DNA from: Clostridia bacterium
GTDB lineage: Bacteria > Bacillota > Clostridia > Acetivibrionales > STF1-152
Direction: 5' to 3'
Assembly (NCBI GenBank): GCA_028280575.1
Contig: JANQLN010000039.1
Location: 1 to 49,653, forward strand
DNA length: 49,653 nucleotides
Both the position numbers and the translations under genes were made by a program. This document shows positions 1 to 49,653 of this stretch, piece by piece (within the stretch, counting starts at the first letter, position 1; the number at the start of each line of letters is the position of its first letter). The notes beneath the pieces were generated by a model, which worked only from the letters and a program-made list of their open reading frames with translations, ran no database searches and was not told where the DNA came from.

Positions 1-1
1 T

Positions 2-145
2 GTCAGGGTGAAGTATAAAAATGATGGATTAAAGAAAATTATAGATGAAGGCATTGGACACATTGGATATTCATTCAAGAAAAATCGCGTAGAAAAAGAT
101 AAAAATGGAAGCAGGTTCAAATATCAGGCCTTGAAGGGTTCTTGA
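2..145 (+). CDS. possible 3' end of an unidentified gene (5' truncated by window)
   Basis: An open frame enters from the left edge and ends at TGA 143-145, giving 47 lysine-rich residues (contains GHIGYSFKKNRVEKDKNG). No motif is recognised. The end overlaps a minus-strand dockerin-like relic. It could be chance, since only 144 nt are visible. Confidence 0.25.
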   Translation, partial: VRVKYKNDGLKKIIDEGIGHIGYSFKKNRVEKDKNGSRFKYQALKGS

Positions 146-375
146 AAAAGCTTAATTAGCAAGTCAAACAAAACGTCCCCTTGACTTATGATATCGCCAT
201 TCCCGGAAACATCACTTATTGATCTTGCTGTTGCCCTCCTGGTTACATATTTATGTGCCTGAATAGTGCTCAATCTGCTGTTCCCAAAAAAAGAATCAAA
301 ATAAGGTTGTTTGAACCTAATAATGAAAATGACAATACAACAGCTATTTTTGGGAGGTTTGTTTTTAAATTCCAC
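124..375 (-). pseudogene. dockerin-like relic
   Basis: The minus-strand frame has no ribosome site and opens with GTG, so it is unlikely to be expressed as it stands. Its C-terminal half reads like two worn dockerin repeats: a segment with STIQAHKYVTRRAT, then DVSGNGDIISQGDVLFDLL. The second fits the calcium-loop plan D-x-N/S-x-N/D-G-x-I-x-S of type I dockerins, but the loop aspartate is displaced by one residue and the first loop is lost. Dockerins anchor enzymes to cohesins in cellulosomes. The call rests on pattern resemblance only; it could be coincidence. Confidence 0.28.
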
Positions 376-404
376 GTCAATCTTTTTTATTAAAATAAAT
401 AACT

Positions 405-537
405 GCTGGGGCGAGCAATTTGAGTTGTTATGATTTTCTTAATGGAACATACTAAATTTAGTAGTATGAATAATAAGCTTATACAACATTTAGCATGCTC
501 CTTACTTGAAATTGATTAAGGCGCAAATTGCTTGGGG
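405..537. repeat. interspersed palindromic repeat, copy A
   Basis: The element has imperfect terminal inverted repeats, GAGCAATTTG at 413-422 and CAAATTGCTT at 524-533 (9 of 10 positions pair). Its core contains AATGGAACATACTAAATTTA. The reverse complement of 45059-45148 carries the same landmarks in the same order: TGGGGC, TTAATGGAACA, CTAAATTTAG, GATTAAGGCGCAAATTG. Copy A has an extra insertion in the middle relative to copy B. No coding content. It resembles a MITE or a dispersed regulatory palindrome. Confidence 0.6.
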
Positions 538-547
538 CCTGAAGGTT

Positions 548-575
548 TTGAAATAAGGGATATTTATGTTATAAT
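548..575 (+). promoter_or_regulatory. promoter for the tmk operon
   Basis: TTGAAA (548-553), 16-nt spacer, TATAAT (570-575), about 20 nt before the tmk start. It fits a sigma-A promoter. Confidence 0.55.
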
Positions 576-596
576 TAAGATAAGAGACAGAAAAAA

Positions 597-1253
597 ATGG
601 CAGAGGCAGACAAAGAGGATATGAATAAGGCTTTGTTTATTACAGTTGAAGGAATGGACGGGTCAGGCAAGACAACACAATTTAAACTGATTGAAGAGTA
701 TCTTGTATCCAGGGGCAGGGATGTAGTTGCTGTAAGAGACCCCGGGGGTACAAGGATTGGGGAAAGGATTAGAAATATAATACTTGACCCTCATTTGCAT
801 GAGATGGATTATATAACTGAGCTTATGCTGTGTGCCTCATCCCGTGCACAATTAGTACGTCAAATAATTAAGCCTGCACTAAGTGAGGGGAAAACTGTGC
901 TTTGTGACAGGTTTATAGATTCCAATATAGCATACCAGGGGTATGGAAGGGATATTGGTGTTGATGAAATAATAAGAGTGAATAATCTTATATCAGAGAA
1001 TTTCAATCCGGACATAACATTCTTTTTCAACCTGAGCCCTGGTGAAGCTGTAAAGAGAAGAAAAAACCAGGCTTGTGACAGAATGGAAAATGAGGACATG
1101 GCCTTTCATGAGAAAGTATATGCCGGATATTTAAAGCTTGCATATGATAATCCTGAGAGGATTGTAAATATTGATTGCACAAAAGATATAGAAAGTGTTT
1201 TTAAAGATGTGTCGGATGTTTTGGATAAAAAATTTAAAGGGGAGGCTGTTTAG
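597..1253 (+). CDS. tmk: thymidylate kinase
   Basis: Phosphorylates dTMP to dTDP with ATP in the cytosol, for DNA precursor supply. The 218-residue protein has the P-loop GMDGSGKTT at residues 19-27, the DRF motif with CDRFIDSNIAYQGYGR from about residue 102, and a basic lid region near residues 150-158 (KRRKNQ). Length matches bacterial TMP kinases. The start is uncertain: ATG 597 has no clear ribosome site, and the alternative ATG 621 would give a more usual N-terminus but its AGAGG lies only 2 nt upstream. First gene of the tmk-darA-yaaR-holB-ricT operon; its stop abuts the darA start. Confidence 0.96.
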   Translation: MAEADKEDMNKALFITVEGMDGSGKTTQFKLIEEYLVSRGRDVVAVRDPGGTRIGERIRNIILDPHLHEMDYITELMLCASSRAQLVRQIIKPALSEGKTVLCDRFIDSNIAYQGYGRDIGVDEIIRVNNLISENFNPDITFFFNLSPGEAVKRRKNQACDRMENEDMAFHEKVYAGYLKLAYDNPERIVNIDCTKDIESVFKDVSDVLDKKFKGEAV

Positions 1254-1583
1254 ATGAAATTGGTATTTGCTATTGTACACGATGATGACGGGCCCAAGGT
1301 TATGGCCGGGCTTAACAAAAATGGTTTTAGTGTTACAAAGCTGTGTTCTACGGGCGGCTTTTTGAAAGCAGGGAATACTACTCTGTTGGTTGGGGTACCT
1401 AAAGATAAGGTTGACGACGCTATAAAAATTATTAAGGAAAAATCAAAAAGCCGAAAACAGATGGCAAATTCTTCCCTTACTTCCAGTGGAACTGCTGATA
1501 TGTTTGTGCCTTACCCTGTAGAGGTTATATTCGGGGGTGCCACAATTTTTGTTTTGGATGTGGAACGATTCGAAAAGGTTTAA
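1254..1583 (+). CDS. darA: PII-like cyclic di-AMP receptor DarA (YaaQ family)
   Basis: Small cytosolic PII-like signal protein that binds cyclic di-AMP in Gram-positive bacteria; its downstream target is not well defined. The 109 residues carry the family signature STGGFLKAGNTTLLVGV near residues 33-49 and the C-terminal YPVEVIFGGATIFVLDVERF. ATG 1254 directly follows the tmk stop, with GGGGAGG about 8 nt upstream. Position between tmk and yaaR matches Bacillus subtilis, which supports the call. Confidence 0.93.
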   Translation: MKLVFAIVHDDDGPKVMAGLNKNGFSVTKLCSTGGFLKAGNTTLLVGVPKDKVDDAIKIIKEKSKSRKQMANSSLTSSGTADMFVPYPVEVIFGGATIFVLDVERFEKV

Positions 1584-1598
1584 CTCCCGGGAGAAAAA

Positions 1599-2051
1599 AT
1601 GAAGATTAAAAAAACAGGAGACAGGGTTGCTTCATCGGGCAGTAAAATGGAAGGAGCTTCGCTGAAAAAAAATAGTGTAGACAAGGCAGATTTTTTAAAG
1701 CAGCTGAATCGTGTCGAGAGTAAAGCTCATAAATTGGAAATGGAGGCGCTTGTCCAAAAGATTATTGAGCAGGGAGAAAGGCTTGCTCAAAAAAAGGATT
1801 TAAAGGAATTAAGGTCTTATAGAAAACTGATTTCAGGTTTTATGGATAGGATATTATCCGGAGCCTATGAATTTACAAGAAATGATTTTGTGGATAAACG
1901 TGGAAGGCATAAGGTGTATTCAATAATCAGGAAAGTTAACAGTGAACTTGATATGATTGCAAAAGATTTGATTGAATCGGAAAGAAAAAATATTGATATA
2001 TTGCAAAAGATTGATACAATTAAGGGATTGATACTTGATATTGAGCTCTAG
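1599..2051 (+). CDS. yaaR: YaaR family protein (DUF327)
   Basis: Uncharacterised conserved Firmicutes protein. The 150 residues are mostly charged and helical, with the family-like stretch LRSYRKLISGFMDRILSGAY followed by GRHKVYSIIRKVNSELD. No membrane segment, signal peptide or catalytic motif is visible. GGGAG lies about 9 nt before ATG 1599. It sits between darA and holB, as in Bacillus, which is the strongest support for identity. Biological role unknown. Confidence 0.85.
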   Translation: MKIKKTGDRVASSGSKMEGASLKKNSVDKADFLKQLNRVESKAHKLEMEALVQKIIEQGERLAQKKDLKELRSYRKLISGFMDRILSGAYEFTRNDFVDKRGRHKVYSIIRKVNSELDMIAKDLIESERKNIDILQKIDTIKGLILDIEL

Positions 2052-2134
2052 AAGAAGAATTGCTCCCGGAAGCTTTTTATAAAAGTCATGTACATTTGTG
2101 AGACTTTGCGGATGGAGTGTCGAAGGAATATTAA

Positions 2135-3106
2135 ATGAAAACAAAAATATTTGAAAATATTATTGGACAAAAGAAGGTTTTACATTTACTTGAAAATACC
2201 ATAAGGAATAATAAAATTGGACATGCTTATATTTTTACCGGTCCGAAAGGAATAGGAAAAAGGACAATTGCAGGCGGATTTGCCAGGGGGCTGCTGTGTT
2301 CTGATCCTGACAGCTCATTTGTATGCGGCTCGTGCAAAGCCTGCCGGCTGGTAGAAAATAAATCAAGCCCGGATATATATATAATAGATGCAGACGGGAA
2401 GAAAATAGGAATTGATGAGATAAGGGCAATACAGGAACATATAATAAAAAAGCCTCTTTATTCTAAAAGAAAGGCTTACCTGATTTTTGACAGCGATAAA
2501 ATGACTGTGCAAGCGCAAAATGCGCTGCTTAAAACCCTTGAAGATCCTCCCGGATATGCTGTGATAATTATGACCGCTGCTTCATATGAGGCCCTTAAGG
2601 AAACAATAAGGTCCAGGGCCGTAAGGCTTGCGCTTACAAGGAATTCAAACGAGGAGGTAAAAGCTTTTATTGAAAGCGCTGTGGGAAATACCTGTGATAC
2701 CGGTTTTATAACAGCGTATTCAGACGGTATAATTGGACGTGCTCTTGAACTTGCACAATCTGAAAAAGTCCAATGCTTACGTGACGAGGTGCTGGAAATT
2801 ATTATTAATCCTGACCATACCCATTTTGAATATTTGGAGCAAAATAAAGAGAATATAGGTCAAATACTTGATATGTTCATTTTATTTTATAGGGATATTT
2901 TATTGTTACTTATGAATTGCCCTGAAAGTAAGTTGATTAATTCGGACAAAAAGGATATTATATTTAATAACATTAATAAATACAGCGTAAAAAGAGTAAT
3001 AGATTTAATTAAAACAGTTGAGCAAACGAGAAAAAAACTCGAATTTAACACTAATTACCAGCTGACATTGGAAGTATTGCTGATGAACATACAGGAGGAC
3101 AAATAG
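2135..3106 (+). CDS. holB: DNA polymerase III subunit delta prime
   Basis: Clamp-loader subunit that helps load the beta clamp onto primed DNA. The 323-residue protein has the P-loop GPKGIGKRT at residues 36-44 and a zinc site made by C55, C64, C67 and C70 (CGSCKAC), followed by SSPDIYIID and the AQNALLKTLEDPP motif. The sensor motif, usually SRC, reads SRA. AAGGA lies just before ATG 2135. The stop codon abuts the ricT start, indicating tight coupling in the operon. Confidence 0.95.
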   Translation: MKTKIFENIIGQKKVLHLLENTIRNNKIGHAYIFTGPKGIGKRTIAGGFARGLLCSDPDSSFVCGSCKACRLVENKSSPDIYIIDADGKKIGIDEIRAIQEHIIKKPLYSKRKAYLIFDSDKMTVQAQNALLKTLEDPPGYAVIIMTAASYEALKETIRSRAVRLALTRNSNEEVKAFIESAVGNTCDTGFITAYSDGIIGRALELAQSEKVQCLRDEVLEIIINPDHTHFEYLEQNKENIGQILDMFILFYRDILLLLMNCPESKLINSDKKDIIFNNINKYSVKRVIDLIKTVEQTRKKLEFNTNYQLTLEVLLMNIQEDK

Positions 3107-3976
3107 ATGGTAACAGTAGTAGGAGTAAGATTTAAGAAGGCCGGTAAGATATACTACTTTGATCCTGGTGATTTCAATATAAATGAGGGGTCCCATGTTA
3201 TTGTTGAAACTGCCAGGGGTATTGAGTTTGGGAATGTGGTTATTCCAAAAAGAGATGTTGGAGAGGAGGAGATAGTTTCACCCCTTAAGAAAGTTATAAG
3301 AATTGCTACCGAAGCAGACGAGAAAGCCGAGAGTGAAAACAGGAAGAGAGAAATTGAGGCATTTAATACCTGTGTCAAAAAAATCAGTAAGCACAAACTG
3401 GATATGAAGCTTATTGATGTTGAGTATACATTTGACAATAACAAAATACTTTTTTATTTTACTGCGGACGGAAGAGTTGATTTCAGGGAGCTGGTAAAGG
3501 ACCTGGCAGCCGTATTCAAGACCAGGATTGAATTAAGGCAAATAGGTGTCAGGGATGAGTCTAAAATGATGGGTGGAATTGGAGTATGCGGAAGAGTACT
3601 TTGCTGCAATTCCTTTCTTGGAGATTTTGAACCTGTATCAATAAAAATGGCAAAAGAGCAGGGGCTTTCATTGAATCCTTGTAAAATTTCCGGATGCTGC
3701 GGAAGACTCATGTGCTGTTTAAGGTATGAGCAGGAGGTTTATGAGGATTTAAATAAAAAGGTGCCAAAGGAAGGGGCTATAGTAGAAACACCGGAAGGAC
3801 AAGGTATAGTTACGGACGTGGGACTTTTAAAGGAAGTTATCAAAGTAAAGCTGGATAAAGGCAGTGAGACGGGAATACAGGTTTTTAAACCCTGTCAGGT
3901 AAGAGTTATAAAAGATGGAAGAAAAAAAGAAGATGATTTGGATAATGATGAAGACTTAAAGCAGCTTGAAGACTGA
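3107..3976 (+). CDS. ricT: PSP1 C-terminal domain protein RicT (YaaT family)
   Basis: Homologue of the B. subtilis Y-complex subunit YaaT/RicT, which with RicA and RicF carries iron-sulfur clusters and affects RNase Y, biofilm and sporulation. The 289 residues show the PSP1-type middle region and two dense cysteine groups: CGRVLCC from residue 161 and CKISGCCGRLMCC at about 192-204, matching the cluster-binding cysteines. ATG 3107 follows the holB stop directly, with AGGAGG inside the holB end. In Bacillus the next genes would be yabA and the methyltransferase gene; here an iron region follows instead. Confidence 0.93.
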   Translation: MVTVVGVRFKKAGKIYYFDPGDFNINEGSHVIVETARGIEFGNVVIPKRDVGEEEIVSPLKKVIRIATEADEKAESENRKREIEAFNTCVKKISKHKLDMKLIDVEYTFDNNKILFYFTADGRVDFRELVKDLAAVFKTRIELRQIGVRDESKMMGGIGVCGRVLCCNSFLGDFEPVSIKMAKEQGLSLNPCKISGCCGRLMCCLRYEQEVYEDLNKKVPKEGAIVETPEGQGIVTDVGLLKEVIKVKLDKGSETGIQVFKPCQVRVIKDGRKKEDDLDNDEDLKQLED

Positions 3977-3997
3977 AGCTTGATAGAATATCCTTAA

Positions 3998-4035
3998 TTT
4001 ATGTAATATGGCTTTTGAAAGTCATATTACATAAA
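3998..4035 (+). terminator. hairpin at the end of the tmk-ricT operon
   Basis: Inverted repeat of 15-nt arms (TTTATGTAATATGGC at 3998-4012 and GTCATATTACATAAA at 4021-4035, one G-T pair) with an 8-nt loop, 20 nt after the ricT stop. The stem is AT-rich and no T-run follows on either side, so terminator strength is uncertain. Confidence 0.45.
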
Positions 4036-4064
4036 CTGTTACTGTGCATTTTACACAATTATTG

Positions 4065-4093
4065 TTGCAATTTGGGAATAGATAATATATAAT
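4065..4093 (+). promoter_or_regulatory. promoter for the ferredoxin gene
   Basis: TTGCAA (4065-4070), 17-nt spacer, TATAAT (4088-4093). The roughly 100-nt leader that follows contains paired arms ACTCCATT (4120-4127) and AATGGAGT (4167-4174), which could form a large hairpin ending before the ribosome site. Confidence 0.5.
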
Positions 4094-4188
4094 TCAACTT
4101 GAATTAAATAAATATAAGCACTCCATTTCATAAATCTGTATTTGTGGATTGCAGTAGATTTTTTTCAATGGAGTATTATAGCTTCTAA

Positions 4189-4371
<183 letters not shown>

Positions 4372-4390
4372 GCTTTGAAATATTTGCTGC

Positions 4391-4424
4391 AAAAAGGATC
4401 GTATATAAAATACGGTCCTTTTTG
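4391..4424 (+). terminator. intrinsic terminator after ferredoxin
   Basis: Stem AAAAAGGATCGTAT / ATACGGTCCTTTTT (14 bp, one G-T pair), short loop, then TTTTTGCTTTT. Good rho-independent terminator on the plus strand. Confidence 0.85.
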
Positions 4425-4476
4425 CTTTTGACCGCACCCATTAAGGCTAAAAATATCCCGTCAAAAAATTTATTTG

Positions 4477-4505
4477 TTGACATCAATTACTGGTTCTGAT
4501 AAAAT
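4477..4505 (+). promoter_or_regulatory. promoter upstream of the feoA relic
   Basis: Perfect TTGACA (4477-4482), 17-nt spacer, TAAAAT (4500-4505). One of the best sigma-A matches in the window, yet the gene it would serve is broken. Confidence 0.6.
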
Positions 4506-4521
4506 GTTAGGCAAAACTAAC
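4506..4521 (+). promoter_or_regulatory. candidate DtxR/MntR-type operator
   Basis: GTTAGGCAAAACTAAC is an inverted repeat (GTTAG/CTAAC) immediately after the -10 box. It resembles the TTAGGC-centred operators of DtxR-family metal repressors. The repressor is not encoded here; assignment is by resemblance. Confidence 0.4.
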
Positions 4522-4575
4522 TTGAGTATTCTAATTGTCGCAGGAAAGATGTTTAATTTGAAAGGGGTGCAAACC

Positions 4576-4731
4576 ATGTCTTTAACAATGCTTCTCTAAG
4601 GCAGAGAGGCAGTTATAAATGCTTGCAGGGCAAAAGATGATACAGGGCAAGATATCAAAAGAGAAAGTCACGAAAAGCCTTCGGCGGCTTTTACAGAAAC
4701 AAATTATGAATATGTTTTATGCATAAAATAA
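4576..4731 (+). pseudogene. FeoA-like pseudogene
   Basis: A normal ribosome site AAAGGGG (4561-4567) precedes ATG 4576, but codon 8 is TAA. Read through the stop, the frame gives MSLTMLL, stop, then GREAVINACRAKDDT. Spacing and residues match the start of FeoA proteins, where Gly at position 9-10 is followed 11 residues later by KDxT. The frame then diverges and ends at 4731, so the beta-barrel core is gone. FeoA is the small cytosolic partner of the FeoB ferrous iron channel. An inverted repeat AAAAGCC/GGCTTTT at about 4674-4693 lies inside the relic. Confidence 0.5.
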
Positions 4732-4749
4732 AAAAGCAGAAAAAATTTT

Positions 4750-4790
4750 ATCATTTATATGATAATGATAATCAATATCATATAAATGAT
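4750..4790. promoter_or_regulatory. long palindrome with Fur box
   Basis: Perfect 15-bp inverted arms ATCATTTATATGATA (4750-4764) and TATCATATAAATGAT (4776-4790) enclose an 11-nt centre. The 19-mer GATAATGATAATCAATATC at 4761-4779 matches the classical Fur box GATAATGATAATCATTATC at 17 positions or more. It lies a few nt before the ribosome site of the DUF2325 gene, so Fur with Fe2+ should repress the heme/iron operon. Confidence 0.8.
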
Positions 4791-4804
4791 ATAGGAGGTT
4801 TATG

Positions 4805-5095
4805 ATGAGTGTTGTACTGATAGGCGGGCATGATAGGATGCACGTAGAGTATAAGGATATCGGCGATAAATATGGATATAAATTGAAGATATTTACACAG
4901 CTGGAGACCAGATTTGAAAAGAAAATAGGTTCTCCGGATGCTATTATTCTTTTTACAAATACAGTGTCCCATAAAATGATTCGTACTGCTTTGAAAAAAG
5001 CAAAAAAAAGTAAAATACCGGTGATAAGATGCCATACAAGCAGCGGGTTTTCTCTTGAAGAGACATTAAAAACCCTGGATAAGGTAGTAAGCTGA
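4805..5095 (+). CDS. DUF2325 domain protein, first gene of the iron operon
   Basis: A 96-residue protein starting MSVVLIGGHDRM, the typical opening of DUF2325 proteins, with a Rossmann-like alternation and a central DAIILFTNTVSHKMIR. The function of the family is unknown. AGGAGG at 4793-4798 favours ATG 4805 (6 nt) over ATG 4802 (3 nt). It sits directly behind the Fur palindrome and 37 nt before the lipoprotein gene, so it is co-expressed with iron/heme uptake. A small cytosolic metal- or heme-related partner is possible, but that is inference from context. Confidence 0.85.
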   Translation: MSVVLIGGHDRMHVEYKDIGDKYGYKLKIFTQLETRFEKKIGSPDAIILFTNTVSHKMIRTALKKAKKSKIPVIRCHTSSGFSLEETLKTLDKVVS

Positions 5096-5132
5096 AAATG
5101 ACACAGAACAAAAAATTATGGAGGATAATATA

Positions 5133-6146
5133 ATGAGATTAAAAAAGAGAAGCAACATATTGATTGCATCAATCGGCATATTGATGTTTATTACGGTGGT
5201 TTTAAGCGGGTGCAAGGCCAAGGAAGCCGAGGAAACGGAAAAGCGGATGGAAACAACAACAGAAATTACGGCTTCTGCAACTGTTGAGCCGACTGTTACA
5301 AAAGAAGAGGAGAAACAATTGATCCTGACAGAAGCTGACGGTACGGAGGTTGTTTTTGAAAAAATGCCGGAAAAAATAGTAGTCATATCCTATGCTACGT
5401 CAACAATCATGGATTCATTGGGAATCAACCTGGCAGGAATATCGTCCACGAAGAGGCAATTGACGGAAACACTGAAAGCTTTGCCAATGGTGGGAATTCC
5501 AATGAGGCCTGATATAGAGAAAATCCTTACAATTGAACCTGACCTTGTTATCATGTCCCATGTTTTCAAGGGAGCCCAGGAAAAAATGTTCCGGGATAAT
5601 GGTTTAAAAGCATATTTTATAAATAATCAGGGATACAATGATACCATTGATAATATAAGAATGTTCGGAGATTTCTTTAACAAATCTGAAAAAGCGGAAG
5701 GATTAATAGATGATATAAAGGAAAGAGAGGAAAAGATACTTAACGGTATTAAAGGCAAATCTTCACCCAAAGTACTGATAATTTTCGGAACAACCCAGTC
5801 ATTTCAAATGGCAACATCCTATTCCTATTCGGGTTCCATGGTCAAAATGCTTGGTGGTGACAATATTTCAGATATGGTGAAAAGTACAGAAAACTCTTAT
5901 CTTCCGCTTAGTGTTGAAAATGTTATCCTGCAAAATCCCGATATTATACTCAGAATTACACATGGCAGCTGGGAAAGTGTTAAGGATTCATTTAAAAGCG
6001 AATTTGAAGATAATGACCTTTGGAATACGGTAAGCGCAGTAAAAAACAAAAGGGTATATGACCTTGATCCCGGTCTTTTTCATGCCAATCCTGGCATGAA
6101 GGTAATAGATGCGCTGGAGTATCTTGCCGGTATTATGTATCCATAG
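5133..6146 (+). CDS. iron/heme ABC transporter substrate-binding lipoprotein
   Basis: Extracellular lipoprotein of 337 residues that would bind a ferric chelate or heme and deliver it to the FecCD permease. A signal peptide ends in the lipobox VVLSGC with lipidated C27, followed by a Glu/Thr-rich linker (about 28-60) and a type III binding domain (TroA/FecB-like; PEKIVVISYATSTIMDSLG, IEPDLVIMS). The start is ATG 5133 because the ribosome site GGAGG (5120-5124) overlaps the upstream ATG 5118. Substrate cannot be read from sequence; heme is suggested by the HutW-like gene downstream. Confidence 0.9.
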   Translation: MRLKKRSNILIASIGILMFITVVLSGCKAKEAEETEKRMETTTEITASATVEPTVTKEEEKQLILTEADGTEVVFEKMPEKIVVISYATSTIMDSLGINLAGISSTKRQLTETLKALPMVGIPMRPDIEKILTIEPDLVIMSHVFKGAQEKMFRDNGLKAYFINNQGYNDTIDNIRMFGDFFNKSEKAEGLIDDIKEREEKILNGIKGKSSPKVLIIFGTTQSFQMATSYSYSGSMVKMLGGDNISDMVKSTENSYLPLSVENVILQNPDIILRITHGSWESVKDSFKSEFEDNDLWNTVSAVKNKRVYDLDPGLFHANPGMKVIDALEYLAGIMYP

Positions 6147-6177
6147 AAAAATCCGGGAAAGGGGAATTTTTTAATTC

Positions 6178-7206
6178 GTGAATACAAAGCAGATTATTGG
6201 TTGCAAAAAAAACGACAAGAGATACATAACAAGAATACTCACTTTGATTATAAGCATTTTGCTTCTAATTTTAATTGCCATTGTATCGGTAGGTTTTGGA
6301 AGTGTGAAGTTCGAATTGAATGAGGTTTGGGAAACTATCCTAGGCAGGGGGAGCAGTGCCGCAAGTGCGATTATTTTCAAATCCAGGATTCCAAGGGCAA
6401 TCATATCAATAGTGGTTGGAATGAATCTGGCGATTGCGGGAGCTTTATTACAGGCCGTAATGAGGAACCCCCTCGCCGATCCGGGTATTATTGGTGTATC
6501 AAGCGGAGCGGCATTGGCTTCGGTAATACTCCTTCTTGCTTTACCTCAGCACGCAGGGCTGTTGTCCCTTGGAGCCTTTATAGGAGGTACTCTTGCCAGC
6601 TTTTTTGTATATATACTGGCTTACAAAAGGAGCTTCGAACCCGTAAGGATTGTGCTTGCGGGCATAGCAGTCAATGCTGTGCTGGGAGCGGGAATATCGC
6701 TTCTTTCACTGCTTTACAGCGACAGGATTCAAAGTGCAATGTTATGGCTGAACGGAAGCATAGCGGGGAAAACGTGGAATCAGGTAAGGCTTTTGATACC
6801 ATATAGCGCAGCGGGGCTTATTGCAGCTTTTTTATCTGTAAATCTTGCCAATACGCTGCTGCTGGGTGATGATACGGCAAAGAGCCTCGGTGTAAGGCTT
6901 GGGACGGTGCGCATTTTTCTTTGCATAGTTGCTGCATTCCTTACCGGTGTTTCCGTAGCTACGATAGGTATTATAGGCTTCATTGGACTTATTGTACCAC
7001 ATGTTGCCAGATTGCTTGTGGGATCGGACTACAGGTTTTTATTGCCTGCAAGTGCTGTTATGGGAGCAATTTTATTGCTTGTAGCAGATACTGTTGCCAG
7101 ATCCGCATTCAGTCCCCTGGAGCTGCCTGCGGGGATAATAATGGCAATAGCAGGAGGGCCGTTTTTCATTTATCTTATGAGGAAAAGGAGATCATATCAA
7201 TTATGA
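6178..7206 (+). CDS. FecCD-family iron/heme ABC permease
   Basis: Inner-membrane permease of 342 residues with about ten hydrophobic segments. FecCD/BtuC landmarks are visible: RIPRAIISIVVGMNLAIAGA, QAVMRNPLADPGIIGVSSGA, and GFIGLIVPHVARLLVG near the C-terminus, the loop that docks the ATPase. GTG 6178 is the only reasonable start; AAAGGGG lies about 14 nt upstream. Its stop overlaps the ATPase start by 4 nt (ATGA), so the two are translationally coupled. Confidence 0.93.
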   Translation: MNTKQIIGCKKNDKRYITRILTLIISILLLILIAIVSVGFGSVKFELNEVWETILGRGSSAASAIIFKSRIPRAIISIVVGMNLAIAGALLQAVMRNPLADPGIIGVSSGAALASVILLLALPQHAGLLSLGAFIGGTLASFFVYILAYKRSFEPVRIVLAGIAVNAVLGAGISLLSLLYSDRIQSAMLWLNGSIAGKTWNQVRLLIPYSAAGLIAAFLSVNLANTLLLGDDTAKSLGVRLGTVRIFLCIVAAFLTGVSVATIGIIGFIGLIVPHVARLLVGSDYRFLLPASAVMGAILLLVADTVARSAFSPLELPAGIIMAIAGGPFFIYLMRKRRSYQL

Positions 7207-7985
7207 TTGCATGTAATAAAATCCAGATAGATTATGGCAGGAATTTTGAACTAAAAAGCCTGTGTTTTTCCATTAAGAAAGGACAGATGGTTTCGCTGGT
7301 CGGTCCTAACGGTTCCGGTAAAACCACTGTATTAAAAGCAATGTCCAGACTGCTGCCCTTAAAAAGCGGATATGTGTATCTGGATGGAATGGATATTAAT
7401 AAACAGTGCACGAGGAAAATTGCTAAAAAAATGGCTGTTTTATCCCAGCATAATGTTATTCCCCCGGATTTTACCGTTGAAGAATTGGTCTCATATGGCA
7501 GAGTGCCGCACAGGGGGCTTCTTGAGTGGTCAGGTGCCAAGGATAAAAAAATTGTAGAGTGGGCCATGTGCCAGACAGGAATAGAAAGCTTTTCCGCCAG
7601 GAAGGTTAACACCCTGTCAGGAGGTGAAAGGCAAAAAGTATGGATAGCAATGGCACTTGCACAGGAGCCTGATATCCTGCTGCTTGACGAACCCACAACC
7701 TTTCTTGATATTTGCCATCAGCTGGAGGTTATGGAGCTTGTAAGGAAATTAAACCTTGAATACAAAATAACGGTTCTAATGGTTTTACATGATTTGAACC
7801 AGGCAGCAAAATACAGCCAGCGGATGATTGCTTTAAAGAATGGAAGAATTGTTGCTGACGGAAGCCCGGACCAGGTTTTAACAGAGAATTTTTTAGAGGA
7901 GGTTTACTGTATCCATTCTGAGGTGAGATTGGATATGAATACAGGAAAGCCGTTCTTTAATCCCGTTGGACTGCTTAAAAAATAA
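7203..7985 (+). CDS. iron/heme ABC transporter ATP-binding protein
   Basis: Cytoplasmic ATPase of 260 residues that drives the FecCD permease. Walker A GPNGSGKTT is at residues 34-42, signature LSGGERQ at 138-144, Walker B ILLLDEPTTFLD at about 159-170, and the switch His in VLHDLNQ near 195. It matches FecE/BtuD-type proteins. The start is ATG 7203 overlapping the permease stop; the open frame extends far upstream only inside the permease gene and that part is not coding. Followed at 28 nt by the flavodoxin gene. Confidence 0.94.
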   Translation: MIACNKIQIDYGRNFELKSLCFSIKKGQMVSLVGPNGSGKTTVLKAMSRLLPLKSGYVYLDGMDINKQCTRKIAKKMAVLSQHNVIPPDFTVEELVSYGRVPHRGLLEWSGAKDKKIVEWAMCQTGIESFSARKVNTLSGGERQKVWIAMALAQEPDILLLDEPTTFLDICHQLEVMELVRKLNLEYKITVLMVLHDLNQAAKYSQRMIALKNGRIVADGSPDQVLTENFLEEVYCIHSEVRLDMNTGKPFFNPVGLLKK

Positions 7986-8013
7986 AAGGAACAAATTTAG
8001 AGGAGGTTATTAT

Positions 8014-8565
8014 ATGAAATACGCAGTTATATATTCAAGTAAAACAGGAAACACAAAAAAGGTTGCCGAAGCTATCCACCGGGTAATGCCTGAAGGAACA
8101 GGCATATACCCGGTGGATGAAGCGCCGGAAGCCGGACAGGTTGAAATCCCCATACTGGGATTCTGGGTTGACAGGGGTCTTCCTGATGAAAAAATGAAAT
8201 CATATATCAAGAAGCTTAAGGATAAAAAAAGAGTAGGCCTGTTTGCTACTCTTGGGGCATATCCTGATTCAAAGCATGCCGTAGAAACAATGGAGAGATC
8301 AAAGGGGCTTTTTGAAAAGAACTGCCGGATTTTTGCCACATTCATATGCCAGGGAAGGATTGACCCTGTCCTGACGGAAAAATTCAAAAAATTGCCTGCG
8401 GACCATCCCCATGCTATGACTCCTGAAAGAATTGCACGGCATGAGGCCGCAAAAAAGCATCCTGATGCGCTTGATCTGGCAAATGCGCAGGAAGTATTCC
8501 AAAAAGCTGTCAAATATATCTGTGAAGAAGGAGAGGACAGTAATGACTGTGAATACAGCGCTTGA
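8014..8565 (+). CDS. flavodoxin family protein in the heme/iron operon
   Basis: A 183-residue protein with the FMN phosphate loop SSKTGNTKK at residues 8-16, longer than electron-transfer flavodoxins and with a basic, His-rich C-terminal third (KLPADHPHAMTPERIARHEA). GAGGAGG lies 7 nt before ATG 8014. Its end overlaps the radical SAM gene by 23 nt, so the two are coupled. Context suggests it reduces the radical SAM enzyme or acts on the tetrapyrrole product; flavodoxin-fold partners are known in anaerobic tetrapyrrole metabolism. The exact role is inference. Confidence 0.88.
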   Translation: MKYAVIYSSKTGNTKKVAEAIHRVMPEGTGIYPVDEAPEAGQVEIPILGFWVDRGLPDEKMKSYIKKLKDKKRVGLFATLGAYPDSKHAVETMERSKGLFEKNCRIFATFICQGRIDPVLTEKFKKLPADHPHAMTPERIARHEAAKKHPDALDLANAQEVFQKAVKYICEEGEDSNDCEYSA

Positions 8566-9829
8566 AAAGAGTGGGTATATAATGCGAAAAAGGAGCCATC
8601 ATGAGGCTGCCGCTCCTTTAAGAATGCTCTACAAGCCCGGCGGCATGCTTGAAAAACACCTGGAAGAAAAAAAAGGTGCTCATGGTGTCATATATGTGCA
8701 TATACCCTACTGCTCAAGGACATGCTCCTTTTGCAATTTAAGAAGAAGTGCAGGACTGGCTCCTGAAGGTTACGTTGATATGCTTATAAAAGAGATAAAG
8801 CAATATGCCGGCCTGCAATACATAAAGGATTCCACATACGGTGCGGTATATTTTGGCGGAGGCACACCCACTGTTTTAAAAGCAGATGATTTAAGAAGGT
8901 TGCTCAGAGCCTTAAAACAGGATTTGCCTGTAGATGAGGATGCGGAAATCACTATAGAAACCAGTGTTTCCAACCTGACAGAAGAAAAAATACAGGTTTT
9001 TGGAGAAGAAGGGGTCAACAGGTTCAGTGTCGGCGTACAAACCTTTAGCGATGCTGGCAGGAGTATCCTGGGAAGGAAAGGCAGCTATAGTTTTGTAAGC
9101 AGTAAAATTGGCAAGCTTTTAAAGCAGGGATTTGACAATGTAGGAATTGACCTTATATACAATTATCCCGGACAAACTGAAGAAGAATTAATAAAAGACA
9201 TAGAAACAATTAAAAATCTGGACATATCGGGATTTTCCTTTTATTCACTTATCATCCATAAAGGCTCAAGACTGGGGGAGCAGTTAACACAAGGGGATCT
9301 GGCAAATGATATGGAAAAATATTATTTTAATTCAATATATGATGCTTTTATCGGCACAGGATATTCACTTCTTGAGCTCACTAAAATTGTCAAGGGGCAG
9401 CGTGACAGCTACCGGTATATAAAAATAAGGTATATGAATGGAGATACCCTTCCAATAGGAGCTGGGGCAGGAGGAAAGCTTGGCAATCTGCATTTTATGA
9501 ATCCCATTGATTGGGCAGGATATTCAAAAAAAGTGAAAGACGGGTTAATTGCCGTAAGAGCAATGGAAACGGATACTTTTTATGAATGTATTTATAGATT
9601 GATAGGAAGCATACAATTTGGCTTTCCTGAATTTACGGCACATGGATTTTCTGAATACAGCCATGTGCTTGCAGGGCTTAATAAAAATTGGCTCAATAGG
9701 GGACTTATAGAGCCGGACCCTAAAGGATACCGGCTGACAAAGGAAGGGGTGTACTGGGGGAATAATATGGCCAGTGATTTAGCCCAGGCTTTGGTTGACA
9801 GCTTGTTGAACCGGCATTTGGCCAAATAG
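8543..9829 (+). CDS. radical SAM enzyme, HemW/ChuW/HutW-like (anaerobic heme degradation candidate)
   Basis: A 428-residue radical SAM protein. The cluster motif CxxxCxxC is CSRTCSFC (C57, C61, C64) after YVHIPY, followed by FGGGTPT and SVGVQTFSD, as in the HemN/HemW superfamily. In ChuW/HutW relatives the enzyme opens the heme ring without oxygen and frees iron, using flavodoxin electrons. AGGAGAGG sets ATG 8543. Location behind a Fur-controlled FecCD transporter and flavodoxin favours heme degradation over the HemW heme-chaperone role, but the sequence alone does not separate them. Confidence 0.85.
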   Translation: MTVNTALEKSGYIMRKRSHHEAAAPLRMLYKPGGMLEKHLEEKKGAHGVIYVHIPYCSRTCSFCNLRRSAGLAPEGYVDMLIKEIKQYAGLQYIKDSTYGAVYFGGGTPTVLKADDLRRLLRALKQDLPVDEDAEITIETSVSNLTEEKIQVFGEEGVNRFSVGVQTFSDAGRSILGRKGSYSFVSSKIGKLLKQGFDNVGIDLIYNYPGQTEEELIKDIETIKNLDISGFSFYSLIIHKGSRLGEQLTQGDLANDMEKYYFNSIYDAFIGTGYSLLELTKIVKGQRDSYRYIKIRYMNGDTLPIGAGAGGKLGNLHFMNPIDWAGYSKKVKDGLIAVRAMETDTFYECIYRLIGSIQFGFPEFTAHGFSEYSHVLAGLNKNWLNRGLIEPDPKGYRLTKEGVYWGNNMASDLAQALVDSLLNRHLAK

Positions 9830-9892
9830 AGCAATTTGCTTAAATGAAGCAGTATTTATAAGAAAAAAATGATTATGGTAGAGCTGCATTAC

Positions 9893-9911
9893 GATAGTGA
9901 TAATAATTATC
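9893..9911 (+). promoter_or_regulatory. Fur box upstream of the DUF3793 gene
   Basis: GATAGTGATAATAATTATC matches the Fur consensus GATAATGATAATCATTATC at 17 of 19 positions, 35 nt before the TTG start at 9946. Confidence 0.75.
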
Positions 9912-9945
9912 AATAAATTATTTTTTGAAAAAGGGGTAAAAGATT

Positions 9946-10539
9946 TTGGAGTATTCTGGTTCCGGTATATTCAGGGATAATATAGGGAATGAATTTATGA
10001 ACAGGATAATATCAATTTTGGGGCCTGTTCTTCTTGGAGCGAAACCTGCAGAATTGATAAGCTTGCCAAAGTATGACAATCAATTGGCAAACAAGCTTGA
10101 AGATATAGAAAAATATATTGGCAAGAGCCGTATAATATATTATAGAATGTTTGAATATAAAAATACCAGTATAAAAGTATTGTTTTATAATCCCAAAGCA
10201 CTAAATGACCATCTGGAAGATAAAAGAAATTTCAAATTCCTTACAGCAATGGGATATCCGAAAGAATATTGCCTTTATGGTTATTTACAAAGCTTGATAA
10301 ATAAAATTGAACAAGGTTACATACCGGATGAAATAGGAATCTTTCTAGGGTACCCGTTAAAGGATGTTATAGGATTTATGGGACATCCGTCTCTTAAGCT
10401 TACAAAGATAGATAGCTGGAGAGTTTATGGAGATCCTGAAATATCAGATAAAAAATTAAAGGAAATATATAATGCAAAATGTAAAATCAAAAGCTTGTTA
10501 AATCAATATACACCAGAAAGAGTGTTATTTTCGGTTTAA
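9946..10539 (+). CDS. DUF3793 family protein
   Basis: A 197-residue protein of the DUF3793 family, recognised from MGYPKEYCLYGYLQSLINK, EIGIFLGYPLKDVIGFMGH and the closing WRVYGDP. The family is common in Clostridia and has no established function. No signal peptide or membrane span. Start is TTG 9946, set by AAGGGG about 9 nt upstream. A Fur box precedes it and a flavodoxin gene follows, so it belongs to the iron-starvation response; inference is a role in heme or iron handling. The single C in PKEYC and the histidine in FMGH are candidate functional residues. Confidence 0.85.
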   Translation: MEYSGSGIFRDNIGNEFMNRIISILGPVLLGAKPAELISLPKYDNQLANKLEDIEKYIGKSRIIYYRMFEYKNTSIKVLFYNPKALNDHLEDKRNFKFLTAMGYPKEYCLYGYLQSLINKIEQGYIPDEIGIFLGYPLKDVIGFMGHPSLKLTKIDSWRVYGDPEISDKKLKEIYNAKCKIKSLLNQYTPERVLFSV

Positions 10540-10550
10540 CTATTATTATA

Positions 10551-10639
10551 AGCGAAAAATTTTTTTTGAGTGTTTAAAAATCAACAGCCAAAGGCATTGC
10601 TGATTGATTTTAAACTCATTATTTAAAGGTTTTTTCGCT
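10551..10639 (+). promoter_or_regulatory. nested hairpin between the DUF3793 and flavodoxin genes
   Basis: Outer arms AGCGAAAA (10551-10558) and TTTTCGCT (10632-10639) enclose an inner long inverted repeat: GAGTGTTTAAAAATCAACAGC-like arm at 10568-10588 and GCTGATTGATTTTAAACTC at 10599-10617. The structure ends about 15 nt before the flavodoxin ribosome site. It may reduce read-through or stabilise the downstream mRNA. Confidence 0.5.
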
Positions 10640-10666
10640 AATAAATTTAAATTTATGGAGGTTATC

Positions 10667-11098
10667 ATGAAGAAAATTTCAATTATTTATTGGAGCGGTA
10701 CGGGAAACACCGAGGCTATGGCCGAAGCCGTAGCAGAAGGGGCTAAGGATGGCGGAAGCTCTGTAAAGGTTCTCAAGGTTGAAGAGGCAGCTAAAGAAGA
10801 TGTGATAAATGCAAATGCTGTTGCATTTGGGTGTCCTTCAATGGGTGCTGAAGTTTTGGAAGAAGAATCTATGGAGCCTTTTATAGAATCAATCAGTGAT
10901 ATAGACTATACTGATAAACCGGTTGCATTATTTGGTTCATATGACTGGGGAGACGGTGAATGGATGCGGGATTGGGAAAGCAGAATGAAGGGATATGGTG
11001 CGGCACTGGTAGATGAAGGATTAATAGTTAATCTTACACCCGGAGACGAAGAAATAAGCTTGTGTAAAAAACTGGGCAAAAAACTGGATGATGCCTGA
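10667..11098 (+). CDS. flavodoxin (short chain)
   Basis: FMN electron carrier of 143 residues. The phosphate-binding loop WSGTGNTEAMAEAV follows the first strand at residues 8-21, and FGSYDWGDGEWM is the second FMN loop with its aromatic residue. Length is typical of clostridial flavodoxins. GGAGG sits 6 nt before ATG 10667; the frame upstream has no ribosome site. Located at the end of the iron region, it probably replaces ferredoxin when iron is scarce and could feed the radical SAM enzyme. Confidence 0.93.
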   Translation: MKKISIIYWSGTGNTEAMAEAVAEGAKDGGSSVKVLKVEEAAKEDVINANAVAFGCPSMGAEVLEEESMEPFIESISDIDYTDKPVALFGSYDWGDGEWMRDWESRMKGYGAALVDEGLIVNLTPGDEEISLCKKLGKKLDDA

Positions 11099-11108
11099 GA
11101 ACTAATAA

Positions 11109-11152
11109 ATGTAACGTCATATTGCTATAGAATATGGCGTTACATTTTCTTA
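11109..11152 (+). terminator. intrinsic terminator after flavodoxin
   Basis: Stem AATGTAACGTCATATT / AATATGGCGTTACATT with loop GCTATAG, followed by TTCTT. One G-T pair. Marks the end of the iron region. Confidence 0.75.
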
Positions 11153-11168
11153 ATGAATGGACTGATTA

Positions 11169-11360
11169 ATGTTTTCGTATACTCAAAAAATCTTCTCAAT
11201 GTTAAAAACGGGAAAGCTCAAAAAAACATTTCAAATCTTGAAAAACATGCAAAAATGTAATAGAATGGGGAATAACAATGCTTCCTTGAAAGTGGCCGGA
11301 GTATTTGGAATGTCTAAAAACAAGGCATATGAATTGTGCCGCAGTGTAAGCATGGAATAA
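11169..11360 (+). pseudogene. fragment with excisionase-like helix-turn-helix
   Basis: A 63-codon frame with no ribosome site and lysine-rich, low-quality N-terminus. Its last 20 residues, with VAGVFGMSKNKAYELCRS, closely resemble the HTH_17/excisionase recognition helix pattern (VAExLGxSKNKAYEL). The protein stops at once where the family would continue with the wing. It is best read as the remnant of a small DNA-binding or excisionase gene, perhaps left by a lost mobile element. Confidence 0.35.
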
Positions 11361-11419
11361 GTACCAGCTCAAAAAAACTATAATATTTTAGTAAAAGCTT
11401 GGCTTTATATGGAGATGCT

Positions 11420-12169
11420 ATGCAGATTAATTTGAAAACCGGTGAAAAAATTGACGACCTTCAGCTTAAGGCATTAAAAATAATACAGAATGAGAATGAT
11501 TTCAAATTTGGAATAGATGCGGTTTTACTTTCGCATTTCACAAAAACGAAGAGAAGTGATGAAATAGTCGACCTTGGTACGGGAACAGGGATAATACCAA
11601 TACTTATATCAGGTAAAAAGAGGTTTTACCGCATTACCGGCCTGGAGCTGCAGGAGCATATGGCGGATATGGCAATGAGAAGTGTAAAGCTTAATGGTTT
11701 GGAGCATAAAATTGAAATTATCAAGGGAAATATTAAAAGCTGCGAGGAGATTTTCAAAGGCAAGAAATTTGATGTTGCAGTAACAAATCCTCCCTATATT
11801 AGCAAAAGTTCAGGCTTAACCGGTATAGTAAAAAACAAAGCGATCTCAAGGCATGAAATAGAATGCACCCTGGAGGATGTAGTTAAAGCAGCAAGCACGC
11901 TCTTAAAAGACTTTGGAAGTATTTATATGGTTCATAGGCCCGACAGGCTTGTGGATATAATATATTATATGAGAGAATACGGATTGGAGCCCAAAATAAT
12001 AAGGTATGTCCACCCCAGGGAGGGAAAAGCCCCCAACCTGGTTCTGATTAAGGGCATAAAAGGTGCGAATGCCGGCTTGATTACCGAAGAGCCTTTATGT
12101 GTATACAAGGAAGACGGAAGCTATACCGATGAAATATTGGTGATATACAATATAGGGAACAGAGGATAA
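11420..12169 (+). CDS. trmN6: tRNA1(Val) (adenine-37-N6)-methyltransferase-like protein (YabB/TrmN6 family)
   Basis: SAM-dependent methyltransferase of 249 residues acting on an adenine, by family on tRNA. The SAM-binding motif IVDLGTGTGIIPIL is at 49-62 and the catalytic NPPY at 123-126. Start ATG 11420 has GGAG 5-8 nt upstream; an in-frame TTG at 11399 lacks one. In Bacillus this gene (yabB) lies shortly after ricT and before rsmI. Here the order is kept but 7 kb of iron genes separate it from ricT. Confidence 0.9.
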   Translation: MQINLKTGEKIDDLQLKALKIIQNENDFKFGIDAVLLSHFTKTKRSDEIVDLGTGTGIIPILISGKKRFYRITGLELQEHMADMAMRSVKLNGLEHKIEIIKGNIKSCEEIFKGKKFDVAVTNPPYISKSSGLTGIVKNKAISRHEIECTLEDVVKAASTLLKDFGSIYMVHRPDRLVDIIYYMREYGLEPKIIRYVHPREGKAPNLVLIKGIKGANAGLITEEPLCVYKEDGSYTDEILVIYNIGNRG

Positions 12170-12211
12170 AGCTTGATAACCTGTTGTTTTATAGGAATGG
12201 AGTGGTAATGG

Positions 12212-13057
12212 TTGGAATATGGAATATTATACCTGGTTTCAACACCAATAGGAAACCTTGAAGATATAACGTTCAGAGCTTTGAATACTTTAAAATCGGC
12301 AGATCTTATTGCTGCTGAAGATACAAGGCATACCCTTAAGCTTCTCAATCATTTTAATATTAAAAAGCAATTGACCAGCTATTATGAGCATAATAAGGAG
12401 GAAAAGGGTAAATTTTTAATAAAAAGCCTTTTAGAAGGCAAGAATATAGCAGTTGTGACCGATGCCGGAACTCCCGGCATATCCGACCCGGGAGAGGAGC
12501 TGGTAAAAGGCTGTATCAAAGAGGGGATAAAAGTGTGCCCTATTCCCGGAGCGGCTGCATTAATAGCGGCTGTAACAGTATCAGGACTGCCGGCAGGCAG
12601 ATTTGTTTTTGAAGGCTTTCTTCCGAAAAGAAAAAAGGAAAAGAAAGCAAGACTTCATGAGTTGAAAAAAGAAGACAGAACAATTGTCTTTTATGAGTCT
12701 CCCCATAAATTGAGAGAAACACTTAAAGTGGTGCTGGATGTATTGGGAAATAGGAAAATAGTGCTTGCCAGAGAATTAACCAAAAAATTTGAAGAAATTA
12801 TCAGGGTGACTGTTAAAGAAGCAGTTATGCTTTATGATGAAAATCCTCCCCGGGGTGAATATGTACTGGTGCTTGAGGGCTGCGGCAAGGAAGAAGACCT
12901 AAAGGAAGATAACAATGGCTATGAAGGTTTGAGTGCGGCTCATCACGTAGAGCTTCTTATCAAGCAGGGATTAAATAAAAAGGATGCAATCAGGGAAGCC
13001 GCAAAAAAACGGGGATTGCCTAAAAGGGATGTTTATGCGCAAGTCCATAAAAATTAG
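12212..13057 (+). CDS. rsmI: 16S rRNA (cytidine-1402-2'-O)-methyltransferase
   Basis: Methylates the ribose of C1402 in the 30S decoding centre. The 281 residues show all RsmI landmarks: STPIGNLEDITFRAL near the N-terminus, AAEDTRHT, VTDAGTPGISDPGEEL, PIPGAAALIAA and FYESPHKLRETL. Start is TTG 12212 with GGAGTGG about 9 nt upstream; there is no ATG in frame nearby. Forms a pair with trmN6 upstream (42-nt gap). Confidence 0.95.
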   Translation: MEYGILYLVSTPIGNLEDITFRALNTLKSADLIAAEDTRHTLKLLNHFNIKKQLTSYYEHNKEEKGKFLIKSLLEGKNIAVVTDAGTPGISDPGEELVKGCIKEGIKVCPIPGAAALIAAVTVSGLPAGRFVFEGFLPKRKKEKKARLHELKKEDRTIVFYESPHKLRETLKVVLDVLGNRKIVLARELTKKFEEIIRVTVKEAVMLYDENPPRGEYVLVLEGCGKEEDLKEDNNGYEGLSAAHHVELLIKQGLNKKDAIREAAKKRGLPKRDVYAQVHKN

Positions 13058-13177
13058 TATTTTTCATGTAATAATATAGAAAAAGCTCTTTATTTTTATC
13101 AAAATTTGTTGTAAAATAGAATATATTAAAGAAAAAAATGGCATGTGTTATATTTATTGAAATGTATGGAGTTTTAT

Positions 13178-13804
13178 ATGCAAACCAAACATGAAAACAA
13201 TATTATATATATTGAAAAAGGCAGTATAACCGTAGAATCATGTATTATTTTGCCATTGGTTTTCCTTGTTGTTATATCTCTTATTTATATGTCCCTGCTT
13301 CTTTACGAGAGGGTTGTACTGCAATGTGCTTTAAACAACGGCATAAAGCAGGGAAAAACCATTATGGAAAATACCGGGGCTGGCCATAACCTTTATTGGA
13401 GGCTTTACGACAAGGACAGGGATGCAAAAATTGAAGCAATACGGCAAGCAACCTTTGATTATCTTTATAACAACAGTATTCTTAGGGGGACGTCAGACAA
13501 AAGTGTGGATATCGGCATAAGCAATTATCTATTATACAAAAAAATAAATATTTGCATTGAGAGCAGCTATTACCTACCGGCAGGCGGGTTACTGGGAAAG
13601 CTTGGCTTGAAGGAATATTTCAAAATGCAGGCAGAAGGCACTGCATTGATAAAGGAGCCTGTTGAATTTATCAGAAATACGGATTTTGCACTGGAGGCAT
13701 ATAACCGGGTAAAGGAGTCTTATCCCTATTTGGAGAAGGTGGATAAGAAAATGCAGGATATTTTTGAAGGTATTTTAAACAGGATAAATAGTATATTTTA
13801 CTAG
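13178..13804 (+). CDS. TadE-like pseudopilin / surface protein
   Basis: A 208-residue protein with a short charged N-terminus, then EKGSITVESCIILPLVFL and a single hydrophobic helix to about residue 48. Gly before the hydrophobic stretch and Glu five residues later are the prepilin-like features of TadE. The rest is extracellular with no motif. TGGAG precedes ATG 13178. It heads a three-gene set with a TadG-like and another TadE-like gene. In Tad systems such minor pilins act in Flp pilus assembly, but no Tad ATPase, secretin or prepilin peptidase is encoded in this window. Confidence 0.75.
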   Translation: MQTKHENNIIYIEKGSITVESCIILPLVFLVVISLIYMSLLLYERVVLQCALNNGIKQGKTIMENTGAGHNLYWRLYDKDRDAKIEAIRQATFDYLYNNSILRGTSDKSVDIGISNYLLYKKINICIESSYYLPAGGLLGKLGLKEYFKMQAEGTALIKEPVEFIRNTDFALEAYNRVKESYPYLEKVDKKMQDIFEGILNRINSIFY

Positions 13805-13832
13805 TGGATTCCTAGTGATCAGGGGGGGAAAA

Positions 13833-16259
13833 ATGGAGCCAGGAAGTGAGAAGGGGCAGACTACAGTAGTTTTGGCCATAGTCTCTATGGCTGTACTGAT
13901 GCTTTGTGCCGTACTGGTTGATGCGGCGAGGATCAAATCCGGTAAAGATATAGCTGTTGCGGCTGTTAAGTCTTCCGCTATCTCGGTACTGTCTTCATAT
14001 AATACGCCTGTTAAGGAAAATTACGGCTTGTTTGCGCTTTCTCCAAGAAAGCTGTCAACGATGGAGCAAGCCCTTGAAAATTATATATCTTCATCCCTCA
14101 ACCCCCATAATGGGTTAAATGTCAAAGGGGCGTTGAGGCTGTATGATTTTAAGGTAGAAAGAATAGAAATAGAACCGTTATATGGTCTTGCAGATAGTGA
14201 AGCCGTAAGAAAACAAATCCTTGAATACATGAAATACAGGGCTCCCGGTGAAATAGCGGTAGAATTTATCCGGAAATTAGAATTGATTAAAAACAGCTCG
14301 GATATTTCAAAAGCCTATGGGGAAAAAATCAAGATAGACGCGCTTATGGGGGATTTTGATATACTTATAAATGATTTAAAAAAAAGTATACATGGATATG
14401 GGGACATTAAAAAAAGCTTTGTCAACGGATATAATGCCAACGGAGGCCGAAAAAAGACAATCCGGGCTGTTGCAGGATACATAATTGACAGAAGGAATGC
14501 AATAAGCTCATTGGATCAAATATCATCCGAAATATACGCAGCAAAAAAGAAAATAAGTGGTTTGAAAAGCAGAAAAGACAAGCTTGGGCAAAACATAAAA
14601 GAACTTTCCGAAAAGCTTGATTTAATCAAAAGTGAAGATTATACACCTGAGGAAGGTGTGGCGGAAAGTCCGGTTATTGAATTACTGAAAAAAAGTATTG
14701 CTAAAGAAGAATCGGAGCTGGAAGATGTTAAACTAAAAATAGCAGGTTGCAAAAGTGAGCTTGAAGGCTTAGAAGATGAGGCATCAGCATTAAAAGGTGA
14801 TGAGACCAAGCTTAATAAGCTTCTGGAAAGTGCATGGAAAAGGCTTTACAGGATAGATACCCTGCCATATTTAAATTTAAATAATGAAGCACTAAATAAA
14901 ATAAGCAGGATTATGGACATAAGCAAAGAGGCGGCAGAAGATGTAAGCTATATTAAAAGCTTTATAAAGGATAAGCTTGCAAATAACGACGGACAGGTGC
15001 TGGCATTTAAAAAAAGCATTGGCAAGGACCTGTCAAATGTAGAAAATTTTATTTCGGAAAGCGGAAAACTGGGTAAAATTATAAAACAGCTTGAAAAGAA
15101 TGTCCGGGTAATAGAAAGACAATTGTCTATAATAGAAGAGCTTGACGGCAGCATCAAAAAATTTCATAATATTCCAGGAACCTATAATGAAATTATCGAT
15201 AGGCTTTCTTCAAATCAGGAGGATTATTCAAACGGTGTAAAGCTTGAATATGAAAATATAGGAGGAAATCAAGAAAGCGGGAACGACAAAAGAAAAACCA
15301 TTGTGGGACAGGTAAAGGATATGTTTGAAAAGCCTTTTCTATTTTACAATGATTTTGAAAAAGCGGGTATTGATATCTCCAAGCTTCCTTCCGTTAGTGG
15401 TGGAAATATGGATGAAACCGGGGTATCACCCGGCAGTAATATCCATGAAGATATTGAATTTGATGAAAAAAACAGGGGAAATTTTTCAATCAAGGCAATG
15501 GATTTGTTAGCCGGTTTCACAAATTACCTTGGTGAGGGCATTGAGGATTTCAGAGACGAAATATATATTAACGAATATATTCTAAACCGGTTCAAGAATA
15601 CAAGCAACAGCAGCAATATTACCGCTTTTAAAACCTTTTTTGACAGTGAAGTCGAATATATACTGCATGGTAAGTCCTCAGAAAAGGCCAATTGTTTATT
15701 GACCCGGGGTGAACTGCTCCTGGCAAGATTCGGTTTAAACAGCATACATGTATATACCGATCCCAAAAAGAAGGCCCATGCCGCAGGGATTGCCGCTGCC
15801 GTTGCCGGGTGGTGGACAGGCGGGGCAGGTGTTCCCATAATTTCCAATCTTATAATCTGTTCGTGGGCGATGGGTGAGTCGGTAGTGGATGTGAGGCTCC
15901 TTCTCAAAGGCAATGAGGTTCCTGTTTACAAGCTTCCGGGAGATTGGAAGCTGGAAATAGGATTAAAAGAATTAAAGGGTGCTGCAAAATCCAATATTGC
16001 ATTTACTTATGAAGATTACCTGAGACTGTTTTTACTAATGGTTGGCACAAATAACAAAATAGGCAGAATTAAAGACTTGATTCAGATTAACCTTAATCAA
16101 AACGGAGTGAATGGAAAACTCTTTGAATACAATACTTTGTTCAGGATCAAAGCAGATATATCCGTCAATTACCTTTTTGCCGGTACAAAGCTGCTGCCTG
16201 GAATTGAAAATGACATGGGAAGGGCTGTGTATGAAATAGAGATAATAGAAGGATATTGA
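13833..16259 (+). CDS. large TadG-like membrane-anchored protein with coiled coil
   Basis: An 808-residue protein. N-terminal EKGQTTVVLAIVSMAVLML is a prepilin-like membrane anchor (about residues 8-33) typical of TadG/DUF5702-type proteins. Residues about 225-330 form a long charged coiled coil rich in Lys, Glu and Leu, with further helical stretches to 440. Near 650-680 lies a Gly/Ala/Trp-rich hydrophobic segment (AAAVAGWWTGGAGVP), possibly a second membrane span. GGGGGG precedes ATG 13833. It is flanked by two TadE-like genes with short gaps, so the three are probably one operon and one surface structure. No catalytic motif seen. Confidence 0.75.
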   Translation: MEPGSEKGQTTVVLAIVSMAVLMLCAVLVDAARIKSGKDIAVAAVKSSAISVLSSYNTPVKENYGLFALSPRKLSTMEQALENYISSSLNPHNGLNVKGALRLYDFKVERIEIEPLYGLADSEAVRKQILEYMKYRAPGEIAVEFIRKLELIKNSSDISKAYGEKIKIDALMGDFDILINDLKKSIHGYGDIKKSFVNGYNANGGRKKTIRAVAGYIIDRRNAISSLDQISSEIYAAKKKISGLKSRKDKLGQNIKELSEKLDLIKSEDYTPEEGVAESPVIELLKKSIAKEESELEDVKLKIAGCKSELEGLEDEASALKGDETKLNKLLESAWKRLYRIDTLPYLNLNNEALNKISRIMDISKEAAEDVSYIKSFIKDKLANNDGQVLAFKKSIGKDLSNVENFISESGKLGKIIKQLEKNVRVIERQLSIIEELDGSIKKFHNIPGTYNEIIDRLSSNQEDYSNGVKLEYENIGGNQESGNDKRKTIVGQVKDMFEKPFLFYNDFEKAGIDISKLPSVSGGNMDETGVSPGSNIHEDIEFDEKNRGNFSIKAMDLLAGFTNYLGEGIEDFRDEIYINEYILNRFKNTSNSSNITAFKTFFDSEVEYILHGKSSEKANCLLTRGELLLARFGLNSIHVYTDPKKKAHAAGIAAAVAGWWTGGAGVPIISNLIICSWAMGESVVDVRLLLKGNEVPVYKLPGDWKLEIGLKELKGAAKSNIAFTYEDYLRLFLLMVGTNNKIGRIKDLIQINLNQNGVNGKLFEYNTLFRIKADISVNYLFAGTKLLPGIENDMGRAVYEIEIIEGY

Positions 16260-16278
16260 AACCTGGGAGGTATGTTTT

Positions 16279-17340
16279 TTGGGCAGGCGCCAAAAGGGAG
16301 CTGTTACCGTTGAGGCTGCTATTGCTTTGCCGGTATTTATTTGCGTTGTTGTTTCAATAATATTTTTCATCAAGGTTGTATATGTATATAACATGATGCA
16401 ATTTGCACTGGATGAATCAGCAGGCCAGTTGTCTACATATGCTTATCTTGTACATGCTTTAAGGGTTAAGGAAAAGACAGAAAAGGCTTTTACCAATAAT
16501 GAACCGGAAATGGAATCCAAAGTTTTGTCCTTAACAGAAATAATTAGCGGTTTTAACGGAGATAAAGCTTCAACGGACACAGGCTTTAAGGAAAGCATTT
16601 TACGATTAGTTGGCACTGACGGGAAAAATGTATATGAGATTTTAAAAAGAGAAGCTGCTATCCCCATTGTCAGGAGGGCAATTGAAAATAATATTGAAAC
16701 CTCATTATATTCTGCGGATACTCGTCTTAAAGCTTTGAGTGTAAAAAATGGGATGGGCGGACTGGATTTTTCCCATTCGTCTTTTTTTGAAAACAACGGA
16801 AATGATATAGATATAATAGTCATATATACAATAAAATTACCCCTTCCCATTAAAATTTTCTCTGAATTTAAAATTGTCCAAAGGTCGTTCAAAAGTGCCT
16901 GGCTTGGAGGAGATGGAGAAGGCAGCCTGAAAGCAGACATCTGGTCGCTGAATAATTTGAGCAGGGGAAGGAAGGTGCATGAAATTTTTGGAGCTAATCT
17001 GCCTTTTCAGTTTCCCGGGATATCAAGCTTCAGGTCAGGTACGGCTACCTTGATCCGAAGCCTGGATTTTACATCAAAAACCTATAAAAATACCGATAAC
17101 CTTAAAAGCAAACTGTATGAATATATTGACAGCTTGGCCTCTTACAAAGGACAGTCCAGTCCCTGGGGGAAAGAAAGGATTGTAATCAATAAGGACGAAA
17201 TCATAAATAGGGAGCTTTTGCTCATAATTCCGGAAAATGAGTGGGGTCCTGAAAGTGAGGCAGCCTTTAATGATTGTTTAAATTATGCTTTCCAAAAAAA
17301 AGTTGTTATAAGGATAATAAAATATGGGAATATAAAATAA
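16279..17340 (+). CDS. TadE-like protein, long form
   Basis: A 353-residue protein opening with GRRQKGAVTVEAAIALPVF, the TadE-type G-x4-E prepilin signal, and one helix to about residue 35. The long exported part has no recognised domain. Start is TTG 16279, set by GGGAGG 8 nt upstream; the nearby ATG is out of frame. Third gene of the Tad-like set, 19 nt after the TadG-like gene, and 24 nt before polX. Confidence 0.72.
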   Translation: MGRRQKGAVTVEAAIALPVFICVVVSIIFFIKVVYVYNMMQFALDESAGQLSTYAYLVHALRVKEKTEKAFTNNEPEMESKVLSLTEIISGFNGDKASTDTGFKESILRLVGTDGKNVYEILKREAAIPIVRRAIENNIETSLYSADTRLKALSVKNGMGGLDFSHSSFFENNGNDIDIIVIYTIKLPLPIKIFSEFKIVQRSFKSAWLGGDGEGSLKADIWSLNNLSRGRKVHEIFGANLPFQFPGISSFRSGTATLIRSLDFTSKTYKNTDNLKSKLYEYIDSLASYKGQSSPWGKERIVINKDEIINRELLLIIPENEWGPESEAAFNDCLNYAFQKKVVIRIIKYGNIK

Positions 17341-17364
17341 AAGAATAATACGGGGTTGTTTATT

Positions 17365-19077
17365 GTGGATAGAAGTGAAATAGTTATGATACTTAATAAT
17401 ATTGGTATGCTTTTGGAGCTGAAAGGGGAAAATTTTTTTAAATCAAAAGCATATTATGATGCTGCCCGCAGGATAGAAGTGATGGAGGAAAACCTTGAAG
17501 AGCTTGTAAGAGATGATAAGCTTAAAGACATAAAGGGCTTTGGAAAGGCTCTCACTCAAAAAATAACGGAGCTTGTTAAAACCGGCAGGCTTGATTATTA
17601 TAACAGGCTTAAGGCTTCGTTTCCGGAAGGATTGTTTGAGCTTCTGAAAATACAGGGACTTGGCCCTAAAAGGATTAGTACGCTTTATAATAAATTGGGT
17701 ATTTGCAATATAGAACAGTTAAAGCAGGCATGTAACGAAGGCAAGCTTCTGGAATTGGCCGGTTTCGGCAGAAAAACGCAAGCAGCTGTTATTAAGTCCA
17801 TAGATGACCTTGACAAGTATTCAAACAGGTATTTATATTATCAGGCAAGTGAAATATCGGATTTAATTATCAAACTGCTGGATGAAAATGAATATGTTAT
17901 AAGGTGTAGCATTGCAGGCAGCCTGAGACGAAAAAAGGAGATTATAAAAGATATTGACATTATTGCATCCAGTGAAAAGCCGGATGATGTAATGGGCTTT
18001 TTCACGTCTCTTCCAATGGTAACAAATATAATTAACAGAGGCGAAACCAAAACAAGTGTAATAATGGATGAAAAAATCCAGGTGGATTTAAGAGTGGTTG
18101 GCGATAAGGAATATCCCTATGCCCTGCATCATTTTACGGGAAGCAAGGAGCACAATACCGCCATGAGGCATATGGCCAAGGATAAGGGATTAAAAATGAA
18201 TGAATATGGAATATTTGACCTGGATAGTGGTGAATCGGCAGACTGCCGGAATGAAGAGGAAATATTCGGACTTTTTGATATGGAGTACATACCGCCTGAG
18301 CTAAGGGAGAACAATGGCGAGATTAAAGACGCACTTGAAAGAGCACTTCCGGTACTGGTATGTGATAAGGATATTAAAGGAGTTGTCCATGTCCATACCC
18401 GGTACAGCGATGGCAAAAACAGTATAAAAGAGATGGCTCGGGCTTGCATGGGCCTCGGTTATAAATATCTGGGAATATCGGACCACAGCGAAAATGCTTT
18501 TTATGCAGGAGGCCTTAAAAGAGATCAGATAAAAAGGCAGCATGAGGAAATTGACCAGCTCAATGAAAGCTCTAGTGATTTCATGATACTTAAAGGTATT
18601 GAGCTTGATATATTGCCGGACGGGAATGTGGATTATGACGAAGAGGTGCTTTCCTGGTTTGATTTTACAATAGCATCGGTTCATTCGTCGTTTAATATGG
18701 ATATGGGTAAAATGACGGACAGGATTATAAAGGCATTGAAGAATGAATTTGTAACAATACTCGGACATCCCTCGGGAAGACTGCTTATGTCCAGGGACCC
18801 ATACAGGGTGGATATGGATGAAATAATAGCGGCGGCTTCTGAAGAGAGGGTAATACTTGAAATCAATGCAAATCCTTATAGGCTTGATCTTGATTGGAGA
18901 TACTGCAAAAAAGCAAAGGAGCTGGGCTGCAAATTTGCCATATGCTCCGACGCCCACAGCATTGATGAGATTTACAACATACCCTTTGGAGTAAATACGG
19001 CCAGGAAGGGATGGCTGACAAAGGAAGATATCATTAATACCGGTTCATACAAGAGTTTGAAAAAAGAGTTTATTTAG
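17365..19077 (+). CDS. polX: family X DNA polymerase with PHP domain
   Basis: Gap-filling repair polymerase with a 3' exonuclease-type PHP domain, about 570 residues, the usual length. The N-terminus has helix-hairpin-helix motifs (DIKGFGKALTQKI, IQGLGPKRISTLY). The palm has GSLRRKKEIIKDIDIIAS at about 186-203 (catalytic D-x-D) and VDLRVV. The PHP metal site is complete: HVHTRYSDG near 343, GISDHSE, HPSGR and CSDAHS. GTG 17365 is preferred, 9 nt after CGGGG; TTG 17356 is too close to it. Confidence 0.93.
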   Translation: MDRSEIVMILNNIGMLLELKGENFFKSKAYYDAARRIEVMEENLEELVRDDKLKDIKGFGKALTQKITELVKTGRLDYYNRLKASFPEGLFELLKIQGLGPKRISTLYNKLGICNIEQLKQACNEGKLLELAGFGRKTQAAVIKSIDDLDKYSNRYLYYQASEISDLIIKLLDENEYVIRCSIAGSLRRKKEIIKDIDIIASSEKPDDVMGFFTSLPMVTNIINRGETKTSVIMDEKIQVDLRVVGDKEYPYALHHFTGSKEHNTAMRHMAKDKGLKMNEYGIFDLDSGESADCRNEEEIFGLFDMEYIPPELRENNGEIKDALERALPVLVCDKDIKGVVHVHTRYSDGKNSIKEMARACMGLGYKYLGISDHSENAFYAGGLKRDQIKRQHEEIDQLNESSSDFMILKGIELDILPDGNVDYDEEVLSWFDFTIASVHSSFNMDMGKMTDRIIKALKNEFVTILGHPSGRLLMSRDPYRVDMDEIIAAASEERVILEINANPYRLDLDWRYCKKAKELGCKFAICSDAHSIDEIYNIPFGVNTARKGWLTKEDIINTGSYKSLKKEFI

Positions 19078-19120
19078 GGTCATGCTCCGGATTTTCAGGG
19101 TTCATTATTTTTAAAGCAGC

Positions 19121-19163
19121 TTGTACGTACAGGTATCATATGGTATAATAAAATGTACGTACT
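19121..19163 (+). promoter_or_regulatory. araR promoter with two AraR-type operators
   Basis: TTGTAC (19121-19126), 17-nt spacer and TATAAT (19144-19149) form the promoter. TTGTACGTACA at 19121-19131 overlaps the -35 box and TGTACGTACT at 19154-19163 covers the start point. Both carry the TGTACGTACA core of AraR operators known in Bacillus. Centres are 33 nt apart, about three helical turns, fitting cooperative binding and autoregulation. Confidence 0.8.
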
Positions 19164-19211
19164 GCAAAAGCAATATTTCAAAAATTAAAGATATGGTATC
19201 TTGGAGAAGCG

Positions 19212-20309
19212 GTGAAAATCATAGCGAACAGTAAACCTAAATACCAGGCATTAAAGGAATACCTTACCGGTATTATAAGGCAGGAAACAATGAAGCCCGG
19301 TGAAAGGATTCTATCTGAAAATGAACTGGCATATAAATTTGAGATCAGCAGGCATACCGTCAGGCAAGCTGTAGGTGAGTTGGTAAGCGAGGGCTGGCTT
19401 TACCGTATAAAAGGCAAAGGAACCTTTGTGGATAGAAGGCCGGACAGAAATCCTCCCGGTACAAAAAATGTAGGTGTAATGACAACTTACTTAAACGACT
19501 ATATATTTCCTTCAATTATCAGGGGAATAGACAACGTTATGAATGAACACGGGTATAATATAATGCTGGCGTGTACATATAACAGGCATGAAAAGGAAAG
19601 GAGCTGCCTTAACGGGTTTTTGAAAAAGCCTCTTGACGGCCTTATTGTAGAAGCCACTAAAAGTGCCCTTCCCAATCCCAATCTTGATCTCTACAGGGAA
19701 ATAAGCGCAAAGGGCATACCTGTACTTTTCATACATGGCTTTTATAACGACCTTAATTATTCATACATAGTGGAAGATGATGTCAAGGCCGGTTATATGG
19801 CAGCAATGCACCTTATTGACATGGGACATAAAAATATTGGCGGTATTTTCAAGGTTGATGATATACAGGGACACAACCGTTTCAAAGGCTATCAAAATGC
19901 ACTTAAGAGCAGGGGCCTTGACTTTAGTGATAATAATGTGGTGTGGTTTGATACCGGTGATATGGAAGCAGGGCCGGATATTGATAATCACGACGGAATC
20001 AAAGAAATGCTGGATTTGTGCACAGGCTTGCTTTGTTACAATGACCAGTTGTCTATAAGGATAATTGACAATTTGCGAAGCAGAAATTTAAAAATACCGG
20101 AAAACAAGTCACTTGTGAGCTTTGACGATTCTGAAATTGCTGTTGCGTCTTATGTCAAGCTTACAACAGTTGCCCACCCTAAAGAGAAATTAGGACGTAA
20201 AGCTGCAAATTCAATGCTGGATATGATAAATGGCGAGAAAAAGTTTTATGGAGTAAAAATGAAACCGCATCTGGTTATACGAAGCAGTACTTATAAACCG
20301 TGCATTTAA
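19212..20309 (+). CDS. araR: arabinose operon repressor, GntR/LacI-type
   Basis: Represses arabinose genes until L-arabinose binds. The 365-residue protein has an N-terminal GntR winged helix (residues about 1-72; ENELAYKFEISRHTVRQAV then RIKGKGTFV) and a LacI/periplasmic-type effector domain (VGVMTTYLNDYIFPSIIRGI onward, DMGHKNIGGIFK, VSFDDSEIA). This architecture is that of B. subtilis AraR. GTG 19212 follows GGAGAAG. First gene of araR-araB-araD-araA; two operators lie in its own promoter. Confidence 0.92.
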   Translation: MKIIANSKPKYQALKEYLTGIIRQETMKPGERILSENELAYKFEISRHTVRQAVGELVSEGWLYRIKGKGTFVDRRPDRNPPGTKNVGVMTTYLNDYIFPSIIRGIDNVMNEHGYNIMLACTYNRHEKERSCLNGFLKKPLDGLIVEATKSALPNPNLDLYREISAKGIPVLFIHGFYNDLNYSYIVEDDVKAGYMAAMHLIDMGHKNIGGIFKVDDIQGHNRFKGYQNALKSRGLDFSDNNVVWFDTGDMEAGPDIDNHDGIKEMLDLCTGLLCYNDQLSIRIIDNLRSRNLKIPENKSLVSFDDSEIAVASYVKLTTVAHPKEKLGRKAANSMLDMINGEKKFYGVKMKPHLVIRSSTYKPCI

Positions 20310-20419
20310 AGAATTTTCCCAAACCGGAGCAGGATGAAAGCAAGGACTTTTGCAATGCGGTTTTTAGATTGAGTGTTAAGCCGGGGACTGATCGCAATAT
20401 TTAAGAGGAGGTTTTGTAA

Positions 20420-22099
20420 ATGGAGAAAAAGTATGTTGTTGGTGTAGATTACGGAACCCAGTCGGGCAGGGCCGTGATTGTGGAAGCAGACACGGGAAAA
20501 GAGCTCGCAACATCCGTAAAGGAATATTCCCATGGAGTAATGGATGAATATTTGCCTGATGGAAAGACAAAGCTTGAACCGGACTGGGCATTGGAGCACC
20601 CGCAGGACTATTTGGAGGTTTTAGCCCAAACCATACCCGGAGTCTTGAAGAAAGCAGGTGTACAGGCGGAGGATGTTATAGGAATAGGCATAGATTTTAC
20701 GGCCTGTACCATGCTGCCTGTAGATAAGTGTGGAACGCCTTTGTGTTTCTATGATGAATATAAAGACAATCCTCATGCATATGTAAAGCTGTGGAAGCAC
20801 CATGCCGCACAGGATGAGGCAAATAAATTGAATGAAATAGCTTGCGAAAGAAAGGAAGAATTTCTTAACCTGTATGGCGGAAAAATATCTTCCGAATGGC
20901 TGGTGCCGAAAATATGGCAGATACTGGACGAAGCACCTGTTATTTATGAAAAGGCCTTTAAGTTTATGGAAGCTGCCGACTGGGTTGTCTTAAAGCTTAC
21001 CGGACAGGAGAGAAGAAACAGCTGTACTGCCGGGTATAAGGCTATATGGAATAAGAAAATGGGTTACCCGTCCAAAGAGTTTTTCAAAGCACTGGATTCC
21101 AGGCTGGAAAATGTTGTTGAAGACAAGCTGAGTACCGATATTTATCCCATCGGCTCTAAAGCCGGGGAATTGACTGCAGAAGCGGCAGAGCTTACGGGGC
21201 TTAATCCTGGGACGGCTGTGGCTGTCGCAAATGTTGATGCCCACGTTGCCGTACCCTCTGTGGGAATAGTGGAGCCAGGGAAAATGCTTATGATAATAGG
21301 GACTTCCACATGCCATATGCTGCTGGGGGAGGAAGAAAAAATTGTTCCCGGTATGTGCGGAGTTGTTGAGGATGGAATAATACCTGGTTTCCAGGGGTAT
21401 GAAGCAGGACAGTCCTGTGTTGGGGACCACTTTGAATGGTTTGTAAAGAATTGTGTTCCTGCCGGGTACGTGAGAGAAGCAAAAGAAAAAGGTGTCGATA
21501 TACACAGTATGCTTACCGAAAAGGCAGGAAAGCTTGCAGCGGGTGAAAGCGGATTGGTTGCCCTGGACTGGTGGAACGGCAACAGGTCGGTACTGGTGGA
21601 TGTAGACCTTACGGGTGTCATTGTAGGATGCACCCTTCTTACGAAGCCTGAAGAAATTTACAGGGCTTTGATAGAGGCTACTGCTTACGGCACCAGGATG
21701 ATAATAGATACATTTGAAGAGAACGGAGTGGCAATAAATGAGCTCTATGCTGCGGGAGGAATAGCGGAAAAGAATGAGTTAATGATGCAGATATATGCTG
21801 ATGTTACCGGAAAGGAAATAAGGATATCCGCGTCCCCGCAGGCACCTGCATTGGGCTCGGCAATGTTTGGAGCAGTTGCTGCGGGCAGTGAAAAGGGCGG
21901 TTATGACAGTATTGTAGATGCGGCTGAGGTTATGGCTAAAATAAAGGATATTGTATATAAGCCAAATCCTGAAAACGTAAAAGCTTATGACAGGCTTTAT
22001 GCCGAATACAAGCTGCTCCACGACTATTTTGGACGTGGAGAAAATAATGTAATGAAGAGGCTTAAAAAAATAAAAAAGGAAGCAAAAAAGAATGGTTAA
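20420..22099 (+). CDS. araB: L-ribulokinase
   Basis: Phosphorylates L-ribulose to L-ribulose 5-phosphate with ATP. The 559-residue FGGY kinase shows [14 protein letters not shown] at the N-terminus, [13 protein letters not shown] near 91-103, and the C-terminal [14 protein letters not shown] and [15 protein letters not shown]. Length matches AraB. GAGGAGG precedes ATG 20420. The last codons overlap araD by 8 nt. No separate AraR operator is seen in the 110-nt gap after araR, so it is read from the araR promoter or an unseen one. Confidence 0.95.
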
Positions 22100-22814
22100 T
22101 AAATTGGAAAGATTGAAAAGGGATGTATGGAAGGCTAATTTAAAACTGCCAGAATACGGACTTGTGACATTCACATGGGGTAATGTAAGCGGAATAGACC
22201 GTGAAAAGGGACTGGTTGTTATTAAACCAAGCGGTGTGCCCTATAACGGGCTGAAGCTGGAACACATGGTAGTGACGGATCTTTTGGGAAATAAGGTAGA
22301 AGGTGAGCTGAAGCCTTCGTCGGACACACCTACCCATCTTGCCCTGTATAATGCCTTTAAAGACATCGGCGGAGTTGTCCATACCCATTCCCCGTGGGCG
22401 ACAGGGTTTGCACAGGCAGGCAGCTCCGTACCTGCATTAGGCACAACTCATGCCGACTATTTTTACGGTGATATACCATGTACCCGGAGGATGACTGAAA
22501 ATGAAATAAAGGGGGATTATGAAAAGGAAACGGGTAATGTGATTGTAGAGGCATTTAAGGGCATTGATCCAATGGATATTCCCGGAGTACTGGTAAATAT
22601 GCACGGTCCTTTCACATGGGGAAAGGATGCCGGTGATGCGGTGCACAACTCGGTGGTACTTGAAGAAATTTCAAAAATAGCTTTAAGAACAATTATGATT
22701 AATCCGCAGATTAATTCCATGGATAAAACCCTTTTGGACAAACATTTTTTAAGAAAGCATGGAAGCTGCGCATATTATGGTCAGCAGAACCAATTATCAG
22801 ATAAACGGGGGTAA
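22092..22814 (+). CDS. araD: L-ribulose-5-phosphate 4-epimerase
   Basis: Converts L-ribulose 5-phosphate to D-xylulose 5-phosphate, feeding the pentose phosphate pathway. The 240-residue class II aldolase-fold protein has the zinc ligands H97 and H99 in [13 protein letters not shown], then [16 protein letters not shown] and the C-terminal [13 protein letters not shown] 22092 lies inside the end of araB, indicating coupling. Its last few residues, LSDKRG, are followed by the araA ribosome site. Confidence 0.95.
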
Positions 22815-22818
22815 TAAT

Positions 22819-24309
22819 ATGATTAGTATTAAAAAATATGAATTCTGGTTTGTTACCGGCAGCCAGCATCTATATGGAGAAGAAACCCTGAATAAGGCTG
22901 CAGGGCATTCAAGGGAAATATCCGGCTTTTTAAGCAATAGTTCAAGCCTGGCCTGCAAGGTGGTATTTAAGCCTGTTCTTACAAACCCGGACGAAATAAG
23001 AAGGCTTTGCATGGATGCCAATGCTGATAACGCATGTGCAGGACTTATAACCTGGATGCACACCTTTTCACCTGCGAAGATGTGGATAGGGGGATTATCA
23101 CAGCTTGAAAAACCGTTGCTGCACCTTCATACCCAGTACAACAGGGATATTCCCTGGGACAGCATTGACATGGACTTTATGAATCTTAACCAGTCTGCCC
23201 ACGGTGACCGCGAATATGGCTTTATTGGGGCCAGGATGAGGTTGCCGCGCAAGATAGTTGCCGGCTACTGGAAGGACGAGGAGGTTTTAAGGAGAATTGA
23301 CGCCTGGATGAGAGCATCATGCGCCAGGCTGGAAGCGGCTGGTCTCAAGATAGCCCGTTTTGGGGACAATATGAGAGAGGTTGCCGTAACGGAAGGAGAC
23401 AAGGTACAGGCACAGATTAAATTTGGATGGTCGGTAAACGGCTATGGAATTGGAGACCTGGCTGATTACATCAATGAAGTGCCGGCCTCATGCATTGACG
23501 AATTAATGGATGAATATTCCCAATTGTATGTTATGGACGGCGAATGCTTGAAAGATGGTCCTTCCCGCGATGCGGTACTCGAGCAGGCAAGGATTGAGCT
23601 TGGGATGAAAGCATTTCTCGAGGAAGGGGGATTTGGAGTCTTTACTACAACATTTGAAGATTTACATGGGATAAAACAATTGCCGGGCCTTGCAGTGCAG
23701 CGCTTAATGGAAGCGGGGTACGGGTTTGGCGGTGAAGGAGACTGGAAAACAGCAGCATTGGTACGCCTGATGAAAATTATGGCATCAGGGCTTAACGGAG
23801 GTACATCGTTTATGGAAGATTACACTTACCATATGGAACCGGGAAATGAGCTGGTGCTTGGAGCGCATATGCTTGAGGTGTGCCCTACAATTGCTGCCCG
23901 GAAGCCGAGGATAGAGGTCCATCCTCTTTCAATAGGAGGAAAGGGCGACCCTGCACGTATTGTATTTGACGGTAAAAGCGGTGCGGCAATCTGTGCATCA
24001 TTAATTGATATGGGCGGGCGTTTCCGTCTCATTATAAACCAGGTGGAAGCTGTGGGAATGGAAAAGGCAATGCCGAAACTGCCGGTTGCCAGAGTTCTAT
24101 GGAAACCCCTGCCTTCACTCAAAGATTCGGCAGAGTGCTGGATTAGGGCGGGAGGAGCACATCATACCTGTTTTTCATATGATGTTAAAGCAGAGCATCT
24201 TGTGGATTTTGCACAGATGTCGGAAATAGAGTGTGTCATAATTGATGAGAATACTAACCCTTTGGAGTTTAGTAACCGGCTTAGATGGAATGATATGGTA
24301 TGGCAGTGA
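22819..24309 (+). CDS. araA: L-arabinose isomerase
   Basis: Isomerises L-arabinose to L-ribulose, the first catabolic step. The 496-residue protein begins near FWFVTGSQHLYGEE, and contains LHTQYNRDIPWDSIDMDFMN, QSAHGDREYGF, and the metal-site region TSFMEDYTYHM plus GAHMLEVCPT. ATG 22819 is chosen because GGGGG lies about 8 nt upstream and the protein then starts as in the family; upstream in-frame ATGs fall inside araD. Last gene of the ara operon. Confidence 0.96.
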   Translation: MISIKKYEFWFVTGSQHLYGEETLNKAAGHSREISGFLSNSSSLACKVVFKPVLTNPDEIRRLCMDANADNACAGLITWMHTFSPAKMWIGGLSQLEKPLLHLHTQYNRDIPWDSIDMDFMNLNQSAHGDREYGFIGARMRLPRKIVAGYWKDEEVLRRIDAWMRASCARLEAAGLKIARFGDNMREVAVTEGDKVQAQIKFGWSVNGYGIGDLADYINEVPASCIDELMDEYSQLYVMDGECLKDGPSRDAVLEQARIELGMKAFLEEGGFGVFTTTFEDLHGIKQLPGLAVQRLMEAGYGFGGEGDWKTAALVRLMKIMASGLNGGTSFMEDYTYHMEPGNELVLGAHMLEVCPTIAARKPRIEVHPLSIGGKGDPARIVFDGKSGAAICASLIDMGGRFRLIINQVEAVGMEKAMPKLPVARVLWKPLPSLKDSAECWIRAGGAHHTCFSYDVKAEHLVDFAQMSEIECVIIDENTNPLEFSNRLRWNDMVWQ

Positions 24310-24421
24310 CAATATAATTAACATATGACATTATAATTTTAACAATAGCATAACCATTTATTAAAATTTCTTTTCTATAATGGACGGGTGTTAAAAATAA
24401 ATTGGAGAAGGAGTTTTTTAA

Positions 24422-25876
24422 ATGAAAAAGGCTTACGGAAAATTGAGTATAATTGCTTTAATAGCAATTATAATGATTACGGCTTTAGTCCCGGCTTCTG
24501 TTACGGCGGAAGAAAAATCAATACCTAAATATGTTTTTTACTTTATCGGAGACGGATTGGGTGCGGCGCAAAGACAGGCGGCCGAATTTTATTTAAGTGA
24601 AACCGGTGAAGATTCCGGTGCAAATCTTGTTATGAATAAGTTCCCTGTAGTTGGAATAAATACAACTTATTCTGCAAACACCTTAATAACGGACTCAGCC
24701 GCAGCCGGTACGGCTCTTGCAACCGGTTACAAAACTAATTCGGGAATGATTTCGGTACTTCCCGACGGAAAGGAAGTAAAAACCCTTATAGAATGTGCTG
24801 AAGATGCAGGTATGGCTACAGGTATCGTAACAACAACCAGGCTTACCCATGCGACACCGGCAACATTTGCATCCCATAACCTGTCAAGAAATAATGAAAA
24901 TGAAATAGCGGCGGATTATTTAGACAGCGGGGTTGAATTTTTTGCAGGCGGAGGAGTAAGGAATTTTCTTCCTGCCGATTGGAAGGACAGCCAGTTGGAT
25001 GCTGTAGGCAAAGCAATTAAGTCAAAAAGGTCCGATGATAGAAATCTTATTGCAGAATTTATCGGGAAGGGATATAAAACATTTTACGGATGGAAGGGCG
25101 GAGAGAATTTCATTAATTTCAGCCCAACCGGTCAAAAAAAGGTATTCGCAGCATTTACATATACACATATCCCTTACGAGATTGACAGGATTAACAATGA
25201 ATATACTGTTCCGAGCCTTTCCCAGATGACGCAAAAGGGTATAGATGTGCTTTCCAAATATGACAATGGATTTTTCATGATGATAGAAGGCGGAAGGATA
25301 GACCATGCATGTCATAATAACGATGTAATGGGTACTATATATGATACATTGGCATTTGACGAAGCAGTGAAAACCGCATATGATTTTTATCTTGAGCATC
25401 CGGACGAAACATTGATTGTAGTGGTTGGAGACCATGAAACAGGCGGAATGGGATTGGGATTTGCAAATCAATACTTCATGAAAATGAAAGAGCTTGAAGG
25501 AGTGAAGGTTTCAATAGAAGACGTTTTAAAGCATGTGTATGATGGAGACAGAGATGCTTACTATGAATACATTAGTGAAAATCTCAGCCTGGAAGACCTC
25601 ACCGAATGGGAAAAGTCTAAAATCGAATATTCGATGGATATGAAGGACGCAGGTAAATCTATTGTCGAATTCGGTTCTTATGACCCGCTGGCAATACAGA
25701 CAGCCCAGATTGTTTCAGGCAGGGCACAAATAATGTGGACTTCAAACGGCCATACGGGCACTTTGATACCCATGTGTGCAATAGGAGTTTGTGCGGAGCA
25801 GTTCGGCGGCTACAAGGATAATACTGAAATAGGTATGGCTATGGCTGACGTAATGGGATTTGAACTGACTAAATAA
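24422..25876 (+). CDS. secreted alkaline phosphatase
   Basis: Extracellular phosphomonoesterase of 484 residues. A Sec signal peptide runs to about A29 (PASVTA). The active site is complete: metal ligand D44 in FIGDGLG, nucleophile S92 in TDSAAAGTALATGY, EGGRIDHACHNND, VVGDHETGGMG and SNGHTGTLIP. It releases phosphate from organic esters under phosphate limitation. Own ribosome site GGAGAAGGAG. It is separated from araA by 112 nt and followed by a hairpin, so it is probably monocistronic. No Pho box was recognised. Confidence 0.93.
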   Translation: MKKAYGKLSIIALIAIIMITALVPASVTAEEKSIPKYVFYFIGDGLGAAQRQAAEFYLSETGEDSGANLVMNKFPVVGINTTYSANTLITDSAAAGTALATGYKTNSGMISVLPDGKEVKTLIECAEDAGMATGIVTTTRLTHATPATFASHNLSRNNENEIAADYLDSGVEFFAGGGVRNFLPADWKDSQLDAVGKAIKSKRSDDRNLIAEFIGKGYKTFYGWKGGENFINFSPTGQKKVFAAFTYTHIPYEIDRINNEYTVPSLSQMTQKGIDVLSKYDNGFFMMIEGGRIDHACHNNDVMGTIYDTLAFDEAVKTAYDFYLEHPDETLIVVVGDHETGGMGLGFANQYFMKMKELEGVKVSIEDVLKHVYDGDRDAYYEYISENLSLEDLTEWEKSKIEYSMDMKDAGKSIVEFGSYDPLAIQTAQIVSGRAQIMWTSNGHTGTLIPMCAIGVCAEQFGGYKDNTEIGMAMADVMGFELTK

Positions 25877-25911
25877 AACCCTGGAAGCCTGCTGTTCCTT
25901 TAATATATGAT

Positions 25912-25953
25912 ACAGCCAAACAGCAAATTATATGTTGTTTGGCTGTGTTTGTT
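25912..25953 (+). terminator. hairpin between phosphatase and YibE/F genes
   Basis: Arms ACAGCCAAACAGCA (25912-25925) and TGTTGTTTGGCTGT (25934-25947) with loop AATTATA, followed by GTTTGTT. It ends just before the ribosome site of the next gene, so it may terminate the phosphatase transcript or act as an attenuating stem. Confidence 0.6.
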
Positions 25954-25971
25954 AAGGAGAGGTTTAAACAC

Positions 25972-27120
25972 ATGAAAAAACAAAAAATTGCATCTTTTAT
26001 AGTATTTTTAGCTTTAAGCATTGCCATGACGGGTATGCTGTTTACAGATACGAAAGAGAAAACAGGAGAAACACCTGTTGAGGTAAGGGCATTGGTACTT
26101 GAGGTTAACAATGATAATGTTTATCAGCAGGGCGTAGCCAGAATCGGGGCACAAAAGCTGAAAATAAAAATACTTAAAGGGCAGTTCAAGGGAAATATAG
26201 TTAATGCGGAAAATGCCTTTCTTGGACAGCTTGAAATTGATAATGCCTATGAAGTAAATGATAAAATAATTGCAGCAATTAACGTAAAGGACGGAGAGCT
26301 TGTCTCTGCCAAAGCTATAGATTTATACAGGCAAGGTGATGAATTTTTGCTTTTCGCTATTTTTGTGGTGCTGTTATTGGTATTTGCCGGCTTGACGGGG
26401 TTAAAAGCCATATTTTCGTTTATTGCAAGCCTCATTGTCCTATGGAAATTATTGATCCCCGGGCTCCTTGACGGCAAAAGCCCGCTGCTTCTTGCTTCAC
26501 TTGTAATTGTTGTGCTTTCCGCAGTAATTATATTTTCTGTGGGAGGATTTACAAAAAAGGCCCTTTCCGCTTTTTTAGGTACAATATGCGGTTTGCTGAT
26601 AACCATAGTCCTGACTGTTATATTCGGTAACAGGCTGGGGCTTCTCGGAATGACGCAGCCTTTTGCCCAGGCATTGTTTTTTTCGGGAAATATGGAATTG
26701 AACATGATGCATATTTTGTACGGCTCAATAATTATAGGTGCATCAGGAGCTGCAATGGACATATCCATGGATGTTTCGGCATCCATGCAGGAAGTCAAGC
26801 TCAAAAAGCAGGATATTTCCTTCAAGGAGCTTATAAAATCGGGATTTAATGTAGGAAAAGCGGTTATAGGAACCATGACAACTACTTTGCTGCTCGCTTA
26901 TACAGGGGGATACCTTACTCTGCTGATGCTTTTTTACAGCAAGGAATCCTCTTTTGTACGCATGATGAATCTTAAAATTGTTGCGGCTGAAGTTATGAGA
27001 ACCCTTATTGGAAGCATAGGCCTTGTAATGGTCGCCCCCATAACAGCTTTTTTTGCTGCCCTGCTTTTGACCGGCAAAAATAATAAAAGCGGCAAAAAGG
27101 ACGGAGACCTGACTTTATAA
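25972..27120 (+). CDS. YibE/F family integral membrane protein
   Basis: Polytopic membrane protein of 382 residues. A first span lies at about 6-22, an exposed domain at 25-120 with EVRALVLEVNNDNVYQQGV, and at least seven further spans from residue 124 on. GSIIIGASGAAMDISMDVSA is the family signature. Transport or regulatory role is unknown. AAGGAGAGG sets ATG 25972. Its stop overlaps that of the minus-strand cadA gene, so transcripts converge. Confidence 0.85.
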   Translation: MKKQKIASFIVFLALSIAMTGMLFTDTKEKTGETPVEVRALVLEVNNDNVYQQGVARIGAQKLKIKILKGQFKGNIVNAENAFLGQLEIDNAYEVNDKIIAAINVKDGELVSAKAIDLYRQGDEFLLFAIFVVLLLVFAGLTGLKAIFSFIASLIVLWKLLIPGLLDGKSPLLLASLVIVVLSAVIIFSVGGFTKKALSAFLGTICGLLITIVLTVIFGNRLGLLGMTQPFAQALFFSGNMELNMMHILYGSIIIGASGAAMDISMDVSASMQEVKLKKQDISFKELIKSGFNVGKAVIGTMTTTLLLAYTGGYLTLLMLFYSKESSFVRMMNLKIVAAEVMRTLIGSIGLVMVAPITAFFAALLLTGKNNKSGKKDGDLTL

Positions 27121-29076
27121 TTTGATTTTCATTGCCCTTATGGAATTCAATACCGCAATGAATGTAACACCTACGTCTGCAAATACCGCTTCCCACATTG
27201 TGGCTTCCCCCATCGCGCCCAGGGCCAGGATTATGCCCTTTATGCCCAGTGAAAAAATAATGTTCTGCCACACAACGGACCTGGTTTTTCCGGCAATCTT
27301 TATTGCGTCGGCCAGCTTTGAAGGCTCGTCCGTCATCAATACTATGTCCGCCGCTTCAATTGCCGCGTCGGAGCCCAGGCCTCCCATTGCAATACCTATA
27401 TCGGCGCGCGCCAGCACAGGAGCATCATTTATCCCGTCTCCTACAAATACCACTTTACCTTTTGAAGCGGATTTATCCATAATTTGCTCAAGCTTCTCCA
27501 CCTTTTGGTCGGGAAGCAATTCCGAGTAAACTCTCCCTATGCCAAGCTCAGAGGCGGTAGTATCGGCAGCAGAGCTGCTGTCACCGGTTAAGATAGCTGT
27601 TTTACGTATTCCTGAATTTTCAAGCTTTTTTATTGCATCACGGGCATCTTCCTTTAATTCGTCGGTTACAATTATGTGTCCCGCATATTGGCCGTCTACA
27701 GCAACATAAATAATGGTTCCCATGGAATTAGCCACGGGAAATGCTATCCCTTCCCCGGACAGCAGCCTTGAATTTCCCACTACTAGCCTATGTTCGTGTA
27801 TATCAGCTTTTATGCCGTAGCCGGGAAGCTCCTCATATCCGGAAATATAGGATTGGTCGGGGATTTTTCCATACTCCTTCAAAATGGATAAAGCTATGGG
27901 GTGATTGGAAAAGCTTTCCGCATAAGCGGCAAATTCTATCACCTGCTCATTTGTATAATTACGTCCGCATTTGATTTCAGCTACTTTCAGCACACCTTTT
28001 GTCAGTGTTCCTGTTTTATCGAATACAACGGTGTCTACTTTATTGAGAGCTTCAAGAAAATTGCCTCCTTTTACCAGTATTCCGTTGCGGGAGGCACCGC
28101 CTATTCCTCCAAAGAAGCTCAAAGGTATTGATACGACCAATGCACAAGGACAGGATACTACAAGAAACACCAGTGCCCTGTGCACCCAGATACTCCAATT
28201 GCCGTCAAAAAGTGAAGGGATTATTGCCATGGCAGCGGCTGAAAATACTACAAAAGGTGTATAATAACGGGCAAATTTGGATATGAAATTTTCAGTTGCG
28301 GACTTTCTGCTGGAAGCATTCTGCACCATATTTAATATCCTGGCAACTGTTGAATCATGGTATTCCCTTATTGCTTTAACCGTTAAAAGGCCATTCATAT
28401 TAATAAAGCCCGATAATATGATATCTCCTCCGGTTATATCACGGGGTGCGGATTCGCCTGTTATTGCGGAGGTATCCGCACTGGAGCTGCCCGATATGAT
28501 CTCTGAGTCCACCGGAACCTTTTCTCCGGGTTTTATAACCAGAATATCATTTACCCTTACATTTTCGGGAGGAATTTTGGCAAATCCGTCCTCCGTCTTT
28601 ATAACAGCATAGCCGGGGCTAAGGTCCATCAATGAGCTTATGGACTTTTTTGACCTGTTAATTGCCATATCTTCAAAAAAGCCGCCTATTCTATAAAAAA
28701 TCATAACTGCCGCCCCTTCGGGAGATTCTCCTATGGCAAACGCGCCTATTGTAGCTATGCCCATGAGGAAATTTTCATCAAATATCTTGCCTTTCAGTAT
28801 GTTTTTGCCTGCCGACAATAAAACCCGGCTTCCCGCTATAATCCAGGAGGAAAGGCTTAAAAGCAAAACTGCCGTTTTAGAAAGGTTTGGTAATGAAATT
28901 GACAGTATGAATAAAACAATGGCAGATGCTATTATGCCAATAGAATAAATACGTTTCTTACCTGTTTCTTCTTTTCTGATATTACAGCTTGTTTTGTTAT
29001 CCTTATTGATTATGCTGATATTTGAGGCACAGCATTCACAGCCTGCTTCTTCAATATTTTTTTCAAAGTTATCCAT
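27115..29076 (-). CDS. cadA: heavy-metal P1B-type ATPase (Zn/Cd/Pb export)
   Basis: Membrane pump that exports soft divalent metals. The 653 residues carry TGESA at 207-211, the CPC metal motif in SCPCALVVS (309-311), the phosphorylated D353 in DKTGTLT, SNHPIA and GDGINDAPVLA. The CPC motif with these surroundings is typical of the Zn/Cd/Pb class. Odd: the N-terminus has no ferredoxin-like HMA domain; it has only a short cysteine group (GCECC at 12-16, C31). The gene follows the ArsR-type regulator gene by 14 nt in the same direction. Confidence 0.93.
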   Translation of the reverse strand: MDNFEKNIEEAGCECCASNISIINKDNKTSCNIRKEETGKKRIYSIGIIASAIVLFILSISLPNLSKTAVLLLSLSSWIIAGSRVLLSAGKNILKGKIFDENFLMGIATIGAFAIGESPEGAAVMIFYRIGGFFEDMAINRSKKSISSLMDLSPGYAVIKTEDGFAKIPPENVRVNDILVIKPGEKVPVDSEIISGSSSADTSAITGESAPRDITGGDIILSGFINMNGLLTVKAIREYHDSTVARILNMVQNASSRKSATENFISKFARYYTPFVVFSAAAMAIIPSLFDGNWSIWVHRALVFLVVSCPCALVVSIPLSFFGGIGGASRNGILVKGGNFLEALNKVDTVVFDKTGTLTKGVLKVAEIKCGRNYTNEQVIEFAAYAESFSNHPIALSILKEYGKIPDQSYISGYEELPGYGIKADIHEHRLVVGNSRLLSGEGIAFPVANSMGTIIYVAVDGQYAGHIIVTDELKEDARDAIKKLENSGIRKTAILTGDSSSAADTTASELGIGRVYSELLPDQKVEKLEQIMDKSASKGKVVFVGDGINDAPVLARADIGIAMGGLGSDAAIEAADIVLMTDEPSKLADAIKIAGKTRSVVWQNIIFSLGIKGIILALGAMGEATMWEAVFADVGVTFIAVLNSIRAMKIKL

Positions 29077-29090
29077 AAAAAACCCCTTTT

Positions 29091-29435
29091 TTACTCATTA
29101 ATATGCATAAGACCCTGCTTGAAAATTAATTCCACATGCTCGTCATCAAGGGAGTAAAATGTGGATTTTCCATTTTTCCTGTATTTTACAAGCCTTGCCT
29201 GCTTCAATACCCGAAGCTGGTGAGAAATGGCAGATTGTGTCATGCCCAGCAATAGGGCAATGTCGCATACACACATTTCAAAATCGGATATTGCGTATAA
29301 TATTTTCACCCTTGTAGAATCCCCAAACACCTTGAACAAATCTGCAAGCTCATATAGCTTGCTTTCTTCAGGCATTAGCTTTCGCGCCTTTTCAACAGCT
29401 TCCTCATGTATAATATTACAATCACAGCTACTCAA
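29091..29435 (-). CDS. cadC: ArsR/SmtB-family metal-sensing repressor
   Basis: Dimeric winged-helix repressor of about 114 residues that releases DNA on metal binding. The alpha3 metal site EMCVCD (C55, C57) and an N-terminal CDC pair (C4, C6) match the CadC-type sensors for Cd/Pb/Zn. The recognition helix is in LLLGMTQSAISHQLRVL. TTG 29435 is 8 nt after AAGGTGG; a GTG at 29447 would overlap that ribosome site. Cotranscribed with cadA, with an operator at 29467-29486. Confidence 0.9.
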   Translation of the reverse strand: MSSCDCNIIHEEAVEKARKLMPEESKLYELADLFKVFGDSTRVKILYAISDFEMCVCDIALLLGMTQSAISHQLRVLKQARLVKYRKNGKSTFYSLDDEHVELIFKQGLMHINE

Positions 29436-29466
29436 TTGATTAACCACCTTTCACAAATGAATGAAC

Positions 29467-29486
29467 ATATGAACAAATATTCATAT
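29467..29486 (-). promoter_or_regulatory. ArsR/SmtB operator
   Basis: ATATGAACAAATATTCATAT: arms ATATGAA and TTCATAT around 6 nt, the known CadC/SmtB half-site pattern. It lies at the start point of the cadC promoter. Confidence 0.75.
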
Positions 29487-29491
29487 ATAAT

Positions 29492-29520
29492 ATAATATGC
29501 TCATAACATTAATTTGTCAA
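29492..29520 (-). promoter_or_regulatory. cadC-cadA promoter
   Basis: On the minus strand, TTGACA (29520-29515), 17-nt spacer, TATTAT (29497-29492). The operator sits just downstream. Confidence 0.7.
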
Positions 29521-29594
29521 GGATTTATTTACGGATTTATTTATAAATATGGGTGTCCAATTTGTTACAAGTATATTACAAATACAAATAATGT

Positions 29595-29623
29595 TTGATT
29601 TTTCCTCTCTATGTGAGTATACT
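29595..29623 (+). promoter_or_regulatory. promoter of the leader-ABC exporter unit
   Basis: TTGATT (29595-29600), 17-nt spacer, TATACT (29618-29623), about 40 nt before the leader ORF. Confidence 0.55.
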
Positions 29624-29666
29624 GTATCTACTGGTGTTTAAATTTTTATGATAAGGAGGCCTCATG

Positions 29667-29762
29667 ATGATAAAGAATTTAATCTTGTTAATCGGCAAGA
29701 CAAAGAACCCATTAAATCGTAATAGTATATTAGCGGCCTCTGCTTTTCGTAGCATAGCATAG
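29667..29762 (+). CDS. 31-residue leader peptide, candidate attenuator
   Basis: A small ORF with an ideal ribosome site AAGGAGG (29653-29659), 7 nt before ATG 29667; ATG 29664 is also possible. The peptide is basic and hydrophobic, beginning MIKNLILLIGKTKN and ending RSIA. It lies between a promoter and a perfect intrinsic terminator, upstream of a BmrC/BmrD-like exporter pair. Codons 24-27 (29736-29747) can pair with the 5' arm of the terminator. This is the layout of ribosome-mediated attenuation known for bmrB-bmrC-bmrD in B. subtilis, though the peptide is shorter. Expression is inferred. Confidence 0.6.
   Translation: MIKNLILLIGKTKNPLNRNSILAASAFRSIA
29736..29747 (+). promoter_or_regulatory. 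candidate anti-terminator strand
   Basis: GCCTCTGCTTTT can pair with the terminator 5' arm AAAAGCCACAGGC: 4 bp, one mismatch, 2 bp, one bulged base, 5 bp. It mimics the terminator 3' arm GCCTGTGGCTTTT. A ribosome finishing the leader would cover it; a ribosome stalled earlier would leave it free. Confidence 0.5.
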
Positions 29763-29772
29763 ATTATGTTAT

Positions 29773-29809
29773 AAAAAGCCACAGGCTGTTGGAAGCCTGT
29801 GGCTTTTTT
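29773..29809 (+). terminator. strong intrinsic terminator in the leader of the ABC exporter operon
   Basis: Perfect 15-bp stem AAAAAGCCACAGGCT / AGCCTGTGGCTTTTT, loop GTTGGA, six T. It starts 10 nt after the leader stop and ends 114 nt before the first exporter gene. The 114 nt to the exporter hold no other promoter that I can defend. Confidence 0.9.
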
Positions 29810-29923
29810 GCATCTTTTATTTCTTTCAAAAAACTAAAGCAATAAAAGTCAGGGCGCAGCATACTTGTGGGATATTTATGCCTTTGGCAAAGAGAAACTT
29901 AAAGCCCATGGGAGGGACAAATA

Positions 29924-31714
29924 ATGAATTCAAAATTTAAACTTTCAATGCAGTTAATGAAAGGGAATTGGCTGCTGTATGCCGGCGCGGTAGTTAGCGT
30001 AATGGCTGCCGGTATTTTCGCAATGGTTTGCCCCCTGGTAATCAGGGCAACTATTGATTCGGTTATTGGGAATAAAGAGCTGGATGTACCGGGATGGCTC
30101 GGGTCAATAATTGAAAGCTGGGGAGGGACGGGTGTACTGGCAAAAAATCTTTGGATATGCTCTTTAGCCTTGCTGGCTCTAACATTGCTCCAGGGTATAT
30201 TTTCATTTGCAAGGGGTAAATGGGCCGCACAGGCATCTGAAGAAATTTCCAGGCGTCTCCGTGACAAGTTGTATGAGAAGTTTCAAAAGCTTCCATATGA
30301 TTACCATGTAAAAGCAAAAACAGGTGATTTGATCCAGAGGTCAACATCTGATGTTGAAACCATAAGGCGTTTCCTTTCATTTCAGCTTGTAGAGGTGGGA
30401 AACACTGTTTTTATGGTGATAGTGGTGTTTATTATAATGATGTCACTGAATATTAAAATGGCACTGCTTTCGGTAGTAGTATTGCCCGTATTGTTTACTT
30501 TTTCAATAGTGTTTTTTAAAAAGATAAAAGACCAGTTCAAGCTTTGTGAAGAATCTGAGGGTAAGCTGTCAACAGTGCTCCAGGAAAACCTGACGGGTAT
30601 AAGGGTTGTAAAGGCGTTTGGAAGAGAAGCCTTTGAATATGAAAAGTTTGACAAAAAAAATGACGAATATACTGAAAATGTAAGGGGTATTATCAATTAT
30701 TTTGCACTTTATTGGTCAAGTTCCGACCTTATGTCTCTTTCCCAGACAGGTATTGTTACCGTAGCCGGTATTTACGCAACTATTTCAGGGCAAATCACCC
30801 TGGGTACATTTTTTGTATTTCTGGCTTACGTTGGAATGCTGCTGTGGCCTGTAAGACAGCTTGGAAGAATACTGACCGATATGGGTAAAATGGTGGTTGC
30901 CATGGACAGGATAAATGAAATCCTGGAGAAAGAACAGGAAAATATGAATGAAAAGGGAAAAAGACCCATAATAAAAGGAAATATCGAGTTCCATAAGGTA
31001 TGTTTTGGTTATGAGGGCGATGAAAATGTTATAAAGGATGTTTCCTTTAAAGTTAAAAGCGGTCAGACAGTTGCCATACTGGGGCCCACCGGTTCAGGCA
31101 AATCTACACTCATGCACCTTTTGCAAAGATTGTATGATTACAGGAAAGGCTCAATAATTGTTGATGGGGTGGAGCTTAAAGAAATAGAAAAAAACTGGCT
31201 GAGAAAGCATATCGGCATTGTACTTCAGGAACCATTCCTGTTTTCCAGGACCATCAAGGAAAATATCTGCCTTGCCAAGCTTGATGTCAGGGAGGAAGAA
31301 ATGTTTGAAGCTGCAAGGACCGCAGCCGTGCATGATGTTGTGAATGAGTTTGACAAAGGCTATGAGACAATTGTAGGTGAGAGGGGAGTTACCCTGTCCG
31401 GAGGACAGAAGCAAAGAGTCGCAATGGCAAGAAGCTTGATCAGGAGCTGCCCCATAGTGATATTTGATGATTCTCTGAGTGCGGTGGATACGGAAACGGA
31501 CGCATTAATAAGAAAGGCAATCAGGGAAAGCAATAAGAAGGTTACCACATTTATTATATCTCACAGGATAACTACCCTTTCACAGGCTGACGCGGTAGTT
31601 GTGCTAAAGGATGGAATGATAGAGCAATATGGCAGCCATAGTGAGCTTATAAGCCAGGAGGGCTTGTATAAAAAGCTGTGGAACCTGGCAAAGGGCAGTG
31701 AAAAAGCTGTGTAA
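29924..31714 (+). CDS. heterodimeric ABC exporter, degenerate-site half (BmrC/YheI-like)
   Basis: Half-transporter of 596 residues: six-span membrane domain (about 1-320) and a nucleotide-binding domain. Walker A GPTGSGKST is at 387-395 and the signature LSGGQKQR at 491-498. The catalytic base after Walker B is Asp (FDDSLSAVD, D516) rather than Glu, the hallmark of the degenerate site in heterodimeric multidrug exporters. GGGAGG lies about 9 nt before ATG 29924. Partner gene follows at 80 nt. Substrate unknown; drugs or toxic peptides are likely from family. Confidence 0.92.
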   Translation: MNSKFKLSMQLMKGNWLLYAGAVVSVMAAGIFAMVCPLVIRATIDSVIGNKELDVPGWLGSIIESWGGTGVLAKNLWICSLALLALTLLQGIFSFARGKWAAQASEEISRRLRDKLYEKFQKLPYDYHVKAKTGDLIQRSTSDVETIRRFLSFQLVEVGNTVFMVIVVFIIMMSLNIKMALLSVVVLPVLFTFSIVFFKKIKDQFKLCEESEGKLSTVLQENLTGIRVVKAFGREAFEYEKFDKKNDEYTENVRGIINYFALYWSSSDLMSLSQTGIVTVAGIYATISGQITLGTFFVFLAYVGMLLWPVRQLGRILTDMGKMVVAMDRINEILEKEQENMNEKGKRPIIKGNIEFHKVCFGYEGDENVIKDVSFKVKSGQTVAILGPTGSGKSTLMHLLQRLYDYRKGSIIVDGVELKEIEKNWLRKHIGIVLQEPFLFSRTIKENICLAKLDVREEEMFEAARTAAVHDVVNEFDKGYETIVGERGVTLSGGQKQRVAMARSLIRSCPIVIFDDSLSAVDTETDALIRKAIRESNKKVTTFIISHRITTLSQADAVVVLKDGMIEQYGSHSELISQEGLYKKLWNLAKGSEKAV

Positions 31715-31755
31715 TTCAAGTAATTTGTATCATTTTTTAGTAAGGAACATATTAG

Positions 31756-31772
31756 AGGTGTACCATACACCT
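31756..31772 (+). promoter_or_regulatory. small intercistronic hairpin
   Basis: AGGTGTA-CCA-TACACCT, a perfect 7-bp stem between the two exporter genes and just before the ribosome site of the second. It may tune translation or protect the mRNA. Confidence 0.4.
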
Positions 31773-31794
31773 ATGACCGGGGAGGTTGATTAAA

Positions 31795-33639
31795 ATGCAG
31801 CATTTGGAAGAACAGGAATATACAAAGCAGTTTGATTTTGAATTGTGGAAAAACCTGTTCAGGTATACAAAACCTTATAAAAAATATTTAATAAGATTGA
31901 TTTTTATCATGGTTGGAGTGGCTGGAATAGATGCCATATTTCCTCTTATGGGCAAGTTTGCGGTGGATAATTTTATTGTGGCCGGAGACATGAGCAAAAT
32001 GGGGATTTACATAGCAGTTTTCAGTATTCTGGTAGTAGTGCAGGCTTTTAACGTATGGATGCTTATAACAACAGCCGGAAAGATAGAAGTAGGAGTATGC
32101 TACGATATAAGGAAAAATGCGTTTAGGCGTATTCAGGAATTATCTCTTTCATATTTTGACCGCACACCTGTGGGATGGATGATGGCACGTATGACATCCG
32201 ACACGCAAAGGCTCGGGCAGATAATAGCATGGGGCTCGGTGGATTCCATATGGGGTATAGCTATGATGGTAATTATGATGAGTATAATGCTTATACTAAA
32301 TTGGAAGCTTGCTTTAACGGCATTAGTTGTAATGCCCGCATTAATAGTTACCGGCATATATTTTCAAAAGCGTATATTAAAAGCATTCAGGGATATTAGA
32401 AAAACAAACTCAAAAATTACGGCATCCTTTAATGAGGGAATAACAGGTGCAAGAACTTCAAAGACTCTTGTGAGGGAAGGACGGAATATAATAGAGTTTA
32501 ATGAGATAACGGACAAAATGTACCATAAATCCGTAAAAGCCGCTATTTTTTCTTCCCTTTATATGCCCATAGTCCTTTTGCTGGGAAGCATAGGCACAGG
32601 ATTGGTTTTGTGGAAAGGCGGAAATAATGTTATTAACGGTGTGATGGGATATGGAACATTAGTAGCTTTTATAAATTATGTATTAAGGTTTTTTGAACCT
32701 GTCAGGGAGCTTGCCAGGATTTTTGCCGACCTGCAGTATGCCCAGGCATCGGGTGAACGTATATTGTCCCTTATTGATAAGGAGCCCGACATAAAGGATA
32801 AAAAAGAGATCATACAAAAGTTCGGCGACTTTTTTAATCCTGTAAAAAAGGATTGGCCCGGAGTAGAAGGAGATATTTTATTTGAGAATGTTTCATTTAG
32901 ATATAAAAAGGGAGAAGAAGTTCTCAAAAATTTTAACCTGCATGTAAAAAAAGGCCAGAACATTGCACTTGTGGGAGCTACCGGCTCCGGAAAAAGCACT
33001 ATTGTGAACCTGGTGTGCAGATTTTATGAACCCGTTGAAGGCAGGATTCTGATTGACGGTACGGACTACAGGGAAAGGTCACAGCTTTGGCTCCATTCGA
33101 ATCTTGGATATGTCCTGCAAACTCCCCACCTTTTCAGCGGTACAATTATGGAAAATATTAAATATGGCAGGCTGGATGCTGGCGACGAAGATGTTATCAA
33201 AGCGTCGAAGCTTGTCAATGCCCATGATTTCATTGTTAAGCTTGATAAGGCTTACGAGGCTGAAGTGGGTGAGGGAGGGGCAAGGCTTTCAATGGGACAA
33301 AAACAGCTGGTTTCTTTTGCACGGGCGATTATTGCCGACCCGGCAATATTTGTTCTGGACGAAGCTACATCCTCCATAGATTCCGAAACCGAACAGGTTA
33401 TACAATCAGCAGTTGAAAAGGTATTGGAAGGGAGAACAAGCTTTATAATTGCCCATAGGCTTTCTACCATAAGGAACGCGGACAGGATTTTGGTAATTGA
33501 CAAGGGAACAGTAATAGAGGAAGGAACCCACCAAGAGCTTTTAAAGCTAAGAGGCCGCTACTATAATCTTTATAATAATCAGTTCCTGGATGAACAGGAG
33601 ATTAAGACAATCAATATGGATACGGAATTGAGCCTGTAA
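31795..33639 (+). CDS. heterodimeric ABC exporter, partner half (BmrD/YheH-like)
   Basis: Half-transporter of 614 residues with six membrane spans and an ATPase domain. Walker A GATGSGKST is at 394-402. Walker B ends in canonical DEATSSID with catalytic E523. Its signature is LSMGQ (498-502), not LSGGQ. Together with D516 in the partner this builds one good and one degenerate ATP site, as expected for a heterodimer. GGGGAGG places the start at ATG 31795; TTG 31786 touches the ribosome site. Confidence 0.92.
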   Translation: MQHLEEQEYTKQFDFELWKNLFRYTKPYKKYLIRLIFIMVGVAGIDAIFPLMGKFAVDNFIVAGDMSKMGIYIAVFSILVVVQAFNVWMLITTAGKIEVGVCYDIRKNAFRRIQELSLSYFDRTPVGWMMARMTSDTQRLGQIIAWGSVDSIWGIAMMVIMMSIMLILNWKLALTALVVMPALIVTGIYFQKRILKAFRDIRKTNSKITASFNEGITGARTSKTLVREGRNIIEFNEITDKMYHKSVKAAIFSSLYMPIVLLLGSIGTGLVLWKGGNNVINGVMGYGTLVAFINYVLRFFEPVRELARIFADLQYAQASGERILSLIDKEPDIKDKKEIIQKFGDFFNPVKKDWPGVEGDILFENVSFRYKKGEEVLKNFNLHVKKGQNIALVGATGSGKSTIVNLVCRFYEPVEGRILIDGTDYRERSQLWLHSNLGYVLQTPHLFSGTIMENIKYGRLDAGDEDVIKASKLVNAHDFIVKLDKAYEAEVGEGGARLSMGQKQLVSFARAIIADPAIFVLDEATSSIDSETEQVIQSAVEKVLEGRTSFIIAHRLSTIRNADRILVIDKGTVIEEGTHQELLKLRGRYYNLYNNQFLDEQEIKTINMDTELSL

Positions 33640-33730
33640 GCATTACGGGTTGGACCGTAGCAGAGAAAAAAAGATATAACTATAAAAATGAAAAAATCAT
33701 TGGTCAAAATATGCATTCCTGGGAGTTCTG

Positions 33731-35479
33731 TCACGGGCTCCTAGGAGTATAAGTAGTATGAAGCAGTTTTTTTGACATTTCACTTAAAGGATGTCCTAAA
33801 AACTCTTCATATAGCTTCTTTACGTCGGGATTGTCATGGGACTGCCGTAATTGACTGTGCAGGTCTATATTGTGGAGTGCGTCGGTTCTGTTGTGCCTGT
33901 AGTCAAGAGATATTCTTTTATGGTCGCGGCCTCCCAGTATCGGCTGTCCTCCGCCTCCTACACATCCGCCCGGACATCCCATGATTTCTATATAGTCAAA
34001 ATGCTCACCCTCAAGAACCTTGTCAAGTATGATTCTTGCATTACCCGTTCCATGAGCAATGGCAATTCTTAAATTTTTTTCACCCAGATTGACTGTTCCC
34101 ACCTTTACTCCGCTGCGCCCGTAGATTTCTTCAAAATCAATAAGTCCCATTTCCGCATTTTTTTTATTGATAATTGCATATGCACTTCTTACCGCTGCCT
34201 CAATTACTCCGCCGGTTGCTCCAAAAATAGCGCCTGCGCCTGAAGATACGCCGAAAGGCATATCAAAGGGCTCGTCGTCAAGATTCCTGAATTTTATGCC
34301 CGCCTGCCGTATCATTCGCCCCAGCTCTCTGGTTGTTATTACGTAATCCACATCCCTGTAGCCATACCAGCCCATTTCAGGGCGGGAGGCTTCAAATTTC
34401 TTTGCCGTACAAGGCATAACTGCTACGGTTACAATATCCCTTTCCTTAAGCCCCTCTTTTTTGGCATAATAGGTTTTAATCAATGCTCCGAACATTTCAT
34501 GAGGGGATTTACAGCTTGAGAGATTATTAAGCAGCTGGGGATAAAAATGTTCGGCAAATTTGACCCATGCGGGACAGCATGAGGAGAGGAGGGGAAGACG
34601 CCCGTTTCCATTAAGCCTTTCAATGAGCTCATATGCTTCCTCCATTATGGTAATATCGGCGGAAATGTCGGTAGGAAATACCCTGTCGAAGCCAAGCCTT
34701 CTCAAAGCACAAGCAAGCTTGCCCGTAACAATTGTGCCCGTTTCCATACCGAATATTTCACCCAGGGTAACCTGTATGGAAGGAGCTGTCTGGACAACCA
34801 CATATTTGTCCTCTTTCTTAAGTGATTCCCATACTTCCCATAGATTTTCCTTTTCGCTTAAGGACGCCGTAGGGCATGCTATTACACATTGCCCGCATGT
34901 TATGCAGTTGGTTTCGCCCAGATCCTTTAAAAATGCGGGAGAAACAAGTGTGTCGGCACCACGGTTCAGGCTGGAATATACATGTATCTCCTGTATCTTG
35001 CTGCAAATAGCCTCACACCTGTGGCACTTGATGCATTTATTATAATCCCGGACAATAAAAGAATTATTTTGTTGGAGTGGTATGCTTTTTGTCTCACCCG
35101 TTGCACTTAAATCCCGTATGCCGAGATTGTCGGCTATATTCTGAAGCTCACAGTTGATGTTGCGTATACAGGTAGTACATTCCCGGTGGTGCTCTGAAAG
35201 GAGCAGCTCCACAACTCTCCTTCTTGATTTCAGCACCCTGGGAGAGTGGCTCTTGATTTTTATGGGCTTTGTTATTGGATATACGCAGGATGCCTGCAGG
35301 GCACCTACTCCTTCAATTTCGACAATACACACCCTGCAGGCACCTATTTCGTTTATTTCCTTTAAGTAGCAAAGACTTGGTATTTCTATACCTGCCTTTA
35401 ATGCAGCTTCTAGAATGCTGGTGTTTTTTTCAACCTCAACTTCAATTCCATCTATGGTTACTTTTACTAATTCAGACAT
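33731..35479 (-). CDS. hydA: [FeFe]-hydrogenase catalytic subunit
   Basis: Reduces protons to H2 at the H-cluster; cytosolic. The 582 residues contain, in order: a [2Fe-2S] domain (C37, C48, C51, C65), a His-ligated [4Fe-4S] (H97, C101, C104, C110), two [4Fe-4S] (C149/152/155/159 and C192/195/198/202), and the H domain with L1 SSCCPAW (C300, C301), L2 MPCTAKKFE (C356) and L3 MGCPGGCVGGGGQP (C501, C505). L1 has Ser where Thr is usual and L3 has MGC in place of the common MAC. AAAGGAG precedes the ATG. Last gene of hydC-hydB-hydA. Confidence 0.96.
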   Translation of the reverse strand: MSELVKVTIDGIEVEVEKNTSILEAALKAGIEIPSLCYLKEINEIGACRVCIVEIEGVGALQASCVYPITKPIKIKSHSPRVLKSRRRVVELLLSEHHRECTTCIRNINCELQNIADNLGIRDLSATGETKSIPLQQNNSFIVRDYNKCIKCHRCEAICSKIQEIHVYSSLNRGADTLVSPAFLKDLGETNCITCGQCVIACPTASLSEKENLWEVWESLKKEDKYVVVQTAPSIQVTLGEIFGMETGTIVTGKLACALRRLGFDRVFPTDISADITIMEEAYELIERLNGNGRLPLLSSCCPAWVKFAEHFYPQLLNNLSSCKSPHEMFGALIKTYYAKKEGLKERDIVTVAVMPCTAKKFEASRPEMGWYGYRDVDYVITTRELGRMIRQAGIKFRNLDDEPFDMPFGVSSGAGAIFGATGGVIEAAVRSAYAIINKKNAEMGLIDFEEIYGRSGVKVGTVNLGEKNLRIAIAHGTGNARIILDKVLEGEHFDYIEIMGCPGGCVGGGGQPILGGRDHKRISLDYRHNRTDALHNIDLHSQLRQSHDNPDVKKLYEEFLGHPLSEMSKKLLHTTYTPRSP

Positions 35480-35520
35480 GGTTATCTCCTTTTATTTCAG
35501 CTTACAATCTGCAATTACTT

Positions 35521-37245
35521 TCAAACTGTTTCAACTGTTACACCATCTTTCATACTGCATACTCCGGCAGGGCATCTTTTTTCCCTGATATGGGCTATGT
35601 ACTCGTCCCTGAAATATCTAACCGTACTCAATACAGGATTTGGTGCCGTTTGGCCCAGGCCGCATAATGAGGACTCTTTTATGTCCTCACCAAGCTCCAT
35701 GAGTTCGTCCAGGTCTTCTTCCTGTCCTTCACCGCCTGTTATTCTCCTTAAAATTTCAAGCATCCTCAATGTGCCGACTCTGCATGGTGTACATTTTCCG
35801 CAGGATTCATCCTGTGAGAATTCTATATAAAATTTTGACACGTCAACCATACAGCTTGTTTCGTCCAGTACAATCATACCGCCTGATCCCATCATTGACC
35901 CTATACTGCTTAATGATTCATAATCTATCGGGGTATCAAGATAGTAATCCGGGATACAGCCGCCTGACGGTCCGCCGGTTTGCACGGCTTTCAGCTTTTT
36001 TCCCCCGGGTATTCCGCCGCCTATATCATATATGATTGCTTTAAGCTTTGTGCCCATAGGCACTTCAATAAGGCCTGTGTTATTGATCTGTCCGGCCAGA
36101 GCAAATACCTTTGTCCCTTTGCTTCTTTCAGTTCCTGTTGATGAATACCAGCCGGGGCCATTTTGAATTATTATTGCTATATTGGCAAGTGTTTCAACAT
36201 TATTTACAAGTGTTGGCCTGTCCATTAGCCCTGATACGGCAGGGAAGGGAGGCCTTGGCCTTGGCTCTCCCCGTTTGCCCATTGTGGACCTGATGAGAGC
36301 GGTTTCTTCTCCGCAAACAAATGCACCGGCGCCCAGCCTTAAGCTGATACTAAAGTTAAAGCCCGTGCCAAGAATGTCACTGCCAAGCAATCCATAGCCC
36401 CGGGCCTGTTCAATTGCCTTTTCAAGCCTGTCCACCGCTATTGGATACTCTGCTCTTACATATATGAATCCCCTGTCTGCTCCAATGGCATAACCTGCTA
36501 TTGACATTGCCTCTATTATGCTGTGGGGGTCGCCTTCCAGTATGCTCCTGTCCATAAAGGCACCGGGGTCGCCTTCGTCTGCATTACATATTACAAACTT
36601 CTCGTCAGAATCCGCCTGTGACGCATATTTCCATTTGAGACCCGTAGAAAAACCGCCGCCGCCGCGGCCCCTTAAGCCTGAGTCAGCTATCATCTCTATT
36701 ACCTTTTGTGGATTGAGCTCGGTAAGTGCCTTGTAAAGGGGGAAATAACCGTTTATGCCTATATATTCTTCAATGCTTTCAGGGTCTATTACTCCGCAGT
36801 TTCTCAATGCGATTCTCTGCTGCTTTTTGAAAAACGGGATGCTGTCAATAGCCTCTTTAACCTGTTTTGTTCCGGGGGACTTGTATAAAAGCCTTTCAAC
36901 CTTTTTACCCTCCGCAAGGTGCTCATCTACTATGTCCTTTACATCCTTTATTCCCACCTGGCAGTAGAATGTTTTTTCAGGGTATATTACAACTATGGGG
37001 CCAAGCTTGCAAAATCCAAAGCACCCTGTACTGTATATACATGCCTTTTCGCTTATTCCCCTGTGTTCTAACATTTTAATAAACACGTCTTTTATCTTTT
37101 CGCTGCCAGATGATACACATCCTGTTCCCATACATATTAGAACATCATGCTTTTTTATGGCATTATTAACTTTAAGCCGGTTGTCAATTTTGTCCTGCAT
37201 TTTATTTTTGAGGTTAATTAAGTCATCTATATTATTAATTTTCAT
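35521..37245 (-). CDS. hydB: NuoF-like flavoprotein subunit of NADH-linked hydrogenase, short form
   Basis: Takes electrons from NADH via FMN and passes them to HydA. The 574 residues start with a thioredoxin-like [2Fe-2S] domain (C38, C43, C75, C79), then the FMN/NAD domain (GLRGRGGGGFSTGLKW, CNADEGDPGAF) and the [4Fe-4S] site ESCGKCTPCRVGT. Odd: HydB proteins usually go on after CPAGVC with a ferredoxin domain of two [4Fe-4S] clusters. Here the protein ends 11 residues after CPAGVC, and the 41 nt to hydA hold no frameshifted remainder. ATG overlaps the hydC stop. Confidence 0.94.
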   Translation of the reverse strand: MKINNIDDLINLKNKMQDKIDNRLKVNNAIKKHDVLICMGTGCVSSGSEKIKDVFIKMLEHRGISEKACIYSTGCFGFCKLGPIVVIYPEKTFYCQVGIKDVKDIVDEHLAEGKKVERLLYKSPGTKQVKEAIDSIPFFKKQQRIALRNCGVIDPESIEEYIGINGYFPLYKALTELNPQKVIEMIADSGLRGRGGGGFSTGLKWKYASQADSDEKFVICNADEGDPGAFMDRSILEGDPHSIIEAMSIAGYAIGADRGFIYVRAEYPIAVDRLEKAIEQARGYGLLGSDILGTGFNFSISLRLGAGAFVCGEETALIRSTMGKRGEPRPRPPFPAVSGLMDRPTLVNNVETLANIAIIIQNGPGWYSSTGTERSKGTKVFALAGQINNTGLIEVPMGTKLKAIIYDIGGGIPGGKKLKAVQTGGPSGGCIPDYYLDTPIDYESLSSIGSMMGSGGMIVLDETSCMVDVSKFYIEFSQDESCGKCTPCRVGTLRMLEILRRITGGEGQEEDLDELMELGEDIKESSLCGLGQTAPNPVLSTVRYFRDEYIAHIREKRCPAGVCSMKDGVTVETV

Positions 37246-37748
37246 TGTAATGCTCCTGTTTTCATCCGGCTGCTGCCTGTATTTTCCTTACTGCGGTATT
37301 TTTGAATCAGCAAAGGTATATCGTCCGGGGACAGCCTTCCGTGTACATTATCTCCTATAGTTATAACAGGTGCCAGACCGCAGGCACCTACACAACGGGT
37401 AGCAAGCAGTGTAAACAAACCGTCGCCGGATGTTTCTCCTTCGTCGGCCCCAAGCTCTTCTTTAAGCCTGTCTAAAATTTTATTTGCCCCCTTGACGTAA
37501 CATGCCGTACCCATGCAGACACTTATCCTGTATTTCCCTTTTGGTTTTGTCGAAAAGAGAGAATAAAAGGTTACGACGCCATTAATTTCACTAACCGGTA
37601 TATGAAGCCTGCCCGCTATATAGGTTTGAACATCTTCCGACAGGTACCCGTAAATGTCCTGCACTTTTTGAAGTATCCTGATCAAGCTGCCCGGTTCCGT
37701 ATATTTTTCGATTATTTCATCAATTTCCGCAATACTTGAGCTTCCCAT
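37242..37748 (-). CDS. hydC: NuoE-like [2Fe-2S] subunit of NADH-linked hydrogenase
   Basis: A 168-residue thioredoxin-like ferredoxin. Ligands are in CMGTACYVKG (C-x4-C) and ATRCVGACGLAP (C-x3-C), as in NuoE/HydC. It relays electrons between HydB and the rest of the complex. GAGGTG at 37755-37760 is 6 nt from ATG 37748; the GTG at 37757 belongs to the ribosome site and is rejected as start. Its stop overlaps hydB by 4 nt. Copy 1 of the tandem repeat begins directly before the ribosome site. Confidence 0.93.
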   Translation of the reverse strand: MGSSSIAEIDEIIEKYTEPGSLIRILQKVQDIYGYLSEDVQTYIAGRLHIPVSEINGVVTFYSLFSTKPKGKYRISVCMGTACYVKGANKILDRLKEELGADEGETSGDGLFTLLATRCVGACGLAPVITIGDNVHGRLSPDDIPLLIQKYRSKENTGSSRMKTGALQ

Positions 37749-38097
37749 GATTTTCACCTCTCATAATGCTTGGAATTATGACTTTAAATATATATGAAAC
37801 GACTTTAATCCTTGTATTATGGTCTTTGAAATACACAAAGGGTTTTAGTGGATTCCAAAAATCATAATGCTTAGAATTATGACGTTACATATATGAAACG
37901 ACTTTAATTCTTGCATTATGGTCTTTGAAATACACAAAGGTTTTAGTGGATTTCAAAAATCATAATGCTTAGAATTATGACGTTACATATAGCATATATT
38001 CAAAACCTGAAATTATACATTTTTATGGTCTGTTTTATTGATTTAAAAAAATAATACTAAAGAGATGGAAATGAATGAAAAATTTTCATAATATTTT
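37749..38097. other. intergenic region between hydC and the AI-2E family gene
   Basis: About 350 bp without a gene. Two thirds is the tandem repeat; the rest (37992-38097) is AT-rich with no convincing structure. No Rex-type TTGTTAA...TTAACAA site was found by eye. Confidence 0.6.
37761..37991. repeat. tandem repeat of about 100 bp, 2.3 copies, upstream of hydC
   Basis: Units begin at 37761, 37862 and 37960 (periods 101 and 98 nt); the third is cut after about 30 nt. Each unit starts with a 7-7-7 palindrome, TCATAAT, 7-nt centre GCTTAGA (GCTTGGA in unit 1), ATTATGA. It also contains CTTTGAAATACACAAAG, and GCATTATG (37913-37920) can pair with CATAATGC (37961-37968) of the next unit. A partial copy recurs at 47873-47910. 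The region contains the hydC leader and so must include or follow its promoter. Confidence 0.8.
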
Positions 38098-39204
38098 TTA
38101 TTTGATTATGATGTTTCGGGATTTAAGCTTTTTATCCATGTATTCACCCAGGAACATGCTGATAACGGCTGCACATGGTACTCCAAGCAGCATACCTATT
38201 ACTCCGAACAGGCCTCCGCCTACAAGTATTCCTACTATTATCCAAAAAGGCTTGAGGCCTACCGAATCACCGAGAATTTTCGGGCCCAGTATCCAACCGT
38301 CAAATTGCTGCAATAATAACAGGAACACTAAAACCCAAAAAGCTTTTGTAGGGTCATAAAATAATGTTAGGATGACACCCGGCACAGCTCCGAAGATCGG
38401 TCCGAAATACGGGATCATATTTGTTACACCTACAAGCAGGCTGATAAGCAGAGCATACCTTACATCCAGCAAAAGAAGTCCAATAAAGCACATAATTCCT
38501 ATTATCAGGGAATCCAGGGCTTTTCCGATCAGAAATCGTGAAAATTTTTGATTTACTTTGCGTGCAACATCAACAACAATTTCTGCAGTCTCCTTTCTAA
38601 AGACTGTAAAAGTGAATTTCTTAACACTTTTTATCAGGTAATCCTTATCTTTAAGAAGATATATTGATATCATGGAACCTACTATAAATTTTATTATTGC
38701 AGAAGTAAGGTTTACCATGTTTTTTATGATTTCAGTTGAAAGCTCAATAAATTGATTTGTTCTTTCCGTTATATTGCTTATAAGGCTAACAAAGAAATTT
38801 TCAATGTCTATTTCATCAATGAAATCGGAGCTCGTGACAAAATCATTCAGCCAGTCCCTGGTGGAAATCAGGTATTTTGGTATGGTTTCAAGCAATTCAC
38901 GGACATTCTTGACTATAACATTGGGTATGATTATCATTGTAAAGAATATTATTACTCCGATAAAAACAATGTATACAACAAGCATGCTTATAAGCCTGTT
39001 TGCTTTTAATTTGTCCTCAAGAAATGTTACGCCCGGGTTCAGCAGGTATGCAATTGCGAAACCCCAGGTTATGTAGCTTATAATTGAAAGAAAAAACTTT
39101 ATGCCTTCCACAAAGGATTCTACGTTATTTACCAGCCTGTACAATATAAAAGCAATAAATAACATAGGAATCCAATCCAGATGAGGAATTTTTCTTTTTA
39201 GCAT
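38098..39204 (-). CDS. AI-2E family transporter (YtvI/PerM-like)
   Basis: Polytopic membrane protein of 368 residues. Hydrophobic segments lie at about 12-55, 72-95, 150-185 and 205-350, with the family region VRYALLISLLVGVTNMIPYFGPIFGA split by a loop near 255-280 and QQFDGWILGPKILGDSVGL after it. Members export signals, sodium or sporulation factors; substrate here unknown. GGGAG lies before ATG 39204. It is a single gene between the hydrogenase operon and leuA. Confidence 0.87.
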   Translation of the reverse strand: MLKRKIPHLDWIPMLFIAFILYRLVNNVESFVEGIKFFLSIISYITWGFAIAYLLNPGVTFLEDKLKANRLISMLVVYIVFIGVIIFFTMIIIPNVIVKNVRELLETIPKYLISTRDWLNDFVTSSDFIDEIDIENFFVSLISNITERTNQFIELSTEIIKNMVNLTSAIIKFIVGSMISIYLLKDKDYLIKSVKKFTFTVFRKETAEIVVDVARKVNQKFSRFLIGKALDSLIIGIMCFIGLLLLDVRYALLISLLVGVTNMIPYFGPIFGAVPGVILTLFYDPTKAFWVLVFLLLLQQFDGWILGPKILGDSVGLKPFWIIVGILVGGGLFGVIGMLLGVPCAAVISMFLGEYMDKKLKSRNIIIK

Positions 39205-39283
39205 AAGTTCTCCCTTCCTAAAATACTGTATTAAGTAGATTATACCATATGATGTACTGCTTATAAAATTAGTTATATTTACT

Positions 39284-39317
39284 AAAAAAAGCAGGTCCTA
39301 TTGGTGAACCTGCTTTT
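39284..39317 (-). terminator. leuA terminator
   Basis: On the minus strand AAAAGCAGGT, loop, ACCTGCTTTT followed by three more T. It starts about 9 nt after the leuA stop. Confidence 0.85.
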
Positions 39318-39325
39318 AAAGCTTT

Positions 39326-40894
39326 TTATACTGCCGGATTACATGTATTGAATTCGTCAATCACCAGTTCGTTAATAGCGTTTATATACGCAATGGCACT
39401 GGATTTGATTATGTCAACGTCAACTGCCCGGGAAGCATATATTTTTCCATTGTACTCAAGTTTTACCGTTGCCCTGCCAAGTGCTTCTTTTCCTGCGGAA
39501 ACACTTTTTACTTTGTATTCCTTAAGTTTTGCATCAAGGCCTGTTGCTTTTCCTATTGCAGTATACAGCGCATCAATCGGACCGTCTCCAATTGCTATGG
39601 ATTTAAGCACATTTCCCGATCTTAAAAGCTCTACGCATGCCGTTGGTACTATGTCATTGCTTATCACCTGTATGGATTTGATTTCATACAGTTCAATATT
39701 ATGCTCCGGCTTTGTTTCACCAGGTGTGCTTTTATCGAAATGCTTTTTGAGGATGTAGTAAAGATCCGAATTGTATACCTCCTTCCTCTTATCTGCAAAC
39801 TCAAGAAAACTATCAAAAAGCTTTGTAAATTCAGGCTCTTGAAAGTCTCTAAAGCCTAGTTTGTCCAGTGCGTTTTTAAAAGCGTGCTTGCCTGACCTTG
39901 CGGTTAAAACCATGTCCATACTCTCTACGCCAACATCTTCGGGCCGGATAATTTCATATGCTTTTCTTGCTTTTAAAAGTCCGTCCTGGTGTATGCCGGA
40001 GGAATGGGCAAACGCATTATCTCCTGTTATTGCTTTGTTAACCTGGACATCCAGTCCCATTACACTGCTTACGAGCTCTGATGTCCTTTTTATCTCTCTG
40101 GTGTTAATATTTGTGTCTGCCATGTAGTAGCCAGGCCTTACCTTAAGCCCCATTACAATTTCTTCCAGGGCAGCATTGCCGGCTCTTTCACCGATGCCGT
40201 TCATTGTACATTCCACCTTGCCGGCTCCGTTTTTTACTGCGGCCAGTGTATTGGGAGTAGCAAGCCCCATATCATTATGGCAGTGGACACTTAGTATTAC
40301 ATTATCGTCAAGGTTTTTAAGGCGGTAGTTTATTTTTCCTATCAATTCTCCAAACTCTTCAGGAACCGCATAACCCACCGTATCAGGAACATTAATCATT
40401 GTAGCGCCTGCTTTTACAACAGCTTCAATAGTTTTCCACAAGTACTCAAAATCACTTCTGGAGGCATCTTCCGTAGAGTACTGTACGTCAGGCAAAAGGG
40501 ATTTTGCATATTTTACCGCATCAATGCCCATTTGCAGCACAGCATCCTCCGATTTGCGAAGCTTATCCTTCACGTGAATTGATGAAGTTCCTAAAACAAT
40601 ATGAATTAAAGGCCTTGAAGCATTTTTTATGCTCTCATATACAGCGTCAATATCTGTTTTTACAGCCCTTGCCAGCGCCGTAATCACAGGCCCGTCTCCA
40701 AGCTCTTTTGAAATTTCTTGTACCGCCTGGAAATCACCCGGAGAAGATGCAGAAAACCCTGCCTCTATTATGTCCACATTCAGCCTTTTAAGCTGTCTGG
40801 CTATTTCCAGCTTTTCACCCAGATTAAGCTTTGCTCCGGGAACCTGTTCACCATCCCTTAAAGTTGTGTCCAATACAATAATTTTCCTTTTCAT
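39326..40894 (-). CDS. leuA: 2-isopropylmalate synthase
   Basis: Condenses 2-oxoisovalerate with acetyl-CoA, the first committed step of leucine synthesis. The 522 residues show LDTTLRDGEQVPG, the metal motif VHCHNDMGLATPNTL, NGIGERAGNAALEE and SGIHQDGLLK, then the C-terminal allosteric leucine-binding domain (about 390-510). The close relative citramalate synthase is less likely given the leucine T-box upstream and HSSGIHQDG. AGGAGG precedes ATG. Single gene with own terminator. Confidence 0.93.
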   Translation of the reverse strand: MKRKIIVLDTTLRDGEQVPGAKLNLGEKLEIARQLKRLNVDIIEAGFSASSPGDFQAVQEISKELGDGPVITALARAVKTDIDAVYESIKNASRPLIHIVLGTSSIHVKDKLRKSEDAVLQMGIDAVKYAKSLLPDVQYSTEDASRSDFEYLWKTIEAVVKAGATMINVPDTVGYAVPEEFGELIGKINYRLKNLDDNVILSVHCHNDMGLATPNTLAAVKNGAGKVECTMNGIGERAGNAALEEIVMGLKVRPGYYMADTNINTREIKRTSELVSSVMGLDVQVNKAITGDNAFAHSSGIHQDGLLKARKAYEIIRPEDVGVESMDMVLTARSGKHAFKNALDKLGFRDFQEPEFTKLFDSFLEFADKRKEVYNSDLYYILKKHFDKSTPGETKPEHNIELYEIKSIQVISNDIVPTACVELLRSGNVLKSIAIGDGPIDALYTAIGKATGLDAKLKEYKVKSVSAGKEALGRATVKLEYNGKIYASRAVDVDIIKSSAIAYINAINELVIDEFNTCNPAV

Positions 40895-40936
40895 TTTAAA
40901 AAACCTCCTGTAATATTAATTGAGGTTTTTGCCATC

Positions 40937-41200
40937 AAAAAACCCCGTCTCGTATATGAGACGGGGGTTAATCCGCGGTACCACTCAATTTGGTTTCCTT
41001 CCTTAAAGAAACCCGCTTTTTTAAACGGCAATCACCATCTATCCTGTTAACGGTGGAATTCCGGCTTATCCTAGAAGTGCCGGGGGGCACTAATTCAGAC
41101 AGCAACTCCTGGGTGAGTTCAAATTATGAAAATTATCGGATTGCACCAGCCTCCGACTCTCTTATAAATTTCCAGTGGTTTTACTATTCCCAATCACAGC
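40937..41200 (-). promoter_or_regulatory. T-box riboswitch, leucine
   Basis: The leader contains the T-box sequence TGGTACCGCGG (40983-40973), the terminator CCCCGTCTC/GAGACGGGG with T-run (40966-40935), and a long stem I. In stem I, GAACTCACC places the specifier codon CTC (Leu) at 41117-41115, flanked as usual by GAA and A. Uncharged tRNA-Leu(GAG) would favour the anti-terminator and switch leuA on. An AGAGAGTCGG segment and GGAAT/ATTCC arms fit the rest of the fold. Confidence 0.92.
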
Positions 41201-41219
41201 TTTTATATTATTATATTAA

Positions 41220-41248
41220 ATAATACAGCAAATAGTACCAAATGTCAA
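41220..41248 (-). promoter_or_regulatory. leuA promoter
   Basis: On the minus strand TTGACA (41248-41243), 17-nt spacer, TATTAT (41225-41220), just upstream of T-box stem I. Confidence 0.75.
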
Positions 41249-41439
41249 ATTCAAGCGGCTTTGTGAAAAGCCCGTACTTTTCTTTAACTTTTTTCACTTT
41301 TTAAGCTTATATTAAATAAAATGTCCTGTTACTTAAATATTGTCTCCCTGTCAAATTTATTGTCTCTTTTTTTAGAAAAGACTAAAAACTATAATAGTTA
41401 TATCAAGAATTTTCAAAAAAACGGGGGTGTTTATATAGA
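41249..41439. other. divergent intergenic region
   Basis: About 190 bp between the leuA promoter and the sugar permease gene. AT-rich; ACTATAAT near 41388-41396 could be a -10 box for the permease, without a good -35. No operator recognised. Confidence 0.4.
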
Positions 41440-42360
41440 ATGGCTTTATTTGTCTCAAGCGACGCTAAAAAGAGAATTTTTAAGTACAAACAGTTATATT
41501 CTATAATGCTTATACCTTTAGTGCATGTTTTTTTATTCAGGATACTACCTATTTTTGGTATTGCAATTTCCTTTCAAGAATTTAGAATATCTAAAGGGAT
41601 TTTTGGAAGTCGATGGATTGGCCTGGATAATTTTTTCAAGCTGTTTAATTCAAATTATTTTGGCGATATCTTTTCAAATACATTGATATTGAACTTATTA
41701 AATTTGCTTATTGGTTTTCCTTTTCCTGTTATATTTGCTCTATTTTTAAACGAAGTAAAAAAGAAGTATTTCAAAAAGAGTGTTCAGATGGTTGCATACG
41801 CACCGCATTTTATCTCTACAGTTGTCATTGTGGGTATTATATTTCAGTTGCTTGACCCTACGGTGGGTTTTCTTAAGTTTATTGTTGGTAAGGAGGCGGC
41901 AGCCGATATTAATTTGATAGGAGACCCAAAAGCCTTTAGGCCTATATTTATTACATCTGGAATATGGCAGCATCTAGGATGGAGTTCAGTCATATATTCA
42001 GCAGCCTTAGCCGGTGTTGATCCTACATTATATGATTCAGCCGCCGTAGATGGAGCCGGAAAATTACATAAAATATGGCATATTGATTTACCCAGCATAA
42101 TGCCGATTATTACCATAAGCTTGATTCTAGCTATGGGACGTGTAATGAATTCAGATTTTGAAAAGGTGTATTTGCTTCAAAACAATATGAATATAGGCAC
42201 ATCTGAAGTTATATCTACATTTGTATACAAGCGGGGGCTTATACATGCAGATTTTGGATTTTCTTCTGCGGTTGGGTTTTTTAATTCAATAATAAATTTT
42301 GTTTTAATACTGACCACAAACTATACTTCGAAGAAATTATCCGGAGAGAGTATGTTTTAA
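41440..42360 (+). CDS. carbohydrate ABC permease, LplB-type
   Basis: Membrane permease of 306 residues with six spans. It shows ILPIFGIAISFQEFRISKGI, IGLDNFFKLF, GIWQHLGWSS and the EAA loop AAVDGAGKLHKIWHIDLP that docks the ATPase. This is the LplB/YteP subgroup found with LplC-type partners for oligosaccharides of plant polymers such as uronic acids. GGGGGTG lies about 11 nt before ATG 41440. No ATPase gene is nearby; such importers commonly share one encoded elsewhere. Confidence 0.9.
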   Translation: MALFVSSDAKKRIFKYKQLYSIMLIPLVHVFLFRILPIFGIAISFQEFRISKGIFGSRWIGLDNFFKLFNSNYFGDIFSNTLILNLLNLLIGFPFPVIFALFLNEVKKKYFKKSVQMVAYAPHFISTVVIVGIIFQLLDPTVGFLKFIVGKEAAADINLIGDPKAFRPIFITSGIWQHLGWSSVIYSAALAGVDPTLYDSAAVDGAGKLHKIWHIDLPSIMPIITISLILAMGRVMNSDFEKVYLLQNNMNIGTSEVISTFVYKRGLIHADFGFSSAVGFFNSIINFVLILTTNYTSKKLSGESMF

Positions 42361-42372
42361 GGAGGACAATAG

Positions 42373-43260
42373 ATGCGTAAAGTATATAAAACAGGTGATG
42401 TGATTATAAATATGGTAATATATTCTTCTCTCGTTATTTTAATGCTGCTTATTTTAGTACCGTCAATACATGTAGTAGCAGCTTCATTTTCAAGTGCAAA
42501 GGTTCTTATACAGGGCAAGGTAACATTTTTGCCTGTTGATTTTACTCTGGTTTCCTATAAGGCAATAATGAACCATCCTGCATTGCTTCTATCATATGCA
42601 AATTCTGCTTTTTATTCGGTTTTTGGGACACTTGTAAGTGTTGCTCTTGTTATAATGCTTGCATATCCTCTATCAAGGCCCGGCCTTCCCGGTGGAAAAG
42701 GTATAATGAAGGTATTATTTTTTACAATGCTGTTCAATGGAGGCTTGATACCTACATATCTTGTGTGCAGCTGGCTGGGTATGCCTAATGATAGGTTTAA
42801 ATTCCTTTTGCTGCCGCATGCACTGGGTATATTTTACGTAATAATTTCAAGGACATTCTTCAAAACAATTATTTCTCAGGAGCTTTATGATTCTGCCGAA
42901 ATAGATGGAGCCACCAGCTTAAGAACACTTGTGTCCATAGTTTTACCTCTTTCCAAGTCACTTATAGCTGTTCTTTCGCTATGGCATGTTGTCGGCAACT
43001 GGAACACTTATTTTCCAGCTTTAATATATTTAAATGACCGAAGCCTTCAGCCATTGCAGATAATACTAAGAGAAATACTGGTAATGAACCAGTTTGATGC
43101 AAATATGACAGATGTATCTGATATTATTGAGCTTGAAAACATAATGATGACCTTAAAATATGCTTCAATAGTGGTAGCCAGCCTTCCGCTTTTGATAGCT
43201 TATCCATTTGCACAAAAACATTTTGTAAAGGGGGTAATGATTGGTTCCATCAAGGGATAG
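42373..43260 (+). CDS. carbohydrate ABC permease, LplC/YtcP-type
   Basis: Partner permease of 295 residues with six spans. Family marks are FTMLFNGGLIPTYLV, AEIDGATSLRTLVSIVLPLS (EAA loop) and the C-terminal PFAQKHFVKGVMIGSIKG, typical of LplC/YtcP. AGGAGG sits before ATG 42373, 12 nt after the LplB-type gene. Forms the heterodimeric channel with the preceding gene. Confidence 0.92.
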   Translation: MRKVYKTGDVIINMVIYSSLVILMLLILVPSIHVVAASFSSAKVLIQGKVTFLPVDFTLVSYKAIMNHPALLLSYANSAFYSVFGTLVSVALVIMLAYPLSRPGLPGGKGIMKVLFFTMLFNGGLIPTYLVCSWLGMPNDRFKFLLLPHALGIFYVIISRTFFKTIISQELYDSAEIDGATSLRTLVSIVLPLSKSLIAVLSLWHVVGNWNTYFPALIYLNDRSLQPLQIILREILVMNQFDANMTDVSDIIELENIMMTLKYASIVVASLPLLIAYPFAQKHFVKGVMIGSIKG

Positions 43261-43410
43261 TAAAAAGTAGTTTGCTAAAGGGGGTGGATGCATTATGTCA
43301 TTAGTGATACTATAAAATTATAAGTCATAAAAAATATCCGGGTCACAGGTAAAAAATATTATATAGGTTTTTATACAGCCTGTATAGAATACACAGGGAG
43401 GAAGAAGAAA

Positions 43411-45048
43411 ATGAAAAAATTTTTATCAATAATTTTATCCATTTGTATGATTATAATAATGCTGAGCGGATGTGGAAAAAATTCCAAGGCTGAGGATGAA
43501 CAAACAAATCCTAAAGAGAAAAAGGTACAGCTTAATGTAACTGTAAAGCAGCATCCACTGGTAAAGGATTTTAACACAAATAAGTTTACGTTATGGTTAG
43601 AGAAGCAGTTGAATGTTGATCTTAATGTGACTCCTGTCCAGAATAGTTCATGGAATGATAAGATAGGAATTATGATGTCTACGGGTGATTATCCCGAAAT
43701 TATTATTGGAAGAGAATTTCCCAATGTTATATTGTACGGTATGCAGGAAAACCTGCTTTTGCCGCTTAATGATTTAATTGACGAGCATGCGGCCAATATT
43801 AAAAAGGCCGACAAAGAAATCCCCGGGCTGATAAATTCTATGAAGCAGGCTGACGGAAATATATATTCAATAAACGGCGTTCAGGAGAACTTCCATGCTA
43901 CATATCCTAAAAAAATGTGGTATTATGCTCCGTTCTTAGAAAAAATAGGTGTTGAACCTCCTGCAACAATAGAAGAATTTTATGATGTACTAAGAAGAAT
44001 AAAGAAGGAGGACCCAAATGAAAATAATGAATCGGATGAGATTCCTTTAATGTGTTATGAAGAGGATGATGGACTTGCCTATATTTGCAATTCATTTCTT
44101 TACACCCAATTAAGTCCTATAGAAGGAGTCAGCTACTATTTAGAAAATGATAAGATTGAAACTCCGGTTAATAAAGCACAAATGAGAGAAGCAATAAGCT
44201 TTGTCAGCAAGCTTTACAAAGAGGGTCTTTTGTATAGCAATTCATTTAACCAAAAGCGCCAGCAGGCCAAGGCTTTGACAGAAAGCTCGGAAGAGCCTAT
44301 TGTAGGATTTGTTCCTGCATTATTTTCGGGCGAGTTTACTACCATCGGTGAAGAAAAGTACAGGGATTTCAAACCTCTTCCCCCAGTGAAGGGGGCAAAT
44401 GGAGTCCAATATTCAAATACTGTAAAGATTGTATCAATGCAGGACTGCTTTGTTATTACAGATAGATTACCTGAAGAAAAGAGAGAGCATGCAATTAAGC
44501 TTGCGGATATTTTCTTTACACATGAAGCTACTCTCAGGAGCAAATGGGGGAGGTTAGGAACTGACTGGGAATGGGCAAAAGACGGTGAAGTAGGAATTGA
44601 CGGCAATAAGGCAGTATTTAAAAGCCATACCGGTTGGAACCCCAAATTATTTGGTAATGAGAATGTATCATGGATAAACTTCCATTTGTATTATGAACCG
44701 GCAAGATTAAGGCTGACCTTGGCCAGTGATCCAGATGTAGATATTTATTCGGCAAAAGGTCTGGAAAAATATTTGTATCAGACAACAAAAAATATGTATG
44801 AGAAATATGGGGCAGCAGAAAAATTTCTCCCTCCCCTTAAGCTAACTGCCGACGAAGCAGACGAGGAAGCACAATATACCACTGACTTAGATAAATTTGT
44901 TTCAGAATCAGTTGTAAAATTTATTACAGGAGAAACTGATATAAATAATGATAATGATTGGCAGAAGTATATTGATGGGATTGACAGGCTGAAGCTTGAA
45001 AAACTTCTAAAAATCAACCAGGCAGCTTATGACAGGATATATAAATAA
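43411..45048 (+). CDS. extracellular carbohydrate-binding lipoprotein
   Basis: A 545-residue ABC binding protein with signal peptide and lipobox MLSGC (C21), then a charged linker and a large two-lobed binding domain (TWFSTGDYPEII-like region MMSTGDYPEIIIG, MWYYAPFLEKIGVEPPATIEEFYDVL). Size and motifs fit the LipO/YtcQ group paired with LplB/LplC permeases. GGGAGGAAG precedes ATG 43411. A 150-nt gap after the permease gene holds only a tiny 11-codon frame. Substrate not determined; oligosaccharide likely. Confidence 0.9.
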   Translation: MKKFLSIILSICMIIIMLSGCGKNSKAEDEQTNPKEKKVQLNVTVKQHPLVKDFNTNKFTLWLEKQLNVDLNVTPVQNSSWNDKIGIMMSTGDYPEIIIGREFPNVILYGMQENLLLPLNDLIDEHAANIKKADKEIPGLINSMKQADGNIYSINGVQENFHATYPKKMWYYAPFLEKIGVEPPATIEEFYDVLRRIKKEDPNENNESDEIPLMCYEEDDGLAYICNSFLYTQLSPIEGVSYYLENDKIETPVNKAQMREAISFVSKLYKEGLLYSNSFNQKRQQAKALTESSEEPIVGFVPALFSGEFTTIGEEKYRDFKPLPPVKGANGVQYSNTVKIVSMQDCFVITDRLPEEKREHAIKLADIFFTHEATLRSKWGRLGTDWEWAKDGEVGIDGNKAVFKSHTGWNPKLFGNENVSWINFHLYYEPARLRLTLASDPDVDIYSAKGLEKYLYQTTKNMYEKYGAAEKFLPPLKLTADEADEEAQYTTDLDKFVSESVVKFITGETDINNDNDWQKYIDGIDRLKLEKLLKINQAAYDRIYK

Positions 45049-45058
45049 GTAATAGGAA

Positions 45059-45148
45059 CAATTTGCGCCTTAATCAGTTTTAAATATGGAACATGCTAAA
45101 TTTAGTGTGTTCCATTAAAAAAATTACAACATAAGCAAAATGCCCCAA
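45059..45148. repeat. interspersed palindromic repeat, copy B
   Basis: Inverted relative to copy A at 405-537. The core TGGAACATGCTAAATTTAG plus TGTGTTCCA at 45087-45114 is a near-perfect 28-bp palindrome. Flanks CAATTTGCGCCTTAATC (45059-45075) and GCCCCAAG (45141-45148) match the two ends of copy A on the other strand. It lies 11 nt after the lipoprotein stop and could double as a terminator-like hairpin. Confidence 0.65.
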
Positions 45149-45337
45149 GTAAAATTATCCGCTTTAAAGTAATAGCCTTGTTTGCTATAATGATAATAAA
45201 AGTCTCGGTTGGTATTGGCGAATTAGTACTATTTTACAATATTGAGGCTTTTATTTCATTAATTGCTTTTGAATGTTGTTTTTTATTAGAATTTATTAAT
45301 GTTTATTGTTTATTTGTTTTTTAGGGAGAGTGGGTAT

Positions 45338-47707
45338 ATGAAATCTACTAAAAACAAGAAAAATTATGTTTGGGAATATTTTCTTATTACTTATCTTATA
45401 CTGCTTGTTGTTCCAATAGCTTCAAATATTTTGCTTCATAGTATGCTGGTAGATATTTTAGAAAAGAATATTAAAAAGTCAAGTATCTTTGCTTTGGAAA
45501 ACAGTATGGATGAGGTTGACGGATTGATTGATGAAATTGAAAGATGGGTGTTAAGGCTTTCTAACGATAGGGAAGTAAACTCTTTTATAAAGCTTAGTCC
45601 TTATGAAAACCCGCAAAAAGAGTCAATTCTGTTAAAAAACATAGTGCAGAAGTTAATAAATGTAAAGACTTATACGGATGGAGTTATAGAAGTATTTGTA
45701 AATTCCAGTAAAAATAATATGGTATTATCCTCAACCTGTATATACACCAATCCAAAGGAAATGTACATGAACTTCAATTTTATTATTAAGAATACTGATT
45801 TTGATAGCTGGAGTGATGTGTTTTTACACAATAAGCAATCAAAACAATTCATCCCCTTTGATAATGTACAAATAAATGAAAAGGAGTACTCAACTGTTTT
45901 TTATATAAAATCATTACCCTTTAATTTTTCTAAAAACCGGCTGGGTGTTATTTTTGTAGCTATTGATAGAGAAATATTCAAGAAAAAATTTAACGTTCTT
46001 GATATGGCAAGCTCGGGAGCAGCATGTATATATGATAAAGATGGAAATATTATTTATAGCAACAATCCAAAAGCCTTTAAAAGTCTCAAGCTTCAAAATA
46101 CCGGGTTAATAAATTTACCGGACGAAATTCTTCTTGACGGTAAGAAAATGATAAAGGTTGCCAGAAGGTCCGAAGCTTCAGGTCTTACATATATGGCTCT
46201 GATCCCTAAAAAGCATATTTTGGACCAGTTAGCCTCTATTAAGAAGTATATTTTATTGGTTATTCTATCCTCTGTATTAATAAGCATAATATTTGCTTTT
46301 TTAATATCATACAAAAATTCTAAGCCAATACAGGATATTATTAGGTTAATAAAGCCTGCTCCCAGCATAAAGGAGCCTATCATAGGCTATAATAGGATTT
46401 TATATAGATTAAGAGGAAATATTCATAGCATTTTGGAAAGCAATATACAAATAAAAGAAAAGATTTTAGAGCAAAAGCCAATAATAAAGACTGCATTTTT
46501 AAGAAATCTTTTGAATGGTGATTTTACCGACAGGAATAATTTTTTATCACTTTTAAGCAATACCGATATAAAAATTGATGGTGTCCGGCATGTGGCCGCT
46601 ATTTTAAGGGTCCAGGATGACAACATATATTCCAAAGAGCTTTCTAATGAAATAAACACAATAAAAGTATTAATTGAAGAGGGCGTATCAATATTGAATA
46701 ACGACGGTGACTTTGGAAGTATACATTGCTATGATCCCGGTAAAAATTTGTTTGTAATGATTCTTTCCTTTGATGTTAAGCCATATGGTCTGAATGAAAG
46801 CAGTGATAAAGAAAAGAAAATATATAGAAATACCGAGGCTTTTAAAGTAGTAATTGATTATTTTCTGAAAAGGCTGTATTTTTTCATTCATAATCAGATA
46901 GGCTTAAAGGTATTTATTGCCGTAGGTGATGTATATGATGATATTTATGAAATAAGTAATTCATACTATCAAGCTAAGCAGGTAATAGACAATACTATTT
47001 ATTCAGGCAATGATATGATAGTGTGGCACAGGGATATGCCTGTTTCGCAAACCAGCTATTATTATCCTATAGATGCAGAAGTAAGACTTATGAATGTGGT
47101 AAAGGCCGGAGATATTAAAGAAGTTGAAAAGCAGCTAAAGCTATTGTTTGTCCAAAATTATATAAAAAGACAGCTGCCCATGTCTGTCATGGTGAATTTT
47201 TTTGTAGCGCTTACCGTAACCCTTTCCAGGTTAACGGATAAAACAGATATTGATTTAACCAGTACAAGTCTATTAAAAATTATTGAAAAGGAAGGGGCTT
47301 CTGAAAGGATATTTAATAAGCTTGTGGACAAATTTAAACAAGCTGCCCGGAGCCATATCTATAGAAAAAATAGTGAGGACGAAAAATTCAAGCAAAGGCT
47401 GGTAGCTTATCTAAAAGCAAATTACTTCAATTCCCAAATATCACTTAATGCTGTTGCCAAGGAATTTGGAGTTTCAGAGATGTATCTTTACCATTATTTC
47501 AAAGAAAAGATTGGGGAAACCTTTGCAGTATCATTGGAAAAGCTCAGAATAAAGAATGCAAAAAATTTATTGAAAAATAGTGAGGATACAATTTCAAGAA
47601 TAACAGAAATGACAGGCTATACAAACATAAGGTCCTTTAGAAGAGCCTTTAAAAGAGTGACAGGTAATACTCCGAATGAGTATAGAAGCCTAAAGGAGCA
47701 GTTATAA
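45338..47707 (+). CDS. membrane-bound AraC-family transcriptional regulator
   Basis: A 789-residue one-component regulator. Two membrane spans (about 11-33 and 303-325) bracket an extracellular sensory domain; the cytosolic part ends in a double helix-turn-helix AraC domain (about 690-789; LNAVAKEFGVSEMYLYHYF and ISRITEMTGYTNIRSFRRAF). This YesS-like form typically controls neighbouring LplB/LplC/lipoprotein importers in response to sugars or binding protein outside the cell. GGGAGAG sets ATG 45338. It follows the importer genes in the same direction with a 289-nt gap. Confidence 0.9.
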   Translation: MKSTKNKKNYVWEYFLITYLILLVVPIASNILLHSMLVDILEKNIKKSSIFALENSMDEVDGLIDEIERWVLRLSNDREVNSFIKLSPYENPQKESILLKNIVQKLINVKTYTDGVIEVFVNSSKNNMVLSSTCIYTNPKEMYMNFNFIIKNTDFDSWSDVFLHNKQSKQFIPFDNVQINEKEYSTVFYIKSLPFNFSKNRLGVIFVAIDREIFKKKFNVLDMASSGAACIYDKDGNIIYSNNPKAFKSLKLQNTGLINLPDEILLDGKKMIKVARRSEASGLTYMALIPKKHILDQLASIKKYILLVILSSVLISIIFAFLISYKNSKPIQDIIRLIKPAPSIKEPIIGYNRILYRLRGNIHSILESNIQIKEKILEQKPIIKTAFLRNLLNGDFTDRNNFLSLLSNTDIKIDGVRHVAAILRVQDDNIYSKELSNEINTIKVLIEEGVSILNNDGDFGSIHCYDPGKNLFVMILSFDVKPYGLNESSDKEKKIYRNTEAFKVVIDYFLKRLYFFIHNQIGLKVFIAVGDVYDDIYEISNSYYQAKQVIDNTIYSGNDMIVWHRDMPVSQTSYYYPIDAEVRLMNVVKAGDIKEVEKQLKLLFVQNYIKRQLPMSVMVNFFVALTVTLSRLTDKTDIDLTSTSLLKIIEKEGASERIFNKLVDKFKQAARSHIYRKNSEDEKFKQRLVAYLKANYFNSQISLNAVAKEFGVSEMYLYHYFKEKIGETFAVSLEKLRIKNAKNLLKNSEDTISRITEMTGYTNIRSFRRAFKRVTGNTPNEYRSLKEQL

Positions 47708-47729
47708 TCAGAAGATGAAACCAGGTGTG

Positions 47730-47884
47730 CCGAAAATAGACGGTGCTTATGATAAAATGTATATGAAACTTATAAGCAATAATTTTCCGTTAAGGCTTTT
47801 ACCGGTAAAAACTGCTGGATGTCCAAAATGGCATCATGGATTGAGCTTGAGTTTAAAGAAAAAGTTGAAACCAAACGACTTTAA
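47730..47884 (+). pseudogene. frameshifted discoidin-like (F5/8 type C, CBM32-like) relic
   Basis: One frame gives KIDGAYDKMYMKL and LLPVKTAG; after a one-base shift near 47820 another frame gives ASWIELEFKEKVETKRL up to TAA 47882-47884. The latter strongly resembles the SWIEL-F--KVE--R core of F5/8 type C carbohydrate-binding domains. No start and no ribosome site, so it is probably the decayed end of a polysaccharide-active protein. Short, so chance resemblance remains possible. Confidence 0.3.
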
Positions 47885-47910
47885 TTCTTGCATTATGACA
47901 TTACATATAG
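47873..47910 (+). repeat. partial copy of the hydC-upstream repeat
   Basis: AAACGACTTTAATTCTTGCA then TTATGACATTACATATAG. The left half matches the middle of the 37862 unit and the right half the start of the next unit, as if recombination between the GCATTATG and AATTATGA segments had deleted the part in between. Confidence 0.65.
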
Positions 47911-48102
47911 TACTCTGTCAACTAAAATTTAGTATATATGAAAAATCACCTTTTGATAAGCCTTAAAAACTATGTATGCCTTTTACCGGTCCTTATGCTC
48001 AAGCAAACTCTTGATAAAATTATGAAGAATTATGAAGTTTATTTTTATGATATTGATTTGTTACAGGCTATCTGTTATATTTATCAATGGCAAACTTTAA
48101 TT

Positions 48103-48121
48103 GATAATGAGAATTATTATC
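48103..48121 (+). promoter_or_regulatory. Fur box upstream of the SBP_5 lipoprotein gene
   Basis: GATAATGAGAATTATTATC matches the Fur consensus at 17 of 19 positions and is itself a palindrome extended by TT/AA. It is 43 nt before the ATG at 48164. Confidence 0.75.
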
Positions 48122-48163
48122 AATAAGCTTAGCTAGTAAATTTAGTTTAGAGGGAGAAAAAAC

Positions 48164-49653
48164 ATGCAAAAGAATATTAAAAAAATATTATCTGTTTTAT
48201 TCGTTGTAATAATGATTACAGCCGTGGCTAGCTGCTCCAAACCAGAGCAAACCGGCACTAATACTGATCCAAGTTCAGAAACAGAGAAGGTCAACGCCAA
48301 TTCTGATTCACAACAAAAGGCATCGGAGGTAAAGGATGAATTAATAATTTGTATGGGAACAAGGCCGCCAGGAGAATTTGATCCAAGAAAGAGATGGGGG
48401 CTATACAGTCAGTCTCAAATTCTTCATGATACATTACTTACAAGAAATTCTGAACTTGAGATTATAGGAGATTTTGCAAAATCCTATAAAGTAAGTGATG
48501 ATGCTCTTATATGGACTTTTAATTTAAGAGATGACTATAAGTTTTCTAACGGAGAACCTGTTACAGCTGACGATGTAAAATTCTCTTATGAAATGCTAAA
48601 GAAAGATGGAAAGCATTGGGATTTAACATTCCTGGATAAGATTGAAATTAAAGACCCACAGACAATACTTTTCCATTTAACTGAACCAAGATCTACTTTT
48701 GTTGCACAATTAACAGAAATTGTTATTTTACCTAAAAGCCACTATGATGATAATTACTCTGAAAACCCTATCGGTTCAGGCCCATACAAGCTGGTACAAT
48801 GGGATAAGGGCCAACAGGCTATATTTGAAGTAAATCCTTATTATGCAGGTAAAAAGCCTCATTTTAAAAAGTTCACATTGTTGTTTTTAGATGAAAATGC
48901 TGCTCTTGCTGCAGCTAAAAATGGCACCGTAGACATGATCTATATGTTACCTGAATTTGCCGATGAAAAAATACCAGGCTGGAAGCTAGTTTCTTATGAG
49001 AGTAATGATGTTCGGGGAATTTCTCTTCCAACACAAAAAAGTGGTTATGGAACTACACCAGAAGGATATGATATCGGTAACGATATTACATCTGATATAG
49101 CCATTAGACAGGCTCTATATATTGGGCTGGATAGGCAGGCTATTCTGGATACAGTTCTTAATGGTCATGGAAAAAAAGCCTATTCTTTAGTGGATAAGAT
49201 GCCATGGTGGAATGAAGAAATTGTTGTTGAAGATAATCAGGTGGAAAAAGCCATTACTATACTTGAAGAAGCTGGTTGGAAGGACACTGGCAGGGACGGT
49301 ATAAGAGAAAAAAATGGTTTAAAAGCAGAATTTAACCTATATCATGCATCCGCAGACGTTATCCGAACAAATACTTCCATTGTCGTATCAGAACAGGCCA
49401 AAAAACTTGGGATAAATATTAATTTGATAGGAAGCAATTGGGATGAAATAAAGACAAAGATGCATTCAAATGCAGTATTATTTGCTGGGGGCAGGCATCA
49501 TCCTCATCAATACTATTATATGCACCATCCTGATTTAGCAGGTATTGCATATTGTAACATTGTATACATGGATAACCCAACAGTAACAGGTTATTTAAAT
49601 AAAGCTATGTATGCTTCGACTCAAGAGGAAGCAAATAAATATTGGAAACTTTC
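48164..49653 (+). CDS. SBP_5-type ABC substrate-binding lipoprotein, 3' truncated by window
   Basis: At least 496 residues, running off the right edge. The signal peptide ends in VASC (lipidated C24), then a Ser/Thr/Gln linker and the peptide/nickel-binding fold (IWTFNLRDDYKFSNGEPVTA, DVKFSYEMLK, IGSGPYKLV, IRQALYIGLDRQAIL). Family members bind oligopeptides, nickel or metallophores. The Fur box upstream and the segment RHHPHQYYYMHHPD (residues 444-457) favour a metal or metal-chelate ligand over peptides; this is inference. GAGGGAG sets the ATG. Permease genes would be expected beyond the window. Confidence 0.88.
   Translation, partial: MQKNIKKILSVLFVVIMITAVASCSKPEQTGTNTDPSSETEKVNANSDSQQKASEVKDELIICMGTRPPGEFDPRKRWGLYSQSQILHDTLLTRNSELEIIGDFAKSYKVSDDALIWTFNLRDDYKFSNGEPVTADDVKFSYEMLKKDGKHWDLTFLDKIEIKDPQTILFHLTEPRSTFVAQLTEIVILPKSHYDDNYSENPIGSGPYKLVQWDKGQQAIFEVNPYYAGKKPHFKKFTLLFLDENAALAAAKNGTVDMIYMLPEFADEKIPGWKLVSYESNDVRGISLPTQKSGYGTTPEGYDIGNDITSDIAIRQALYIGLDRQAILDTVLNGHGKKAYSLVDKMPWWNEEIVVEDNQVEKAITILEEAGWKDTGRDGIREKNGLKAEFNLYHASADVIRTNTSIVVSEQAKKLGININLIGSNWDEIKTKMHSNAVLFAGGRHHPHQYYYMHHPDLAGIAYCNIVYMDNPTVTGYLNKAMYASTQEEANKYWKL

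Follow-up and report, generated by a model that had tools for sequence, protein, structure and literature searches.

What does a short ORF followed by an intrinsic terminator do in front of a multidrug-type ABC exporter? The question is raised by a 49,653-nt stretch of DNA from a Clostridia bacterium (contig JANQLN010000039.1; hereafter, the window), in which a leader of this kind occupies positions 29595-29809. The leader is quite probably a ribosome-controlled transcription attenuator, in which ribosomes arrested at the start of the leader ORF would give read-through into the exporter genes. An attenuator had been proposed here by the initial annotation, a reading of the DNA alone, and the proposal is now supported by conservation and covariation among relatives.

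The layout of the leader is given in Table 1. The initial annotation described a 31-codon ORF, an ideal ribosome site, an anti-terminator strand (29736-29747) and a perfect terminator, and all of these elements lie where it placed them. AGGAGG (29654-29659) is separated by a 7-nt spacer from the ATG at 29667; there is a second in-frame ATG at 29664, from which the ORF would have 32 codons. The terminator begins 10 nt past the leader stop codon, has 15/15 pairs, a T tail and a stability of -25.3 kcal/mol, and ends 115 nt before the start of the exporter gene. Hence, the general hallmark of an attenuator, a translatable leader ORF with a ribosome site before an intrinsic terminator, is present. 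The promoter described in the initial annotation holds up in part. The site is there, its spacing fits that of relatives (31 nt from the -10 to GGAGG, the upper limit of the 19-31 nt range of most of them), and its TTGATT is also present in several relatives. On its own it is weak, because it is a 9/12 match and such sites are not enriched in the region (25 seen versus 21.7 expected in shuffles). The minimum-energy fold of the leader has a z score of -3.5, and none of 200 shuffles was as stable. The covariance models of Rfam 15, at gathering score, assign no family to the window leader; permissive E-values gave only chance-level matches, and a search of 11 relatives against Rfam at E up to 1 gave none that was credible. 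The sole Rfam match in the window is a T-box leader on the minus strand (40954-41206, 129 bits).

Table 1. Coordinates of the leader elements and the exporter genes in the window
Feature	Position	Strand	Remarks
Promoter-like site TTGATT-17-TATACT	29595-29623	+	9/12 match
Strand 1: leader ribosome site AAGGAGGCCTC, captured by strand 2	29653-29663	+	Pairs with 29732-29742
Leader ORF, 31 codons, MIKNLILLIGKTKNPLNRNSILAASAFRSIA	29667-29762	+	
Strand 2: anti-ribosome-site and antiterminator strand TAGCGGCCTCTGCTTTTCGTAG	29731-29752	+	Pairs with strand 1 and strand 3
Strand 3: 5' arm of the terminator, alternative partner of strand 2	29770-29790	+	
Intrinsic terminator, 15 bp, T tail from 29803	29773-29808	+	GCC(A)YAGG..CCTRTGGC core common to relatives
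ABC half-exporter, regulated gene; Walker B FDDS (degenerate site)	29924-31714	+	Orthologues with the same leader
Partner ABC half-exporter; signature LSMGQ	31786-33639	+	Related to TmrA and TM0288 in PDB

Which genes does the leader precede? An FDDS Walker B motif in one half and an LSMGQ signature in the other are the usual mark of a heterodimeric exporter with one degenerate site. Both motifs can be read directly in the two downstream proteins, which bears out the heterodimeric exporter of the initial annotation. In a search of PDB (top sequences, E up to 1e-100), BmrC/D did not stand out. On the other side of the leader lies a divergent ArsR/SmtB-type regulator (29091-29520) and, beyond it on the minus strand, a Cd/Zn-type P-type ATPase (27115-29076). 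A palindrome, ATATGAACAAATATTCATAT, near 29469-29488, just downstream of the promoter-like site of the regulator, resembles a 12-2-12 ArsR-family operator.

The initial annotation had proposed a comparison with related exporters as a check, and that comparison found the leader plan and its pairing kept and covarying. A contig-level search for related loci returned distant exporters only, and a plasmid search a single distant relative; the relatives came from a search of genomes of the class, two families and the phylum, in which the DNA upstream of exporter orthologues (~46-59% identical) was read. A leader was defined as GGRGG, a start codon and an ORF of 12-55 codons. By this rule, a leader ORF is present in 48 of the 59 regions upstream of orthologues (the window counts among them), in Clostridia and related classes, and an automatic rule found the terminator as well in 43 of the 59. 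No leader was detected in the other 11, two of which are contig ends. Upstream regions sampled from the host genome served as controls (255 regions in 393 kb): the ORF together with a terminator occurred in none of them, and the ORF alone in four. Nearly all relatives with a leader have an ORF of 21-43 codons, and the typical order is AAAGGAGGTCGTGAAGATG ... CACGACCT ... stop ... GCCATAGGT .. ACCTATGGC TTTT. The comparison strongly supports the view that the layout is a genuine regulatory element. Many relatives (L044, L065-L069, L020, L036, L047, L048 and others) have a second, tandem terminator before the exporter, with nearly the same GCCATAGGT/ACCTATGGC stem, where the window has one; this could be a further gate using the same strand 2. 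Three exporter leaders (L024, L026 and L039) have a quite different ribosome region (GGAGGAACCTGGAG, GGAGGAACGGGCC), yet carry a complementary site near the ORF end with which few foreign ribosome regions pair as well. These leaders may be far-diverged versions of the plan or a second origin of it.

The strands of the leader can form three helices. The helix between strands 1 and 2 (1:2) exceeds dinucleotide shuffles at p<0.05 in 37 of 48 leaders and at p<0.01 in 28; in the window, its stability (-14.0 kcal/mol; 29653-29663 with 29732-29742) is modest against shuffles (p 0.03). Compensatory variants of this helix occur in L056 (GGCTGCGA/TCGCAGCC), L081 (GGTTGCGA/TCGCAACC), and L070 and L075 (GGCCATG/TATGGCC), with more in L126, L129 and L135. 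When 25 leaders are aligned with MAFFT by sequence only, every cell of helix 1:2 is paired, and sliding the structure by 1-3 columns reduces this to 27-46%. For helix 2:3, 87.4% of cells are paired, versus 19-58% in the slid versions. The window helix 2:3 has -17.0 kcal/mol (p 0.013) and overlaps the 1:2 site by 11 nt. The two sites, located independently, overlap in 39 of 43 leaders, with 13.2 expected. Because strand 2 is shared by 1:2 and 2:3, and strand 3 by 2:3 and 3:4, the three helices are successively exclusive, and sequence comparison strongly supports their reading as an anti-antiterminator, an antiterminator and a terminator. The pairing of GGAGGCC (29655-29661) with GGCCTCT (29735-29741) had been listed in the initial annotation as a third possible fold. 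It does sit in the minimum-energy fold, but it is no extra: it is the conserved, covarying helix at the core of the switch.

How would such a switch work? RNA polymerase would begin the leader at the promoter near 29600-29623. In the normal state, a ribosome would translate the 31-codon ORF and cover strand 2 near the ORF end; with no ribosome, strand 1 would pair with strand 2. Whether covered or paired with strand 1, strand 2 could not reach strand 3, so the terminator (3:4) would form and the exporter would be off. If a ribosome is halted at the leader start or shortly beyond it, as a ribosome-targeting antibiotic might cause, strand 1 would be masked and strand 2 left bare. Free strand 2 would then pair with the 5' arm of the terminator, no terminator would form, and the exporter pair would be transcribed. 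Folding with and without a ribosome footprint, also suggested at the outset, fits this scheme in part. With a ribosome at the leader start, 2:3 dominates for 3' ends at 29790-29798; with a ribosome near codon 24, 2:3 is lost; and the full transcript without a ribosome folds into 1:2 plus the terminator. The equilibrium outcomes do not fit: a bare transcript ending at 29790-29798 also favors 2:3, and in full-length RNA the terminator is preferred even if a ribosome occupies the start. The outcome of the switch thus depends on folding order. The comparison of sequences supports the strands and the three helices, which are conserved and mutually exclusive, and an ORF that is open but not conserved as a peptide; from these we infer the folding order, an antibiotic as the inducer, and export of that antibiotic.

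The same leader is not restricted to this exporter and its orthologues. A covariance model (R1) was built from 25 clostridial leaders with the window excluded; L057-L060, which have GGAGG/CCTCC in another register, were left out, as was L018. On the window, with all positions scored, 29651-29810 ranks first (53.9 bits, E 6e-9), and the next unrelated match in the 49.6 kb has 15.9 bits. A minus-strand match at 29886-29771 (30 bits) reflects only the palindromic terminator and was rejected. Since the model made without the window scores it at 53.9 bits, the window leader belongs to the class, as a member with a shorter 1:2 helix (GGAGGCC with GGCCTCT) and a divergent sequence. Model matches occur in 33 of 391 genomes of the class and 12 of 398 of the phylum; strict filters were used, so these counts are probably lower bounds, and the few matches without a recognizable uORF (L109, L111, L121 and L122) were set aside.

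Besides exporters like that of the window, the leader precedes EamA and MFS transporters, GNAT acetyltransferases, other ABC genes, SLFN_AlbA_2 proteins and a GyrI-like protein. Helix 1:2 is significant at p<0.05 in 18 of 26 additional leaders, with L098, which lacks flanking bases, counted as a non-match; these leaders were found with a model that itself contains helix 1:2. In five cases (L097, L102, L104, L106 and L117), the leader lies 380-620 nt ahead of the SLFN_AlbA_2-domain protein and has a uORF of 36-42 codons and a GTCACGGG-type terminator. In the genome of the window itself, a second model match is a terminator of the same type that stands directly before a GNAT gene (L134, C62:19639-19779); no GGAGG uORF was recognized there, and it was not counted. 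GNAT orthologues of this gene carry the full leader in L107, L126, L127 and L135, and L134 may be a decayed copy. Many of the downstream genes have plausible resistance functions, which favors, and may point to, an antibiotic as the signal. A broader claim is plausible and, on balance, mildly favored: the leader is a member of an undescribed RNA class, widely distributed in Clostridia and related classes, in which a long uORF with a free peptide serves only to meter ribosome arrest near its start, strand 1 is the ribosome site, the 3' end of the uORF is both anti-ribosome-site and antiterminator, and a single cassette lies upstream of ABC exporters, EamA and MFS transporters, GNAT acetyltransferases and further genes.

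What, then, does the leader sense? From the start codon to strand 2, frame 0 is open in 44 of 44 leaders and each of the other two frames in 4 of 44, while the rule for selecting leaders itself requires only 12 open codons. Among close relatives, the three codon positions of the ORF have similar numbers of substitutions (49/43/57), and 91 codon changes are non-synonymous versus 14 synonymous. With the frame kept open and the positions changing evenly, translation of the leader seems to be needed and the peptide seems not to be under selection. The combination suggests that what is sensed is the arrest of a ribosome at the leader start or shortly beyond it, by blocked initiation or in early elongation. 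Could a drug-dependent arrest peptide do the same, with a specific nascent peptide and the drug stalling the ribosome at a defined codon and the stall selecting the fold, as in ermC- or MsrD-type leaders? Stalling of the macrolide and phenicol types does depend on peptide context, and an ARP-like motif ends the leader peptides of many relatives. That stretch, however, is the anti-ribosome-site strand, read in the ARP-like frame in 28 leaders and in the two remaining frames in 7 and 4; together with the substitution pattern, this makes an arrest peptide quite unlikely.

Two further readings were considered. The leader could be a general sensor of protein synthesis, with starvation, (p)ppGpp or missing initiation as the signal in place of a drug and the exporter as one of several stress genes. 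Such a sensor would suit a leader peptide without a sensed residue, a readout of initiation at one site, and the non-transporters among the downstream genes (SLFN_AlbA_2, GyrI-like, GNAT). We regard it as unlikely, because without initiation 1:2 should form, which in the full-length fold favors termination, and because most downstream genes are transporters or modifying enzymes. Alternatively, a plain terminator could stand beside a spurious ORF, with the exporter under its own promoter or under the neighboring ArsR-type regulator. The weakness of the leader promoter-like match and the nearby regulator gene with its operator-like palindrome would agree with this, but the plan is conserved and covarying and absent from the control regions, a scan of the plus strand from 29809 to 29924 found no sigma-70-like promoter between terminator and gene, and the palindrome overlies the divergent promoter, ~100 nt from that of the leader. 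This is the least probable of the three alternatives, and a very unlikely one.

What are the implications of the proposed control of the exporter by start-arrested ribosomes? Inducible intrinsic resistance is poorly charted in uncultured Clostridia, and the sequence signature and covariance model could be used to locate drug-inducible transporters and modifying enzymes there. If the cassette class is real, it predicts a shared set of genes that answer translation inhibitors. In addition, variation seems to be tolerated in the leader peptide but not in the RNA strands, so the need for an arrest peptide in attenuators becomes directly testable.

How does the leader compare with known systems? 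Like trp-type attenuators, it has alternative 1:2, 2:3 and 3:4 pairing that reads out the position of a ribosome. It differs in having no run of a sensed amino acid and in using the leader ribosome site as strand 1, which would make it a sensor of initiation or early elongation. A survey of premature terminators describes many leaders of ABC genes, including one upstream of a multidrug exporter in lactobacilli (PMC2965389). The initial annotation drew its parallel with bmrB-bmrC-bmrD, which is induced by ribosome-targeting drugs (PMC4191407). The shared plan stands: a leader ORF, a terminator, an antiterminator and a predicted anti-antiterminator ahead of a heterodimeric multidrug ABC exporter. 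The bmrB ORF, however, has ~54 codons, with the terminator in the coding region and an anti-antiterminator without clear function (PMC4191407), whereas the window terminator (29773-29808) follows the stop codon (29762) and the first strand is the ribosome site itself. Mechanistically, the closest systems are the ABC-F leaders of VmlR in Bacillus subtilis (PMC9226507) and CplR in Clostridioides difficile (PMC10201436), CplR being also clostridial, in which an anti-antiterminator sequesters the uORF ribosome site ahead of an intrinsic terminator. Their topology, demonstrated by experiment, is therefore already known; in the literature searched, outside which lie many subscription papers and supplements, no description of a clostridial long-uORF class was found, and the class appears new to that literature and to Rfam. 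In the window, too, the uORF ribosome site pairs with the antiterminator strand, and sequence comparison and folding place antiterminator and terminator in mutual exclusion. In VmlR and CplR, a drug-stalled ribosome frees the antiterminator strand, and the same is proposed here. The differences lie in the gene controlled, an ABC exporter instead of an ABC-F protein; in the exporter's own ribosome site, which is not seen to be captured by the terminator, the exporter start being 115 nt downstream; and in the uORF, which has 3 codons in VmlR and CplR and 21-43 in the clostridial class (31 in the window). Unlike in VmlR and CplR, the final portion of the uORF contains strand 2, and a translating ribosome would therefore block this strand as well.
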